Positions 1 to 64,000 of a stretch of DNA of 64,000 bases are shown in pieces. Both the position numbers and the translations under genes were made by a program. Below the pieces are notes generated by a model that did not search any database, was not told where the DNA came from, and saw only the letters and a list, made by a program, of their open reading frames with translations. Source of the DNA: Trichobilharzia regenti (lineage: Eukaryota > Platyhelminthes > Trematoda > Strigeidida > Schistosomatidae); the NCBI GenBank assembly GCA_944472135.2, contig OX235262.1, forward strand, positions 43,079,804 through 43,143,803, given 5' to 3'. Position 1 is the first letter of the stretch; each line of letters starts with the position of its first letter.

Positions 1-214
1 AACATCAAATTAAGGCGATACTCAATTGATGAATGGTTTAAAACACACATGTATGACCATGAACGACACGGTAATGTGCACACTACACATCAACACTATA
101 AGTGTACAAGCAGTAGAATATCAACTTATTAAACAATATGTAATTGATGATTTACACAATTTGTTCAGTTAGTATGTTTCTAAGAAAAAGGTAAAGACAA
201 ATACCATGGCTAAC

Positions 215-217
<3 letters not shown>

Positions 218-246
<29 letters not shown>

Positions 247-760
247 GAAACACAAGTCTGATATATTACTGGCACAAAGAGATGCACTATACAGAATCTC
301 ATAGTTTGTCTGCGGGCTGGAGTACTGCCCTAACGCACAGACCGAAGCACATGGGTGTCCTAAGGAACCCCATCCCCACTAAGCCTTCGATTTGATGTCT
401 GATACACAAGACAGCGGAGCTAAGATTTTATGGTTGCTGGTGACTACAACACGTTCATACACCATTCGATCCTTTCGGATCCTGGAGTTCATGGAAGCCA
501 TCAGCTTTGAATCAGAGTTTTCCAGCTCTATTAGATGGTAGGCTAAGATGTCCACCTGTCTGGTTGTTAGCGCCAGAAGCGTTAGAATTCACCTTTCATT
601 TTTTATGAGGAACACTCCTACTGCGTGTAGTAGGCAGTGAACAGGACTTATCATCTTGGAGAGACTATAAATATGTGGTAACATGAGAGCCATTTCGAGA
701 AAAAGATTGAAGTTTACCTATCCTCGGTAGGTAAGGTTTATACACCTATGCGACTAAAAT
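218..760 (-). mobile_element. RTE-like LINE 3' end, degenerate
   Basis: Read on the minus strand, this stretch ends in a GTGCC-containing tail followed by an (AAT)n run (218-247 on the plus strand). That layout resembles the 3' tail of the RTE element at 10.3 kb. No reading frame survives. Only the tail resemblance supports the call, and the 5' boundary is a guess. It could be a different LINE family. Confidence 0.35.
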
Positions 761-1059
761 CCATTTGGACTAAATCATAGATAAAATTAACAATGAAATA
801 ACAATAAAAGGAAATATATTGGACAGTGATGATCATCTAAAACTTTATCATCAATGAAAGTATGCACTCATCTTATGACCATCTCTGTGGTAAAGCATTA
901 ATTGATGTTGTACACTGAGGAATTTCGTTCACAATTGTTTTCATGTACTTATATATTTACATAACCGAGGAGCACTACTCACACACAAACACATATGCAG
1001 TTATATACTTAAGAAAGAAAAGTGCTTGAAGTAGGACAAACAATCCCTAATAGACTATT

Positions 1060-1440
1060 TCAACTCTGAGGGTCAGTTTTTGGAAAGATGATATTTCGTT
1101 TAACGTTCTAATAGTAAGGATGTCAAGACACAACCTAGGTATCACTCAGTTTCTACTTGCACAGTTTACTCACCATTGCATTCTACCTATTTTCCTTTGT
1201 TGCTCCTCCTTAACCTTTCCTGAGCTTCTCACAAAAGACCTTGTTACACTGCGAAGGGTACTAAAAGCTGTCACGTTAGGGCAAACTGTTGTAGATAGAT
1301 AGGCACTTGAACTCATGAAAGAAATTAGCGAATAGAATACTGTTGAACTCTAAGCAACTTCTCTATACACAACTCTCTCAATATTATATTAAAACTTCTG
1401 TTTAGAATAAAGCCATTATTATCATTAAAGTCATTCTTAT
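1060..1440 (+). mobile_element. LINE-E 3' fragment (copy 1)
   Basis: A 60-codon frame at 1120-1302 aligns by eye with the C-terminal coding part of the LINE at 16.98-17.2 kb: both share a CCS-LTFPELL / CS-LIFPGLL block followed by a (K)RxLKAV block. After it comes a GAATAAAGC-like 3' tail and short ATT units near 1400-1430, again like LINE-E. It is a 5'-truncated, dead insertion. Confidence 0.55.
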
Positions 1441-1829
1441 TTAGTGCGAGTTTACAGGGCAGTCCTATTAACTACATTTATCAAACTTAATATTTCAAAA
1501 CAAAACAAAAGCATCGGACATATAGCTAAATAAAACGATAAGCTGATTAACAGTTGCATGTCATAGTTCAAACAGAAGACGACCGGACTACTTGATTGCA
1601 AGTAACTAAATAGAGCCCTGCATCAACCCAGACATTCATTTCATTCCATTCATTCATCTATTACGTTATTAAAAGTGCACCAAACCAAGATAACTTCATA
1701 TAGTCTCACCATTGACAGTATTTTTTATGATGGATGATAACCGATGTAGCTGCCAATATAGCATCTGACGTCTTAGGCTCAATAATCATACATCGACAAA
1801 GTGGTGCTCGAGATAAATAAACGTGAGAA

Positions 1830-3140
1830 AATCAGACAGGCTTTGAACCAGGAAGAAGGTGTACTGATCATATCTTCATCCTTTGACAGATTCTAGAATA
1901 CAGGCACATTTACCGGCGTCCAACAGTTGCGATATTTATTGACCTGAAAGGCGGAATTCCACTCCGTCAACCGAGAAGTACTGTGGCAATGTTTGGCCGT
2001 CAGGGGGAGGGTCCCAGAAAGTACATCCCACCAACGAAGCGCTCTACTTGACCTCTCGCAGCCAGGTAACATCTTATGGAGAGCTGTCACATGAAGTGGT
2101 GAAAACCAGTGGTGTCCGTCGGGGATAATCACTGTCCCCAATTTCGTTTAATCTTATTATAGATATACTTATGGAGTTGAAACTGACTTAAGTGAATTAG
2201 GAATTAACTTGTTACCAAGGAATAATCTTGTTAGCTTAGACTATGCAGATGACGCAGTCCTCCTACGTGAAGATGTTGAAAAAACACAGTCTTCTCAACA
2301 CCTTGAGTAGCTCCTGTCGAATGTAAGATGATGCCACAGGACTGCAATACATCAACTACTATTTCAAAGATAGAAAGTGAAGTGCTTGAGTGTCCTCACA
2401 ACTTCACATCGGCCTCAACGGGGTTGGTCGCTGACGAAATCTCAACACCGATACAAAAGGCTCGTGTGGGATTTGACAACCCACTTCATCTCTGGAGTAG
2501 ACGTGATATCCGGTTGACTATAGACCAAAGGACGGGTGTACTGCCTACCAGTTCGCCCTGTTCTGCTTTATGGCTGTGAGACATGACCATTGAAAGTGGA
2601 AGACATGAAAAGGCTGGCTAGCTGTCTTTGACCATAGATGTCTGAGTTCTATCTCTCGTGTTAGGTAACATAACGGGGCAAAGTTAGGCGTTGAGTGTTA
2701 GGTAAGGAAGGAAAGGACGTGTGCTACATATTCCTGGCTATCGCCTTCTTCGGTGTGTAATGTTAGATGAAATAGGATGAGGTTGGAAAAGAGCTAGTGG
2801 TGGTCAAACCAAAACTTCGAACCAATCCATAAAATCTCTAACAGTTAGTTTGAGTGGTTGGGATCCTTGAGATTCTGAAAACTAATGGCTGGAGACAACT
2901 GGTGATATAGCTCAAAATGATTCTCAGTGGCGGCAAGGTATTCACCCTTTGTGATCTTCCAAATCTCATAAAACTCCGTTGTTTTTCTTTGTTACTATTC
3001 TTGCTCCCTCACATTTCTATTTATTATCGTCCCTCTGAATCTTTGCTCTCTTCTGTCTTCCTTTGTATGCCTTATGGAGGGTGGTAAGTTGACCTGGTGC
3101 ACTTGTGTGCAAAGTTTTATGTTGAAACCAGTCAGTCAGG
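1830..3140 (+). pseudogene. RTE-1 LINE reverse transcriptase fragment, heavily mutated
   Basis: Frame-shifted pieces of an RTE-type reverse transcriptase can be followed along this stretch. VNREVLWQC-like and LDYADDAVLL blocks (the latter is the YADD catalytic box, near 2236-2270) are followed by the thumb region at 2328-2579 (NGLVADEI-like, KARVxFxNxxHLWxRRDIRL) and a WLETxGDIAQN-like C-terminus near 2890-2930. Several stops and frameshifts make it non-functional. The 3' UTR-like tail ends near 3140. The thumb region is nearly identical to the inverted piece at 6.84-7.21 kb. Confidence 0.65.
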
Positions 3141-3265
3141 TGTAGCTGCTAGGATGAGCTTTATAATCGCTAAGAACAAACGTTAGTTGAAATTGTACAT
3201 ACACGGATAGGCATATATGCATACTGAGAAATTGAAACAAAAGTACAAACAACATTAGTACATAC

Positions 3266-3464
3266 CTTTTAATACCACAAAATTTATCTAATGGTAATGT
3301 AGTCACATACTCCAATGTACAACTGTTGAGTGTTGATGAATTATGATCTAATAGTGATTTAGGTGAATTTAACTCATTTTCTTCATCATCTAATAAACTT
3401 TCATTGGAACTGGGAACTCTCCACATTCGAGCACCTGTACGCAACTCTGGTCGTTCACTAGAAT
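3266..3464 (-). CDS. Host gene exon 4 (unidentified protein)
   Basis: Minus-strand exon flanked by a pyrimidine-rich acceptor ending TTCATTTAG and a strong donor AAAAG|GTATGT. It is 199 nt, enters in phase 1 and leaves with two bases over. It encodes a hydrophilic, Ser/Asp/Glu-rich segment (SSERPELRTGARMW, SLLDDEENEL) ending LPLDKFCGIK. Its entry phase fits exon 3: the single leftover T joins AT to give a Tyr codon. Codon use and an open frame unlike the surrounding broken repeats support a real exon. I do not recognise the protein. The gene continues towards the left edge of the window and beyond. Confidence 0.6.
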
Positions 3465-3739
3465 CTAAATGAACAGAAATCCAGAAAAATTTCTCCAAGT
3501 CAGAGAGGAAATATTTTTTGAAGAATACATACAAGTAATGTGAAATTTAAAGTTGAAACTAGTCAGTTAGTTAGTCAAAGTAGAAGTAAAAGTGGATTGA
3601 TTACCGGACATTTTGTTTGAAAGTTATACCAGTCTACTCCTTTGAGGAGTTTGTGAAGGAATAATGGTCAAGAGTAGAAGTAAAGATACAAAATTCATTA
3701 GGTATTTTATAACGAAACACCCCAATCAAGAATAGAGGT

Positions 3740-3985
3740 TCTAACATAGTTTATTTGTATTTACAACGAATTCCACTAATATACACTATACACGTCCTCA
3801 GTAGAACATAGGGCTTCAAGCTACAGCTTTGAATTCTCTGTAGCTAACCTCACTTCCAACCTTTCCTTTTCACCAGGCTTACTAGCGGGCTAAGCGAGGT
3901 AAAGGAGTACGTTGGCGGGGGATTGAAACTAAGAACGATTGTGTGGTTGGTCAGTGTTCTACCACTAAACCACCGATCCAAGTAT
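3740..3985 (-). mobile_element. SINE-like element with tRNA-Gly-like head
   Basis: On the minus strand, 3980-3911 reads like a tRNA: an A-box-like GGTGGTTTAGTGGTAGAA and a B-box-like AGTTTCAATCC about 40 nt later. The A-box part closely resembles tRNA-Gly. The anticodon and T stems are degraded, so it is not a working tRNA gene. The unrelated downstream body makes a pol III SINE likely. The 3' end is uncertain. It lies within the intron between exons 3 and 4. Confidence 0.5.
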
Positions 3986-4639
3986 ATATAACTAAGAAAT
4001 AGGCCAAAAACATTCGTTACTATTGACAATGAAGAAATGTTGCCAAGCAATGACCGCAGGAGTGTAAATGGGTTCATTGTTGAATCAGCTGGTTCATACA
4101 TGTCACTTTGGATAATCTTTTGTTCTGATTTTTACTTAAGAAACATTTATCCTTGAAATGAAAGTAGAACTTAGACACTAAGGTGGAATTTAATTTCTTC
4201 TTGAAGTACCCTGGTAGGGGAAAATGGTTAATTTTGTGTAACTTCAGAGTCAAAGGGTCGACTGTTTGGAGCATGTTGGCAGTGGGGCTTCTAGGGTTGT
4301 AGATGTACGGAAGATGCCATTGCAAAGAAGTCGAGCATAAAAATGTTCGGGTCAGATCTTTTTTAACTAACGAGAAAATCAAAACTGACTTAGAAACAAA
4401 TAAAAGTAACAACTGTGTGTTCTGTACTAGTCAACTGCAATGTTAAAACTTACAAATATGATAGGAAATACAGTAAAAGGAATGGAAATTTTTCGTTGTA
4501 TTTACAATATTCCTCACTTTATAAAAGAAAATATTTGTCACCTTCTTCATTATAGTGTAATTTATAACAACAACAAAAATTGTTTAGCCCTAATCAAAAC
4601 TGGTTTTCACATATTTATTTATCTACTGATAAACACCTG

Positions 4640-5060
4640 ACCGATAACTGCTATCTTGACGTGGTGGTCGGGCTTGCATACCACAATGACCCAACGAGCT
4701 GCATTTGGATGGAACTAATTTTCCTGCTGGTCTTACCATGCCAGAAAGGTTTTCAGGATAGCCATTAGAATAGAGCCAGTTACTGCCAAATGGTAAGATG
4801 TTTACACTATGCCGGTGGGTCTGTGGGCAAATTCGTACTGCTGGGGAATAGGGATGTAACAGCAGTGAGGTGTTTCCCTCAGATGACCAGCATGCCAGCT
4901 ATGCTGCCTCTCCAAACCATACATTCCGGTGTACCTTGCAGTAATCCGTAGCCAGATGTAAGTTAACAATATGAAAACAATTCTAATACCTAATTTAAAC
5001 AGGTCATGTATGATCGGCCTCAAGAAGTTGTCCCCTGAGCTCTGCGGCCATGCACCACTA
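4640..5060. other. Unassigned GC-richer stretch in the intron
   Basis: Base composition is less AT-rich than its flanks and the stretch reads like an old repeat, but I found no second copy in the window and no convincing protein match. Nothing else is visible in the rest of the 3.5-5.6 kb intron apart from the SINE-like head. Confidence 0.2.
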
Positions 5061-5639
5061 ATTTTCTTTCTGTCTCAGGTACCCCAATAGAAAATCAACT
5101 TCCACAGTGTAGGCAACCACGAAATAACAACCGTCCACATTTCCGAAACCATACGAAGAGAGGACAGTTAACTGTACATATTGTAAAAGGATTTAGGACC
5201 AAGCCTTTATAAGTGTTGTGAGTTTGAACCACCTGTGGTGCAGTGAATGGAAATTAAGCTCAATAATTATTAGCCCTAACACACTGTCGCTTAACACTTA
5301 ATTATCAGTTGTTTCTACTTGTATAAATTCAAGGTATAGTTACGAAGAGAGTGGTAAGCAGGCTATAAAAAAGTGAAACTGATTAGTTCATATGAAGTAT
5401 GTTCCTCAGGAAAATTAAAGTGCTTAGGCATAACGATAGTGATGACTAGTCGTGGAATTTAGAACAACCATTTTGTCTTATTTTTTACTTGCCATTTAAA
5501 TGTACCTACATCCCTGTAAGTGATGATAATTCCACAGAAACTCTAACGTTATATCTGTCATTTCAAACATCAAATTGTAATCCATTAGGCTACTGGGCTA
5601 CGACAATCACATCTTTTGCAATTAAATATTATTACTACC

Positions 5640-6190
5640 TTGCATTCTGAGTGGAACATGAGACTTTAATAGAATATTTGCATTTTGACCCATTCTCTGA
5701 AGTTTTCCTTAACTGGCCCCAAGATTGACCATAAGCTTTCATCTCCTCTTCACACCGTCTTCTCCATGTCACCCTCAGATCCACGCCCAACTCGTCGTTT
5801 CCCACTTGGATTCCACTTGAGCGATGGCCTGAGGCACGATTCCAATCAACAGTCTCCTCAATGTGCGTCAAGTCCATCTCCATTTTCTCCTCCATGTTTG
5901 TTGAGCGATGGGTTTTTGATCGGCTTGTTCCCAAAGTTCCCTTTAGCTAATTCTTCCTGCCTATTTGATCTTCAATACGGAACCGGTGAAGGCAGCTGTT
6001 GACAAAAGTCTGCAATGACCTTTTCGGAATTCTTTTCGTGAACACGGCAGGTTTCTGACTCTTAGAGAAGAACTGCCTTAACATTGGTGTTGAATATCCG
6101 AATGTTGGTTTCGATGCTGAGTGCAGCAGATTTCCAAATTGATTTCAGAGTGATGAAGGTCTATCTTGCCTTTCCAATCCTGGTTTAGAC
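5640..6190 (-). pseudogene. RTE-2 LINE C-terminal fragment, degenerate
   Basis: On the minus strand, blocks typical of the C-terminus of RTE-type reverse transcriptases appear in shifting frames: an RIFNTNVKAVLL-like block (near 6090), WEQADQKPIAQQ-WRRKWRW (near 5900), and TWRRRCEEEMKAYGQSWGQL (near 5740). The order matches the family; stops and frameshifts separate them. The family differs from RTE-1, whose C-terminus has LGHVLRM and WxPRD blocks. Confidence 0.55.
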
Positions 6191-6340
6191 AATCACATCA
6201 CTGCTGCGATTAATAATATCCGTTATTTAATAAATTTTTAATAAACAGACATTTATTCAGATAACTTTTATTTGTTCACATTGGGAACTTGCACTAAGTA
6301 AGAAAAAATATTTAGGATTGTAAATACTTGTGTAACTTAC

Positions 6341-6476
6341 ACGACGCAAACAGTGATATAAACCAGTCAGGTTTAGACGCCAGTGTAACCAGTGAGATAA
6401 TTTCCCCATCTGGATGTGAGAATATTTGTTTTTTCAAGTCAATATCTAACGACTCCACAAGTGTTACTAAAGTTAT
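6341..6476 (-). CDS. Host gene exon 3 (unidentified protein)
   Basis: A 136-nt minus-strand exon between an acceptor TTTTTTCCTCAG and a perfect donor GTAAGT. Only one frame is open, encoding ITLVTLVESLDIDLKK then a PDGEIISLVTLASKPDWF block, about 45 residues, mostly helix-like and moderately hydrophobic. Entry must be phase 0 because the other two frames hit stops. It exits with one extra base, fitting exon 4. The protein is not recognised. The intron upstream (6477-8293) holds a twin-primed RTE insertion. Confidence 0.6.
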
Positions 6477-6779
6477 CTGAGGAAAAAAGAATGTATGCAA
6501 AATAGAGAACGTAATGTCATAAGAGAAAAAAGGAAGGTAACATTTGAGGACTAATCACTCAATGTATGTAAAAATTTACTGTTAAATTACTATCTCTGAT
6601 ATGCTTATGGGATTCATCCTTCTGCAGAGAAGTGTTTATACGACCAGCTGATCACGATAAGACTCTGACAATCAATGCTAATATAGTTGTATGCAGATAT
6701 ATAAGCTTCATTTGTGTTATTCAACAACCACAAATAATTAGGCAAGAGTAACACAGGTCCTAACCGTCTCAATCGACGT

Positions 6780-7238
6780 AACTTCACAACCTCGTCGACT
6801 GACTCCCCCCCTACCTAGCGCTTGACGGCTAACCTCAATATAACTCACCCAATTATACCACCTAACACGGGAGATAGAACTCAGACATCTATGGTCAAAG
6901 ACAGTTAGCCAGACTTTTCATGTCTTCCACTTTCAATGGTCATGTCTCACAGTCATAAAGCAGAACAGGGCGAACTGGTAGGCAGTACACCCGTCCTTTG
7001 GTCTATAGTCAACCGGATATCACGTCTACTCCAGAGATGAAGTGGGTTGTCAAATCCCACACGAGCCTTTTGTATCGGTGTTGAGATTTCGTCAGCGACC
7101 AACCCCGTTGAGGCCGATTTGAAGTTGTGAGGACACTCAAGCACTTCACTTTCTATCTTTGAAATAGTAGTTGATGTATTGCATTCATGTAGCATCATCT
7201 TACATTTGACACGAGAGAATCGCATGCCAAATATTCGA
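6780..7238 (-). mobile_element. RTE-1 fragment, inverted 5' half of a twin-primed insertion
   Basis: Minus-strand sequence covers the RT thumb from a RIFGMRFS-like block at the 7238 end to the VSNAEV-like region near 6780. It abuts the sense 3' half at 7240. Orientation and order (the downstream part of this piece is outermost, the upstream part at the junction) are those expected from twin priming. Sequence between 6953 and 7190 is nearly identical to 2341-2580, lesions included. Confidence 0.6.
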
Positions 7239-7239
7239 A

Positions 7240-7645
7240 GATTACCGGAGAGGTGTTACTGGTAGTTCAACCAAAACATGGAGTCAGTTCACGAAATCTC
7301 TGATGGTTAGTTTCAGCCAGCCGCGTACGGATGCATAGACTGAATGGTTGGGGTCATCGGTTTGGTAAGAACCAAAGGCTGCAAACAGCTGGTGACATGG
7401 CTAGAAATCATTCTCAGTGGTGTAGATGCATTCACTCTTCATTATCTCCCATATCTATTACACGCTATTGTTTTACTATGTTACAAATCATTTTCATTTC
7501 TACTCATTATCTGTCTTTCTTATACCTGTTTTTCTCTTTAGTCCTTCTTTTTGTGGTAGGTGGAGTGTGGTGGGTGGGACCGGTGAGCTTGTGTGCAAGG
7601 TCCTATGTCAAAACTTGGTCATTCAGCATAAGTTGGGCGACTCAA
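7240..7645 (+). mobile_element. RTE-1 fragment, sense 3' half
   Basis: Starts within the GGQPKTW-like C-terminal region of the RTE-1 frame, passes a GWGHRFG / LETAGDMARNHSQW-like block and runs through the 3' UTR to a GTGTGCAAG-type tail. It matches 2785-3135. Together with the inverted segment on its left it forms one insertion in the intron of the host gene. Confidence 0.6.
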
Positions 7646-8293
7646 TCTACAGTTTAAATACGACAGTGTTTACTGATAAGTAAGGCATGGTATCCTTCGA
7701 TGAAAAATTACTCAAATGACGGAGTAGTTTAGTATTAGTTGATGACTCTCCATTCAAACAAAACAGAAAGATTCTTCATTGAACTTAGGCGATAGACCAA
7801 GTCGATTTCAGTAAAACAAAGGTTATGAGTGAGTGATTTTCATTACAAAACCTTTTAAAACAACCTTCCTAACTAAGATCCGTAAGCTGAGTGATAGACT
7901 GATTGCATTTGTGATGACAGTTTGGTATACTGAGTTATAGAGTGTTTATCTTTGTTTTGATTTGGTTCATTCTAAAAGTGTATTCCTTTTTTTCACTACT
8001 TTTTTGTTGTTATAAAGGTGAGAATACAATTAACTTAGGTTATACGTTCAGTAAATTAAAACTTATTTCTACATTTTCAAAACCTACTCCAGGTAACAAA
8101 TGGAATTAAGTAAAATCTGAACCTGTGACCTAATGAATAGTAGTCTAGGAACCAAACGAGTGAGTTATTGCCGCATATGGTGGCTGTGAATTAACGACAA
8201 GTCACAATGTAATCAGCAAATAGACAGTAAAAGTAAAAGCACTGTGCAGATATAGTTTTCAGCAATAAAATTCTTCACTAGAGAAAAACTTGC

Positions 8294-8479
8294 CTGACTA
8301 CCTTGTGGTTTCAAAGACTGTGAACCAACCAGAAATCGAACTTCATCGGATTCCTCATGATTTATTGCATATCTTAAAATCTCTTGTTCATCTTGATCTT
8401 CTTCCAGTAAGCGATTGAGGTCTTCCATACTAGAATCCTTGAGAGATCCATACAAACCAGCTAAGCACCGAACATTTGG
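8294..8479 (-). CDS. Host gene exon 2 (unidentified protein)
   Basis: A 186-nt exon of 62 codons, beginning after an acceptor CGCTTATTCAG. It encodes PNVRCLAGLYGSLKD, an acidic helix (SMEDLNRLLEEDQDEQEIL) and EVRFLVGSQSLKPQGSQ. Two donors are possible. The GT site at 8301 would leave one base, which gives a stop in exon 3. The GC site CAG|GCAAGT at 8293 leaves phase 0 and fits exon 3. I therefore chose the GC-AG boundary. The acidic helix faintly resembles ESCRT-I VPS37 proteins, but exon 3 does not, so no name is given. Confidence 0.6.
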
Positions 8480-9671
8480 CTGAATAAGCGCCAAAAAATA
8501 CATGAAACAAAAGAAATACATCAGCAGAAATAACACACATTTAGCACCAACGTATTGTACAAATAAGGAAATTAGATGGGATTTCTGATGACATCCATCC
8601 GAGGCGGTACTTAAACTTCCATGCACATCAACACATGTTACCCATGAGAACCTAGTGAAAAAAATTTAAGTAACAAGGCAGAAAACTAAGCAGTGGAACA
8701 GGGGACCTATACGATAAGATTGTACATGTGAAAGTGAGGAAGTTTGAATTAAGCTTAAAGAGCAAACAGTCTTGACAGTTCATCGACTGTTTTCTTTTCA
8801 ATTCTGACCTCTGTCAATGATCGTATATGTGTATGTCATACAATATATCCCATTATTGTAAGACTGAGTTAATGCACCTCTCCTAAATTTGAGTGGAAAC
8901 TTTGTACTACTTCATACATTTATACCTTGAATATCCTAGGAAGTCTGAGATTTTGGTGTTTCTGTGGGAAGCTTATTAGTATTGGTGAAAAAGGCAGTGA
9001 AGGGATGGTTAGAGATAGGGGGCTAGTGAAGAGACCTTAATACTTGACCAACAACAACACAAAACATAAGCCATTAACAAACTAGTTCCATGCGTTACAC
9101 TTGCATTTTAAGTTAACACAACCATTATTAACACTAACAAAAGAGAGTAAACTTTCGACGACATCGCCTTTACAAGCAAATATATAGTAGCGGCTTACAT
9201 TTTGATAAAAGACAATATTCCAAATATCAAGCCACAGTATTCGATCTTTAAAAATCTGCACATAAGATACAAGTCTCTTATTGACTGCTTGCCTACAAAA
9301 AGTTGTTACGAATTTTGTAAGGGTTACCAAGACCACATAATCTCAAATAATAAGTTCAAGTAAACCGAAAATATGTGACATTTATTTATTCAATGAGGTA
9401 ATACAGAAGTGCTGAATAACCTAGCACTTGTCGAACTAATTTTCCCCTTTAAAATGGCTAGGAGTAGGAAGTAGCAGTTTTTTGCAGGAAATAATTGTGC
9501 TCCCCAGTCTAGATACTGAAATATATTACTATATGTACATTACTAAGTGCTTTGCAACTAATCAAAATAATTTGATGTAGTGCTTTGTAATAAAGCTTAC
9601 ATTTAGTTATAAAAAGATTTCTCAGATGCATTTAAACATCACAATAACATAGAAAGTGTCTGAAACCTTAC

Positions 9672-9740
9672 CTGAACAGCAATGCCTGATGACGGTGGAA
9701 AGCTACTTAGCTTCATTTATGGTCAAGGTGGAAACGGTTT
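9672..9740 (-). CDS. Host gene first coding exon (ATG at 9716)
   Basis: A 69-nt minus-strand exon with acceptor TTTTTCCTCCAG and donor CAG|GTAAGG. All three frames carry a stop in the first part, but an ATG at 9716-9714 opens a 15-codon frame, MKLSSFPPSSGIAVQ, that ends in phase 0 and joins exon 2 in frame. The stop-containing part would be 5' UTR. An acceptor directly in front of a start exon could be a cis intron or a spliced-leader trans-splice site, which flatworms use. Confidence 0.5.
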
Positions 9741-10267
9741 CTGGAGGAAAAATTTTCACAAAATTAAATCTGCAAAATAATAGCGAAACCTTGCAAATTA
9801 AAACAGTTACACCAATGAATTAGTTAACTGATTTATGAAACAAAACCACAGAAATTTACTAGAAAAGGATTAACACAGGCTCCAAGCCTTCTATCCTCAA
9901 CCAATAAGTCTGAAATCTGAAAACTTCTCGAAAACCTATTCTTAAAGCTATTTGAAATTTTTTCCGGAGAAATTAATAACACTAATACTACTACGGGGAG
10001 CTTCCTATTATTACTACTCACTGAACACAGTGTACTTATCCGCAATGCATCAATCCATAGATGAAGGCACTTCTCAAAAACTGTTGGTTAGTCTGTTCGC
10101 CAGAAAATCTCGCTTGCATTGTTACCATTCGAGTAGTGAAAGATAATTTTGATGAAAATGTTTTTAAAGTACACACAGGAATACTCAAGAACTTAAATAA
10201 GTCATATGAAATCTTCAGTTTCATATACTGTAGGAGTTATCGGACACATATAAACTGTATGATAACA
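9741..10267. other. Upstream region of the host gene, no gene seen
   Basis: AT-rich, without a convincing frame, repeat or conserved motif. If the first coding exon at 9672 is right, the promoter or an outron would lie here. Confidence 0.3.
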
Positions 10268-13250
10268 AATTATTTTATTTATTTATTTAAACGCATAAAA
10301 AACTTGGTACAATATGGCACCAAGAAAGATGCGCCACACAATAATAATAAAACAACATAGATCAAAAAAAGGAAGGAAGGAGAAGAAAAAATATATATAA
10401 GTAGAGAACGGATAAAGAACTTCATCTGGAAGGAAAACAGTCATGCTTAACAAGTTCAAACAGTGTTCGTTAGCTATCATCGGGAAGGGAAGAAAGAAGG
10501 AAATCGCAACACATTCGCCACTGATTACGATTCTTGGCCATATCCGATAACGTTTCGAGCCATCGATTTGAGCTATCTCTCGGACCCCAACCAGGGAGTC
10601 GTGACACACCAACCGATGCTAATCTAGCACAAAAATCCTTCATCCCACGACGCCACGTCATGGACTGACCACCTCTCCGCCTTTTCCATCCCGTCCCAGG
10701 GCTAGCGAACAGAGACCTGTACGGAAGCCTCTGGGGTGACATTCGGAGCACATGTCCAAGCCACCGGAGCCGGTGTTTCCAGATGACGACATTCAATGAA
10801 TGGTGATCTCCACTGTGTTCAAACACACGCCGCCGAACCTCAGAATTACTCACGCGATGATGCCATCGAACGCAAGCAATCCTGCGGAGACAGCGGTGAT
10901 CGAACACGCAGAGTCGCCGCACATCCTCAGCTCGGAGAGGCCAGGTTTCACAGGCGTAGAGCAAGGCAGCCCGCACCGAAGCATTGTATACCCGACCTTT
11001 GACAGCCAGGCTAACGTCGCGACGGCGCCATAGGTGGCTCAAGTTGATGTATGCCACCCTAGCCTTCATTATACGGTTGGAAATCTCATCCGTCACCCCT
11101 CCGCCAGCACTCACACAACTACCCAGGTACACAAACTTATCAACAACTTCAAGCGGTTCACCCGCAAGAGTGAGTGCAGGTACAGGCTCCTGCCAATCTT
11201 GTAACAGTACTTTGCACTTAGACGGCGCAAAGCACATACCATACTTACAGACACTGATCGCCAACTGATTAAGTGCGATTTGGGCAGCCTGCATGCTATC
11301 GCACAGTAAGACGATATCGTCTGCATACTCGAGGTCGAAAAGTCTATCTCCAGGTAGCAGATCTACACCACCTTCACGCACATCCTTCAGAGCTGACTCC
11401 AGAATGTCATCGATGGCAAAGTTAAAGAGAAATGGAGAGATTGGGCAACCCTGTCTAACCCCACTGTTGGTTGGGAACAGTGGTGATAGTTGGTTGTATG
11501 CCCTCACTCTACCTGAGGTGTTTCTGTATAGGGCTTTCAGGATGTTAACAAATTTCTCAGGTACACCTCTCTCTAACAGACAGTTCCAGAGCACAGTTCT
11601 GTCCAACGAATCGAAGGCAGCCCTAATATCAAGAAACACAACGATCGTTGGCCTGCAATACGTGTGGCGGTGTTCCAACAACTGACGAAGGGTGAACACA
11701 TGATCAATGCATCCACGACCTGAACGAAACCCAGCCTGCTCTTCGCGAATCAATCCTTCACGTATTTTGCACAGTCTGCGAAGCAAGACAGCAGCCAATA
11801 TTTTAGACGCGACTGGTAACAGACTGATACCCCTATGATTGTCACACGAATTACGTCGACCCTTTTTAAAGATGGGGACGATAATGGCTTCGTTCCACAT
11901 TGATGGTACACTCTCTGTCTCCCACACCTTCCTGAACAACCCAGTTAGAGCCATTGTGAGAGTCTCGCCACCATCTTTAAAAAGAGCCGGGGGTAATTTG
12001 TCTGGGCCGGGCGCCTTATGGCGTTTCAGAACTTGGAGTTCCTTACGGACCTCCGCTTCGGTGGGTGGGTCGGTACTAACCGACCAAGGAGCACTCGGGC
12101 TAATGATAGTAGACACTGAAGCTGGTGGCCAGCTGAACTGCTTCCCGAAGTGCTCTGCCCAGCGTTCCAGGCGTCTTTTCAGGCTGGTAATTGGAGTGCC
12201 ATCTGCCTCACAGACCGTCTCGCTGACACCTTGTTTCTTGCTGCCGGTGGCTCGTATGAGTTGGAACAGCTTCCGACTGTTGCCAGATGCAGCAGCTGAC
12301 TCCATCTCACACGCACGTTCTGACCACCAGGCTTCGCGGTCCTTACGTAAACACTGTCTAATCTTGCGCGTGAGCGCCTTTCGCTGATTGTTGTATTCGC
12401 TGCCAGCCGGAATGGACCGGCGTTCATCCATGAGTTGCAAGGAACTCGCAGAAACCCAGTGGTTGTTAGCGGAGCATTCTTTCAAGCCGCAAGCGGCTAC
12501 ACTCGCCTTTTGCATGGCACCTTGCACATGAAGCCAATGTTCATCTATACTACTTGGGGGGTTGCTGGCAAGCATTGTTTTTTCAAAGATTTCAAAGAAA
12601 AAAAAAGTAGCAGGTGCTACTAGTTTGCTCACATCAACGCTTAGACGACGGCTTTTACGAACCCCACCAAATCGCAAGACGAACTTGGCACACACTAACG
12701 CATGATCGGAGTCCAGGCATGTGCTCCAGAAGGAGCGACAGTCTTGTATGCATCCTCGCCACCGGAAACTGACCGCGATATGATCAATCTGAGTCCAAGC
12801 TTGCTTCGCAGAGGGAGGACGCCAGGTAGCGCTACGGCGATGGCTGTGCCGGAAGTTGGTGCTAGCTAGAAATAGGTTGTGATCCGCGCAAAGCTGCAGA
12901 AGACGGTCCCCATTATCTGACCTGCGACCATGTAGTCCCCACTGACCACCTAGACGATTCTCCTCTGAGCTTAGACGCCCCACCTGTGCATTCAAGTCCC
13001 CAGCCAGCACTACGATATCCCTCCGACCCGCCTGTTTCAAGAGATCGCTCAGTTGGTAGTAAAACTCATCCTTCATTGCATCCGGGCTGCAATCCGTCGG
13101 TGCATAGGCAGAGACAACAAATAGACACCGCCTATCTGGCCTACTACTCTTTACTTTCGTATAACCTTCCAGCCTCACAGCACATAAACAAATTTGTGCC
13201 ATACATACTGCCTTCGGGACTATATTGGAATGCATATGGTTGAAAATATT
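10268..13250 (-). mobile_element. RTE-clade LINE (SR2-like), 5' truncated
   Basis: One long frame is followed on the minus strand by a short 3' UTR with a GTACCAAG tail and an (AAAT)n end at 10271-10290, typical of RTE elements. The 5' boundary near 13250 cuts the endonuclease, so its N-terminal part is lost. GC content is clearly higher than in the neighbourhood, suggesting a relatively young insertion. Confidence 0.8.
10470..13235 (-). CDS. RTE endonuclease/reverse transcriptase, open 921-codon frame
   Basis: Retrotransposon polyprotein. Residues 1-200 are the C-terminal part of an APE endonuclease (VVLAGDLNAQVG, QIDHIAVS, DSDHALVCAKF). RT spans about 380-660: APGPDKLPPALF, IVVFLDIRAAFDSLDR, GVRQGCPISPFLFNF and the catalytic LEYADDIVLL. 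A C-terminal region has VYLGSC, LRWLGHVLRM and LPGWGPRDS. The AFDSLDR and GVRQGCPISPF boxes are diagnostic of RTE. The ATG at 13235 is simply the first Met after the truncation. A poly-T run near 12600 adds a short Phe stretch between EN and RT without breaking the frame. It cannot retrotranspose alone because the endonuclease N-terminus is missing. Confidence 0.85.
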   Translation of the reverse strand: MHSNIVPKAVCMAQICLCAVRLEGYTKVKSSRPDRRCLFVVSAYAPTDCSPDAMKDEFYYQLSDLLKQAGRRDIVVLAGDLNAQVGRLSSEENRLGGQWGLHGRRSDNGDRLLQLCADHNLFLASTNFRHSHRRSATWRPPSAKQAWTQIDHIAVSFRWRGCIQDCRSFWSTCLDSDHALVCAKFVLRFGGVRKSRRLSVDVSKLVAPATFFFFEIFEKTMLASNPPSSIDEHWLHVQGAMQKASVAACGLKECSANNHWVSASSLQLMDERRSIPAGSEYNNQRKALTRKIRQCLRKDREAWWSERACEMESAAASGNSRKLFQLIRATGSKKQGVSETVCEADGTPITSLKRRLERWAEHFGKQFSWPPASVSTIISPSAPWSVSTDPPTEAEVRKELQVLKRHKAPGPDKLPPALFKDGGETLTMALTGLFRKVWETESVPSMWNEAIIVPIFKKGRRNSCDNHRGISLLPVASKILAAVLLRRLCKIREGLIREEQAGFRSGRGCIDHVFTLRQLLEHRHTYCRPTIVVFLDIRAAFDSLDRTVLWNCLLERGVPEKFVNILKALYRNTSGRVRAYNQLSPLFPTNSGVRQGCPISPFLFNFAIDDILESALKDVREGGVDLLPGDRLFDLEYADDIVLLCDSMQAAQIALNQLAISVCKYGMCFAPSKCKVLLQDWQEPVPALTLAGEPLEVVDKFVYLGSCVSAGGGVTDEISNRIMKARVAYINLSHLWRRRDVSLAVKGRVYNASVRAALLYACETWPLRAEDVRRLCVFDHRCLRRIACVRWHHRVSNSEVRRRVFEHSGDHHSLNVVIWKHRLRWLGHVLRMSPQRLPYRSLFASPGTGWKRRRGGQSMTWRRGMKDFCARLASVGVSRLPGWGPRDSSNRWLETLSDMAKNRNQWRMCCDFLLSSLPDDS

Positions 13251-13487
13251 TCAGATGTTGTTAATAACAGCATCCGATAAAGATTTGATGTATTACAGGG
13301 TGAAATTAATTTAGCGTTTAATCAAGAAATGATGTTTGTCCTGCGAAACCAGCTTTTACAACTTGCATATTTCTATGTAATTTGCGACGGATTTGTGTAT
13401 AAACGAACTACACTTTCATATTACCAAGTGAAATCATCACATAAGTGCTCATCAGAAATCGAAAAAATGTCCATTGTACAGGCATTT

Positions 13488-13489
<2 letters not shown>

Positions 13490-13558
<69 letters not shown>
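13490..13558. repeat. (TA)n microsatellite
   Basis: About 34 uninterrupted TA units. Frames of alternating Tyr and Ile on both strands here are artefacts of the repeat. The flanks (13.25-14.08 kb) are AT-rich with no gene or recognisable repeat. Confidence 0.95.
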
Positions 13559-13563
<5 letters not shown>

Positions 13564-14079
13564 AGGTATTCGTAAGATTTCCAAGGATGCAACCATCATG
13601 ATTATCAGAATACCACATAAAAAATTTTAGGGTAGTTTAGGGGCAGGTAAATGTAAATATATACTTAACTTGAAGAAAATAGAAAAAATTTTGGAGATGC
13701 AAGAGAAAAAACCAAGATCTTCGGGACTCATTTATTCGCCTTAAACTGTTTCTACCTATGACTCAAACTGAAGCAGCAATAACTTTACACATCGCTTACA
13801 ATTACGTAAAATTGTCTTAATACACTTCTGCCTGATGTGAGACATTTACTTACTAGTACTGACAGTATTTCGCTTATCAATATTAGAGATTCATCGTCAG
13901 CATGCCGAAATACGCGTTGGAATACAGGAGATAAAAACCACAAAGATACTTTCCAGTGAAATGTGACAAAATGCATGCATATAACGAGAAAAGTTATGAC
14001 AAACTAAGTAATTTGGAAAATTATAGTCACCTATGTAGCGGCCAAACCAAAAGTCTGCTCACTGTTCAACCTTCCAATA

Positions 14080-14330
14080 TCCAAGATCGTTTTTACGAGC
14101 TAGTATAAACCAATTTGATTTCTTTGTGCTCACTTCTTGATTGTAAGGTATAGGTTCCTGATCTTCGGTAAACTTTTGCATAGCTTGTCCCGCCACTCGA
14201 CTGTCGTAGCTTTGGTTGACTTCAAAGGGATTTATTATATGTGGTTTGTAGAGTGAGGTGTGTTAAAACTGTTACTACTGTGATTGGAGTTGATCCTTTC
14301 GTCAGTTAGTCCTTCGGTATCGTCGACAAG
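14080..14330 (+). repeat. Diverged direct repeat, unit 1
   Basis: Begins GTTTTTACGAGCTAG and continues through CACTTCTTGATTGTAAGGT, CTGATCTTCGGTAAACTTTT and a GGTTGACTTCAAAGGGA block. The same blocks recur in the same order and orientation at 15474-15730. It could be an unknown non-autonomous element. Confidence 0.5.
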
Positions 14331-14459
14331 AGAAAAGAGATAGTAATAATAATAATAGTAATAATAATAGATATTATTAGTGAAGTTATTCAGACTAAGA
14401 GACAGAAACGGTAATAGGAAACGTAACAACAGTCAGCTCATTAAGTTTGAAGAATAATA

Positions 14460-15221
14460 TATATATCGGTAATAATAATAATAGTAATTATAATATTAAT
14501 AAGTTGTCAGGAGAATAAGACGGGAGAGAATGTAAAGAAGTAAAATGACGAGTTTAATTATCTACCCTGATTGGTATATGCGATTTTAAGGAGATAGGCC
14601 ATTTGGATGCAGTCCTTGTATCGCTGCATGGTTGTCCAGCCTTCGCTTAAAGGCGTCCAAAGACGGTGCCATAGCTACATCTGCCGGCAAGGAATTCCAG
14701 GTACGGCAAACCCGCAGTGGAAAGAAGTGGGAGCGCACCCGGGTCCTTGCCCTCTGGTGAGCTATCCTTCTGGGATTTCCACGTGGGAGCCTATACCTAC
14801 TCAATGGCAGAACACCTTTGTTATGGTGATTCTGATCATTTGTTATTTTGTAGGCAGTAATCAAATCCCCCCTAACCCGACGGTAACTAAGTGTGAACAG
14901 GCCTAATTTCTTCAGCCTTTCATCATATGGTTTGTTTCGGAGACCAACCACTCCTTTCGTTGCCCGCCGTTGGACTCTTTCCAAGAGGTTGGCGTCTCTT
15001 CTCAGCATTGGGGGTGCAATAATATTATGCACCTCAAGGTGTGGCCTGACGTATGTTTTGTACAACATTAGAAAGAGCTCAGGAGTGAGTGCACCTAACT
15101 GTCTATGCGTAAAGTGTATGACCGCATATGCCCTCGCTACATCCCCTGTGTAATTTACGCTTGTGTCCATTTTTTCCGTTAGAACTAGACCTAAGTCGCG
15201 TTCCGACGTTGTGCAGGGCAA
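14460..15221 (-). pseudogene. LINE reverse transcriptase C-terminus (5' truncated)
   Basis: The minus-strand frame 15221-14586 gives 211 residues of a CR1/Jockey-type RT C-terminus: ERDLGLVLTEKMDTSVNY, YKTYVRPHLEV, LERVQRRATKGVVGLRNK, YDERLKKLGLFTLSYRRVRG and a terminal RTWNSLPADV block. The catalytic domain is missing. A 3' UTR of about 120 bp ends in ATT/AAT-rich repeats (14340-14500). The insertion lies between the two direct repeat units. Confidence 0.75.
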
Positions 15222-15279
15222 GCTTTCATTGCACAGGGTGTAACTTGCATTCTGCAGTCTACAGGCGCGCAGAAATCAG

Positions 15280-15440
15280 AGGACTCTCGCCGACCATGCA
15301 CATGGTCCGGGGTTCGAGCCCACGCCGAAGCATACCATATATCTATGGTCGGCCTGCGAAATTCGGGATACCGATATCCACGCTGAAAATTCCATACTTG
15401 TGCCAAAAAATGCGGTAAGGAATCAAGCTGTAATCAAAAG
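15280..15440 (+). mobile_element. tRNA-derived SINE, 5' truncated copy
   Basis: Shares with the SINE at 19068-19249 the tRNA second half (GGGGTTCGAGCCCACGCCG, the B box), the middle part and the 3' tail from CGCTGAAAAT (15381) to AATCAAGCTGTAATC (15435). The A-box half is absent, so it cannot be transcribed by pol III from its own promoter. Confidence 0.8.
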
Positions 15441-15473
15441 TACAAATGAAAAATAAGATAAAAAATATCAAAT

Positions 15474-15730
15474 ACCGTTTTTACGAGCTAGAGTAAACCT
15501 TCCTTTTATACGCTTCTTAGTTGTACAGTAAAGGCTACTGATCTTAAGCAAAAGTCTGAATATTTTGCGCGTTACTTGACTGCCGTAATTTCGGTTATCT
15601 TCAAGGGGAGAAGTGAAAGTACTGGTTATGTTTCGTCTGTGGGATAAGGTGAGTTGAAATCACATCTCTGTTGTGAGCATAAATTGTACTTTCACCCGTT
15701 AGTCATCCAATGTAGTGGACGGGAGGGATT
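15474..15730 (+). repeat. Diverged direct repeat, unit 2
   Basis: Second copy of the unit at 14080-14330, roughly two thirds identical by eye. It starts CCGTTTTTACGAGCTAG right after the SINE tail. The following 15.73-16.44 kb shows no gene. Confidence 0.5.
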
Positions 15731-16439
15731 CCAGTTTCAGATGTCAGACTTATCGATTGAGGACAGAAGCCTCTGTTAATATGTTTCTGATAAATATACG
15801 TGCCTGTCCAAACCCTTCTTGTATGAGTCATTTGAAGGGGCTTACACTACCTCTTTAGGGAATTGGTCCCAGAAGTTTGTGACTTGGCATGAGAACCAGT
15901 ACTTTACAGCCAAACATTTGAATTCTCTCGTTGTGTGTTCTGAGGTGTCCGTATCTGGTGGTGTCATTATCTAGAAATTAAAACATTCCAATGAAACTTC
16001 CTCTCTGTCTACTACGATATGAGGTGAAAAGATTCAAACTCTCTAGTGTTTCGTCATATGACAAATTGGTCGTTACCAAGAATATACGCGTTACTTTTTG
16101 TCGAACCCTTTATGGAATGTGTCAGCTGGGCAGCCTGGTTTCAGTTTTCTAGTTCTGGCCTCACTAAGAGTATATATGAAGAAGTAAACACATTGTTGCT
16201 GACTCTAGTAAGCACCCCGCGTATCGCCCATAGTCACCTGGAGCTCCTAGCTGGCAATGTCCTGTACTTTTTAAGTCGTGACTTATTATGACACTTAAAT
16301 CCATATGAGTTTGAACTGGTGGGAATGTTATTCCCCTTAGTTCATATCAGCTGACCTTTGCGTGTCCAATTTGCTTGGTAGCTGATTTCGTTACGTTGAC
16401 TGGGAGCCTCCGTTCGCTGTGCCTTCCTTGAATACACAT

Positions 16440-17760
16440 CTGCATTTGACTCTGCTCCCAGGTCTCTCTTGCTAGGTAAGCTTGCTGCAACGCAGGCTGA
16501 GAGGTGGACAAATAAGTGGTTGCATTCCTATTTTTCTGATAGGAAGCAGTTCACCGTCTACAATGGAAAGTCCTCCACCACCTCACTTACTTTAGCTGGT
16601 GTTCCTCAAGGTGCTGTTCTTTCTCCCTTTCTGTTTTCGTTTTTCTTACATGACTTGCCTCATTCTGATGTAGCCACTTTTGTTAAGTATGCTGATGACC
16701 TCCCTGTTTCTATGCCTGTCAACTTTTAGCCAGATTGTTCCAAATTAAATAACTTTCTGTCGGAAATTAGTCAGTGGTCCTCTTCAAACGGACTTAAGCT
16801 TAATCCGTCTCAATGTCAGGTAGTCAATTTCACTTTCAGACGTAAATGTGACCTACAACAACTAGTTAGCTCACATAGCCCCACTATCATTGACGGCATA
16901 GAGGTTGAAAATACTTCTAATGTCTAGTACCTTGGGCTGAGTTTCTCCACCGATCTTTCCTGGTCTTCCCACATCTTGCTAGTTACTAGAAAGATGTTTC
17001 GCTTAACGTGCTACATTAGGAAATTTAGGCAGTCTGGCATAAAGCAGTCTTTGCTTTCTCAGTTTGTCAATTCTTGTATTCTACACATCCCCCTTTACTG
17101 CTCCCCATTAATCTTTCCTGGACTACTTAAGAAAGACTGTGCTTTGCTGAAAAGGGCACTAAAAGCCGTTAGTAGGGAGGGCAAGTGGGATATCGTTAAA
17201 CAAACTGGTTAACACTATTGTGGATAGACATATAATGTCATATAAGAAACTAGCGAATACTATATTGTCAGACCCCGAGCATCCTCTCTATACCCAGCTG
17301 TCTCCTTGCATTTCATCTGGTAGAACTAGAAGCAGCTATAGACGGCTTTATGCTAGGACCACCAAATGCAAAATCTCCACAATACCATATCTAGCACAGC
17401 CGTTATGTGATGAGAAATCCGTTAGGTATGACACGATAAACTTACTGTGGCACTCTAACAAATAGTCCCATTAGTTTTTGTTTTCCTTTCTTCGTTACTA
17501 TTACACTGTTGTTCTCATCTTCTATCACACATCAACTTTATATTTCATATCCTGTGGTGCATTGTTTGAAATGTAAACGCTACGCTGTTTTTTTATCTTT
17601 CATTCTTTTTTGGCGTTGGTTTTATTTATTTTTTTGTTTTTGATTTTAAAAATCTTATAAAATTTATGAGGTAATTAGATGCAATATTGTAATGCACGCT
17701 GAAAATTTCATACCTGTACCACAAATACTGTTTGGAATAAAGCTGTTATTATTATTATTA
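16440..17760 (+). pseudogene. LINE-E: 3' half of a CR1/Jockey-type element
   Basis: The frame at 16469-16729 carries an RT block: WLHSYFSDRKQFTVYNG, VPQGAVLSPFLF and VKYADDL. After a stop at 16729 the frame continues in pieces (LKLNPSQCQ, YLGLSFSTDLSWSSHI) to 16976-17212 and 17220-17465, ending HSNK. The 3' UTR ends CGCTGAAAATTTCATACCTG ... GGAATAAAGCTGTTATT with (ATT)n at 17697-17760. This tail is shared with the window's tRNA-derived SINE, so LINE-E or a relative is the likely SINE mobiliser. Stops make this copy dead. Confidence 0.75.
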
Positions 17761-17999
17761 GATATATGGACGAAATGGAGGTGTAGGTGGAATGTGGAGT
17801 TTTACCGCAACACGTAACAAGTCATTTATTAAAATTAGCGAATGGAATGTGCTCGAATAACTGAACCACGTTTAATAAGCATTATTCCAAACTTCTTACT
17901 TTTCTATGTAGTTAAGAAATCGGAACCACTTTATTATTATATCATTATTCTCTTGGGTTTTGAGTGAAGCATTCTGCTTAAAAAGCATATCTCTTTATT

Positions 18000-18400
18000 T
18001 TGTCCATTTCTCGGAAGACGTATTCAGTTGCCTCAAAGAATCACCCTAAGAAAGCATCCTCTCTCTTGCCGTAAAATTTGTCAGACATGTGAGGTTTCCT
18101 CGGAAGCTGTGGTGTGCTCTGGACAAGAAGTTGCTTTTCCCAGATATGTCGTGACAGACTTATTGATGATTCTCTCGGGTATCTAGATTAGGGTACTGGT
18201 GAGACTGATGGGCCTGCAGATTGAAGGACAGTGTCCTTTTCCTTCCATGTAAATTGGGGTTACTATGGGGCTCCTCCAACCAAACGGTAACACTCCGTTG
18301 AAGAGGCGTGTCTTGAAGATCGTCCAAAACTACTTCTGGTTTGTGTCCTTCAATTTTGTGCTAGATGCACTTTGAACTTAACTCTTCCTTAAGTAGAAAT
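18000..18400 (-). pseudogene. LINE reverse transcriptase N-terminal fragment
   Basis: On the minus strand, a GVLPFGWRSPIVTPIY block followed by a RPISLTS block and an IINKSVTTYL block gives the order of the RT finger region, with stops. It is too degenerate to place in a family. The stretch 17.76-18.0 kb shows nothing. Confidence 0.45.
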
Positions 18401-18439
18401 CTTCCTAGTGGTGGTCTATAAAATATACCCCTAAATCCA

Positions 18440-18800
18440 GACTCCAATAATTCTACAAACCTAACTATCGACAAAATCCGAACCTCTAAATGGATAGGCT
18501 TCGTTGGATGTATTCATAGAGCGCATGACAGCCCCAAAACGACTATTAAGGCCATTGAAGAAATACTAGAGTGTGCGCCTACGCTCAAATTTGACTACAA
18601 AGTGGTCAGTGGCGATTTAAAATTCCACGAAGTGAACCTGGAAAACTGTACAAGACATAGAATCCACCACGGGCTCCTGGAAGCCATAGACGTAGAAGGC
18701 CGGAAGCAGTGCGTTCGCCTCCCAAAAAACACAACAATATTATAGACTTCATCCTCTGTCACAAAATGGCGCCGATCTCAATGGAGAAGGTGGATACACT
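18440..18800 (+). pseudogene. LINE endonuclease fragment
   Basis: Plus-strand frames give IGFVGCIHRAHDSPKT and YKVVSGDLKFHEVNLEN, equivalent to the IGCVYRAPS and KIIAGDFNLPEVNW blocks of the CR1-A endonuclease. The key Asn of the GDFN box is replaced by Lys and stops follow. It is an old fragment immediately left of LTR element L1. Confidence 0.5.
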
Positions 18801-18826
18801 TGAAAACAAGAACCAAAATATGCTGT

Positions 18827-19406
18827 TGTCAGTCAAGTCTCATAAACCGTTAATGACCAGCTCTTGCTACGCTGGGCCTCGCGCTGTCCCTCGAAGATTT
18901 TCAGAAACGCTTTGTATTAACCGACGCAAAAACCAAAACACTGTTTCGCGACTCAAGAATCCTTTATTCTAACGCCAACATATAACCAGCAATACTGCTT
19001 TTACAGAGTAAGGTCTAAGAACAAATATTATAATAATGTTATATATTATATATATATTATATAATATGTGCGTCGGTGGCACAATGGTTAGGACTCTCGC
19101 CGACCATGCACATGGTCCGGGGTTCGAGCCCACGCCGACGCACACCATATATCTATGGTCGGCCTGCGAATTTTGGGCTACCGATATCCGCGCTGAAAAT
19201 ACCATACTTGTACCAAAAATACGGTAAGGAATCAAGCTGTAATCAAAAATAAATCACGATATTACTTCTGACAGTTTTTCAATCCTCCCTCTCAACAGCG
19301 ACCGAAGTGACGATGACTGTCAGATTGATGACCCGCGAAAATTATGGGGAAGTTGGGTTTGAGCAAAAACCATGAACTGATCGTTCAATCTTCAACTACA
19401 TTGACA
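18827..19406 (-). repeat. L1 LTR, interrupted by a SINE
   Basis: Reversed LTR starting TGTCAGTCAAG and ending CTACATTGACA on the plus strand, aligned with the LTRs of L2-L6. An AT-rich run and a tRNA-derived SINE lie inside (about 19039-19249). The short PPT-like CCGGGGAG (reversed) follows at 19407. Confidence 0.85.
19068..19249 (+). mobile_element. tRNA-derived SINE, full copy
   Basis: The head 19068-19142 folds as a tRNA: GTGCGTCGG pairs with CCGACGCAC at the ends, TGGCACAATGGTTAGGACTC is the A box/D arm and GGGGTTCGAGCCC the B box/T arm. The D-arm sequence resembles tRNA-Glu or Gln. A body and a 3' tail (19191-19245) follow. About 44 of 54 tail positions match the LINE-E tail at 17697-17750 by eye. 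It would be transcribed by pol III and copied by the LINE machinery. Confidence 0.85.
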
Positions 19407-20114
19407 CTCCCCGGCAAAAAACGGATCCATCCCTTTTTTCCATCACGACCAATGCACGTTGACTTAGATGCAATTGAGAGAACCTGAGCCACACGGACAA
19501 AGCTGAAATGGAAAACAAACAGAAAAGCCAACACACCACAGGCATACACAGAGCACAATCTCACTCATCGACGACGACCTACGCCTTCTAGTTAAAAGCA
19601 TCCTCTTGACATCTTGCAACGAAATCGCCACTTTCTAGAATGAATCTTGCAGAACCCAACGTGACCATAGCACCACCTCATGATACACTTCACACATCCT
19701 ATTACCTATTCACCACCAATTACCACTGCAATCGCTTGTCAATCATTCCGCCTTAGTTCTTAGTAACGGTAACGTATACTAGACTCAGTCGTCTACACTC
19801 ATGATTCCCAGCGTGTGGGACCACAGCTAATCGTTACCTCCGTGTGTATGTCATTCTCGGCAATAGCCTCCCCGGCGTACACGACCCATCTGCTGTCTTT
19901 AACATCAATCAGTTCATTCACGGATGTAGAAGACTCGAAACAACTTCAGAAGTAATCACGACGAACAATTTAACAAAATTATGCAATAAAAACAAGATAC
20001 GAAAACAACGATTAAATGCAGTGAATCCAAAAAACACCAATCGATATGACACACCACACGTATATACAAACAGTGCACATAATCCCGTAGATCACGTCTA
20101 GATGTAATTCCCTT

Positions 20115-20542
20115 GAAGAATTGCAGGACTTACACCAGTACGCCTGCAACCCTTCTCAGGTTCTCGATTGTAAGTTGGAGAATGTCCGGACACAAACAAT
20201 ATTAATCAACAATTACAATAATTGGAACCTACACAAATATTTAACACCAACATATGTACAATCAATACATAAAATGTTGTGGATTCTGCCATGACGAACT
20301 ACCATTGAAGAACAGTAGGACTTACAGCAGTACGCCTACATTCCTTCTCAGGTTGACGATACAAGTGGAAGACGTCCGGACACAAACAAAATCAACCAAC
20401 AGATAGATGAGAGATGATACTAATTCAGTGTATACCACATGAACATATGTACAAAAGCACACACCAAGCACGTCGGGCTGCTCATTGATGCGCTACCCTT
20501 TGAAGAATAATAGGACTTACGGTAGTGCGCCTAAAACCCTTC
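20115..20542 (-). repeat. L1 3' UTR hairpin triplet
   Basis: Three 41-nt hairpin units at 20115-20155, 20307-20347 and 20502-20542, about 193-195 nt apart. They match the units of L4 and L5. The 20502 unit is the most decayed (stem mismatches). Confidence 0.7.
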
Positions 20543-20703
20543 TCAGTTTGATGCCCTTAAGTTGGAAAATTGTCGCAGAGTTCATTTGCTGACTTCCTTC
20601 TATCATCATTCCTATACGGCGGTACGTTCGAAATTGGTGACATTTTTGCACGTGTTTGCTCTGAAATTTATTTACTGCTTATTGTCTTATAATTCTTGAA
20701 ATT

Positions 20704-22173
20704 ATGGTCCAAATCTCTGAAAAACGTGTTCGTAGAAACACTGTTGTTTTAGATAATGGCTCAAATTCAGTTATAACTGCATTACCGCCTGGTAATACAG
20801 TATCAACTACTAGCTCTCAAAATGATTTGAGTGCAGATCTCACTCCTGTGATACAGGTGAAAGATGTTCTGTTAGAGAAATCTGAGTTCTGTAAACTAAA
20901 CCTCCTTATGAAAGATATGCAGAGGCAAGTAAGTGAAATTCAGAAAATATTGGATCAGTTTGATAGTATGTCACTGCCAATCTCAAATACCACGGAGAGC
21001 CGTTCTGATATTGGCCAGGTTAAGTGTTTACTGGATGTAACTCAAAACAAGCTTTCGGATTTAGACCCAATAGCCTGTCTGTTAACACAACATCCTAAAA
21101 TATCTCAAGACAACCTAAATAAAGCTGAAAATCTGATTGACTGCTTGGCTACGGAGGTGATGAAGCGTATAACCCCTTCTCACCAAGCTATAGTTTACAA
21201 CGTCCCAGATTCTCTGCCCCTGAAAACTGTAAGACACAAAATCCTGATTTGTTGCGGCATGGCTAGTGTTCCATGTGAATGCAAACGACTTCGTAAAAAG
21301 TCTAACCAGGCTAATTGCCCAATCATTTTTAAATTCAGTAATTCCCTTGATGCTAGTAAGTTTACTAAATGTCAGGATCACTTAAGACTGAATAGCAGTT
21401 ATAAGTCTATAACCGTAGCTCAGGATAAAACACCATGTCAGCGCAGAATAATGCGTAGTAATAAACTTGTCACCTCCTCTAGCTTTGATTTACCAAAAAA
21501 GGATCGTGCACAGCAACAGACACCTAGTGCTGAAACTAGCTTTCAGCAAACTACACAACAACCACGCTTGCCAATGGAACTAGGAACTGATTTAGATACC
21601 AGTACCTCCGTAAATAAAGCCTCATCGAAAGATGTTAAAATGCCTAGAACTTCTGCAAGTTGTTCTAGGAAATTTCCCCCCAAACGCAGTAACCTCACCA
21701 CGATGAACAAATTCCGCAGGGTTGAGACTAATGATGAGGAAGAATACTTTGTATTCAATAAGCCTGCTGAGAGTAAGAATGTTAACAAACCATCACTTGT
21801 TACGAAAAACTCCTCTCGAAACATAAGTATATCTGGAGGTTTTCCGCATGCTCCACCTTATAGAAAGTCAGGCTCCAAGACTCCTAAAGCCTTGCAGCCA
21901 AAGCACCTTCCTTCACAATTCCTTTTAAGTTATAAAAACACCGCGAAGGTGTGTACCGGTATGATGAATAGCAGTTGGATGGATAGACCTTTTGATGGTA
22001 TGCTTTTTAACCGTCACCCTAGGCCCAAAGCCTACTACCCTTATATCCAGGAACACATGGTAAATTTTCCAGGTGTCCCGAATCACTGGTACGACCCATG
22101 GCACCTAGGACCACCTCATTGCAGTATAAACCCGATTTACGTACACGCAGTCCGACCCCCCTTTCATTCATAA
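20704..22173 (+). CDS. CR1-A ORF1 protein (nucleic-acid chaperone type)
   Basis: A 489-codon frame with ATG at 20704 after a 90-bp leader. Residues 50-150 are helical and coiled-coil-like. An AIVYNVPDSLPLKTVRHKIL block around 165-185 and a CKRLRKKS basic block suggest an RRM-like fold as in LINE ORF1 proteins. The second half is basic and low in complexity, Pro-rich near the end (HMVNFPGVPNHWYDPWHLGP). No CCHC knuckles are obvious. It presumably coats LINE RNA. It overlaps the ORF2 start by 76 nt in another frame. Copy 2 at 51956 is almost identical. Confidence 0.8.
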   Translation: MVQISEKRVRRNTVVLDNGSNSVITALPPGNTVSTTSSQNDLSADLTPVIQVKDVLLEKSEFCKLNLLMKDMQRQVSEIQKILDQFDSMSLPISNTTESRSDIGQVKCLLDVTQNKLSDLDPIACLLTQHPKISQDNLNKAENLIDCLATEVMKRITPSHQAIVYNVPDSLPLKTVRHKILICCGMASVPCECKRLRKKSNQANCPIIFKFSNSLDASKFTKCQDHLRLNSSYKSITVAQDKTPCQRRIMRSNKLVTSSSFDLPKKDRAQQQTPSAETSFQQTTQQPRLPMELGTDLDTSTSVNKASSKDVKMPRTSASCSRKFPPKRSNLTTMNKFRRVETNDEEEYFVFNKPAESKNVNKPSLVTKNSSRNISISGGFPHAPPYRKSGSKTPKALQPKHLPSQFLLSYKNTAKVCTGMMNSSWMDRPFDGMLFNRHPRPKAYYPYIQEHMVNFPGVPNHWYDPWHLGPPHCSINPIYVHAVRPPFHS

Positions 22174-22447
22174 ACTCTTGCGGTGCTGACGCACAAATAG
22201 ATTTAGGTTATGGTGACATTTTAAGCCAGTTTGTAGTATCCCGTGACTTATTCACGATATTGCTAATTAATGCACGTTCCTTAATCAATAAGATATCTGA
22301 ACTAAGGACATTATTATTAGTCGCCAAGCCTACTGTAGCTCTGATTACTGAGTCATGGTGCTCATCCTCTGTACTTGATGTGCATATAGGCATCGATGAT
22401 TACACTGTACACCGTGCAAACAGAGATTGCAAGCGTGGTGGAGGATG

Positions 22448-22451
<4 letters not shown>

Positions 22452-22497
<46 letters not shown>
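22452..22497 (+). repeat. (TA)n expansion inside the endonuclease frame
   Basis: Copy 2 has only a short TATATATA here (about 53703-53710). Copy 1 has a long run translated as repeated Tyr-Ile, directly after a GGGCLIYI block. Length is such that the frame stays open. Confidence 0.9.
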
Positions 22498-22500
<3 letters not shown>

Positions 22501-23161
22501 ACTCATTTGTAGTCAGTAAGGTGGAAGATGAAATAATGAATAATGTACCTGACTCACTCTGGGTTGTCTTACATGGAGATAAGTACAAAATTCTCATAGG
22601 CTGTGTTTATCGAGCACCAAGCGCAACAAAGGAAACTGATGCGTTATTAGCTAAATCGTTTGCACATGCCTCCTTGTTTAGTGCTAATTACAAAATAATT
22701 GCAGGGGACTTCAATCTTCCAGAAGTCAATTGGCTAACTAGTTCCGGCCCCAAACGTTTCGACGAATTACTTGCCGCTATCGACTGTTATGGATGGCAAC
22801 AACACGTCCAGACACCTACTCGTGGTGACAACATGTTGGACCTTGTTTTTTGTCATGACACAATCCCAGTATCCATCTATGTTGGTAATAGATTTTCCGG
22901 TAGTGACCATAGAATGGTACTCTGCTCTCTGCCTTTCTCACCACTAAATATAGGAAGCAAACAAGATTCATGAAGCACAATATGTCGTAGTTACAAATAT
23001 ACAGACTGGAGATTAGTCCAAGAACTTATTCGACTCTGTCAATGGGATGACTATTTTACCACTGACTCCCTGGAGGCCGTAGCAACCCTGTTTTACAGGA
23101 ATGTTACCCTTTGTCTAGATACAGTTGCTCCAAAGAAAATAGTGAAATCAAGTAGACACCA

Positions 23162-23521
23162 TGTCAATGCAGTTGAAGATTGAACGATCAATTCTTGGCT
23201 GTTTGCTCAAACCACCTTCACCAATTTTCGTGGAGGCATCAATACGACAGTCATCGTCTCATCGGTCGCTGTTCAGAAAGAAGTCAGCAGTAAACCATCA
23301 GAAGTACTATTGTGATTTATTATTGTAATATTTGTTCACAGACCCTAGTAAAATCATTATTTTTATATGTTGGTGTAACAATAAAGAATCCTCGAGTCAC
23401 CAATCGGTCTTGTGAATTTTTCGCCCGCTATTGCTAAGCGTTTCTGAAAAACTGCAAGGAACAGCGTGGGCCCGAGCGTAGCAACAGCTGGGCATTAACG
23501 GTTTATGAGACGTGACTGACA
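23162..23521 (+). repeat. L2 5' LTR
   Basis: 360 bp, TGTCAATG...ACTGACA. An AATAAA signal lies at 23380-23385. If the self-priming model is right, RNA starts near 23294 (ACCATCAGAAGT), making U3 about 132 bp and R+U5 about 228 bp. Confidence 0.88.
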
Positions 23522-23533
23522 GTTTCTGATGGT
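23522..23533 (+). promoter_or_regulatory. Candidate self-primer binding site of L2
   Basis: GTTTCTGATGGT starts at the first base after the LTR. It is complementary to 23294-23305 inside the LTR: ten Watson-Crick pairs plus two G-T pairs at the LTR-proximal end. L5 has a different pair of sequences that again match each other. The sequence then continues AGAAAC, so GTTTCT can also form a local hairpin. Confidence 0.65.
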
Positions 23534-23666
23534 AGAAACAGATACTGGCGGATTCAGACAGCTGGTAACAGTTTGGATAGTCACCGTTCATCTTTCCTGG
23601 TGCTGGTCAAGTCCTCTTTGAACAAGCAATATCTGGAACTGTTTTGGAATTGGGTCAAGTTCAACA

Positions 23667-26600
23667 ATGCCTGGGTCAAAGAAGGGACAGAGTGTCTTGG
23701 ATACAAACAGGAAAGTAAGTCATGGTGACTTGTCTGTTAATTGTAACGATGTGTCTGATGTTAAGCATGACATGGTTGATGTTACTGTTTCGCCGTTCAG
23801 GGATAATAGGAACATCAAACTCCCTAAATTAGAACCACGGTGTTTTGATGGAAACCCAGCTGATTATTTACAATTTGTAAAGGAGTTTGAGATCATGTTG
23901 AGTGGTTTTCTATCAAGTGATGAATTGAAGTTAATGTATTTGATGAGACATTGCACTGGAGGTGCTTCAAGAGCTATACAGTGCTGTGAGCTCATGCCCC
24001 TAATGAGGGATACGCTGAGGCTATGAGCATACTACGTCAAAGGTTTGGAAGACCTTCGATGATTGTAAGGAACGTATACGAAGCTGTCAAAGGTAACGGC
24101 AATCAACTTCAAGATGACTCCAAGGCACTCACTGAGTTTTTAGATAATCGACTTTCAGATGACAGTGGCTACAAACTAAGACACACTAGGGGTAGAGTAG
24201 CTATCGAACAATGTAAAACAGCTACCAGGCAAAAGTTTTACTTGATTAGGTATGCACAGATATGGAATAAACTACCAATGTAAATGCGTCAAGCAGGTAC
24301 ATTGGCCTCATTCAAAAAAGTGCTTAACGGCAAACTACAAGAGTTTGCAAACGATAGTAGTCCTAGTTCCTATCTGAGAGCCTCCGAAATTATAGGTCCA
24401 TTTAATGTATAATCTTAAATACTACACCTGTTGTTTTTTGCCTATATTTATAATTTTAGATAAAACATTAACTATTAAGATACTTACCCTCAAACAGACA
24501 AGAAGTTTCGTTTGTAAAACTCCTACCCAACACAACAAGTGGAATAAAACGGACATAAACCGACAACATGAAGAAGATATAACTCACCACAACATCACAT
24601 GGACAGATGTACCCTCGTCGGGCATTTTATATACCTCACCAACTACAACTCAACTTTCCTAAGATAATGTGATGAACTTATATCCGTAATGTTGCTGAGC
24701 AGTTAATATCCACAAATCCTGTCGGAACAACTAAAATTCAAAAACCCTCCTCATGAGAATTAAATACCCACAAGCAGTAGAAATCCATTAATTGATGCGT
24801 CCAAAGCTTATGTATTTTTCTCCCAACAATGACATTGCAGATCAAATGAGATAAGCAAATCACTGATTTCCAAATAACACAACAATGAACTATAATTCAA
24901 GAATTCTGTACACAACAAAATTATGTATGAAAACTGACTTCAAGCTTTATTTTTTTCTCCCAGGTACTTATAACCCATCCACCAAAGGCCTGGTTTTTTT
25001 TGTTAATGCGAAGACAATACTTCTGTATTTCCTGATGTGTTGCACTCACTGACAATCTAGCGGATTTTTCCAACTATGCACAGAAACGATTGTACATAAG
25101 TGAAAAGGATGTTTTATACTATTGGGATTAACATTTATCAAGTGTATGTATAATCTCCAGTGTACATGTTAAACATATTTTGCTATTGACTGTAAATTGT
25201 GACTGAATAATATGGTCCTATTTCTGTAACAATTTGATGATGCCTGTAAACTGGCGTCCCTCATGTACTGCATCATGAGAATAAATTTATTTATTTATTT
25301 ATTTATGACTTATGAGAAACCTTGATTTCTATGAATTGCATGAGTGACCTCAACTCGAGTTTTATACTAGAAGTAATAGCAAGACGCCTACCTACTCGAC
25401 TGCAAAGGAAGTGGGTGAGGATGAGGGTATCGAGCCAAAGTTTGATGATATCCTGAAACTAGTAAAAGATAGTGTCAATCAATCTATGAGCAAGTTTGCC
25501 AGTATATTGAATCTCACCCCTAGAATAGAGTAGTCTGAGATCAAAATGCAATCATTGATGACGAATAGGCCTCAGAGAGGTGGATATCGAGAAGGCTCCA
25601 TGATGTCTAGTAATGCATATAGACCTATTGAGTGTAACAGGTTTCGTAGTACATCCTCAACAGATAAGTTACAAGATGCAAGACAAACACGGTTGTGTTT
25701 TACACGTTTGCAAGAGGTGCATACAGAAGTGAACTGTGAACCGGTGAGCAAGTTCAGTGATAAGCTAAATGTGAACTCCAGGTCTGACTCCGAATTGTGT
25801 GACGATATCGGTGCGGTGAAGAAGTCTGTAGTTACAACTGGTAAGCCATTGTTGAATAAAGTGTCACAGAATAGAGTTGCTGCTTCAGAGTGGAGTTCTG
25901 ACTCCAAAAGTTTACAAAGTATAACTAGTCAGAGTGAAGATATAGAACCTTTAATGATTTGTGAGGAGGAACCAAAATTGTCTACTGCTGTTAACAAAGA
26001 GTTTCAAAATGATGAACTTGACGGTAAAGTGAATATATGTGATAATGATCATGATAGTGCAGATTTGTCTTTGGTTGATCATGATGAAATGGAGGGAATG
26101 CCTACTACCGCTAAGTTAAATAAAGGTTCTGTAGAACTTGAACGTGAAGTAGAGTTAAAGGCAGATGCAGTTGCAGAAGGCATGCATATTTGTGAGACCG
26201 TCAGTGTGAGTGATCAGCATGTAGTCCACCTATCATCAGATGCTAGTGCTAAATCTGAGCTGATAGTAAAAGACAGCAGTGGTGGTGGTCTTGCAGGTAG
26301 ACAAATTTCTGAAAGCCAAACAAGAACAGCTTCTGATCCACTGCTAACTTCATCAACTGGTATCAATCAGCCGTCGTTGGTGTTGTCATCCACAATGAAA
26401 CAGACGCCAATCAACTCAACTATCTTGTGCAATGACTCTGAGAGTGTTGGTGCGTTTGAAAAGACGAAAGATATTGCTCAGTTTAGTGAGGATAAGCCAA
26501 GTGTAAACGAGAGAGTAATTGTTAAATTGACTTGCACGAATAAAGGCATTTCAAGTTTCAAGTTACTATTTGAATGTTATTATCTTTGGTGTAAATTACT

Positions 26601-26754
26601 CTGTGCCTACGCTTGGTTGAACAGATACTTCGTGTGTTTGTTCGTCATCTACAATCTACGATACAATGACATGAGCGTGTTACCGTTCAGATTTGAGGAT
26701 ATAGCTGATAGAAGGAAATCAGCAAATGAACTCTGCAACGATTTTCCAACCTAG
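23667..26754 (+). pseudogene. Gag-like ORF of L2, broken by a frameshift and a LINE insertion
   Basis: Starts MPGSKKGQSVLDTNRK. The DUF1759 block (LPKLEPRCFDGNPADYLQF, LRQRFGRPSMI) is interrupted by loss of one C in a C-run near 24000 (L3 has five, L2 four) and by a CR1-D insertion at 24149. The frame resumes at about 25320; a TAG replaces CAG near 25532, and the frame from 25546 stays open to 26754. The second part has the altered zinc knuckle, the acidic linker and the hydrophobic tail ending ANELCNDFPT. Confidence 0.85.
24149..25306 (+). mobile_element. CR1-D LINE 3' fragment inside L2 Gag
   Basis: Opens with the end of a CR1 RT: GYKLRHTRGRVAIEQCKT then RYAQIWNKLPM and a LASFKKVLNGKL block. 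A long 3' UTR follows, ending GATGCCTGTAAACTGGCG and (TTTA)n at about 25284-25306. The same fragment, at the same Gag site with the same tail, is present in L3 (46266-47422). Confidence 0.8.
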
Positions 26755-26767
26755 GGCGTCAACCTGA

Positions 26768-26999
26768 GAAGGGTTGTAGGCGTACTGCTGTAAGTCCTAC
26801 AGTTCTTCAATGGTAGATTTTCATGCCGGAATCCACAACATTTGATGTTTTGATTTACATATGTTTGTGTTAAATAGTTGTGTGAGTTCCAATTATCGTA
26901 ATTGTTGGTTAATCTTGTTTGTGTCCGTACATTCCACAACTTACAGTCGACAACGTGAGAAGGGTTGCAGGTGTACTGGTGTAAGTCCTGCAATTCTTC
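26768..26999 (+). repeat. L2 3' UTR hairpin pair
   Basis: Hairpins at 26768-26808 (stem GAAGGGTTGTAGG / CCTACAGTTCTTC) and 26959-26999 (GAAGGGTTGCAGG / CCTGCAATTCTTC), 191 nt apart. L2 has lost one of the three units seen in L1, L4 and L5. Confidence 0.7.
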
Positions 27000-27703
27000 A
27001 AAGGAATTCCATCAAGACATGATCGGCGAGGTTGTTTGTACTATTTGTATATATGTGTGGTGTGTCATAGCAATTGGTGTATTTTGGATCCATTGTGTTT
27101 ACATGTTGTTTTCGTACCTTGTTGTTATTGCGTAATTTTGTTAAAATTTTCGTCGTGATTACTTCTGAAGTTGTTTCTAGTCTTCTACATCCGTGAATGA
27201 ATTGATTGATGTTAGAGACAGCAGATGGGTCGTATACGCCGGGGAGGCTAGGCTATTGCTGAGAATGAAATGCACACGGAGATAATTATTAGTTGTGGTC
27301 CGACACGCCGGGGAGAAAGAGTGTAAGCGACTGAGGCTCGCATACGTCATCGTTACTAGAACTGAGTCAGAATGATTGGAAAGCGATTTCAGTGGTAATT
27401 GGTAGTGAGTAGATAAGAGGATGAGCGTAGAGTATCGTGAGGTACTGCCATGGTCACGTTGCGTTCTGCAAGAGTCATTCTAGCAAGTGGCGATTGCGTT
27501 GCAAGAGGATGCCTTTAACTGGAAGGCGTAGGTCGTCGTCGATGAGTGAGATTGTGCTCTGTGTATGCCTGTGGTGTGTTGGCTTTTCTGTTTGTTTTCC
27601 ATTTCAGCTTTGTCCGTGTGGCTCAGGTTCTCTCAATTGCATCTAAGTCAACGTGCATTGGTCGTGATGGAAAAAAGGGATGGATCCGTTTTTTGCCGGG
27701 GAG

Positions 27704-28064
27704 TGTCAATGTAGTTGAAGATTGAACGATCAATTCTTGGCTGTTTGCTCAAACCACCTTCCCCATAATTTTCGCGGGTCATCAATCTGACAGTCATCGT
27801 CTCATCGGTCGCTGTTCAGAAAGAAGTCAGCAGTAAACCATCAGAAGTACTATTGTGATTTATTATTGTAATATTTGTTCACAGACCCTAGTAAAATCAT
27901 TATTTTTATATGTTGGTGTAACAATAAAGAATCCTCGAGTCACCAATCGGTCTTGTGAATTTTTCGTCCGTTATTGATAAGCGTTGCTGAAAAACTGCAA
28001 GGAACAGCGTGGGCCCGAGCGTAGCAACAGCTGGGCATTAACGGTTTATGAGACGTGGCAGACA
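27704..28064 (+). repeat. L2 3' LTR
   Basis: 361 bp, preceded by GAAAAAAGGGA and the short purine run CCGGGGAG, the likely polypurine tract. It keeps the ACCATCAGAA self-primer segment unchanged. The right terminus (GGCAGACA) is slightly altered. Confidence 0.88.
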
Positions 28065-29690
28065 CGCCAACATAAATATATTCCAAGGGCACACCGCAAT
28101 AAGTTAAGGAAGCTGAAGAAACAGTGCTATTCCACCAAGGATATATCACTACTGCTCTCAGTCCACGAGTCTCTTGAATCTATCAAGCGCCTACTCTCTC
28201 AAAAGGAACTCGACGAAGAGTTAACGGCACTTGAAAGTACCTCCAAAATTTATAACTTAACGGCACTTCTTAATAAACGAATGCAGTCGGCGTGGGAAAT
28301 CCCCTACTTACTTCACGACAAAGTAATCTACAATGAACCTGCCACTATCTGTGAACTTTTCAGTGATTGGTTTGCAAACTTTAGTTTAGAAACACATATG
28401 CCTGGTGAAACCTCCCCCCTTACTAGCTCTTCCCTTGAAAGCATTGTGCTCACTAATTAGTTAATAGTACAAGCAATTAAAAGCCTTAAACCTTCCACTA
28501 GTACGGGACCGGATGGCCTCGCTTCGATAATTTTCAAAAACAGTGGGTGTGATATACCCCTGTTACTTCTTAAATTCTTCTCAATATCTATGGACACTGG
28601 CACTTACCCTAGTGAGTGGAAAACTAGCTTCATAATTCCACATTACAAATCTGGTGACAAGGCAAACGTCCTCAATTACAGACCCATAAATATAACCCCA
28701 GTTATCTCACGAATCATGGAGAAAGTTGTAAAAGATCAATTGTCAGACTACCTACTTAGGGAAGATCTTGTTACAAGGTCTCAACACGGATTTCTCAAAA
28801 ATAGATCCTGCGTTACTTGCCACTTCGACTTTTTCAACTGCATCACTAGTAGTCGCGAAGCACGTAAGCTGGTCGTTGTTCTCCACTTCGATATAGCTAG
28901 GGCATTTGACATGGTATCTCACAGTATTCTCCTTGAGAAGCTGTACTCTTGTGGAATTCGCAACCCATTACTGAACTGGTTAAAATCATTTCTTAGCAAC
29001 AGGGTACAAATAACCAAAGTTGGATCTGTATTGTCTCATCCTAGGCAGATCTCAAGTGGGGTTGTGCAAGGTAGTGTCCTAGGTCCACTTTTATTCACAG
29101 TCCACATTAACAGCATTTACAAGTGCTTCACCTCAGGTAAACCATTCCTATATGCTGACGACCTCAAAGTCGTCTACTCCTGCTACACTCATGAATTAAG
29201 CGATATGGTTACTAAAATACATCTTGAACTAAGTAGCCTTGCAACATGGTGTGCTGAATCCTGTCTAAACTTTAACATTGACAAATGCGGCTGGATTTGT
29301 ATCGGAAACAGTAACCTTGATCTAACTCTTGAAATAAATGGGCGAAAACTAGCCAAGCTGAACTCAGTCGTAGATCTCGGTATTAGATACTCTAGTAACC
29401 TAACGTTCTCTGAACAAACTGATTATGCCAGTCGTAAAGCACGAAGGCTGGCAGGTTGCATAACACTCAATTTCTTTTGTTGTGAAACTAGGGTTTTATT
29501 ATACAAAGTATGTGTCCGACCTATCTTAGAATACTGCACGTTTATTCTTAGCGGACTCAGACAAAATGACAAGCTTAAATTAGAGGGAGTGCAACGGCAG
29601 TTTACCTCAAGAACTCTTGGTTTAGAAAGTGGTCTGGAATACCATGAGCGATGCGAAAGACTTAGATTAGAACCCCTCTGGAAAAGACGC

Positions 29691-30056
29691 TGTCAATGGA
29701 GTTGAAGATTGAACGATCAATTCTTGGTTGTTTGCTTAAAATCAACTTCCCCAATTTTCGCGGAGGCATCAATACGACAGTCATCGTCTCATCGGTCGCT
29801 GTTCAGAAAGAAGAGTGAAACATCGTCAGAAGTAATACAGAGATTTATTATTGTAATATTTGTTTTCAGATCTTAGTTTACTTAGTTCGTTTATTCCTTT
29901 TATATGTTGGTGTAACAATAAAGAAATAACAAGCGGCAGATCGGTGTTTTGGTTTTTGCGTCCGTTATAACTAAGCGTTTCTGAAACTCAAAGGAACAGC
30001 GTGGGCCCGAGCGTAGCGAGAGCTGGGCATTAACGGTTTATGAGACGTGATTGACA
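29691..30056 (+). repeat. Solo LTR (L6) in CR1-A copy 1
   Basis: 366 bp, TGTCAATGG...GATTGACA, flanked by GACGC (29686-29690) and GGCGC (30057-30061), a 5-bp duplication with one mismatch. The undisturbed site AAAAGACGCCTTAAGC is seen in copy 2 at 61083. No internal sequence is present, so it is an LTR-LTR recombination product. It carries the CATCGTCAGAA segment of the L5 type. Confidence 0.9.
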
Positions 30057-30439
30057 GGCGCCTTAAGCTAAACCTTATCATTTACTACAAGCTAACTAAT
30101 CTTCTCTTGCATTCCTCCGAGCTAATGACTAAACCTACCGCTATCGTCAGTTACAACCTTAGAAATCATCACAACCTAGCTGCTATGGAGCACTGTCAGA
30201 CTTACGTACGGTACAACTTCTTCTTAAATAAGTTTTCAGTCATTTGGAATAGACTACCAGCTAATGTGCGCGATGCAAACACACTTCCAGTGTTCGTCTC
30301 CTCAGTCACCAGACTGCTCAATGATGACAATGCACTTCTACGTCTGACTCTTACACCCTCTTTTTCACCCTACATAGATATTTTAAGTTCTTTAAACGTG
30401 TAGTTACAACAAACTATAATCATAAATTTTATATATATA

Positions 30440-30800
30440 TTTCTTCCGGTTTATGCAGGAACATATCAATTTTACAGGCATGGATAATTTATCATACAAA
30501 TTACACATAATTTGGCGTGATGAATTTACAGTGTGGTTGTTCATTCTGACATTATGGTCAGTGGGAACAGTCTGCTATAAAGTCTGTTTGTGCAACAAAT
30601 AAAGAAATATAGAAATATTGTCTTCGCATTAACAAAAAATCCAGACATCAGATGGATGTAATACAAATATCTGGGAAAATAAAGCTTGAAATCAATTCTC
30701 CTATATAACTTTGTTGTGAACAGCACCTTTGGCTTAAAGTTTATTGATGTATTATGTTGAGATCAGTGATATATTTATTCCACTTTTTCAGCAGTCTTAT
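30440..30800 (-). mobile_element. Possible CR1-D-like 3' UTR fragment
   Basis: Contains GTCTTCGCATTAACAAAAAA and AATAAAGCTTGAA-like blocks in reverse orientation to those in the CR1-D copy at 24.9-25.0 kb. Diverged, without coding sequence. The following 30.8-32.0 kb shows no gene or recognised repeat. Confidence 0.4.
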
Positions 30801-32109
30801 CGTAGTTTTATAACAGGAAAGAAATTTGATTGTGGATGCGAAAACTAGATGAGGTCATATTAAGTTGTTTTACTGCATCAAGTGGTGCCGAGGTCGATTC
30901 CAGAATTCTCCATTTGCTCCATTTGTGTCTGCATGGCGGACTGTATTCGTAAGTTGAGTAAAATGTTGAAAACCAGTTGCTTCTTCATTCCAGATCATGA
31001 ATACTCATTTACAGCATGTTCGCCAGCGTCTTCAAATGGTAGAATTGGATCGTTCCTGAAATTTGAGTGGTTATGAGATAGACGGTTTGGAATTAATCCT
31101 CATTTCAGTTTAGATGCAGGGTTGTTCGACCTCGACCAGAAGATGAATAGGAGCAGCAGAATAACAGAAAGAGAAAGTATGTGAAAATGAAAAGAACATT
31201 AATAATTTATGCACTTGTAAATATTTATGTCAATTGTATATTACACATTAGTAAAAGTTTACGTTTTAGTTGTGTTTTCACGTATTTATGCAAAGTCTTA
31301 GAGTTCATTTAGTGTCATAATGTGTATTAATGAGTCTGAGCGTTTTAGCGTTCTAAAGTCTGGTGCGTTTTAGAAATAAGTGATGGGTTCTGGTAGGGAT
31401 AATCATTGGGACAAAACAGTTTATATAGCAAGCGTTTGAAGGTTACACTAGAGTTACACGTCCTATTTCTAAGGGTAAACTAAAGGTAAACTTTCATGAT
31501 GGAAGTTGTTCATTATTTGTGTCAACAATATTCTGAATGTCTAACAAATCTAGGTTCCAGTGAATACAAATCTCCGTTCAGTTATTACAAACGAAGAAAG
31601 CGGCACGAATGTGCACGTGCAGTTCTCCAATGCAGTACCTCCTTTAGAGGCTGACGGTATTGAAGTTCGCGAATTGTACGGAGTATACTAGCGCAAGACC
31701 TTAGACCGACAACTTCTATATTATTCGTTTCTCGTGTACCAAAGGCAAAGCAAAAGACCAGAGTTGATCATCGAAACCACTAGATATATTTCGGAACCAA
31801 ATCGTGGAGTGAAGCGGAAGCTAAGCTGGCTAGTTATCGTGCACGAAAGTGACACGACGAAGTACCAAATGGCGGGAAGCCTTCAGCTAAACAAGTCGAC
31901 TTAAACACTAACGGTCAGCATCCAATGTTCACTGATGACTGCTATAATCAATAATTTTGGGAAATTACCAACCGCTACAGTCTGTAAAGGGAAGGCAGAA
32001 GAAAACAGCAGGAGAGGTGCAGAGGCAGCTGGCAAATATTAATAATCTAAACAAAAAAATGCGATAAACTCAGGGTTCATTCTCTTCTTTATTACTAAGA
32101 ATTTATGGT

Positions 32110-33329
32110 AATAATATATTTATTCCCGCCTATATGAATATACGTAAAATTGAATGTGAAAAGGTACGAAAAACACTACATAAAGGTACATCATTATATC
32201 TATGCATAGAAAGAGACAGTAGTTAATCACAAAATATGGTTCAGAAGCATTCGACCTCGCAGGATTATAATAACAGAACAGTAAGATAAAATATTTTAAT
32301 ATTTAAGACTCGCAGTGTAGTTAAACTGATTATTAAGAAGATCCCCTGTGGGCCTGGAATTTGCGTGAACGTAGATGGTATTAACTCACAGCATTAGTTG
32401 GTCACCAGTAGAGATTTTAATACCAGTCATAATCGGATTATTTACAATTCGTTCTTGCGGTAGAACTCTTATCACACTTAAATGCTCAAAATTTGCCAGT
32501 CAGCATCCGAGCAAAATGGAGATGAACGGCTAGAAATCTATTACATATGAGGATGGCGGTGTTTTTTAGGCGATGGAAGTGATGTGTTTTCATGGAGAGT
32601 AGTTCACTAAGATTTGGCGCAACTACAGCGACGGGCATGTTAGGCTTGTAATCCGCTACAGGTTTGTATGATACAATTATGGATATTTTGATATGGGGCT
32701 TCCTAAGCAAATAACTGAATCAACTAAAAAAGGAAATGAGAACAGTATTAGCACAACGCTGATTATATAAGCAAGCATGACAATACTAACCGCTTCTGTT
32801 AATTCGTTGAGTGAGCAGAGCTGTTTAGGTACGTGAGTCAAGGGGGGAAGAAACAAAATCACGAATTTTCAGCATGTGGTAAACTGTGTCAAAGCTGTTT
32901 TCGGGGAAAAATTTATTTAGTAGATAGATGAATCGTTGTATTGTGGTGCTGGTTTTGATTTCACTTGGCAAGAAGTTCCATATTTGCTTGTATCTAACTG
33001 TAAAGAAGTTGGAATGAGACATCGTTCAACAAAGAATATGACTTAGAAAAGGCCCATTGCTGCGTAATTCATACGTCGAAAAAGTAAAGGTTATTATCGG
33101 GAGAGAATAATATTCCTTTGAGTATTTCAAATAGGAGAATGAGGTTAAGTCGTTGGTGCTTGAACCAAAAGGGTTCTTTCTCAAAAGTTGTGCAGCGATA
33201 GTTGTAGGGAACTGTCAGACTTGTTCCTAAGATTCTTCTTGTAAATCTCCTTTGAACACTTTCAATCCTAAGTTTATCCCTCACAGAGGTGCTGTCTAGG
33301 ATAAATGGACAGTGCCCCAGGAGGTGCAC
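32110..33329 (-). pseudogene. CR1-F LINE C-terminus and 3' UTR
   Basis: Minus-strand frames 33329-33069 (HCPFILDSTSVRDKLRIE, VQRRFTRRILGTSL) and 33022-32825 (FFTVRYKQIWNFLPSEIKTS) form the C-terminal end of a CR1 RT, separated by a frameshift and stop. An AT-rich 3' UTR runs to about 32110. The catalytic part is absent. Confidence 0.65.
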
Positions 33330-33441
33330 CGTACCAAGTCTTTTTATGCATCTATGCGACTAGTTTATTTATAGTTTTTAGATTGCTAAGGGTGTTGAAG
33401 TGCGTCTTTTAGGTGCTGTAGTAGATTAGTAGTTGATTCGT

Positions 33442-34680
33442 TCAAGGAGTAAATAGTTTATTAATATAATCAATAGAGTGAAACAGTCTGTATAGAGAGC
33501 GTTTGAAGCTTGTAACCGAAGAGCAAGTTCTGACATCTAGGGGCAGGCTATTCCATATTTTAGAATACATGACTGTGAAGAAGTTTTCACGGAGTGTTGA
33601 CTTAAAGGAATGAGTTGTCACTGTGGAAGTTTGGTTACGCAGATCGTAAGAACCTTCCTGTGCGAATTGTATGTCCCTGTTACCTGAGAATGATATTTTG
33701 TGAAGGAACTTAAAGAAGAGTATTAGGTTTATAATAAGTCGCCTTGTCCAAAGTGGGTCAAGTTTTAGGATCATGCAGCGTGAGATGTAGTCCTTCTTAC
33801 AATCGTAGACAAGTAGTTTTGAGGTAAAATATCGTTGGATACTTTCCATTCTTAGTTTATCACGTGTTCGAGTGCTGCTTATAATAAATGGACAGTATTC
33901 TAGTAGTGGTCTGACACATGTTTTGTACAGAATTAGCTTGGCTTCATTGTCGTGAAAGTTCCAGAGTATGCATCCTAAGAGTATCCTCGATTTTCTAGTC
34001 TGTGATGCTACTTGCTCAGAGAATGTCAAGTCACTAGAGTACCTCAGGCCTAGGTCAACGACACTTCGGAGTCTGGTTAGTTTAGCAGATTGAAGCGTTA
34101 ATTTCAGGTCAATTGAGGGTGCTCCGAAGCAGATCCAGCCACATTTGTTCAGATTAAATTGGAGGTTCCATAGGGACGACCAAGCAGTCATTTTATCTGA
34201 TTCCTTCTGCACCACATTCTCGAAGTACCCTAAGTCATCACAATGGAATGTATAACCTACTTTTAGGTCATCTGCAAAGATGAATGGTTTCCCGTGCGTG
34301 AAGCAAGCGCATATGTCATTGATGTATAGTGTAAATAGGAGGGGTTCAATGACACTACCTTGTACTACACCAGAAGTGATAGGGCTTGGTTTGGAGGTTG
34401 CAGACCCGAGTTTAACTATTTGGGACCTATTGTTAAGGAATGATTTAAGCCATCCTAATAATGGGTCACGTATTCCTAAGGAGTTCAGTTTATTTGTTAG
34501 CAGTAAATGGTCAACACGGTCAAATGCTTTAGAAATGTCAAAGTAGATGACAAGCACTAGTTGCCGTCTGTCACGACTGCTGGTTACAAAATTGAAGAAG
34601 TCTAGGTGACATGTTAAACATGATCTGGATTTCAGGAATCCATGTTGGTTCGGACTTATAATATTGCGGCTAAGCATATG
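33442..34680 (-). pseudogene. CR1-B ORF2, distal RT part
   Basis: 411 open codons continuing the RT cut at 39838: QHGFLKSRSCLTCHLDFFNF, VIYFDISKAFDRVDH, SGVVQGSVIEPLLF, PFIFADDLKVGY, then the C-terminal FFTVMYSKIWNSLPLDV. The catalytic FADD is intact. It is separated from its N-terminal half by 5.1 kb of CR1-C. Confidence 0.8.
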
Positions 34681-34689
34681 TTTGATTAG

Positions 34690-37600
34690 GTTATAATAAT
34701 AATAATAATGTATATTCTCATATAAACATATAAATTTACATGAAAATGCATGCCATTTTTACAGGCACGATCAAGTATGATATAATATCAAATCGTAGAT
34801 TGTCTACAAGTTAATAATGTTTCAACAGTTAAATATTTGATATATATATAAATACACATTGTCTGAACTAGGCTGTATAGTTATTGAATTGTACAGTTGT
34901 CCTCCAGGTTGAGCGGGAAAATCGACTTCGTTTCGTTTTCATCCCGTGGTTGTCGGCATACGATAACCAACCAATATTGAGGTAAGTACAACGTTTACAA
35001 GGGATTGAAAGCTGTTTTAGAAAAGTAAAAGTGCTGAGGTGAATCATTAAATTGTAATGAAATAGGTAAGTGCAAGTATCATTAATAAATGCATTAATAA
35101 AAAAAACTCCCTAGGCTGACAACGTTCATTTGCAATGTATAATGCAACACATATACCTCGTACTATCATGATGTCCACTTTTGGTTTTAATACATTTATC
35201 CTCAGTTGTGCCAGTTGTTTTTGTTTTATACCTTTTTGTGCATTTAATGTACAACCGTACCCTTCAGAGAGTAGGAATATAATAAGTCATAAAGAGCTGT
35301 AAAATGTTAGGTTTAATGGAATATAATGAGGATCAAGTAAAGACGTTATTGGAAAATGAATGAGATAAGACATTGTGAAGTGGTATTTAAAGATCAGTCA
35401 ATGGACAGCAAGTTAGTTTATAAGATGCCCCATAAATCTGTGCACATCCCACATGGTCGCATCTCAACAATAGGCTGGGCGAATAGTATATATTTAGAGG
35501 TAGAAGCATGATCTGTCAAGGCGTTCATTATTATCTTTTTCAAGATAAAGATCTAAGCCCTCATAAAAATCAGAAATATCTCGAGCCTTTAATTTGTGTA
35601 TTGCTGTTCCTGCAGAATGGGGCGATTCACCTTAGTGACCCCCACCATATCTACTGATCAGCTAACGCCACCCTCCCTCCTTTTTTGATGTTAAGCTCTG
35701 AGACTATGATTATTATGGCTACCGCAAATAAATTGCTTGGTACCAGACATGTTCGTACCTCATATTCCATCTCCCTAGCTTTCTTAATGAGTGCTTCCAA
35801 TAGGTCTCCGCGTACATCTTTATGAACATTATATATGTATGCATGCGTCCTAATGAACAGATTACTTTACAAGAAGTTAGAACCTTAAAGAATAAAAAGA
35901 ATAGGTTTTGTGAATAGTGAAGCAAGATTCAGCAGAACAATATAGTTAGGGATCAATGTAGGTAGTATGAACTGAAGGTAAGGTCGGTTGGCAGGACTTA
36001 GTGTACTAAATTATCATGACAGTCTTGTATATAGTAGACATCTGACATTGCAAAGTAACGTGTCTAAACATATTATAAAAAGATATTAACAGAACCAACA
36101 AAATTTCAGCATTTGTTTAACAATACTACAGAAGGGTAGTTAGTACTACAGGTAATCGTAAAGTAAATCAATCTATGTATAATAAGAGCATAGTCAGTGT
36201 CATAATTCGTATTATCAAAGAATACATTAGGCTCAATAACTGAGTGTTATAAGGGAAACAAGCATGGTAAAGCAAGAGAACACTTGCCGCATAGCTATTT
36301 TAATCATTTTAAGTATTTTAATGACAATCGAATTTCAAGTATTGAACCTACATAATTACTAAGTGTTATTATATTGGTATTGGGACTAGTGTACTTTCCG
36401 TAGTTAAATATTGAAAAGCCATTGTCTCTCCACTCTACCAGCAGTTGAGATCTTTGAGGCGGGCTAGGGTGGACATGTTTATATGTTTTTCTAGGCTCCT
36501 TTTGAAACTGTCAGGCCTTTCACAGGATCTTATCTCAGAGGGTAGTTGGTTCCAAAGTTTGCAATATTTAATGGTGAAGAAGTTAGCTCTAGTGGTGAGT
36601 TTATGGGTGTTAACCTTGAGAAGGTAGTTGTGGTTGCGTAGTCCATACGATTTAGGATTAGCCCAGGTTATGGACGAGTTACTGTTACAGTGCTTTCTTA
36701 TAACTTTGAATAAGAGAAATAAATTGCACTTCACTCTCCTTAACCATAAGGGCTCTAAGTCCAGTCGAATACATCTGTCAAGGTATTCTATTTGCTGACC
36801 ATAGCCTAATATGCGTTTCGTAAGGAATCTTTGGACACTTTCAACTTTTTTCTGTCTGCTGATTTGAAGCTACTGTATAAGTGGGCACAGTATTCAAGTT
36901 TGGGGCGAATGCATATCTTATATATGGCTAATCTGGCTTCTGGAGTGTAAAAGTTGCGTAGCACAAAGCCGGTTAGACGTTTACAATCAGATACCACCTT
37001 ATTTGCATGTTCAGTAAAGGTAAGATCTGAGTATGTTATCCCGAGATCTGTGACTGTGTTTGTGTTTGAGACAAGGTCACCGTACATGTATAGACACATG
37101 CTAGGTTTCCAACGTCCGAAGTATGTTATCCCAGATTTAGCTGGATTGAACGTTAACTGCCACTTTTCACTCCAATTACATAGACTATTTAGGTCTTCTT
37201 GGATTTTACTAACAATATTCATATCATTATAGTCAAAATCATAGACAACTTTGAGGTCATCTGCAAAGAGGTATGGCTTGCCATACTTGATCATAGAGAC
37301 AATATCATTTATGAATACAATGAATAGGGTAGGGCCAAGAACACTACCTTGTATCACGCCGCTGGTTATCGGTTTGGATGTTGATAAGTGATGGTTGACT
37401 TTAACTAACTGTTCTCTTCCTGTAAGAAAGGAAGTTATCCACTCAAGAAGCCTTCCACTTATTCCATAAGATAGGAGTTTCAGTATGAGTCTTTTATGTG
37501 GGACTTTATCAAAAGCTTTCCTAACATCTAGAAATAATGTTGCTGCCGAACGACCTTTGTCTACACATTCAGTAATGTGGTCGAAATAATCTAACTGGCA

Positions 37601-39838
37601 CGTAATGCACGATCTTCTATTTAGGAAACCGTATTGGAAAGGGGATATTAAGTCATTCGAGAGCAAATACTGAACAATTTGCTTCTTTACAATCTTTTCC
37701 ATCACACGTGAAACTACGGAAGTAATGTTGATGGGGCGGTAATTATCTATGTCCGCTGTAGGTCCGGTTTTGTGAATGGGTACAACGTAGGATTTCTTCC
37801 AGCTATTTGGATATGTTCCACTCCTTATCGAAGTTGAAAATATCTTGAGAAGAAGTAGATTCATGTCATTTCCACCATTTTTTAAGAGGACGGAAGACAT
37901 TCCATCTGGGCCGGGAGTATTAGTAAGCTTAAGAGTTGTGATAGCTTTATCGATTTCTTGGGCGTTTAAGACTACATCGCTTAGACACTTTTCTGTTTTA
38001 CGAGGGAAATCTATATCCTGGTCATTTTCTAGAGTGTACAGTTTGGCAAAGTGCGTGCTAAACACCTCACATATATCCTCAGCACTTTCGTGAGTAATGC
38101 CACCTAGGTGTATTATTTTTGGATATGTTGATTTGGAGTTAGTTAACCTACTTTTGAAGAGTTTGGCTATTTCTCCAGTGTTATGTGGCGACTGAATTGC
38201 CCGCGTTTCTTTATTCCTAAGACTTAGATTTTTTAACTCATGGATTCTAATGAGGATTGATTTGATAGCGATTAACGACGATAAGTCGTCATGTCTATAG
38301 TAACTTAATGAATGCTTCCGCAAACTTCTTCTTAATGATATTGGAATAAAATCACCTTGAGGGATTTTGAATTTAATCAGTTTCACAGGCGCTATGACAT
38401 CATTAACCGACTGTATATTGTCATAGAAGTTTTTAAGGACTTCCTCTAAGGAGTCATTGGTAAAGTAGGAATCCCAATTAGAGTATCTAATCAAGTCCTG
38501 ATACAAGTCCCAATCAACCCGCGTGTATGGTCTTATAGGTGTCCGACTAACTTCGTTTCTGTGTATAGTTTCTGGGGAAATGTTAAACGAACATGCAACT
38601 ATTTTATGATCGCTACCTGGGAATTCATGTCCCACATGAATTGTAGATGGTGCTACGTTGATCGTGAATATAAGATCAAGAATGTTATTGGACCTAGTGG
38701 GTACATTTATGTGTTGCGTCCATCCTCCAGTAATGATGGAATTAAGAAGATTATCATACCTCGAGGGTCCACGAAGTGTACGCCATGATATATCAGGCAA
38801 ATTGAAGTCACCTCCAATTATATTATAACTGAAGGGGAGATTGGATGCAACACTAAATATGTTGCTGAGTACGTTATCGTATTCGCGGTTGGATGATGGC
38901 GGTCGGTATACGCACCCTATAAGGATAGGTTTACTTCTGAGAACTTTTATTTCGACCCACACCGAATCATTAAGTTGTGACAGAATAGGGTGACTAAAAT
39001 GCGTTGCACAAATGGGTTGTTTAACGTATATGAGTGTTCCACCCCCACGACCTGTTTCCCTATCCCCTCGAAAAAGATTGTACTTATCAATTGATAAGCT
39101 ACCATCCACAATGTCACTTGAGCACCAGGCTTCAGTGATCATGATCAGCGACGGATTGCATATAGAGGCTAACGTACATAATGCTAAATGTTTGTTAAGA
39201 ACTGATCTAGCATTTATGAGGATGACGGATAGACTTTGACGAAGTGGTTTTAGTGTATGGGCAATATCATAATAAAATACTCTATGGTTATCAACTGAAT
39301 ATGTGCAGTCGTTATTGGATTCATTAATTACAACATTTTGATCACTAGAGACGGTTTCTTTAATTTGATAGTTAGGGATGGGTTGTGAAATGTCACTCGT
39401 GAGTAGTTGGTCGTTTAGATATTGCGTGCTATGGGAGATACTAGTATGATAATCTATGGTATTACTATTGGTATTAGGTGTGTATAAGATGTTTGCTATC
39501 TTTCGGGGAAGAAGCAGTTTCCCTGTTGTAAGGTGTTCGCTATACCAGCAAGGAATTGGTCTGATATCATGCGTGCTATGTGCATGATCCCAGGCGTTTC
39601 TGCCAGTTGTCGCTGGAGAAAATTTTGGTCATATGGGTTGGCTAGTGTCGTGTAATCTGCATAGTTATAACCGAAATGTGTGATCGGCGTGTTGTTGTGT
39701 GCATATGACTTAGATCCCTGTGTCTGATTAGAGTACTTCCTAGGCCATGATGAGCATTGTGCTGAAATTGGCATGTGACCCCTACTGAATGCATGAGAAT
39801 TATGACAGGGCACTATACGCGTTTTTGGACTAACTGGT
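34690..39838 (-). mobile_element. CR1-C LINE inserted in CR1-B
   Basis: Starts inside its own ORF1 (5' truncated) at about 39838, has ORF2 to 36435 and an unusually long 3' UTR of about 1.7 kb ending GCCTGTAAAAATGGCATGC and (ATT)n at 34690. Same orientation as its host LINE. The last 1.1 kb occurs again as 3'-only insertions at 59556 and 61100. Confidence 0.75.
36435..39260 (-). pseudogene. CR1-C ORF2 (endonuclease + RT), one frameshift
   Basis: The frame is open from about 39260 (VILINARSVLNKHLAL) through the ATG at 39142 to 36806. Endonuclease: MITEAWCSSDIVDG, IIGGDFNLPDISW, FPGSDHKIVACSF. RT: TNTPGPDGMSSVLL, YRPINITSVVSRVMEK, TLFLDVRKAFDKVPHK, SGVIQGSVLGPTLF, YLFADDLKVVYD. A length change in an A-run near 36846 shifts the frame. 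The correct C-terminus (WANPKSYGLRNHNYLL, FFTIKYCKLWNQLPSEI) follows to 36435. Otherwise well preserved. Confidence 0.82.
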
Positions 39839-41838
39839 CTCTCCATAATTCTAGATGCTATAGGTGTAATATTGACCGGGCGGTAGTTACTGACTTCAGT
39901 TTTCGAGCCAGATTTGTGTTTAGGCATAATGAATGTTGTCTTCCATATGTCAGGGTAAGTTTGGGTTTCTAGGGACATTGTGAATATTTTAAGAAGCAGT
40001 AGAGGAATGTCAGGGCCACCATATTTATAGAAATAAGATGATGTACCTTCGGTACCGAAACCTTTTGAACTTTTGAGGGTTCTTATAGTTTGGTTAATAT
40101 TAGCGTAAGTGAATTCAACAGTGCTGATTTGGTTTGGTGTGAGTGGAGATGGAGTTTGTGCCATATTAGTAATAGGGTGTATATCGAGTAGCTGGACTGA
40201 GGGCTTAAGGTAGTTACCTGCAAACGTTTTGTTGAATAGTTCACATATGTCCGCAGAGTTAGTGCATAGCCTACCTTTGTCTATGAGGAGAGAAATGCTG
40301 TGATTTTTGCGATTCATTCGCTTCCTTAAGATTTCTGTGAGTGCATACACTCTAGCAGGACTGGCTACTGCGATGCGTTCTTCGTTTCTCATACGGAAAT
40401 CTCGAGCTTGTGAGATGGAGCTAAGAGTGTTAAGTATTAGACGTAGAGTGCCATAGTCGTGGTGTTTGAAGTAACTTGTTGAGAGTCTCTTCAGTTTCAT
40501 ACGATCCTTTGGTTTTATGAATGACTTTCTGTGTGGGGAAACCTTTAGTGTTTGGAGTGGAATGACAGCATCTAAGCATGTGTTTGAGTTATGGTAGAAG
40601 ATGGTTAGGGCTCTCGAGAGGTCATCAGTAGTGAAGTATTCATCCCATTCGGAGGATCTTAGCATTGATTCTACTAAGGCCCAGTTTGCCTTACTATAGT
40701 TCCTATATTTTACTCGTTGTGAAGTGGAGGTATGAGATGCATTGCTACTCATCGGAATTGGCAGTGCACATATCACTGTTTTGTGGTCGCTCCCTGGAAA
40801 CTCAGAACCTACTAGCGTTGAAAGGGGGCTTATATTGTGGCAGAAGATTAAGTCTAGTACGTTATTACCTCTTGTGGGAGTAGTGACAGTTTGTTTCCAG
40901 CCAAAAAAAAAAAAAAAAAAAAAGAACTTATCAAATTTAGTTGGGCCTGTGGGTATATCCCAGTTGATTTCAGGTAAGTTAAAGTCCCCACATAGGATCT
41001 TATGATCGTATTGTAAGTCGGATAATTGCTCCAGAGTATTAATAAGTTGGGTCTCGTAATTACTAAAGGTGCCAGGTGCTCTGTAGGTGCATCCAATTAA
41101 TGCTGTTACGTTATTTAAGTGTACATTAACCCATAGAGTCTTAGGCATGTTAAGTGTACTACTTTCTAGCTGTGATACAGTAAGTGCATTCAGAAAGTAC
41201 ATGAGACAACCCTCTCCCTTACCACCTTCCCTGTCACACCGAAAGTGTGTGTAGTTATCTAGGCTTATTTCTTCATCCAGGATGTTCGAATGACACCAAG
41301 ATTCAATGATGACAATTACAGGGGGTTTGTATATTACTGTGAGTGCTCTGAGCATAAGCAATTTATTTAGAACAGATCTAGCATTTATGAGGAATAGGTA
41401 AAGATGAGAGTTGAAGTAGCATTTGAAGTATTTAAGTTCGTTAGTCAGCCCCGAATATGGTTCAGCACCCAGTAGTTCTGCTTGACATGACGATCCTGTG
41501 TTAAGAGGAGTTTCAGGATCATGCTCACCTATGTCTATCGAGTTGGTGTGTGCTGTTTTCGGCGAAGAATCAGGAGTTGGAGTACTGGATTTGCTATAGA
41601 CTAAGGAATTTCTATTTTTAGTTAGGTTACGGAAGTGGGTAGGGTTCTTTATTTGACCTATACTTGTGCAAGTGTCAAGTGTGCCTAATGGATACAGGTG
41701 CACTAGACCGTTCCTGTTTTCATGTGAGGAGGGAGCCAGTACTAGTGGTTTAGGAGTGTTAGCATCCCTACCAGCTGTTTTTTCAAGTCTGACAGGGACG
41801 CGGGGGATAAAAAATGATTGGATCCTTGTGATGACCAT
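39496..41838 (-). pseudogene. Chimeric frame: CR1-B ORF2 N-terminus fused to CR1-C ORF1 tail
   Basis: 780 open codons. From 41838: a leader, then the CR1-B endonuclease (FLINARSVLNKLLMLR, VIIESWCHSNIL, ILCGDFNLPEINWD, FPGSDHKTVICALP) and the RT start as far as RPVNITPIASRIMER at about 39840. From there the frame continues into the C-terminal part of CR1-C ORF1 (SPKTRIVPCHNSH onward) by chance. A T-run (plus-strand A-run 40903-40922) replaces endonuclease residues with a Phe stretch. Probably not a functional fusion. Confidence 0.75.
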
Positions 41839-42073
41839 GGCTTATTATTCCACCTATTGTTTGATGCTAGTTGTGTCCTTGTGTGGGTTTCGTGTGTACT
41901 GCATTGTGGGTTAGTTCCCAGCAGACTTGTACCATATATCCGGTCAAAATTTGTTTGTGTGCCATACTCTGAAGACCCTGAGTTGTTGATAACCGAGTTC
42001 TGACTATTACCACTTGTACTATTGAGGGTGACATTGTTGTGACATTGGATATTAGTGTGTGCCATGATGCGAT

Positions 42074-43323
42074 TTAGCACGTTGTGAGTGCTAATACTAT
42101 TGACCGTGGGAGTGTGGGCTTATTTAAGCTGCCATCGTTTTTGTTGGTATGATTTAGGGGTATATTTTCCTTACCTTTAGCAATGGAGTTATGGCTAGGT
42201 GAGGACAATGTCAAATTTCGGGGGGTTTTGACTTTTTTTCTGGGGTTATTTAGTGGCATTTTAGATTCTGCGGTGATAGGTGGTATGGTTTTATTATTTA
42301 TTTGGTTACAGTCTAGTGGCCTTTCAGCCGGTGTTGCACTCTGATGGGATAATTCTGTGTGTTTTGAGAGAGGTGATGCGGTGGGGTCTACTGCATCTTT
42401 CACAGGGTTGGGAATGATGGCTGCTTGCAATGTCCTATTACCTATTTCACAATTAGGCTTAGCGAGATAATTGTATGCGCGCCTTTCTATGACTGTTTTG
42501 TCCACCCCGACCTATATATGTTTGTAGTTTCTGGCTTGCGATAGGGTGTGTTGGGAGTGAATGAATTTTCTTGTCTCTGCCGGTGTTTCGAACTGAAAAC
42601 GAATAGGACAACACTTTTCATGTTGACTCTTCTTCAGCCTATAGCACTTAGTCTTGGAGTTAGGCATTTTCGCTTCACTAAGTAAGATGCGCTGTACCTT
42701 TTTTAGTGCCTCATTCTCCGGAACGTTGTAGACAATAGCACTCAGTTTTGCGTCGAGCCGTTTTGTTACTTCTGTGGTAACAAAATTAATGAGGTTATCT
42801 ACCTTAATTACCGATTCTGTATCAAGCTTGTTAAGGTTTACAGTTTTCATGAGGATAGTTAGAGGTGTCAGTTCACAGACCTGCGATCTGATATCGCTGA
42901 TCTGATCTGATAACTTCGATATCTCGGTATTGGTTTCGATGTTTCCAGCATTTACTGACTTACTGTTTTTTATTTCCCTTAACTCAGCCTTAAGTTCTCC
43001 TGTAGACAACTTTAGAAGTTCTATTTCTGAAGATAGTGCTGAAAAAGAGCTTGATGGCTGGAGTTTTCGATAAGCACCTAAGGTGAAGGGAGGAGTTCTG
43101 TATGAGCAGAGGGTACTGAATTTTTAGGAGTAGTGCTAATACTAGCTGTCAGTACAGTTTTATCTTCAGTTCCAGCTCGACGCTTACGGCATACAAGTGA
43201 GTTATGTGACACACTATAGCCGTTTGTAGGGGGTATACTGCTTGATGTAGCAATCAAGGACGTTAAATTAGACACCAGTTTTACAGGGGATTGGGCTCGT
43301 TGCTTTTTACTTTGATTAACCAT
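42074..43323 (-). pseudogene. CR1-B ORF1, broken
   Basis: Starts MVNQSKKQRAQSPVK at 43323. Frames 43323-43078, 43009-42512 and 42505-42074 are pieces of one protein: a coiled-coil-like segment, then LSAIVYNVPENEALKKVQ and a basic KCYRLKKSQHEKCC block equivalent to the RRM-like core of CR1-A ORF1, then a Ser/Pro/Asn-rich tail. Frameshifts and stops separate them. The last part overlaps the ORF2 leader. Confidence 0.7.
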
Positions 43324-43461
43324 AACTATCAGAAATGAGAGTTAGTGGTTACAAGTGTGGAAGTAGTATAGTACTTGTGCAAGTACTAAAACACGATAAA
43401 TTTTATGTAACGAATCACGTAAAAATGTAACGCAAACGTTGAACGTACCGCGATACAGAGC

Positions 43462-44145
43462 TCTTTACAACAAACTACAATTATAAATTGTAATATTATT
43501 GGAACTAGATGATAAGCATTTCTACACAGGACAGTAATATTAGTTCACACATAATATAAAAGTTGGCATAACGGGACTAGTTAGTTAGTGAACAAAAATA
43601 ACCATAGTTACTAGACAGAATATATAAGTATATATTTGTTAATCACTCCTTAAGGACTCCTCTTGCTTTCTTTTGCGTTGCTGTTATTTGTCTTCTTTTT
43701 TCTCTCACCATTTCAGCTTCCATTGGACTTTTTGAATGAGAATGAATAATGTGGATGTTTGACCATTTACAGTGACAAATGATCTGCAAACATTATTGGT
43801 CTCGTATCTTTCATTTGCCTAGTTAATAACGAATTAACTTTCCCCACGACGCAACCCGGATTACATTTGTGGAATATACTCTTGTACCAATGGAAAAGTA
43901 TCAATTTGTAATACAACGTCACGATTGTAATTTATAACTTAACTGATCGTATCTGTAAAAATAGCTTTCTTATTACCCAATTTGGATATAAATCAAAAAT
44001 GAGATTCGGATTTGTACACACCTAAGTTATATTGTGGAATAACTTCAAGCTTTATTTTTTCCCAAGTATCTGTAATCCATCCAAAACATACATGGGTTTT
44101 TTTGTTAATGCGAAGTCAATATTCCTATTTTTCGTGATGTGCTGC
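43462..44145 (+). mobile_element. CR1-A 3' UTR-only copy
   Basis: Nearly identical to 62421-63098, the 3' UTR of CR1-A copy 2, starting just after the stop-codon position. It lacks the final 270 bp of the UTR, being cut by the LTR terminus at 44146. It lies directly against the 5' end of the opposite-strand CR1-B. Confidence 0.8.
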
Positions 44146-44788
44146 TGTCAATGTAGTTGAAGATTGAACGATCAGTTCATGGTTGTTTGCTCGGCTTTCA
44201 GAAATTTGTCTACCTGCAAGACCACCACCACTGCTGTCTTTTACTATCAGCTCAGATTTAGCACTAGCATCTGATGATAGGTGGACTACATGCTGATCAC
44301 TCACACTGACGGTCTCACAAATATGCATGCCTTCTGCAACTGCATCTGCCTTTAACTCTACTTCACGTTCAAGTTCTACAGAACCTTTATTTAACTTAGC
44401 GGTAGTAGGCATTCCCTCCATTTCATCATGATCAGCCAAAGAAAAATCTGCACTATCATGATCATTATCACAAATATTCAATTTACCATTATCTATCTGG
44501 TCGACCTCATCATTACCAAAATCTTTCATAACAGAAGTAGACAATTTTGGTTCCTCCTCACAAATCATTAAAGGTTCTATATCTTCACTCTGACTAGTTA
44601 TACTTTGTAAACTTTTGGAGTCAGAACTCCACTCTGAAGCAGCAACTCTATTCTGTGACACTTTATTCAACAATGGCTTACCAGTTGTAACTACAGACTT
44701 CTTGACCAAACCGTTATCGTAACACAATTCGGAGTCAGGCCTGGAGATTACATTTAGCTTATCACTGTACTTGCTCACTGGTTCACAG

Positions 44789-45830
44789 CTCACAGCACTC
44801 TATTGCTAAGGCTCCTGAGTTCGGATGGCTTCTGCAAAATGAGAATAAATAAAAAGTATAAACTAAAAAATAATGGAAAAAAAGAAATAGAAGTTGAAAA
44901 TTGCCTAGAGCCGAAGTTTAAATGCAAACTCCCGAATGAAAGTAAGTGGTATGAGTCCGCTACTTCAGAAGGACACCGAACTGTATACTTCAGAAAATCA
45001 GGTATTACTAGGCCCTCACTTTTCTTTTACATAGCTCACACACTCTGACTTTTGTGTTTAATTCCTTTTAAACCTCGTAAGTAGGTGAAATTATCACCTG
45101 TCTTTCACTTAAACTAATTGTTCACAGAAAAGACTGTAGAATATCGGGGAAATAATATTTCTTGAAAAAAAACAATAAAAAATGATGCACCCCACGCCTG
45201 TTATATATTTTGAATTATTAACACCTTTTATATACTTCTGCACCTGTCTGCCGGTTTTCTTTTGCCTTCTTCTCTTTTCAAAGATACTGCTTTCAACGAA
45301 GGTACTGATACAGCGCTGCTATTCTCTACTTATTCGTGATATTGCTAGCTCATCTGGTGAATAACGGGATCATCGGTATTATAAAATCTGCTGACAAGTT
45401 CAAAGTGGGTCTCATAAACAACTGGAAATGTCACAAATATGATGTACTTACAGGTAAATTTAAAGTTTAATAGACTTTAAAACTCTTTCTGAATGATTTA
45501 CTGACAATTATTGTTCATTCTGCATCTCTTATGTATTACGTCAGCACCTGTACAGAAATGCTACTTACCTTCCCAGCTAACGCAATCATTTATGATTCCC
45601 GCGTGAAATTGACAGGTATTTTTTTCAATCACAGATTAGATTTGACGCTATATCTATTTCCTTATTTGTACACTTCATTTTAAATGTTTCTCTCACATTT
45701 ACCAGTATTCAACTTATTTCTAAATTAACAGATCATATTATATATTCTATATGTTCTAATAAGTGTACATATGTTCATGCCTGTAAAAATGGCTGGTTTC
45801 TGTTACAGAAATAAAAATAATTGTTATTGA
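44789..45830 (+). mobile_element. 5'-truncated LINE insertion in L3 Gag
   Basis: 1042 bp flanked by TTCACAG duplications (44782-44788 and 45831-45837). The 3' end has ATGCCTGTAAAAATGGCTGG followed by AATAAAAATAATTG, the CR1-type tail. An 81-codon frame at 44803-45048 (VENCLEPKFKCKLP) matches nothing I recognise. Absent from the same Gag position in L2, L4 and L5. Confidence 0.7.
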
Positions 45831-46265
45831 TTCACAGTTCACCTTTCTATGCACTTCCTGCAAACGTGTAAAACACAACCGTGTTTGTCTAGGATCTTGT
45901 AACTTATCTGTTGAGGATGTACTACGAAACCTGTTACACTCACTAGGTCTATATGCATTATTAGACATCATGGAGCCTTCTCGATATCCACCTCTCTGAG
46001 GCCTATTCGTCATCAATGATTGCATTTTACTCTCAGACTACTCTATTCTAGGGGTGAGATTCAATATACTGGCAAACTTGCTCATAGATTGATTGACACT
46101 ATCTTTTACTAGTTTCAGGATATCATCAAACTTTGGCTCGATACCCTCATCCTCACCCACTTCCTTTGCAGTCGAGTAGGTAGGCGTCTTGCTATTACTT
46201 CTAGTATAAAACTCGAGTTGAGGTCACTCATGCAATTCATAGAAATCAAGGTTTCTCATAAGTCA

Positions 46266-47422
46266 TAAATAAATAAATAAATAAATTTATTCTCATGATG
46301 CAGTACATGAGGGACGCCAGTTTACAGGCATCATCAAATTGTTACAGAAATAGGACCATATTATTCAGTCACAATTTACAGTCAATAGCAAAATATGTTT
46401 AACATGTACACTGGAGATTATACATACACTTGATAAATGTTAATCCCAATAGTATAAAACATCCTTTTCACTTATGTACAATCGTTTCTGTGCATAGTTG
46501 GAAAAATCCGCTAGATTGTCAGTGAGTGCAACACATCAGGAAATACAGAAGTATTGTCTTCGCATTAACAAAAAAAACCAGGCCTTTGGTGGATGGGTTA
46601 TAAGTACCTGGGAGAAAAAAATAAAGCTTGAAGTCAGTTTTCATACATAATTTTGTTGTGTACAGAATTCTTGAATTATAGTTCATTGTTGTGTTATTTG
46701 GAAATCAGTGATTTGCTTATCTCATTTGATCTGCAATGTCATTGTTGGGAGAAAAATACATAAGCTTTGGACGCATCAATTAATGGATTTCTACTGCTTG
46801 TGGGTATTTAATTCTCATGAGGAGGGTTTTTGAATTTTAGTTGTTCCGACAGGATTTGTGGATATTAACTGCTCAGCAACATTACGGATATAAGTTCATC
46901 ACATTATCTTAGGAAAGTTGAGTTGTAGTTGGTGAGGTATATAAAATGCCCGACGAGGGTACATCTGTCCATGTGATGTTGTGGTGAGTTATATCTTCTT
47001 CATGTTGTCGGTTTATGTCCGTTTTATTCCACTTGTTGTGTTGGGTAGGAGTTTTACAAACGAAACTTCTTGTCTGTTTGAGGGTAAGTATCTTAATAGT
47101 TAATGTTTTATCTAAAATTATAAATATAGGCAAAAAACAACAGGTGTAGTATTTAAGATTATACATTAAATGGACCTATAATTTCGGAGGCTCTCAGATA
47201 GGAACTAGGACTACTATCGTTTGCAAACTCTTGTAGTTTGCCGTTAAGCACTTTTTTGAATGAGGCCAATGTACCTGCTTGACGCATTTACATTGGTAGT
47301 TTATTCCATATCTGTGCATACCTAATCAAGTAAAACTTTTGCCTGGTAGCTGTTTTACATTGTTCGATAGCTACTCTACCCCTAGTGTGTCTTAGTTTGT
47401 AGCCACTGTCATCTGAAAGTCG
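46266..47422 (-). mobile_element. CR1-D LINE 3' fragment inside L3 Gag
   Basis: Same fragment, same Gag position and same (TTTA)n tail as in L2 at 24149-25306, reversed with the element. Shared nested structure means L2 and L3 descend from one element that already carried it. Confidence 0.8.
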
Positions 47423-48050
47423 ATTATCTAAAAACTCAGTGAGTGCCTTGGAGTCATCTTGAAGTTGATTGCCGTTACCTTTGACAGATTCGTATACGTT
47501 CCTTACAATCATCGAAGGTCTTCCAAACCTTTGACGTAGTATGCTCATAGCCTCAGCGTATCCCTCATTAGGGGGCATGAGCTCACAGCACTGTATAGCT
47601 CTTGAAGCACCTCCAGTGCAATGTCTCATCAAATACATTAACTTCAATTCATCACTTGATAGAAAACCACTCAACATGATCTCAAACTCCTTTACAAATT
47701 GTAAATAATCAGCTGGGTTTCCATCAAAACACCGTGGTTCTAATTTAGGGAGTTTGATGTTCCTATTATCCCTGAACGGCGAAACAGTAACATCAACCAT
47801 GTCATGCTTAACATCAGACACATCGTTACAATTAACAGACAAGTCATCATGACTTACTTTCCTGTTTGTATCCAAGACACTCTGTCCCTTCTTTGACCCA
47901 GGCATTGTTGAACTTGACCCAATTCCAAAACAGTTCCAGATATTGCTTGTTCAAAGAGGACTTGACCAGAACCAGGAAAGATGAACGGTGACTGTCCAAA
48001 CTTTCACCAACTGTTTGAATCCGCCAGTATCTGTTTCTACCATCAGAAAC

Positions 48051-48211
48051 TGTCAGCCACGTCTCGTAAACCGTTAATGCCCAGCTGTTGCTACGCTCGG
48101 GCTCACGCTGTTCCTTGAAGTTTTTTCAGCAACGCTTAGTAATAACGGACGAAAAAACCAAAAGACCGATCTGCCGAATGAGAATTCTTTATTGTAACAC
48201 CAACATATAAA
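48051..48211 (-). repeat. L3 5' LTR, truncated
   Basis: Begins TGTCAGCCACGTCTCG and runs as far as CAACATATAAAAA, about the U5 end and part of R. It then joins plus-strand Gag of L4. Preceding sequence (rc GTTTCTGATGGT at 48039-48050) is the L2-type primer site. Confidence 0.75.
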
Positions 48212-48222
48212 AAATATCTGTC

Positions 48223-50148
48223 TTGGATACAAACAGGAAAGTAAGTCATGGTGACTTGTCTGTTAATTGTAACGATGTGTCTGATGTTAAGCATGACATG
48301 GTTGATGTTACTGTTTCGCCGTTCAGGGATAATAGGAACATCAAACTCCCTAAATTAGAACCACGGTGTTTTGATGGAAACCCAGCTGATTATTTACAAT
48401 TTGTAAAGGAGTTTGAGATCATGTTGAGTGGTTTTCTATCAAGTGATGAATTGAAGTTAATGTATTTGATGAGATATTGCACTGGAGGCGCTTCAAGAGC
48501 TATACAGTGCTGTAAGTTTATGAAGCCAAAAGAGGGCTACTACGAGGCTATGAGCATATTACGTCAAAGGTTTGGAAGACCTTCGATGATTGCAGGGAAA
48601 TTATTCGAGGCAGTTGAGGGTAATGGTGGTCAATTACAGGATGACTCCCAGGCACTCACTGAGTTTTTAGATAATTTGCTAATTTACAAGAATGGAATGA
48701 TTTCAATGAATCGCATGAGTGACCTCAACTCGAGTTTTATACTAGAAGTAATAGCAAGACGCCTACCTACTCGACTGCAAAGGAAGTGGGTGAAGATAAG
48801 CTCCCGTATGGAGGATGAGGGTATCGAGCCAAAGTTTGATGATATCCTGAAACTAGTAAAAGATAGTGTCAATCAATCTATGAGCAAGTTTGCCAGTATA
48901 TTGAATCTCACCCCTAGAATAGAGCAGTCTGAGGGAGAAACGCAATCATTGATGACGAATAGGCCTCAGAGAGGTGGATATCGAGAAGGCTCCATGATGT
49001 CTAATAATGCATATAGAACTAGTGAGTGTAACAGGTTTCGTAGTACATCCTCAACAGATAAGTTACAAGATGCAAGACAAGCACGGTTGTGTTTTACACG
49101 TTTGCAAGAGGTGCATACAGAAGTGAACTGTGAACCAGTGAGCAAGTTCAGTGATAAGCTAAATGTAAACTCCAGGCCTGACTCCGAATTGTGTGACGAT
49201 ATCGGTGTTGTGAAGAAGTCTGTAGTTGCAACTGGTAAGCCATTGCTGAATAGAGTGTCACAGAATAGAGTTGCTGCTTCAGAGTGGAGTTCTGTCTCCA
49301 AAAGTTTACAAAGTATAACTAGTCGGAGTGAAGATATAAAACCTTTAATGATTTGTGAGGAGGAACCAAAATTGTCTACTTCTGTTATTAAGGAGTTTGA
49401 AAATGATGAACTTGACGGTAAATTGAATATTTGTGATAATGATCATGATAGTGCAGATTTGTCATTGGTTGATCATGATGAAATGGAGGGAATGCCTACT
49501 ACTGCTAAGTTAAATAAAGGTTCCGTAGAACTTGAACGTGAAGTAGAGTTAAAGGCAGATGCAGTTGCAGAAGGCATGCGTACTTGTCAAACCGTCAGTG
49601 TGATTGATCAACATGTAGTCCACCTATCATCAGATGATAGTGCTAAACCCGAACTAGTAGTGAAAGACAGCAGTGGTGGTAATCTTGCAGTTGGACAACT
49701 ATCTGAGAGCCGAACAAGAACAGCTTCTGATCCACCACTAACTTCATCAACTGGTATCAATCAGTCGCCGTTGGTGTTGTCATCCACAATGAAACAGTCG
49801 CCAATCAACTCAAGTATGTTCAGCAATGACAATGATAGTACTGGTGCATTTGAAAAGACGAAAGATATTGCTCAGTTAAGAGAGGATAAGCCAAGTGTAA
49901 ACGAGAGAGCAATTGTTAAATTGACGTGCACGAATAAAGGCATTTCTAGTTTCAAGTTACTATTTGAATGTTATTATCTTTGGTGTAAATTACTCTGTTT
50001 CTACACTTGGTTGATGAGATATGTCGTGTGTTTGTTCGTCATCTATATTCTACGATACAATGACATGGGCGTGTTTCCGTTCAGATTTGAGGATATAGCT
50101 GATAGAAGGAAATCAGCAAATGAACTCTGCGACGATTTTCCAACCTAG
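48223..50148 (+). CDS. Gag-like protein of L4, open but without its native ATG
   Basis: 641 open codons; the first is TTG (Leu in MPGSKKGQSVLDTNRK of other copies), so the native start is missing; the first in-frame ATG comes about 25 codons later. Order: DUF1759-type BEL/Pao Gag (about 35-190; LPKLEPRCFDGNPADYLQF, LRQRFGRPSMI, RLPTRLQRKWVKI), a CCHC-like knuckle LCFTRLQEVHTEVNCE with Arg for the second Cys, an acidic Ser-rich linker (290-560), a hydrophobic aromatic stretch (about 580-620; LWCKLLCFYTWLMRYVVCLF) and the end ANELCDDFPT. No protease, RT or integrase motif follows. Confidence 0.82.
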   Translation: MDTNRKVSHGDLSVNCNDVSDVKHDMVDVTVSPFRDNRNIKLPKLEPRCFDGNPADYLQFVKEFEIMLSGFLSSDELKLMYLMRYCTGGASRAIQCCKFMKPKEGYYEAMSILRQRFGRPSMIAGKLFEAVEGNGGQLQDDSQALTEFLDNLLIYKNGMISMNRMSDLNSSFILEVIARRLPTRLQRKWVKISSRMEDEGIEPKFDDILKLVKDSVNQSMSKFASILNLTPRIEQSEGETQSLMTNRPQRGGYREGSMMSNNAYRTSECNRFRSTSSTDKLQDARQARLCFTRLQEVHTEVNCEPVSKFSDKLNVNSRPDSELCDDIGVVKKSVVATGKPLLNRVSQNRVAASEWSSVSKSLQSITSRSEDIKPLMICEEEPKLSTSVIKEFENDELDGKLNICDNDHDSADLSLVDHDEMEGMPTTAKLNKGSVELEREVELKADAVAEGMRTCQTVSVIDQHVVHLSSDDSAKPELVVKDSSGGNLAVGQLSESRTRTASDPPLTSSTGINQSPLVLSSTMKQSPINSSMFSNDNDSTGAFEKTKDIAQLREDKPSVNERAIVKLTCTNKGISSFKLLFECYYLWCKLLCFYTWLMRYVVCLFVIYILRYNDMGVFPFRFEDIADRRKSANELCDDFPT

Positions 50149-50161
50149 GGCGTCAACCTGA

Positions 50162-50588
50162 GAAGGGTTGTAGGCGTACTGCTGTAAGTCCTACAATTCT
50201 TCATAGGGTAGCGCATCAATGAGCAGTGCAATGTGCTTGGTGTGTGATTTTGTACATATGTTCATGTTGTATATACTGAATTGATATCATCTGTCATCTA
50301 GCTGTTGGCGATTCTGTTTGTGTCCGGACGACTTGCACCTGGATCATCAACCTGAGAAGGAATGTAGGCGTATTGCTGTAAGTCCTACAGTTCTTCAAGG
50401 GTAGTTTGTCGTGTCAGAATCCACAACATTTGATGTAGTGATTGTACATATGTTTGTGTTAAATAGTTGTGTGAGTTCCAATTATCGCAATTGTTGGTTA
50501 ATCTTGTTTGTGTCTGGACATTCCACAACTTACAATCGTCAACCTGTGAAGGGTTGCAGGCGTACTGGTGTAATTCCTGCAATTCTTC
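50162..50588 (+). repeat. L4 3' UTR hairpin triplet
   Basis: Units 50162-50202, 50356-50396 and 50548-50588, 194 and 192 nt apart. Each has a 13-bp stem and a 15-nt loop. Unit 1: GAAGGGTTGTAGG / CCTACAATTCTTC. Unit 3: GAAGGGTTGCAGG / CCTGCAATTCTTC. The T-A pair has become C-G, a compensatory change. Loops share a TACTG(C/G)TGTA core. Confidence 0.75.
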
Positions 50589-51298
50589 CAAGGAATTCCA
50601 TCAAGACATGATCCGCGAGTTTGTGTGTACTGTTTGTTTATATGTGTGGTGTGTCATATCAATTGGTGTTTTTTGGATTCATTGTGTTGACTCGTTGTTT
50701 TCGTATCTCGTTTTCAATGCATAATTTTGTTAAAATTTTCGTCGTGATTACTTCTGAAGTTGTTTCGAGTCTTCTACATCCATGAATGAATTGGTTGATG
50801 TTAGAGACAGCAGATGGGTCGTATACGCCGGGTAGGCTAGGCTATTGCTGAGAATGAAATGCACACGGAGATAATTGTTAGCTGCGGTCCGACACGCCGA
50901 GGAGAAAGAAAGAAGACGACTGAGGCTTGCATGCGTTTTCCCTACTAGAACTGAGGCAAAATTAGTGACAAGCGATTGCAGTGGTAATTGGTAGTGAGTA
51001 GATAAGAGGATGTGCGTAGAGTATCATGAGTTGGTGCTATGGTCACGTTGCATTCTGCCAGAGTCATTCTAGCAAGTGGCGATTGTGTTGCAAGATGTGA
51101 AGAGGAGGTCTCTATCTGGAGGCGCAGGTCGTCAGCGATGTGTGAGATTGTGCTGTGGGTATGCTTGTGGTGTGTTGGCTTTTCTGTTTGTTTTCCATTT
51201 CAGCTCTGTCCGTGTGACCCAGGTTCTCGCAATGGCATCCAAGTCAACGTGTATTGGTCGTGAAGAAAAAAGGGATGGATCCCTGTTTTGCCGGGGAG

Positions 51299-51656
51299 TG
51301 TCAATGGAGTTGAAGATTGAACGATCAATTCTTGGTTGTTTGCTCAAAATGAATTTCCCAATTTTTCGCGGAGGCATCAATACGACAGTCATCGTCTCAT
51401 CGGTCGCTGTTCAGAAAGAAGAGTGAAACATCGTCAGAAGTAATACTATGATTTATTATTGTAATATTTGTTTTCAGACCTTAGTTCGCCTATTCTTTTT
51501 ATATGTTGGTGTAACAATAAAGAAATATCAAGCGGCAGATCGGTGTTTTGGTTTTTTCGTCCGTTATAACTAAGCGTTTCTGAAGTCTTCAAGGAACAGC
51601 GTGGGCGCGAGCGTAGCGAGAGCTGGGCATTAACGGTTTATGAGACGTGATTGACA
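51299..51656 (+). repeat. L4 3' LTR
   Basis: 358 bp, TGTCAATGG...GATTGACA. It contains the CATCGTCAGAA segment and an AATAAA in the usual position. Close to L5 and L6 LTRs. Confidence 0.9.
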
Positions 51657-51866
51657 ACAGGCGTTATGTGATGAGAAATCCGTTAGGTATGTCACGATAA
51701 ACATACTGTGGCACTCTAACAAATAGTCCCATCAGTTTTTGTATTCCTTCCCTCGTTGCTATTTCACTGTTGTTCTAATCTTCTATCACACATCAATTTT
51801 ATATATTATATCCCGTGGTGCATTGTTTGAAATGTAAACTCTACGCTGTTTTTTATTATTATTCTC
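51657..51866 (+). mobile_element. LINE-E 3' UTR fragment
   Basis: Matches 17403-17600 (CGTTATGTGATGAGAAATCC and following) at well over 90% by eye. Cut on the right by the start of CR1-A copy 2 within a short ATT-rich run. Confidence 0.8.
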
Positions 51867-51955
51867 TCTGGAGGTACGCTCGAAATTGGTGACATTTTTG
51901 CACGTGTTTGCTCTGAAATTTATTTACTGCTTATTGTCTTATAATTCTTGAAATT

Positions 51956-53440
51956 ATGGTCCAAATCTCTGAAAAACGTGTTCGTAGAAACACTGTTGTT
52001 TTAGATAATGGCTCAAATTCAGTTATAACTGCATTACCGCCTGGTAATACAGTATCAACTACTAGCTCTCAAAATGATTTGAGTGCAGATCTCACTCCTG
52101 TGATACAGGTGAAAGATGTTCTGTTAGAGAAATCTGAGTTCTGTAAACTAAACCTCCTTATGAAAGATATGCAGAGGCAAGTAAGTGAAATTCAGAAAAT
52201 ATTAGATCAGTTTGATAGTATGTCACTGCCAATCTCAAATACCACGGAGAGCCGTTCTGATATTGGCCAGGTTAAGTGTTTACTGGATGTAACTCAAAAC
52301 AAGCTTTCGGATTTAGACCCAATAGCCTGTCTGTTAACACAACATCCTAAAATATCTCAAGACAACCTAAATAAAGCTGAAAATCTGATTGACTGCTTGG
52401 CTACGGAGGTGATGAAGCGTATAACCTCTTCTCACCAAGCTATAGTTTACAACGTCCCAGATTCTCTGCCCCTGAAAACTGTAAGACACAAAATCCTGAT
52501 TTGTTGCGGCATGGCTAGTGTTCCATGTGAATGCAAACGACTTCGTAAAAAGTCTAACCAGGCTAATTGCCCAATCATTTTTAAATTCAGTAATTCCCTT
52601 GATGCTAGTAAGTTTACTAAATGTCAGGATCACTTAAGACTGAATAGCAGTTATAAGTCTATAACCGTAGCTCAGGATAAAACACCGTGTCAGCGCAGAA
52701 TAATGCGTAGTAATAACCTGGTCACCTCCTCTAGCTTTGATTTACCAAAAAAGGATCGTGCACAGCAACAGACACCTAGTGCTGAAACTAGCATTCAGCA
52801 AACTACACAACAACCACGCTTGCCAATGGAACTAGGAACTGATTTAGATACCAGTACCCCTGTAAATAAAGCCTCATCGAAAGATGTTAAAATGACTAGA
52901 ACTTCTGCAAGTTGTTCTAAGAAATTTCCCCCCAAACGTAGTAACCTCACCACGATGAACAAATTTCGCAGGGTTGAGACTAATGATGGGGAAGAATACT
53001 TTGTATTCAATAAGCCTGCTGAGAGTAAGAATGCCAACAAACCATCACTTGTTACGAAAAACTCCTCTCGAAACATAAGTATATCTGGAGGTGTTCCGCA
53101 TGCTCCACCTTATAGAAAGTCAGGCTCCAAGACTCCTAAAGTCTTGCAGCCAAAGCACCTTCCTTCACAATTCCCTTTAAGTTATAAAAACAACCCGAAG
53201 GTGTGTACCGGTATGACGAATAGCAGTTGGATGGGTAGACCTTTTGATGCTATGCCTTTTAACCGTCAACCTAGGCCCAACCTGTACTACCCTTATATCC
53301 AGGAACACATGGTAAATTTTCCAGGTGTCCCGAATCACTGGTACGACCCATGGCACCTAGGACCACCTCATTGCACACAAACCCGATGTACAGACACCCA
53401 GTCCGACCTCCTTTTCATTCATAAATTCTTGCGGTGCTGA
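51956..53440 (+). CDS. CR1-A ORF1 protein, copy 2
   Basis: 494 codons, almost identical to copy 1 for its first 470 residues. Near 53373 a small length difference (copy 1 CATTGCAGTATAAACC, copy 2 CATTGCACACAAACC) changes the frame, so the last 20 or so residues differ and the stop is later. The RRM-like AIVYNVP block and basic C-terminal half are kept. Confidence 0.8.
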   Translation: MVQISEKRVRRNTVVLDNGSNSVITALPPGNTVSTTSSQNDLSADLTPVIQVKDVLLEKSEFCKLNLLMKDMQRQVSEIQKILDQFDSMSLPISNTTESRSDIGQVKCLLDVTQNKLSDLDPIACLLTQHPKISQDNLNKAENLIDCLATEVMKRITSSHQAIVYNVPDSLPLKTVRHKILICCGMASVPCECKRLRKKSNQANCPIIFKFSNSLDASKFTKCQDHLRLNSSYKSITVAQDKTPCQRRIMRSNNLVTSSSFDLPKKDRAQQQTPSAETSIQQTTQQPRLPMELGTDLDTSTPVNKASSKDVKMTRTSASCSKKFPPKRSNLTTMNKFRRVETNDGEEYFVFNKPAESKNANKPSLVTKNSSRNISISGGVPHAPPYRKSGSKTPKVLQPKHLPSQFPLSYKNNPKVCTGMTNSSWMGRPFDAMPFNRQPRPNLYYPYIQEHMVNFPGVPNHWYDPWHLGPPHCTQTRCTDTQSDLLFIHKFLRC

Positions 53441-55380
53441 CGCACAAATAGATTTAGGTTATGGTGACATTTTAAGCCAGTTTGTAGTATCCCGTGACTT
53501 ATTCACGATATTGCTAATTAATGCACGTTCCTTAATCAATAAGATATCTGAACTAAGGACATTATTATTAGTCGCCAAGCCTACTGTAGCTCTGATTACT
53601 GAGTCATGGTGCTCATCCTCTGTACTTGATGTGCATATAGGTATCGATGATTACACTGTACACCGTGCAAACAGAGATTGCAAGCGTGGTGGAGGATGTC
53701 TCATATATATACATAACTCATTTGTAGTCAGTAAGGTGGAAGATGAAACAATGAATAATGTACCTGACTCACTCTGGGTTGTCTTACATGGAGATAAGTA
53801 CAAACTTCTCATAGGCTGTGTTTATCGAGCACCAAGCGCAACAAAAGAAACTGATGCGTTATTAGCTAAATCGTTTGCACATGCATCCTCGTTTAGTGCT
53901 AATTACAAAATAATTGCAGGGGACTTCAATCTTCCAGAAGTCAATTGGCTAACTAGTTCCGGCCCCCAACGCTTCGACGAATTACTTGCCACTATCGACT
54001 GTTATGGATGGCAACAACACGTCCAGACACCTACTCGTGGTGACAACATGTTGGACCTTGTTTTTTGTCATGACACAATCCCAGTATCCACTATGTTGGT
54101 AATAGATTTTCCAGTAGTGACCATAGAATGGTACTCTGCTCTCTGCCTTTCTCACCACTAAATACAGGAAACAAACAAGACTCAGGAAGCACAATATGTC
54201 GTAGTTACAAATATACAGACTGGGGATTAGTCCAAGAACTTATTCGACTCTGTCAATGGGATGACTATTTTACCACTGACTCCCTGGAGGCCTTAGTAAC
54301 CCTGTTTTACAGGAATGTTACCCTTTGTCTAGATACAGTTGCTCCAAAGAAAATAGTGAAATTAAGTAGACACCGAACTGAATATATTCCAAGGGCACAC
54401 CGTAATAAGTTAAGGAAGCTGAAGAAACAGTACTATTCCACTAAGGATATATCACTACTGCTCTCAATCCACGAGTCTCTTGAATCTATCAAGCGCCTAC
54501 GCTCTCAAAAGGACCTCGACGAAGAGTTAACGGCACTTGAAAGTACCTCCAAAGTTTATAACTTAACGGCACTTCTTAAAAAACGAATGCAGTCGGCGAG
54601 GGAAATCCCATACTTACTTCACGACAAAGTAATCTACAATGAACCTGCCACTATCTGTGAACTTTTCAGTGATTGGTTTGCAAACTTTAGTTTAGAAACA
54701 CATATGCCTGGTGAAACCTCCCCCCTTACTAGCTCTTCCCTTGAAAGCATTGTGTTCACTAATCAGTTAATAGTACAAGCAATTAAAAGCCTTAAACCTT
54801 CCACTAGTACGGGACCGGATGGCCTCGCTTCGATAATTTTCAAAAACAGTGGGTGTGATATACCCTGTTACTTCTTAAATTCTTCTCAATATCTATGGAC
54901 ACTGGCACTTACCCTAGTGAGTGGAAAACTAGCTTCATAATTCCACATTACAAATCTGGTGATAAGGCAAACGTCCGCAATTACAGACCCATAAATATAA
55001 CCCCAGTTATCTCACGAATCATGGAGAAAGTTGTAAAAGATCAATTGTCAGACTACCTAATTAGGGAAGATCTTGTTACAAGGTCTCAACACGGATTTCT
55101 CAAAAATAGATCCTGCGTTACTTGCCACTTCGACTTTTTCAACTGCATCACTAGTAGTCGCGAAGCACGTAAGCTAGTCGTTGTTCTCTACTTCGATATA
55201 TCTAGGGCATTTGACATGGTATCTCACAGTATTCTCTTTGAGAAGCTGTACTCTTGTGGAATTCGCAACCCATTACTGAACTGGTTAAAATCATTTCTAA
55301 GCAACAGGGTACAAATAACCCAAGTTGCATCTGTATTGTCTCATCCTAGGCAGATCTTAAGTGCGGTTGTGCAAGGTAGT

Positions 55381-55738
55381 TGTCAATCACGGCTCATAAA
55401 CCGTTAATGCCCAGCTCTCGCTACGCTCGCGCCCACGCTGTTCCTTGAAGACTTCAGAAACGCTTAATTATAACGGACGAAAAAACCAAAACACCGATCT
55501 GCCGCCTGATATTTCTTTATTGTTACACCAACATATAAAAAGAATAGGCGAACTAAGGTCTGAAAACAAATATTACAATAATAAATCATAGTATTACTTC
55601 TGACGATGTTTCACTCTTCTTTCTGAACAGCGACCGATGAGACGATGACTGTCGTATTGATGCCTCCGCGAAAGCTGGGGAAGTTGGTTTTAAGCAAACA
55701 ACCGAGAATTGATCGTTCAATCTTCAACTCCATTGACA
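55381..55738 (-). repeat. L5 3' LTR
   Basis: On the minus strand TGTCAATGG...GATTGACA, preceded there by the purine run CCGGGGAG. One of two LTRs of L5. Confidence 0.92.
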
Positions 55739-56448
55739 CTCCCCGGCAAAACAGGGATCCATCCCTTTTTTCCATCACGACCAATACACGTTGACTTGGA
55801 TGCCATTGCGAGAACCTGGGTCACACGGACAGAGCTGAAATGGAAAACAAACAGAAAAGCCAACACACCACAAGCATACCCACAGCACAATCTCACACAT
55901 CGCTGACGACCTGCGCCTCCAGATAGAGACCTCCTCTTCACATCTTGCAACACAATCGCCACTTGCTAGAATGACTCTGGCAGAATGCAACGTGACCATA
56001 GCACCAACTCATGATACTCTACGCACATCCTCTTATCTACTCACTACCAATTACCACTGCAATCGCTTGTCACTCATTCTGCCTCAGTTCTAGTAGCGGT
56101 GACGTATGCGAGCCTCAGTCGTCTTCTTTCTTTCTCCTCGGCGTGTCGGACCGCAGCTAACAATTATCTCCGTGTGCATTTCATTCTCAGCAATAGCCTA
56201 GCCTACCCGGCGTATACGACCCATCTGCTGTCTCTAACATCAACCAATTCATTCATGGATGTAGAAGACTCGAAACAACTTCAGAAGTAATCACGACGAA
56301 AATTTAACAAAATTACGCAATAACAACAAGATACGAAAACAACGAGTCAACACAATGAATCCAAAATACACCAATTGATATGACACACCACACGTATATA
56401 CATATAGTACAAACAACCTCGCCGATCATGTCTTGGTGGAATTCCTTG

Positions 56449-56875
56449 GAAGAATTGCAGGACTTACACCAGTACGCCTACAACCCTTCACAGGTTGACC
56501 ATTGTAAGTTGTGGAATGTCCGGACACAAACAAGATTAACCAACAATTGCGATAATTGGAACTCACACAACTATTTAACACAAACATATGTACAATCACT
56601 ACATCAAATGTTGTGGATTCCGGCATGAAAATCTACCCTTGAAGAACTGTAGGACTTACAGCAATACGCCTACATTCCTTCTCAGTTTGAAGATCCAGGT
56701 GCAAGTCGTCCGGACACAAACAGAATTACCAACAGATAGATGACAGATGATATCAATTCAGTATATACAACATGAACATATGTACAAAATCACACACCAG
56801 GCACATTGCACTGCTCATTGATGCGCTACCCTATGAAGAACTGTAGGACTTACAGCAGTACGCCTACAACCCTTC
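56449..56875 (-). repeat. L5 3' UTR hairpin triplet
   Basis: Units 56449-56489, 56641-56681 and 56835-56875. The 56449 unit reads GAAGGGTTGTAGG / CCTGCAATTCTTC on the minus strand, so it has a T-G wobble exactly where L4 unit 3 has C-G and unit 1 has T-A: an intermediate state. Confidence 0.75.
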
Positions 56876-56888
56876 TCAGGTTGACGCC

Positions 56889-58856
56889 CTAGGTTGGAAA
56901 ATCGTCGCAGAGTTCATTTGCTGATTTCCTTCTATCAGCTATATCCTCAAATCTGAACGGAAACACGCCCATGTCATTGTATCGTAGAATATAGATGACG
57001 AACAAACACACGACATATCTCATCAACCAAGTGTAGAAACAGAGTAATTTACACCAAAGATAATAACATTCAAATAGTAACTTGAAACTAGAAATGCCTT
57101 TATTCGTGCAAGTCAATTTAACAATTACTCTCTCGTTTACACTTGGCTTATCCTCACTAAACTGAGCAATATCTTTCGTCTTTTCAAACGCACCAACACT
57201 CTCAGAGTCATTGCACAAGATAGTTGAGTTGATTGGCGTCTGTTTCATTGTGGATGACAACACCAACGACGGCTGATTGATACCAGTTGATGAAGTTAGC
57301 AGTGGATCAGAAGCTGTTCTTGTTTGGCTCTCAGAAATTTGTCTACCTGCAAGACCACCACCACTGCTGTCTTTTACTATCAGCTCAGATTTAGCACTAG
57401 CATCTGATGATAGGTGGACTACATGCTGATCACTCACACTGACGGTCTCACAAATATGCATGCCTTCTGCAACTGCATCTGCCTTTAACTCTACTTCACG
57501 TTCAAGTTCTACAGAACCTTTATTTAACTTAGCGGTAGTAGGCATTCCCTCCATTTCATCATGATCAGCCAAAGAAAAATCTGCACTATCATGATCATTA
57601 TCACAAATATTCAATTTACCATTATCTATCTGGTCGACCTCATCATTACCAAAATCTTTAATAACAGAAGTAGACAATTTTGGTTCCTCCTCACAAATCA
57701 TTAAAGGTTCTATATCTTCACTCCGACTAGTTATACTTTGTAAACTTTTGGAGTCAGAACTCCACTCTGAAGCAGCAACTCTATTCTGTGACACTTTATT
57801 CAACAATGGCTTACCAGTTGTAACTACAGACTTCTTCACCGCACCGATATCGTCACACAATTCGGAGTCAGGCCTGGAGTTTACATTTAGCTTATCACTG
57901 AACTTGCTCACTGGTTCACAGTTCACTTCTGTATGCACCTCTTGCAAACGTGTAAAACACAACCGTGCTTGTCTTGCATCTTGTAACTTATCTGTTGAGG
58001 ATGTACTACGAAACCTGTTACACTCACTAGTTCTATATGCATTATTAGACATCATGGAGCCTTCTCGATATCCACCTCTCTGAGGCCTATTCGTCATCAA
58101 TGATTGCGTTTCTCCCTCAGACTGCTCTATTCTAGGGGTGAGATTCAATATACTGGCAAACTTGCTCATAGATTGATTGACACTATCTTTTACTAGTTTC
58201 AGGATATCATCAAACTTTGGCTCGATACCCTCATCCTCCATACGGGAGCTTATCTTCACCCACTTCCTTTGCAGTCGAGTAGGTAGGCGTCTTGCTATTA
58301 CTTCTAGTATAAAACTCGAGTTGAGGTCACTCATGCGATTCATTGAAATCATTCCATTCTTGTAAATTAGCAAATTATCTAAAAACTCAGTGAGTGCCTG
58401 GGAGTCATCCTGTAATTGACCACCATTACCCTCAACTGCCTCGAATAATTTCCCTGCAATCATCGAAGGTCTTCCAAACCTTTGACGTAATATGCTCATA
58501 GCCTCGTAGTAGCCCTCTTTTGGCTTCATAAACTTACAGCACTGTATAGCTCTTGAAGCACCTCCAGTGCAATGTCTCATCAAATACATTAACTTCAATT
58601 CATCACTTGATAGAAAACCACTCAACATGATCTCAAACTCCTTTACAAATTGTAAATAATCAGCTGGGTTTCCATCAAAACACCGTGGTTCTAATTTAGG
58701 GAGTTTGATGTTCCTATTATCCCTGAACGGCGAAACAGTAACATCAACCATGTCATGCTTAACATCAGACACATCGTTACAATTAACAGACAAGTCACCA
58801 TGACTTACTTTCCTGTTTGTATCCAAGACACTCTGTCCCTCCTTTGACCCAGGCAT
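56889..58856 (-). CDS. Gag-like protein of L5, intact 655-codon ORF
   Basis: Starts MPGSKEGQSVLDTNRK. Same organisation as in L4: DUF1759 Gag at about 45-200, knuckle LCFTRLQEVHTEVNCE (CX2R-X4-H-X4-C, second Cys lost), an acidic linker with SADFSLADHDEMEG, then FKLLFECYYLWCKLLCFYTW and VVCLFVIYIL hydrophobic segments and FRFEDIADRRKSANELC at the end. BEL/Pao elements normally continue into protease, RT and integrase; here a stop and a 3' UTR follow. It would form particles or bind RNA, possibly at membranes (inference). N-terminal third identical to L4; later parts match L2/L3, then L4 again. Confidence 0.85.
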   Translation of the reverse strand: MPGSKEGQSVLDTNRKVSHGDLSVNCNDVSDVKHDMVDVTVSPFRDNRNIKLPKLEPRCFDGNPADYLQFVKEFEIMLSGFLSSDELKLMYLMRHCTGGASRAIQCCKFMKPKEGYYEAMSILRQRFGRPSMIAGKLFEAVEGNGGQLQDDSQALTEFLDNLLIYKNGMISMNRMSDLNSSFILEVIARRLPTRLQRKWVKISSRMEDEGIEPKFDDILKLVKDSVNQSMSKFASILNLTPRIEQSEGETQSLMTNRPQRGGYREGSMMSNNAYRTSECNRFRSTSSTDKLQDARQARLCFTRLQEVHTEVNCEPVSKFSDKLNVNSRPDSELCDDIGAVKKSVVTTGKPLLNKVSQNRVAASEWSSDSKSLQSITSRSEDIEPLMICEEEPKLSTSVIKDFGNDEVDQIDNGKLNICDNDHDSADFSLADHDEMEGMPTTAKLNKGSVELEREVELKADAVAEGMHICETVSVSDQHVVHLSSDASAKSELIVKDSSGGGLAGRQISESQTRTASDPLLTSSTGINQPSLVLSSTMKQTPINSTILCNDSESVGAFEKTKDIAQFSEDKPSVNERVIVKLTCTNKGISSFKLLFECYYLWCKLLCFYTWLMRYVVCLFVIYILRYNDMGVFPFRFEDIADRRKSANELCDDFPT

Positions 58857-58987
58857 TGTTGAACTTGACCCAATTCCAAAAAAGTTCCAGATATTGCTTG
58901 TTCAAAGAGGACTTGACCGGCACCAGGAAAAATGAACGGCGACTATCCAAACTTTCACCAACTGTTTCAATCCGCCAGATCTGTTTC

Positions 58988-59000
58988 CATCGTCAGAAAC
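58988..59000 (-). promoter_or_regulatory. Candidate self-primer binding site of L5
   Basis: On the minus strand GTTTCTGACGATG follows the LTR directly. TTCTGACGATG (58998-58988) is complementary over 11 bases to CATCGTCAGAA in the LTR (59218-59228, minus strand), with two G-T pairs adding to reach the LTR edge. Compare L2. Confidence 0.65.
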
Positions 59001-59358
59001 TGTCAGCCACGTCTCATAAACCGTTAATGCCCAGCTCTCGCTACGCTCGCGCCCACGCTGTTCCTTGAAGATTTCAGAAACGCTTAGTTATAACGGACGA
59101 AAAAACCAAAACACCGATCTGCCGCTTGATATTTCTTTATTGTTACACCAACATATAAAAAGAATAGGCGAACTAAGGTCTGAAAACAAATATTACAATA
59201 ATAAATCATAGTATTACTTCTGACGATGTTTCACTCTTCTTTCTGAACAGCGACCGATGAGACGATGACTGTCGTATTGATGCCTCCGCGAAAGCTGGGG
59301 AAGTTGGTTTTAAGCAAACAACCGAGAATTGATCGTTCAATCTTCAATTCCATTGACA
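59001..59358 (-). repeat. L5 5' LTR
   Basis: 358 bp. Its inner end on the minus strand is GTGGCTGACA; the outer end is intact. The terminal bases differ slightly from the 3' LTR. Confidence 0.92.
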
Positions 59359-59555
59359 GTAGTGTTCTAGGGCCACATTTATTCACAGTCCACATTAACA
59401 GCATTTACAAGTGCTTCACCTCAGGTAAACCATTCCTATATGCTGACGACCTCAAAGTCGTCTACTCCTGCTACAATCATGAATTAAGCGATATGGTTAC
59501 TAAAATACATCTTGAACTAAGTAGCCTTGCAACATGGTGTGCTGAATCCTGTCTA

Positions 59556-60666
59556 TTGGAAGCACTCATTAAGAAAGCTAGGGAGATGGAATATGGGGCA
59601 CGAACATGTCTGGTACCAAGCAATATATTTGCGGTAGCCATAATAATCATAGTCTTAGAGCCTAACATCAAAAATGAGGGAGGGTGGCGTTAGCTGATCA
59701 GTAGATATGGTGGGGGTCACTAAGGTGAATCGCCCCATTCTGCAGGAACAGCAATACACAAATTAAAGGCTCGAGATATTTCTGATCTTTATGAGGGCTT
59801 AGATCTTTATCTTGAAAAAGATAATAATGAACGCCTTGACAGATCATGCTTCTACCTCTAAATATATACTATTCGCCCAGCCTATTGTTGAGATGCGACC
59901 ATGTGGGATGTGCACAGACTTATGGGGCATCTTATAAACTAACTTGCTGTCCATTGACTGATCTTTAAATACCACTTCACAATGTCTTATCTCATTCATT
60001 TTCCAATAACGTCTTTACTTGATCCTCATTATATCCCATTAAACCTAACATTTTACAGCTCTTTATGACTTATTTTATTCCTACTCTCTGAAGGGTACGG
60101 TTGTACATTAAATGCACAAGTAGGTATAAAACAAAAACAACTGGCACAACTGAGGATAAATGTATTAAAACAAAAAGTGTACATCATGATATTACGACGT
60201 ATACGTGCAGCATTATACATTGCAAATGAACGTTGTCAGCCTAGGGAGTTTATTTTATTAGTGCATTTATTAATGATACTTGCACTTACCTATTTCATTA
60301 CAATTTAATGATTCACCTCAGCACTTTCACTTTTCTAAAACAGCTTTCAATCCCTTGTAAACGTTGTACTTACCTCAATATTGGTTGGTTATCGAATGCC
60401 GACAACCACGGGATGAAAACGAAACGAAGTCGATTTTCCCGCTCAACCTGGAGGACAACTGTACAACTCAATAACTATACAGCCTAGTTCAGACAATGTG
60501 TATTTATATATATATATCAAATATTTAACTGTTGAAACATTATTAACTTGTAGACAATCTACGATTGGATATTATATCATACTTGATCGTGCCTGTAAAA
60601 ATGGCATGCATTTTCATGTAAATTTATGTTTATATGAGAATATACATTATTATTATTATTATTATT
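59556..60666 (+). mobile_element. CR1-C 3' UTR-only insertion 1
   Basis: About 1.1 kb starting TTGGAAGCACTCATTAAG and ending in a (ATT)n run, near identical to the reverse complement of 34690-35803. It sits between GCTGAATCCTGTCTA and AAACTTTAGCATTG of CR1-A ORF2. No coding function. Confidence 0.82.
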
Positions 60667-61099
60667 AAACTTTAGCATTGACAAATGCGGCTGGATTTGT
60701 ATCGGAAACAGTAACCTTGATCTAACTCTTGAAATAAATGGGCGAAAACTAGCCAAGCTGAACTCAGTCGTAGATCTCGGTATTAGATACTCTAGTAACC
60801 TAACGTTCTCTGAACAAACTGATTATGCCAGACGTAAAACGCGAAGGCTGACAGGTTGCATAACACGCAATTTCTTTTGTTGTGAAACTAGGGTTTTATT
60901 ATACAAAGTATGTGTCCGACCTATCTTAGAATACTGCACGTTTATTCTTAGCGGACTCAGACAAAATGACAAGCTTAAATTAGAGGGAGTGCAACGGCAG
61001 TTTACCTCAAGAACTCTTGGTTTAGAAAGTGGTCTGGAATACCATGAGCGATGCGAAAGACTTAGATTAGAACCCCTCTGGAAAAGACGCCTTAAGCTA

Positions 61100-62093
61100 G
61101 CTGATCAGTAAATATGGTGGTGGTCACCAAGGTGAATCACCCCATTCTGCAGGAACAGCAATATACAATTTGAAGGCTCGAGATATTTCTGATTTTTATG
61201 AGGGCTTAGATCTTTATCTTGAAAAAGATAATAATGAACGCCTTGACAGATCATGCTTCTACCTTTAAATATATACCATTCGCTCAGCCTATTGTTGAGA
61301 TGTGACCACGCGGGATCTGCACAGATTTATGGGGCATCTTATAAATTAACTTGCTATCCGTTGTCAGATCTTTAAATACCACTTCACAATATCTTGTCTC
61401 ACTTATTTTCTAATAACGTCTTCACTTGATCCTCATTATATTCCATTAAACCTAACATTTTATAGCTCTTTATGAATTTGATTCGACTTATTCTATTCCT
61501 AGTCTCTGTAGGGTACGGTTGTGCACCAAATAGAAAAAAGGCATGAAATAAAAACAACTGGCTTGAAAATAATTGTATTAAAGCCAAAAGTGGACATCAT
61601 GATAGTACAAAATATATTGGTTTTATTATACATTGCAAATGAACGTTGTCGGCCTAGGGATTAATTACTTCCCCATTCTGTTTTCTATATAAATGTGTTT
61701 ATTAATGATATATTGCACTCACTTAATCTATTACACTTTAATGTTTCACCTTAGCACTTTAACTTTTCTAAAACAGCTTCCAATCCCTTGTAAACGTTGT
61801 ACTTACCTCAATATTGGTTGGTTATCGTATGCCTACAACCACGGGATGAAAACGAAACGAAGTCGATTTTCCCGCCCAACCTGGAGGACAACTGTACAAT
61901 TCAATAACTAAACGGCCTGGCTCAGACAATGAGTGTAATTATATATATGTGTCAAATATTTAACTGTTGAAACGTCATTAACTTGTAGACAATTGAGGAT
62001 TTGACATTATACCATACTTGATCGTGCCTGTAAAAATGGCATGCATTTTCATGTAAATTCATGTTTATATGAAAATAAAATTATTATTATTAT
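61100..62093 (+). mobile_element. CR1-C 3' UTR-only insertion 2
   Basis: Slightly shorter and more diverged copy of the same tail, beginning GCTGATCAGTAAATATGG and ending TTATTATTATTATC. It lies 434 bp after insertion 1 in the same host LINE and in the same orientation. Confidence 0.8.
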
Positions 62094-63372
62094 CTTTTAC
62101 TATAAGCTAACTAATTTTCTCTTGCATTCCTCCGAGCTAATGACTAAACCTACCGCTATCGTCAGTTACAACCTTAGAAATCATCACAACCTAGCTGCTA
62201 TAGAGCACTGTCAGACTTACGTACGATACAACTTCTTCTTGAATAAGTTTTCAGTCATTTGGAATAGACTACCAGCTAATGTGCGCGATGCAAACACACT
62301 TCCAGTGTTCGTCTCCTCAGTCACCAGACTGCTCAATGATGACAATGCACTTCTACGTCTGACTCTTACACCCTCTTTTTCACCCTACATAGATATTTTA
62401 AGTTCTTTAAACGTGTAGTTACAACAAACTACAATTATAAATTGTAATATTATTGGAACTAGATGATAAGCATTTCTACACAGGACAGTAATATTAGTTC
62501 ACACATAATATAAAAGTTGGCATAACGGGACTAGTTAGTTAGTGAACAAAAATAACCATAGTTACTAGACAGAATATATAAGTATATATTTGTTAATCAC
62601 TCCTTAAGGACTCCTCTTGCTTTCTTTTGCGTTGCTGTTGTTTGTCTTCTTTTTTCTCTCACCATTTCAGCTTCCATTGGACTTTTTGAATGAGAATGAA
62701 TAATGTGGATATTTGACCATTTACAGTGACAAATGATCTGCAAACATTATTGGTCTCGTATCTTTCATTTGCCTAGTTAATAACGAATTAACTTTCCCCA
62801 CGACGCAACCCGGATTACATTTGTGGAATATACTCTTGTACCAATGGAAAAGTATCAATTTGTAATACAACGTCACGATTGTAATTTATAACTTAACTGA
62901 TCGTATCTGTAAAAATAGCTTTCTTATTACCCAATTTGGATATAAATCAAAAATGAGATTCGGATTTGTACACACCTAAGTTATATTGTGGAATAACTTC
63001 AAGCTTTATTTTTTCCCAAGTATTTGTAATCCATCCAAAACATACATGGGTTTTTTTGTTAATGCGAAGTCAATATTCCTACATTTCATGATGTGCTCCA
63101 TTGAATGACTGGTTATCATATTGTTCCCACAAACCAAAACAGAAACTTCAGGAACCGTGTAATTTAACTATAAACCAAATTTATGAAATTTAAATAATGC
63201 TTATCCATGCCTGTACATTTAGTGTGTCCTACACAGGTAGAACAAATATGCATTTTATTAAAACATTATTAATGAGTATGATTGCTAATCGTATATGTAT
63301 TTTATCATATTGATGATGCCTGTAAACTGGCGTCCCTCATGTACAAAATGAGAATATACTATTATTATTATA

Positions 63373-63432
63373 AATGACTGCATTTTGCTCTCAGACTGCT
63401 CTATTCTAGGGGTGAGATGCAATATACTGGAA
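63373..63432 (-). mobile_element. Short Gag fragment of the L1-L6 family
   Basis: About 60 bp matching the reversed Gag region just after DUF1759 (CTCAGACTGCTCTATTC, as at 58115-58131). Immediately right of the CR1-A copy 2 tail. The stretch 63.43-63.68 kb shows nothing. Confidence 0.65.
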
Positions 63433-63689
63433 AGTCAAATCAGAAGAAAATAATAAATAATCTTAAAATTCTATTTCAATTCCAAACATTCTAAGAAGTA
63501 ACGTATTATGACTACAGAAAACACTTGTATGAAACATTCGTATTTCCCACATAATTGTAATGGGTCAATAACACTCGTACTCTTATTTCTGAATGGACAT
63601 TATCTCACACTGATTTTTAATCCAATATCTAATCCATTCCACACATGTATATAAATGAAAGGAAAACGTTGTGTGAGTTACTTGATATG

Positions 63690-63908
63690 ATTATGAGCAG
63701 TGGTTTGTGCTCGAAACGTCATCATTTAATATAACTGTACAACACTCTGTGTGATTTATCAAAATAAAATCTTATCCATAATCAAGACTAAACGGTTCTT
63801 GAGTCACCAATTTGCGTTCGGGTTTTTCGCGCTGGTTATTGTGCATAGTTTCTGAAAGTCTTCCAAGGACAGTGTGAAGTCCAGTGTAGTTAGACGTGGA
63901 CATTGACA
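63690..63908 (+). repeat. Diverged LTR (L7), R/U5 end, element leaves the window
   Basis: AGTCACCAATTTGCG, a TTTTTCGCGC block and CAAGGACAGTG align with U5 of L2. It ends GACATTGACA at 63908 and is followed by GTTTCTGAT, as in L2. After that a GATAATTC/GAATTATC palindrome appears. The U3 start is not clear. It represents a related but older or distinct subfamily. Confidence 0.55.
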
Positions 63909-64000
63909 GTTTCTGATAATTCTCCCGGAATTATCCGTCTTATTTTTGTGAATTCGTCTTCTCTCGCGTCTGCGCTTCTTCTTTTGACAAGTGTTATTTG

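Follow-up and report, generated by a model that had tools for sequence, protein, structure and literature searches.

The window analysed here, a 64-kb stretch on one large contig of the 954-Mb genome of Trichobilharzia regenti, contains several LTR elements of one group, whose features are collected in Table 1. Element L2 is flanked by CACCA and CGCCA, one base apart, and carries about 1.2 kb of extra sequence within its gag region (24149-25322) relative to the B element bearing the 48211-50148 frame. Between gag and the 3' LTR, repeat units at a spacing of about 191-194 nt were noted in both L2 (26749-27046) and this B element (50143-50635).

Table 1. LTR elements and proposed priming features in the 64-kb window
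Feature	Coordinates	Strand	Remarks
Element L2	23162-28064	+	4.9 kb
5' LTR of L2	23162..23521	+	subfamily A; TGTCA...TGACA
Ten bases upstream of the L2 segment	23284..23293	+	A and B LTRs start differing here; possible start of R
Proposed self-primer segment ACCATCAGAA (L2)	23294..23303	+	followed by GT able only to G-T pair
AATAAA within L2 LTR	23380..23385	+	downstream of the segment
GT separating LTR from primer site (L2)	23522..23523	+	probably the bases trimmed by integrase
Proposed primer binding site TTCTGATGGT (L2)	23524..23533	+	exact complement of 23294-23303
Polypurine-type tract GCCGGGGAG	27695..27703	+	precedes 3' LTR of L2
3' LTR of L2	27704..28064	+	95.9% to 5' LTR; same segment at 27837-27846
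Element L5	55381-59358	-	
5' LTR of L5	59001..59358	-	subfamily B
Proposed self-primer segment ATCGTCAGAA (L5)	59218..59227	-	
Proposed primer binding site TTCTGACGAT (L5)	58989..58998	-	
DUF1759 (gag) open frame in L5	56889..58901	-	670 aa
3' LTR of L5	55381..55738	-	98% to 5' LTR; element flanked by the duplication ACTAC
DUF1759 (gag) open frame in another B element	48211..50148	+	645 aa
3' LTR of that B element	51299..51656	+	segment 51430-51439
Solitary subfamily B LTR	29691..30056	+	no adjoining element; segment 29822-29831
3' part of a 5' LTR	48051..48213	-	followed by A-type site GTTTCTGATGGT (48050-48039)
Subfamily Z LTR	18827..19406	-	segment ACTGTCAGAA; interrupted by a roughly 200-bp insert

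DUF1759, which we take to be the type of gag domain associated with BEL/Pao elements, was detected above the Pfam cut-off in six frames, two of them in the window (48211-50148 and 56889-58901) and the others at loci L011, L028, L018 and L020. One further match, at L020:959-1363, fell slightly under the cut-off, none was obtained in L011:5014-6240 and L020:1698-2858, and the sole frame scanned in L2 (25534-26754) had no Pfam match. No gypsy domain was found in the frames scanned, which, together with the DUF1759 gag, speaks against membership in the Tf1/sushi (Ty3/gypsy) group. Thirteen LTR pairs with matching flanks were listed, matching flanks being the filter for listing: 5-bp duplications flank 12 elements, of which 11 measure 3.4-4.0 kb and the twelfth 7.6 kb, and the thirteenth pair (L018), with 4 bp, is not an element. 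Locus L034 also showed a 5-bp duplication, the LTR flanks of L022 (GCCAG versus GCGAG) and L023 do not match, and L029 was examined for a 5' LTR and had none. A de novo search for LTR pairs (TG...CA, 5-bp duplications) over the window and 26 loci returned 11 pairs, none from another group. The BEL/Pao traits present are thus a DUF1759-type gag and TG...CA LTRs with short (4-6 bp) duplications. The BEL/Pao-type assignment of the original prediction is supported at the level of gag and LTRs, by the DUF1759 domain and the 5-bp duplications. The word DUF1759 does not occur in the main text of a survey of BEL/Pao elements (PMC3118150).

Reverse transcriptase frames were found inside L011, L016 and L028, and none could be accepted as the pol of the elements. 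Those of L011 and L016 are one LINE (94% alike), with endonuclease domains in L016, and that of L028 runs antisense to the gag there and is distantly related (23% identity across 423 aligned positions). Since the scanned copies are gag-only, they seem to depend on a partner, pol presumably being supplied in trans. Long open gag frames have been kept without visible pol in the window (48211-50148 and 56889-58901), in L018 and in L020. We therefore describe the elements as gag-carrying, BEL/Pao-type and probably non-autonomous LTR retrotransposons. Relatives of the 48211-50148 gag are concentrated in the same species, 31 of 34 protein database matches being from T. regenti (the best with 87% identity over the whole query). 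The other three comprised one named Trichob..., one from T. szidati (60%) and one from Schistosoma japonicum, entered in the database as a pol polyprotein and 44% identical across 44% of the query. NCBIfam gave no match to the S. japonicum protein or to any of three gag frames.

Directly after the 5' LTR of L2, GTTTCTGATGGT starts at 23522, adjoining the LTR end TGACA (23521), and pairs with ACCATCAGAAGT at 23294-23305 of the same LTR through 10 Watson-Crick and 2 G-T pairs. The ten bases that follow the LTR and GT (23524-23533) are a perfect complement of 23294-23303. On the minus strand, L5 (5' LTR 59358..59001) shows the same arrangement, CATCGTCAGAAGT and GTTTCTGACGATG forming 11 pairs plus 2 G-T pairs. 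Both pairings had been claimed in the original prediction and were found again on re-reading the sequence, with the qualification that pair 11 of L5 is not a property of subfamily B, as 13 of 20 B copies that are otherwise perfectly paired have A instead of G at nt 13 after the LTR. Ten pairs are common to A, B and a third subfamily, T; the core is accordingly put at 10 bp, and a general primer size of 11-13 bp was rejected. The Watson-Crick runs measure 10 nt in L2, 11 nt in L5 and 14 nt in T, and runs at least as long arose once (L2), once (L5) and never (T) per 1000 dinucleotide shuffles of each LTR. A 5' LTR complement of at least 10 bp to a site 0-5 bp past the LTR, the criterion used in PMC6317226, is thus found in these elements.

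A further resemblance was noted at L020:748-784, where the U5 end of the T-family LTR reads GACAGTTTCTGAGAGT about 22 nt upstream of the proposed primer site, which resembles it; A copies have GGTTTATGAGACG at the equivalent position. This likeness may be a coincidence or may mark an older primer site.

If segment and site act as a pair, they should change together, and this was followed in 62 sampled places where both 5' LTR and leader could be recognised, 57 of them from A, B and T and five, all decayed, from subfamilies Z and C. With G-T pairs allowed, 10/10 bases were paired in 52 of the 62 places; 46 had ten Watson-Crick pairs and 57 had at least nine. The total of 599 paired positions out of 620 compares with a maximum of 558 in 10000 random re-pairings of the leaders, and at the varying pairs 2-4 the figures are 176 of 186 against a maximum of 135 in 10000. 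It should be noted that these shuffles carry no correction for the relatedness of copies, so that the independent evidence lies in the subfamily changes on both sides at three pairs. Positions 2, 3 and 4 of the segment read C,C,A in A, T,C,G in B, C,T,A in T, C,T,G in Z and C,C,G in C, and the primer sites hold the complements of these bases, both sides shifting in step; the other seven of the ten pairs are almost invariant. The covariation between relatives on which the original prediction had made its case depend therefore holds, strongly in A, B and T and thinly in Z and C, which have few and decayed copies.

The way in which copies were collected bears on these numbers. Queries for A, B and T included the leader, which biases the sample towards copies with a matching site, and copies of one subfamily are not independent, at least three pairs of places (L010/L011, L021/L026 and two LTRs in L013) being likely duplicates by their flanks. 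Z and C copies were found with LTR-only queries and their LTR segments were known before any Z or C leader was obtained, the own segments of individual copies being read after their own leaders. The family-specific leader bases of Z complement the subfamily segment in two of three copies and form a G-T pair in the third (L078, position 4). For C they do so in both leaders, one copy's own LTR (L113) being off by one base. None of the three Z copies and neither of the two C copies reached 10/10 Watson-Crick pairs: L077 and L099 have the correct Z bases and one decayed constant base (L077 also one G-T pair), L110 has both family parts of C correct and two decayed constant bases, and L113 has the C site with an LTR reading ACCA, hence one mismatch.

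Pairing was incomplete in 10 of the 62 places, mostly through decay of one or two bases. Mismatches at family positions occur in L113/L131 and in L022, which combines an A segment with a B site (8/10 paired). At the varying positions, two mismatches occur in one B copy and one in one T copy. A G-T pair due to the site base at a varying position was seen in one B and one T copy, and the A copy L027:538 has the segment ACCG with an A site, again giving a G-T pair. The remaining imperfect copies have decay in the constant part or at position 1. That segment and leader are merely conserved through shared descent and complementary by accident would agree with seven of ten pairs that hardly vary, but it leaves unaccounted three pairs that shift on both sides in step, to an extent unmatched in 10000 shuffles (relatedness uncorrected), and a probability of about 1 in 1000 or less for a single element; we regard this explanation as extremely unlikely.

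Covariation argues for pairing rather than for priming as such, and the paired bases might instead form a functional long-range RNA structure, for instance in packaging, dimerisation or translation control. The A and B leaders also form a local hairpin, GTTTC...GAAAC, at the same place, a second complementarity at the site that would be in line with such a structure. The T copy L020 lacks the hairpin yet retains a 14-bp pairing with its LTR, and the hairpin was accordingly rejected as the true signal. The paired bases moreover begin at the canonical primer position, 2 nt past the LTR, where no other primer site is apparent, and their length is close to the 11 nt of the Tf1 primer, so that a purely structural role appears unlikely. 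When the RNA was assumed to begin at the segment, the predicted folds of A, B and T paired the segment with the site, most of the ten pairs having a probability of about 0.9-1.

Most LTR elements are primed by tRNAs, and a host tRNA or tRNA fragment could serve here as well, the LTR complement being incidental. TGG occurs at nt 9 in A leaders and at nt 12 in 7 of 20 B leaders, again at about nt 24-25 in A and B, and at about nt 16 in some T leaders. In A, B and T alike, none of these adjoins the LTR, the place of TGG varies by subfamily, and the L020 (T) leader has no TGG in its first 38 nt; the leader varies between subfamilies where the LTR does, which a fixed tRNA would not explain. When one A, one B and one T leader were compared with 11 tRNA 3' ends (several alike, from 63 matches listed among 159964 candidates), the best match was 7 bp within the first 40 nt and 5 bp when anchored at CCA. 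With the site changing together with the LTR and no match in this small sample of 11, the view of the original prediction that a fixed tRNA primer is unlikely is supported, and we consider tRNA priming improbable. In the tRNA search, tandem arrays of matches every 1.4 to 2 kb or so were observed at G000 C5:48144470-48201644 and C2:44128283-44147557.

The 10-bp complement located 2 nt past the LTR and its covariation thus support Tf1-like self-priming, as put forward in the original prediction, in elements that carry gag only and whose gag is of BEL/Pao type; to this reading we give a probability of about 0.8 on the strength of sequence comparison. For RNA start, cleavage, extension, integrase trimming and site rewriting we infer the following course. 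The 5' part of the RNA, at the start of R, would fold across about 220 nt onto the ten bases after the LTR and GT. RNase H or another nuclease would then cut the RNA after the paired segment, and the freed 3' end would be extended through U5 and R. Retroviral integrase removes two bases from DNA ends. Priming at nt 3 would give DNA ends in CAGT, in which case the two G-T pairs need not form, and GT would be the two bases removed by integrase to leave ends in CA; at the LTR edge, the bases able to form the two G-T pairs are thus probably trimmed by integrase. Before the 3' LTR, too, AG precedes TG, as the last two bases of the tract GCCGGGGAG. Finally, the plus strand would copy the primer, so that in every round the primer site can be rewritten into a match for the segment; this would account for the joint evolution of the two.

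Comparison of A and B bears on where the RNA begins. In an LTR alignment with 43 rows for A and 28 for B, from which repeated entries had not been removed, the 34 near-fixed differences between the subfamilies all lie at columns 126-382 and none in the first 126 columns, the segment occupying columns 136-145. Divergence between A and B over successive stretches of the first 126 columns (5, 8, 1 and 0%) is similar to that within A (4, 5, 1 and 0%) and within B (4, 7, 1 and 0%; eight copies each). Past the LTR, near-fixed differences in the first 400 nt are confined to nt 9, 11, 13, 36, 62 and 71 (16 A and 4 B copies), nt 13 being unfixed in a wider B set. Leader nt 9 and 11 are the site bases opposite the two changed segment bases. 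A switch from A to B limited to the bases of the primer site was rejected, since nt 13, 36, 62 and 71 change as well. By these alignments, U3 and the further leader are common to A and B, and the swapped block extends from about 23284 through U5 to the first 70 nt or so of the leader.

Since A and B share U3 and differ from 23284 on, the start of the RNA may lie about 10 nt before 23294. If the swap arose at the first strand transfer, the upstream edge of the block would correspond to the RNA 5' end, some 10 nt before the segment. The original prediction had placed the RNA start at about 23294, upstream of AATAAA. The position of AATAAA downstream of the segment stands, and R could span from about 23284-23294 to shortly past 23400. 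The exact start at 23294 is less certain, the differences between A and B suggesting a position about 10 nt before it. The near-fixed leader differences reach beyond the site, so that ordinary block recombination can also account for the switch.

A variant of self-priming should be considered at this point, in which priming takes place in trans between two packaged RNAs, the site of one receiving the 5' end of the other as its primer. If a template RNA loses its own 5' end as primer, a swapped block starting upstream of the segment would need a primer from a second RNA, and the arrangement is easier to obtain if the template retains its own 5' end. The L022 copy resembles the hybrid that would result: both of its LTRs are of A type, its leader has B-type bases at nt 9, 11, 36 and 62 and an A-like nt 71, and the whole fits a product of the first strand transfer. 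Ordinary recombination would yield similar blocks, however, and since the LTRs of L022 lack matching flanks it can be a product of DNA recombination between copies. Pairing in cis is also the simpler geometry and is predicted to be stable. We rate the trans variant as rather doubtful.

Self-priming by an LTR complement has been described in Ty3/gypsy elements (Tf1, Tj1, sushi, Tcn1) and in Ty1/copia elements (TAR, Houba, Osr-1; PMC4600332, PMC6317226). As in Tf1/Tf2 of S. pombe, Tj1 and the Tf1/sushi group, a 5' LTR segment of the T. regenti elements complements a site right past the LTR (PMC4600332). In the Tf1/sushi group this complement has been proposed or shown to prime instead of a tRNA, for Tf1 by experiment (cited in PMC4600332), whereas the T. 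regenti elements are known from their sequence. They further differ from this Ty3/gypsy group in the DUF1759 gag, in a 10-bp core that begins 2 nt past the LTR and in a possible overhang at the RNA 5' end. With the plant elements Tcn1 (Ty3/gypsy), TAR, Houba and Osr-1 (Ty1/copia) they share a complement of at least 10 bp located 0-5 bp past the LTR, but they belong to another superfamily and a non-plant host, and covariation between subfamilies is not described in the portions of PMC6317226 that we consulted. The fungal copia element GalEa, which has a hairpin directly past the LTR (the Conserved Hairpin Site) and no tRNA site, differs in that no LTR complement was found there (PMC5445492), whereas the T. 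regenti elements keep the LTR complement even where the hairpin is absent.

The host family is shared with schistosome BEL/Pao elements such as Sinbad, and Sinbad and Saci-1 presumably have the same type of gag as the T. regenti elements. The terms PBS, tRNA and priming are absent from the main texts of two BEL/Pao papers (PMC3118150, PMC554778), and no report of self-priming in BEL/Pao was met in these or in the available parts of PMC5006619, PMC2864245, PMC3601003, PMC6934838 and PMC4558846. This agrees with the original prediction, which knew of no such report, without proving priority. The elements thus appear to represent a known mechanism in a new superfamily. If so, each of the three LTR superfamilies would include self-primed members, and such elements would be independent of host tRNAs; the naturally occurring segment/site types open the mechanism to direct tests. 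A wider scenario, which we regard as possible rather than probable, is that BEL/Pao, as the third LTR superfamily, evolved self-priming independently and that R, U5 and the primer site form an exchangeable cassette. The RNA of one subfamily would prime on, and recombine with, that of another, and the primer copy would rewrite the site of the offspring. New primer/site pairs would then spread as units through thousands of gag-only copies, and the breakpoints would mark an RNA 5' end lying about 10 nt before the primer.

Other repeats were noted as well. ARAGORN found no tRNA over the window, and an Rfam scan of six sources at gathering score gave no match. A SINE-like short repeat with a tRNA-like B-box stretch, GGCTCGAACCCC, lies inside the Z-type LTR at 19038-19243 and recurs at 15280-15439 and at L030:2012-2224, the window having no Rfam match. 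Two LINE-like copies, 97.7% alike, occupy 20618-22464 and 51870-53715, with endonuclease domains at 53361-54161. The window also holds a head-to-head pair of elements (45831-48213 on the minus and 48219-51658 on the plus strand), and in the genome match lists LTRs with similar scores also recur as inverted pairs, at distances of some 2-25 kb.
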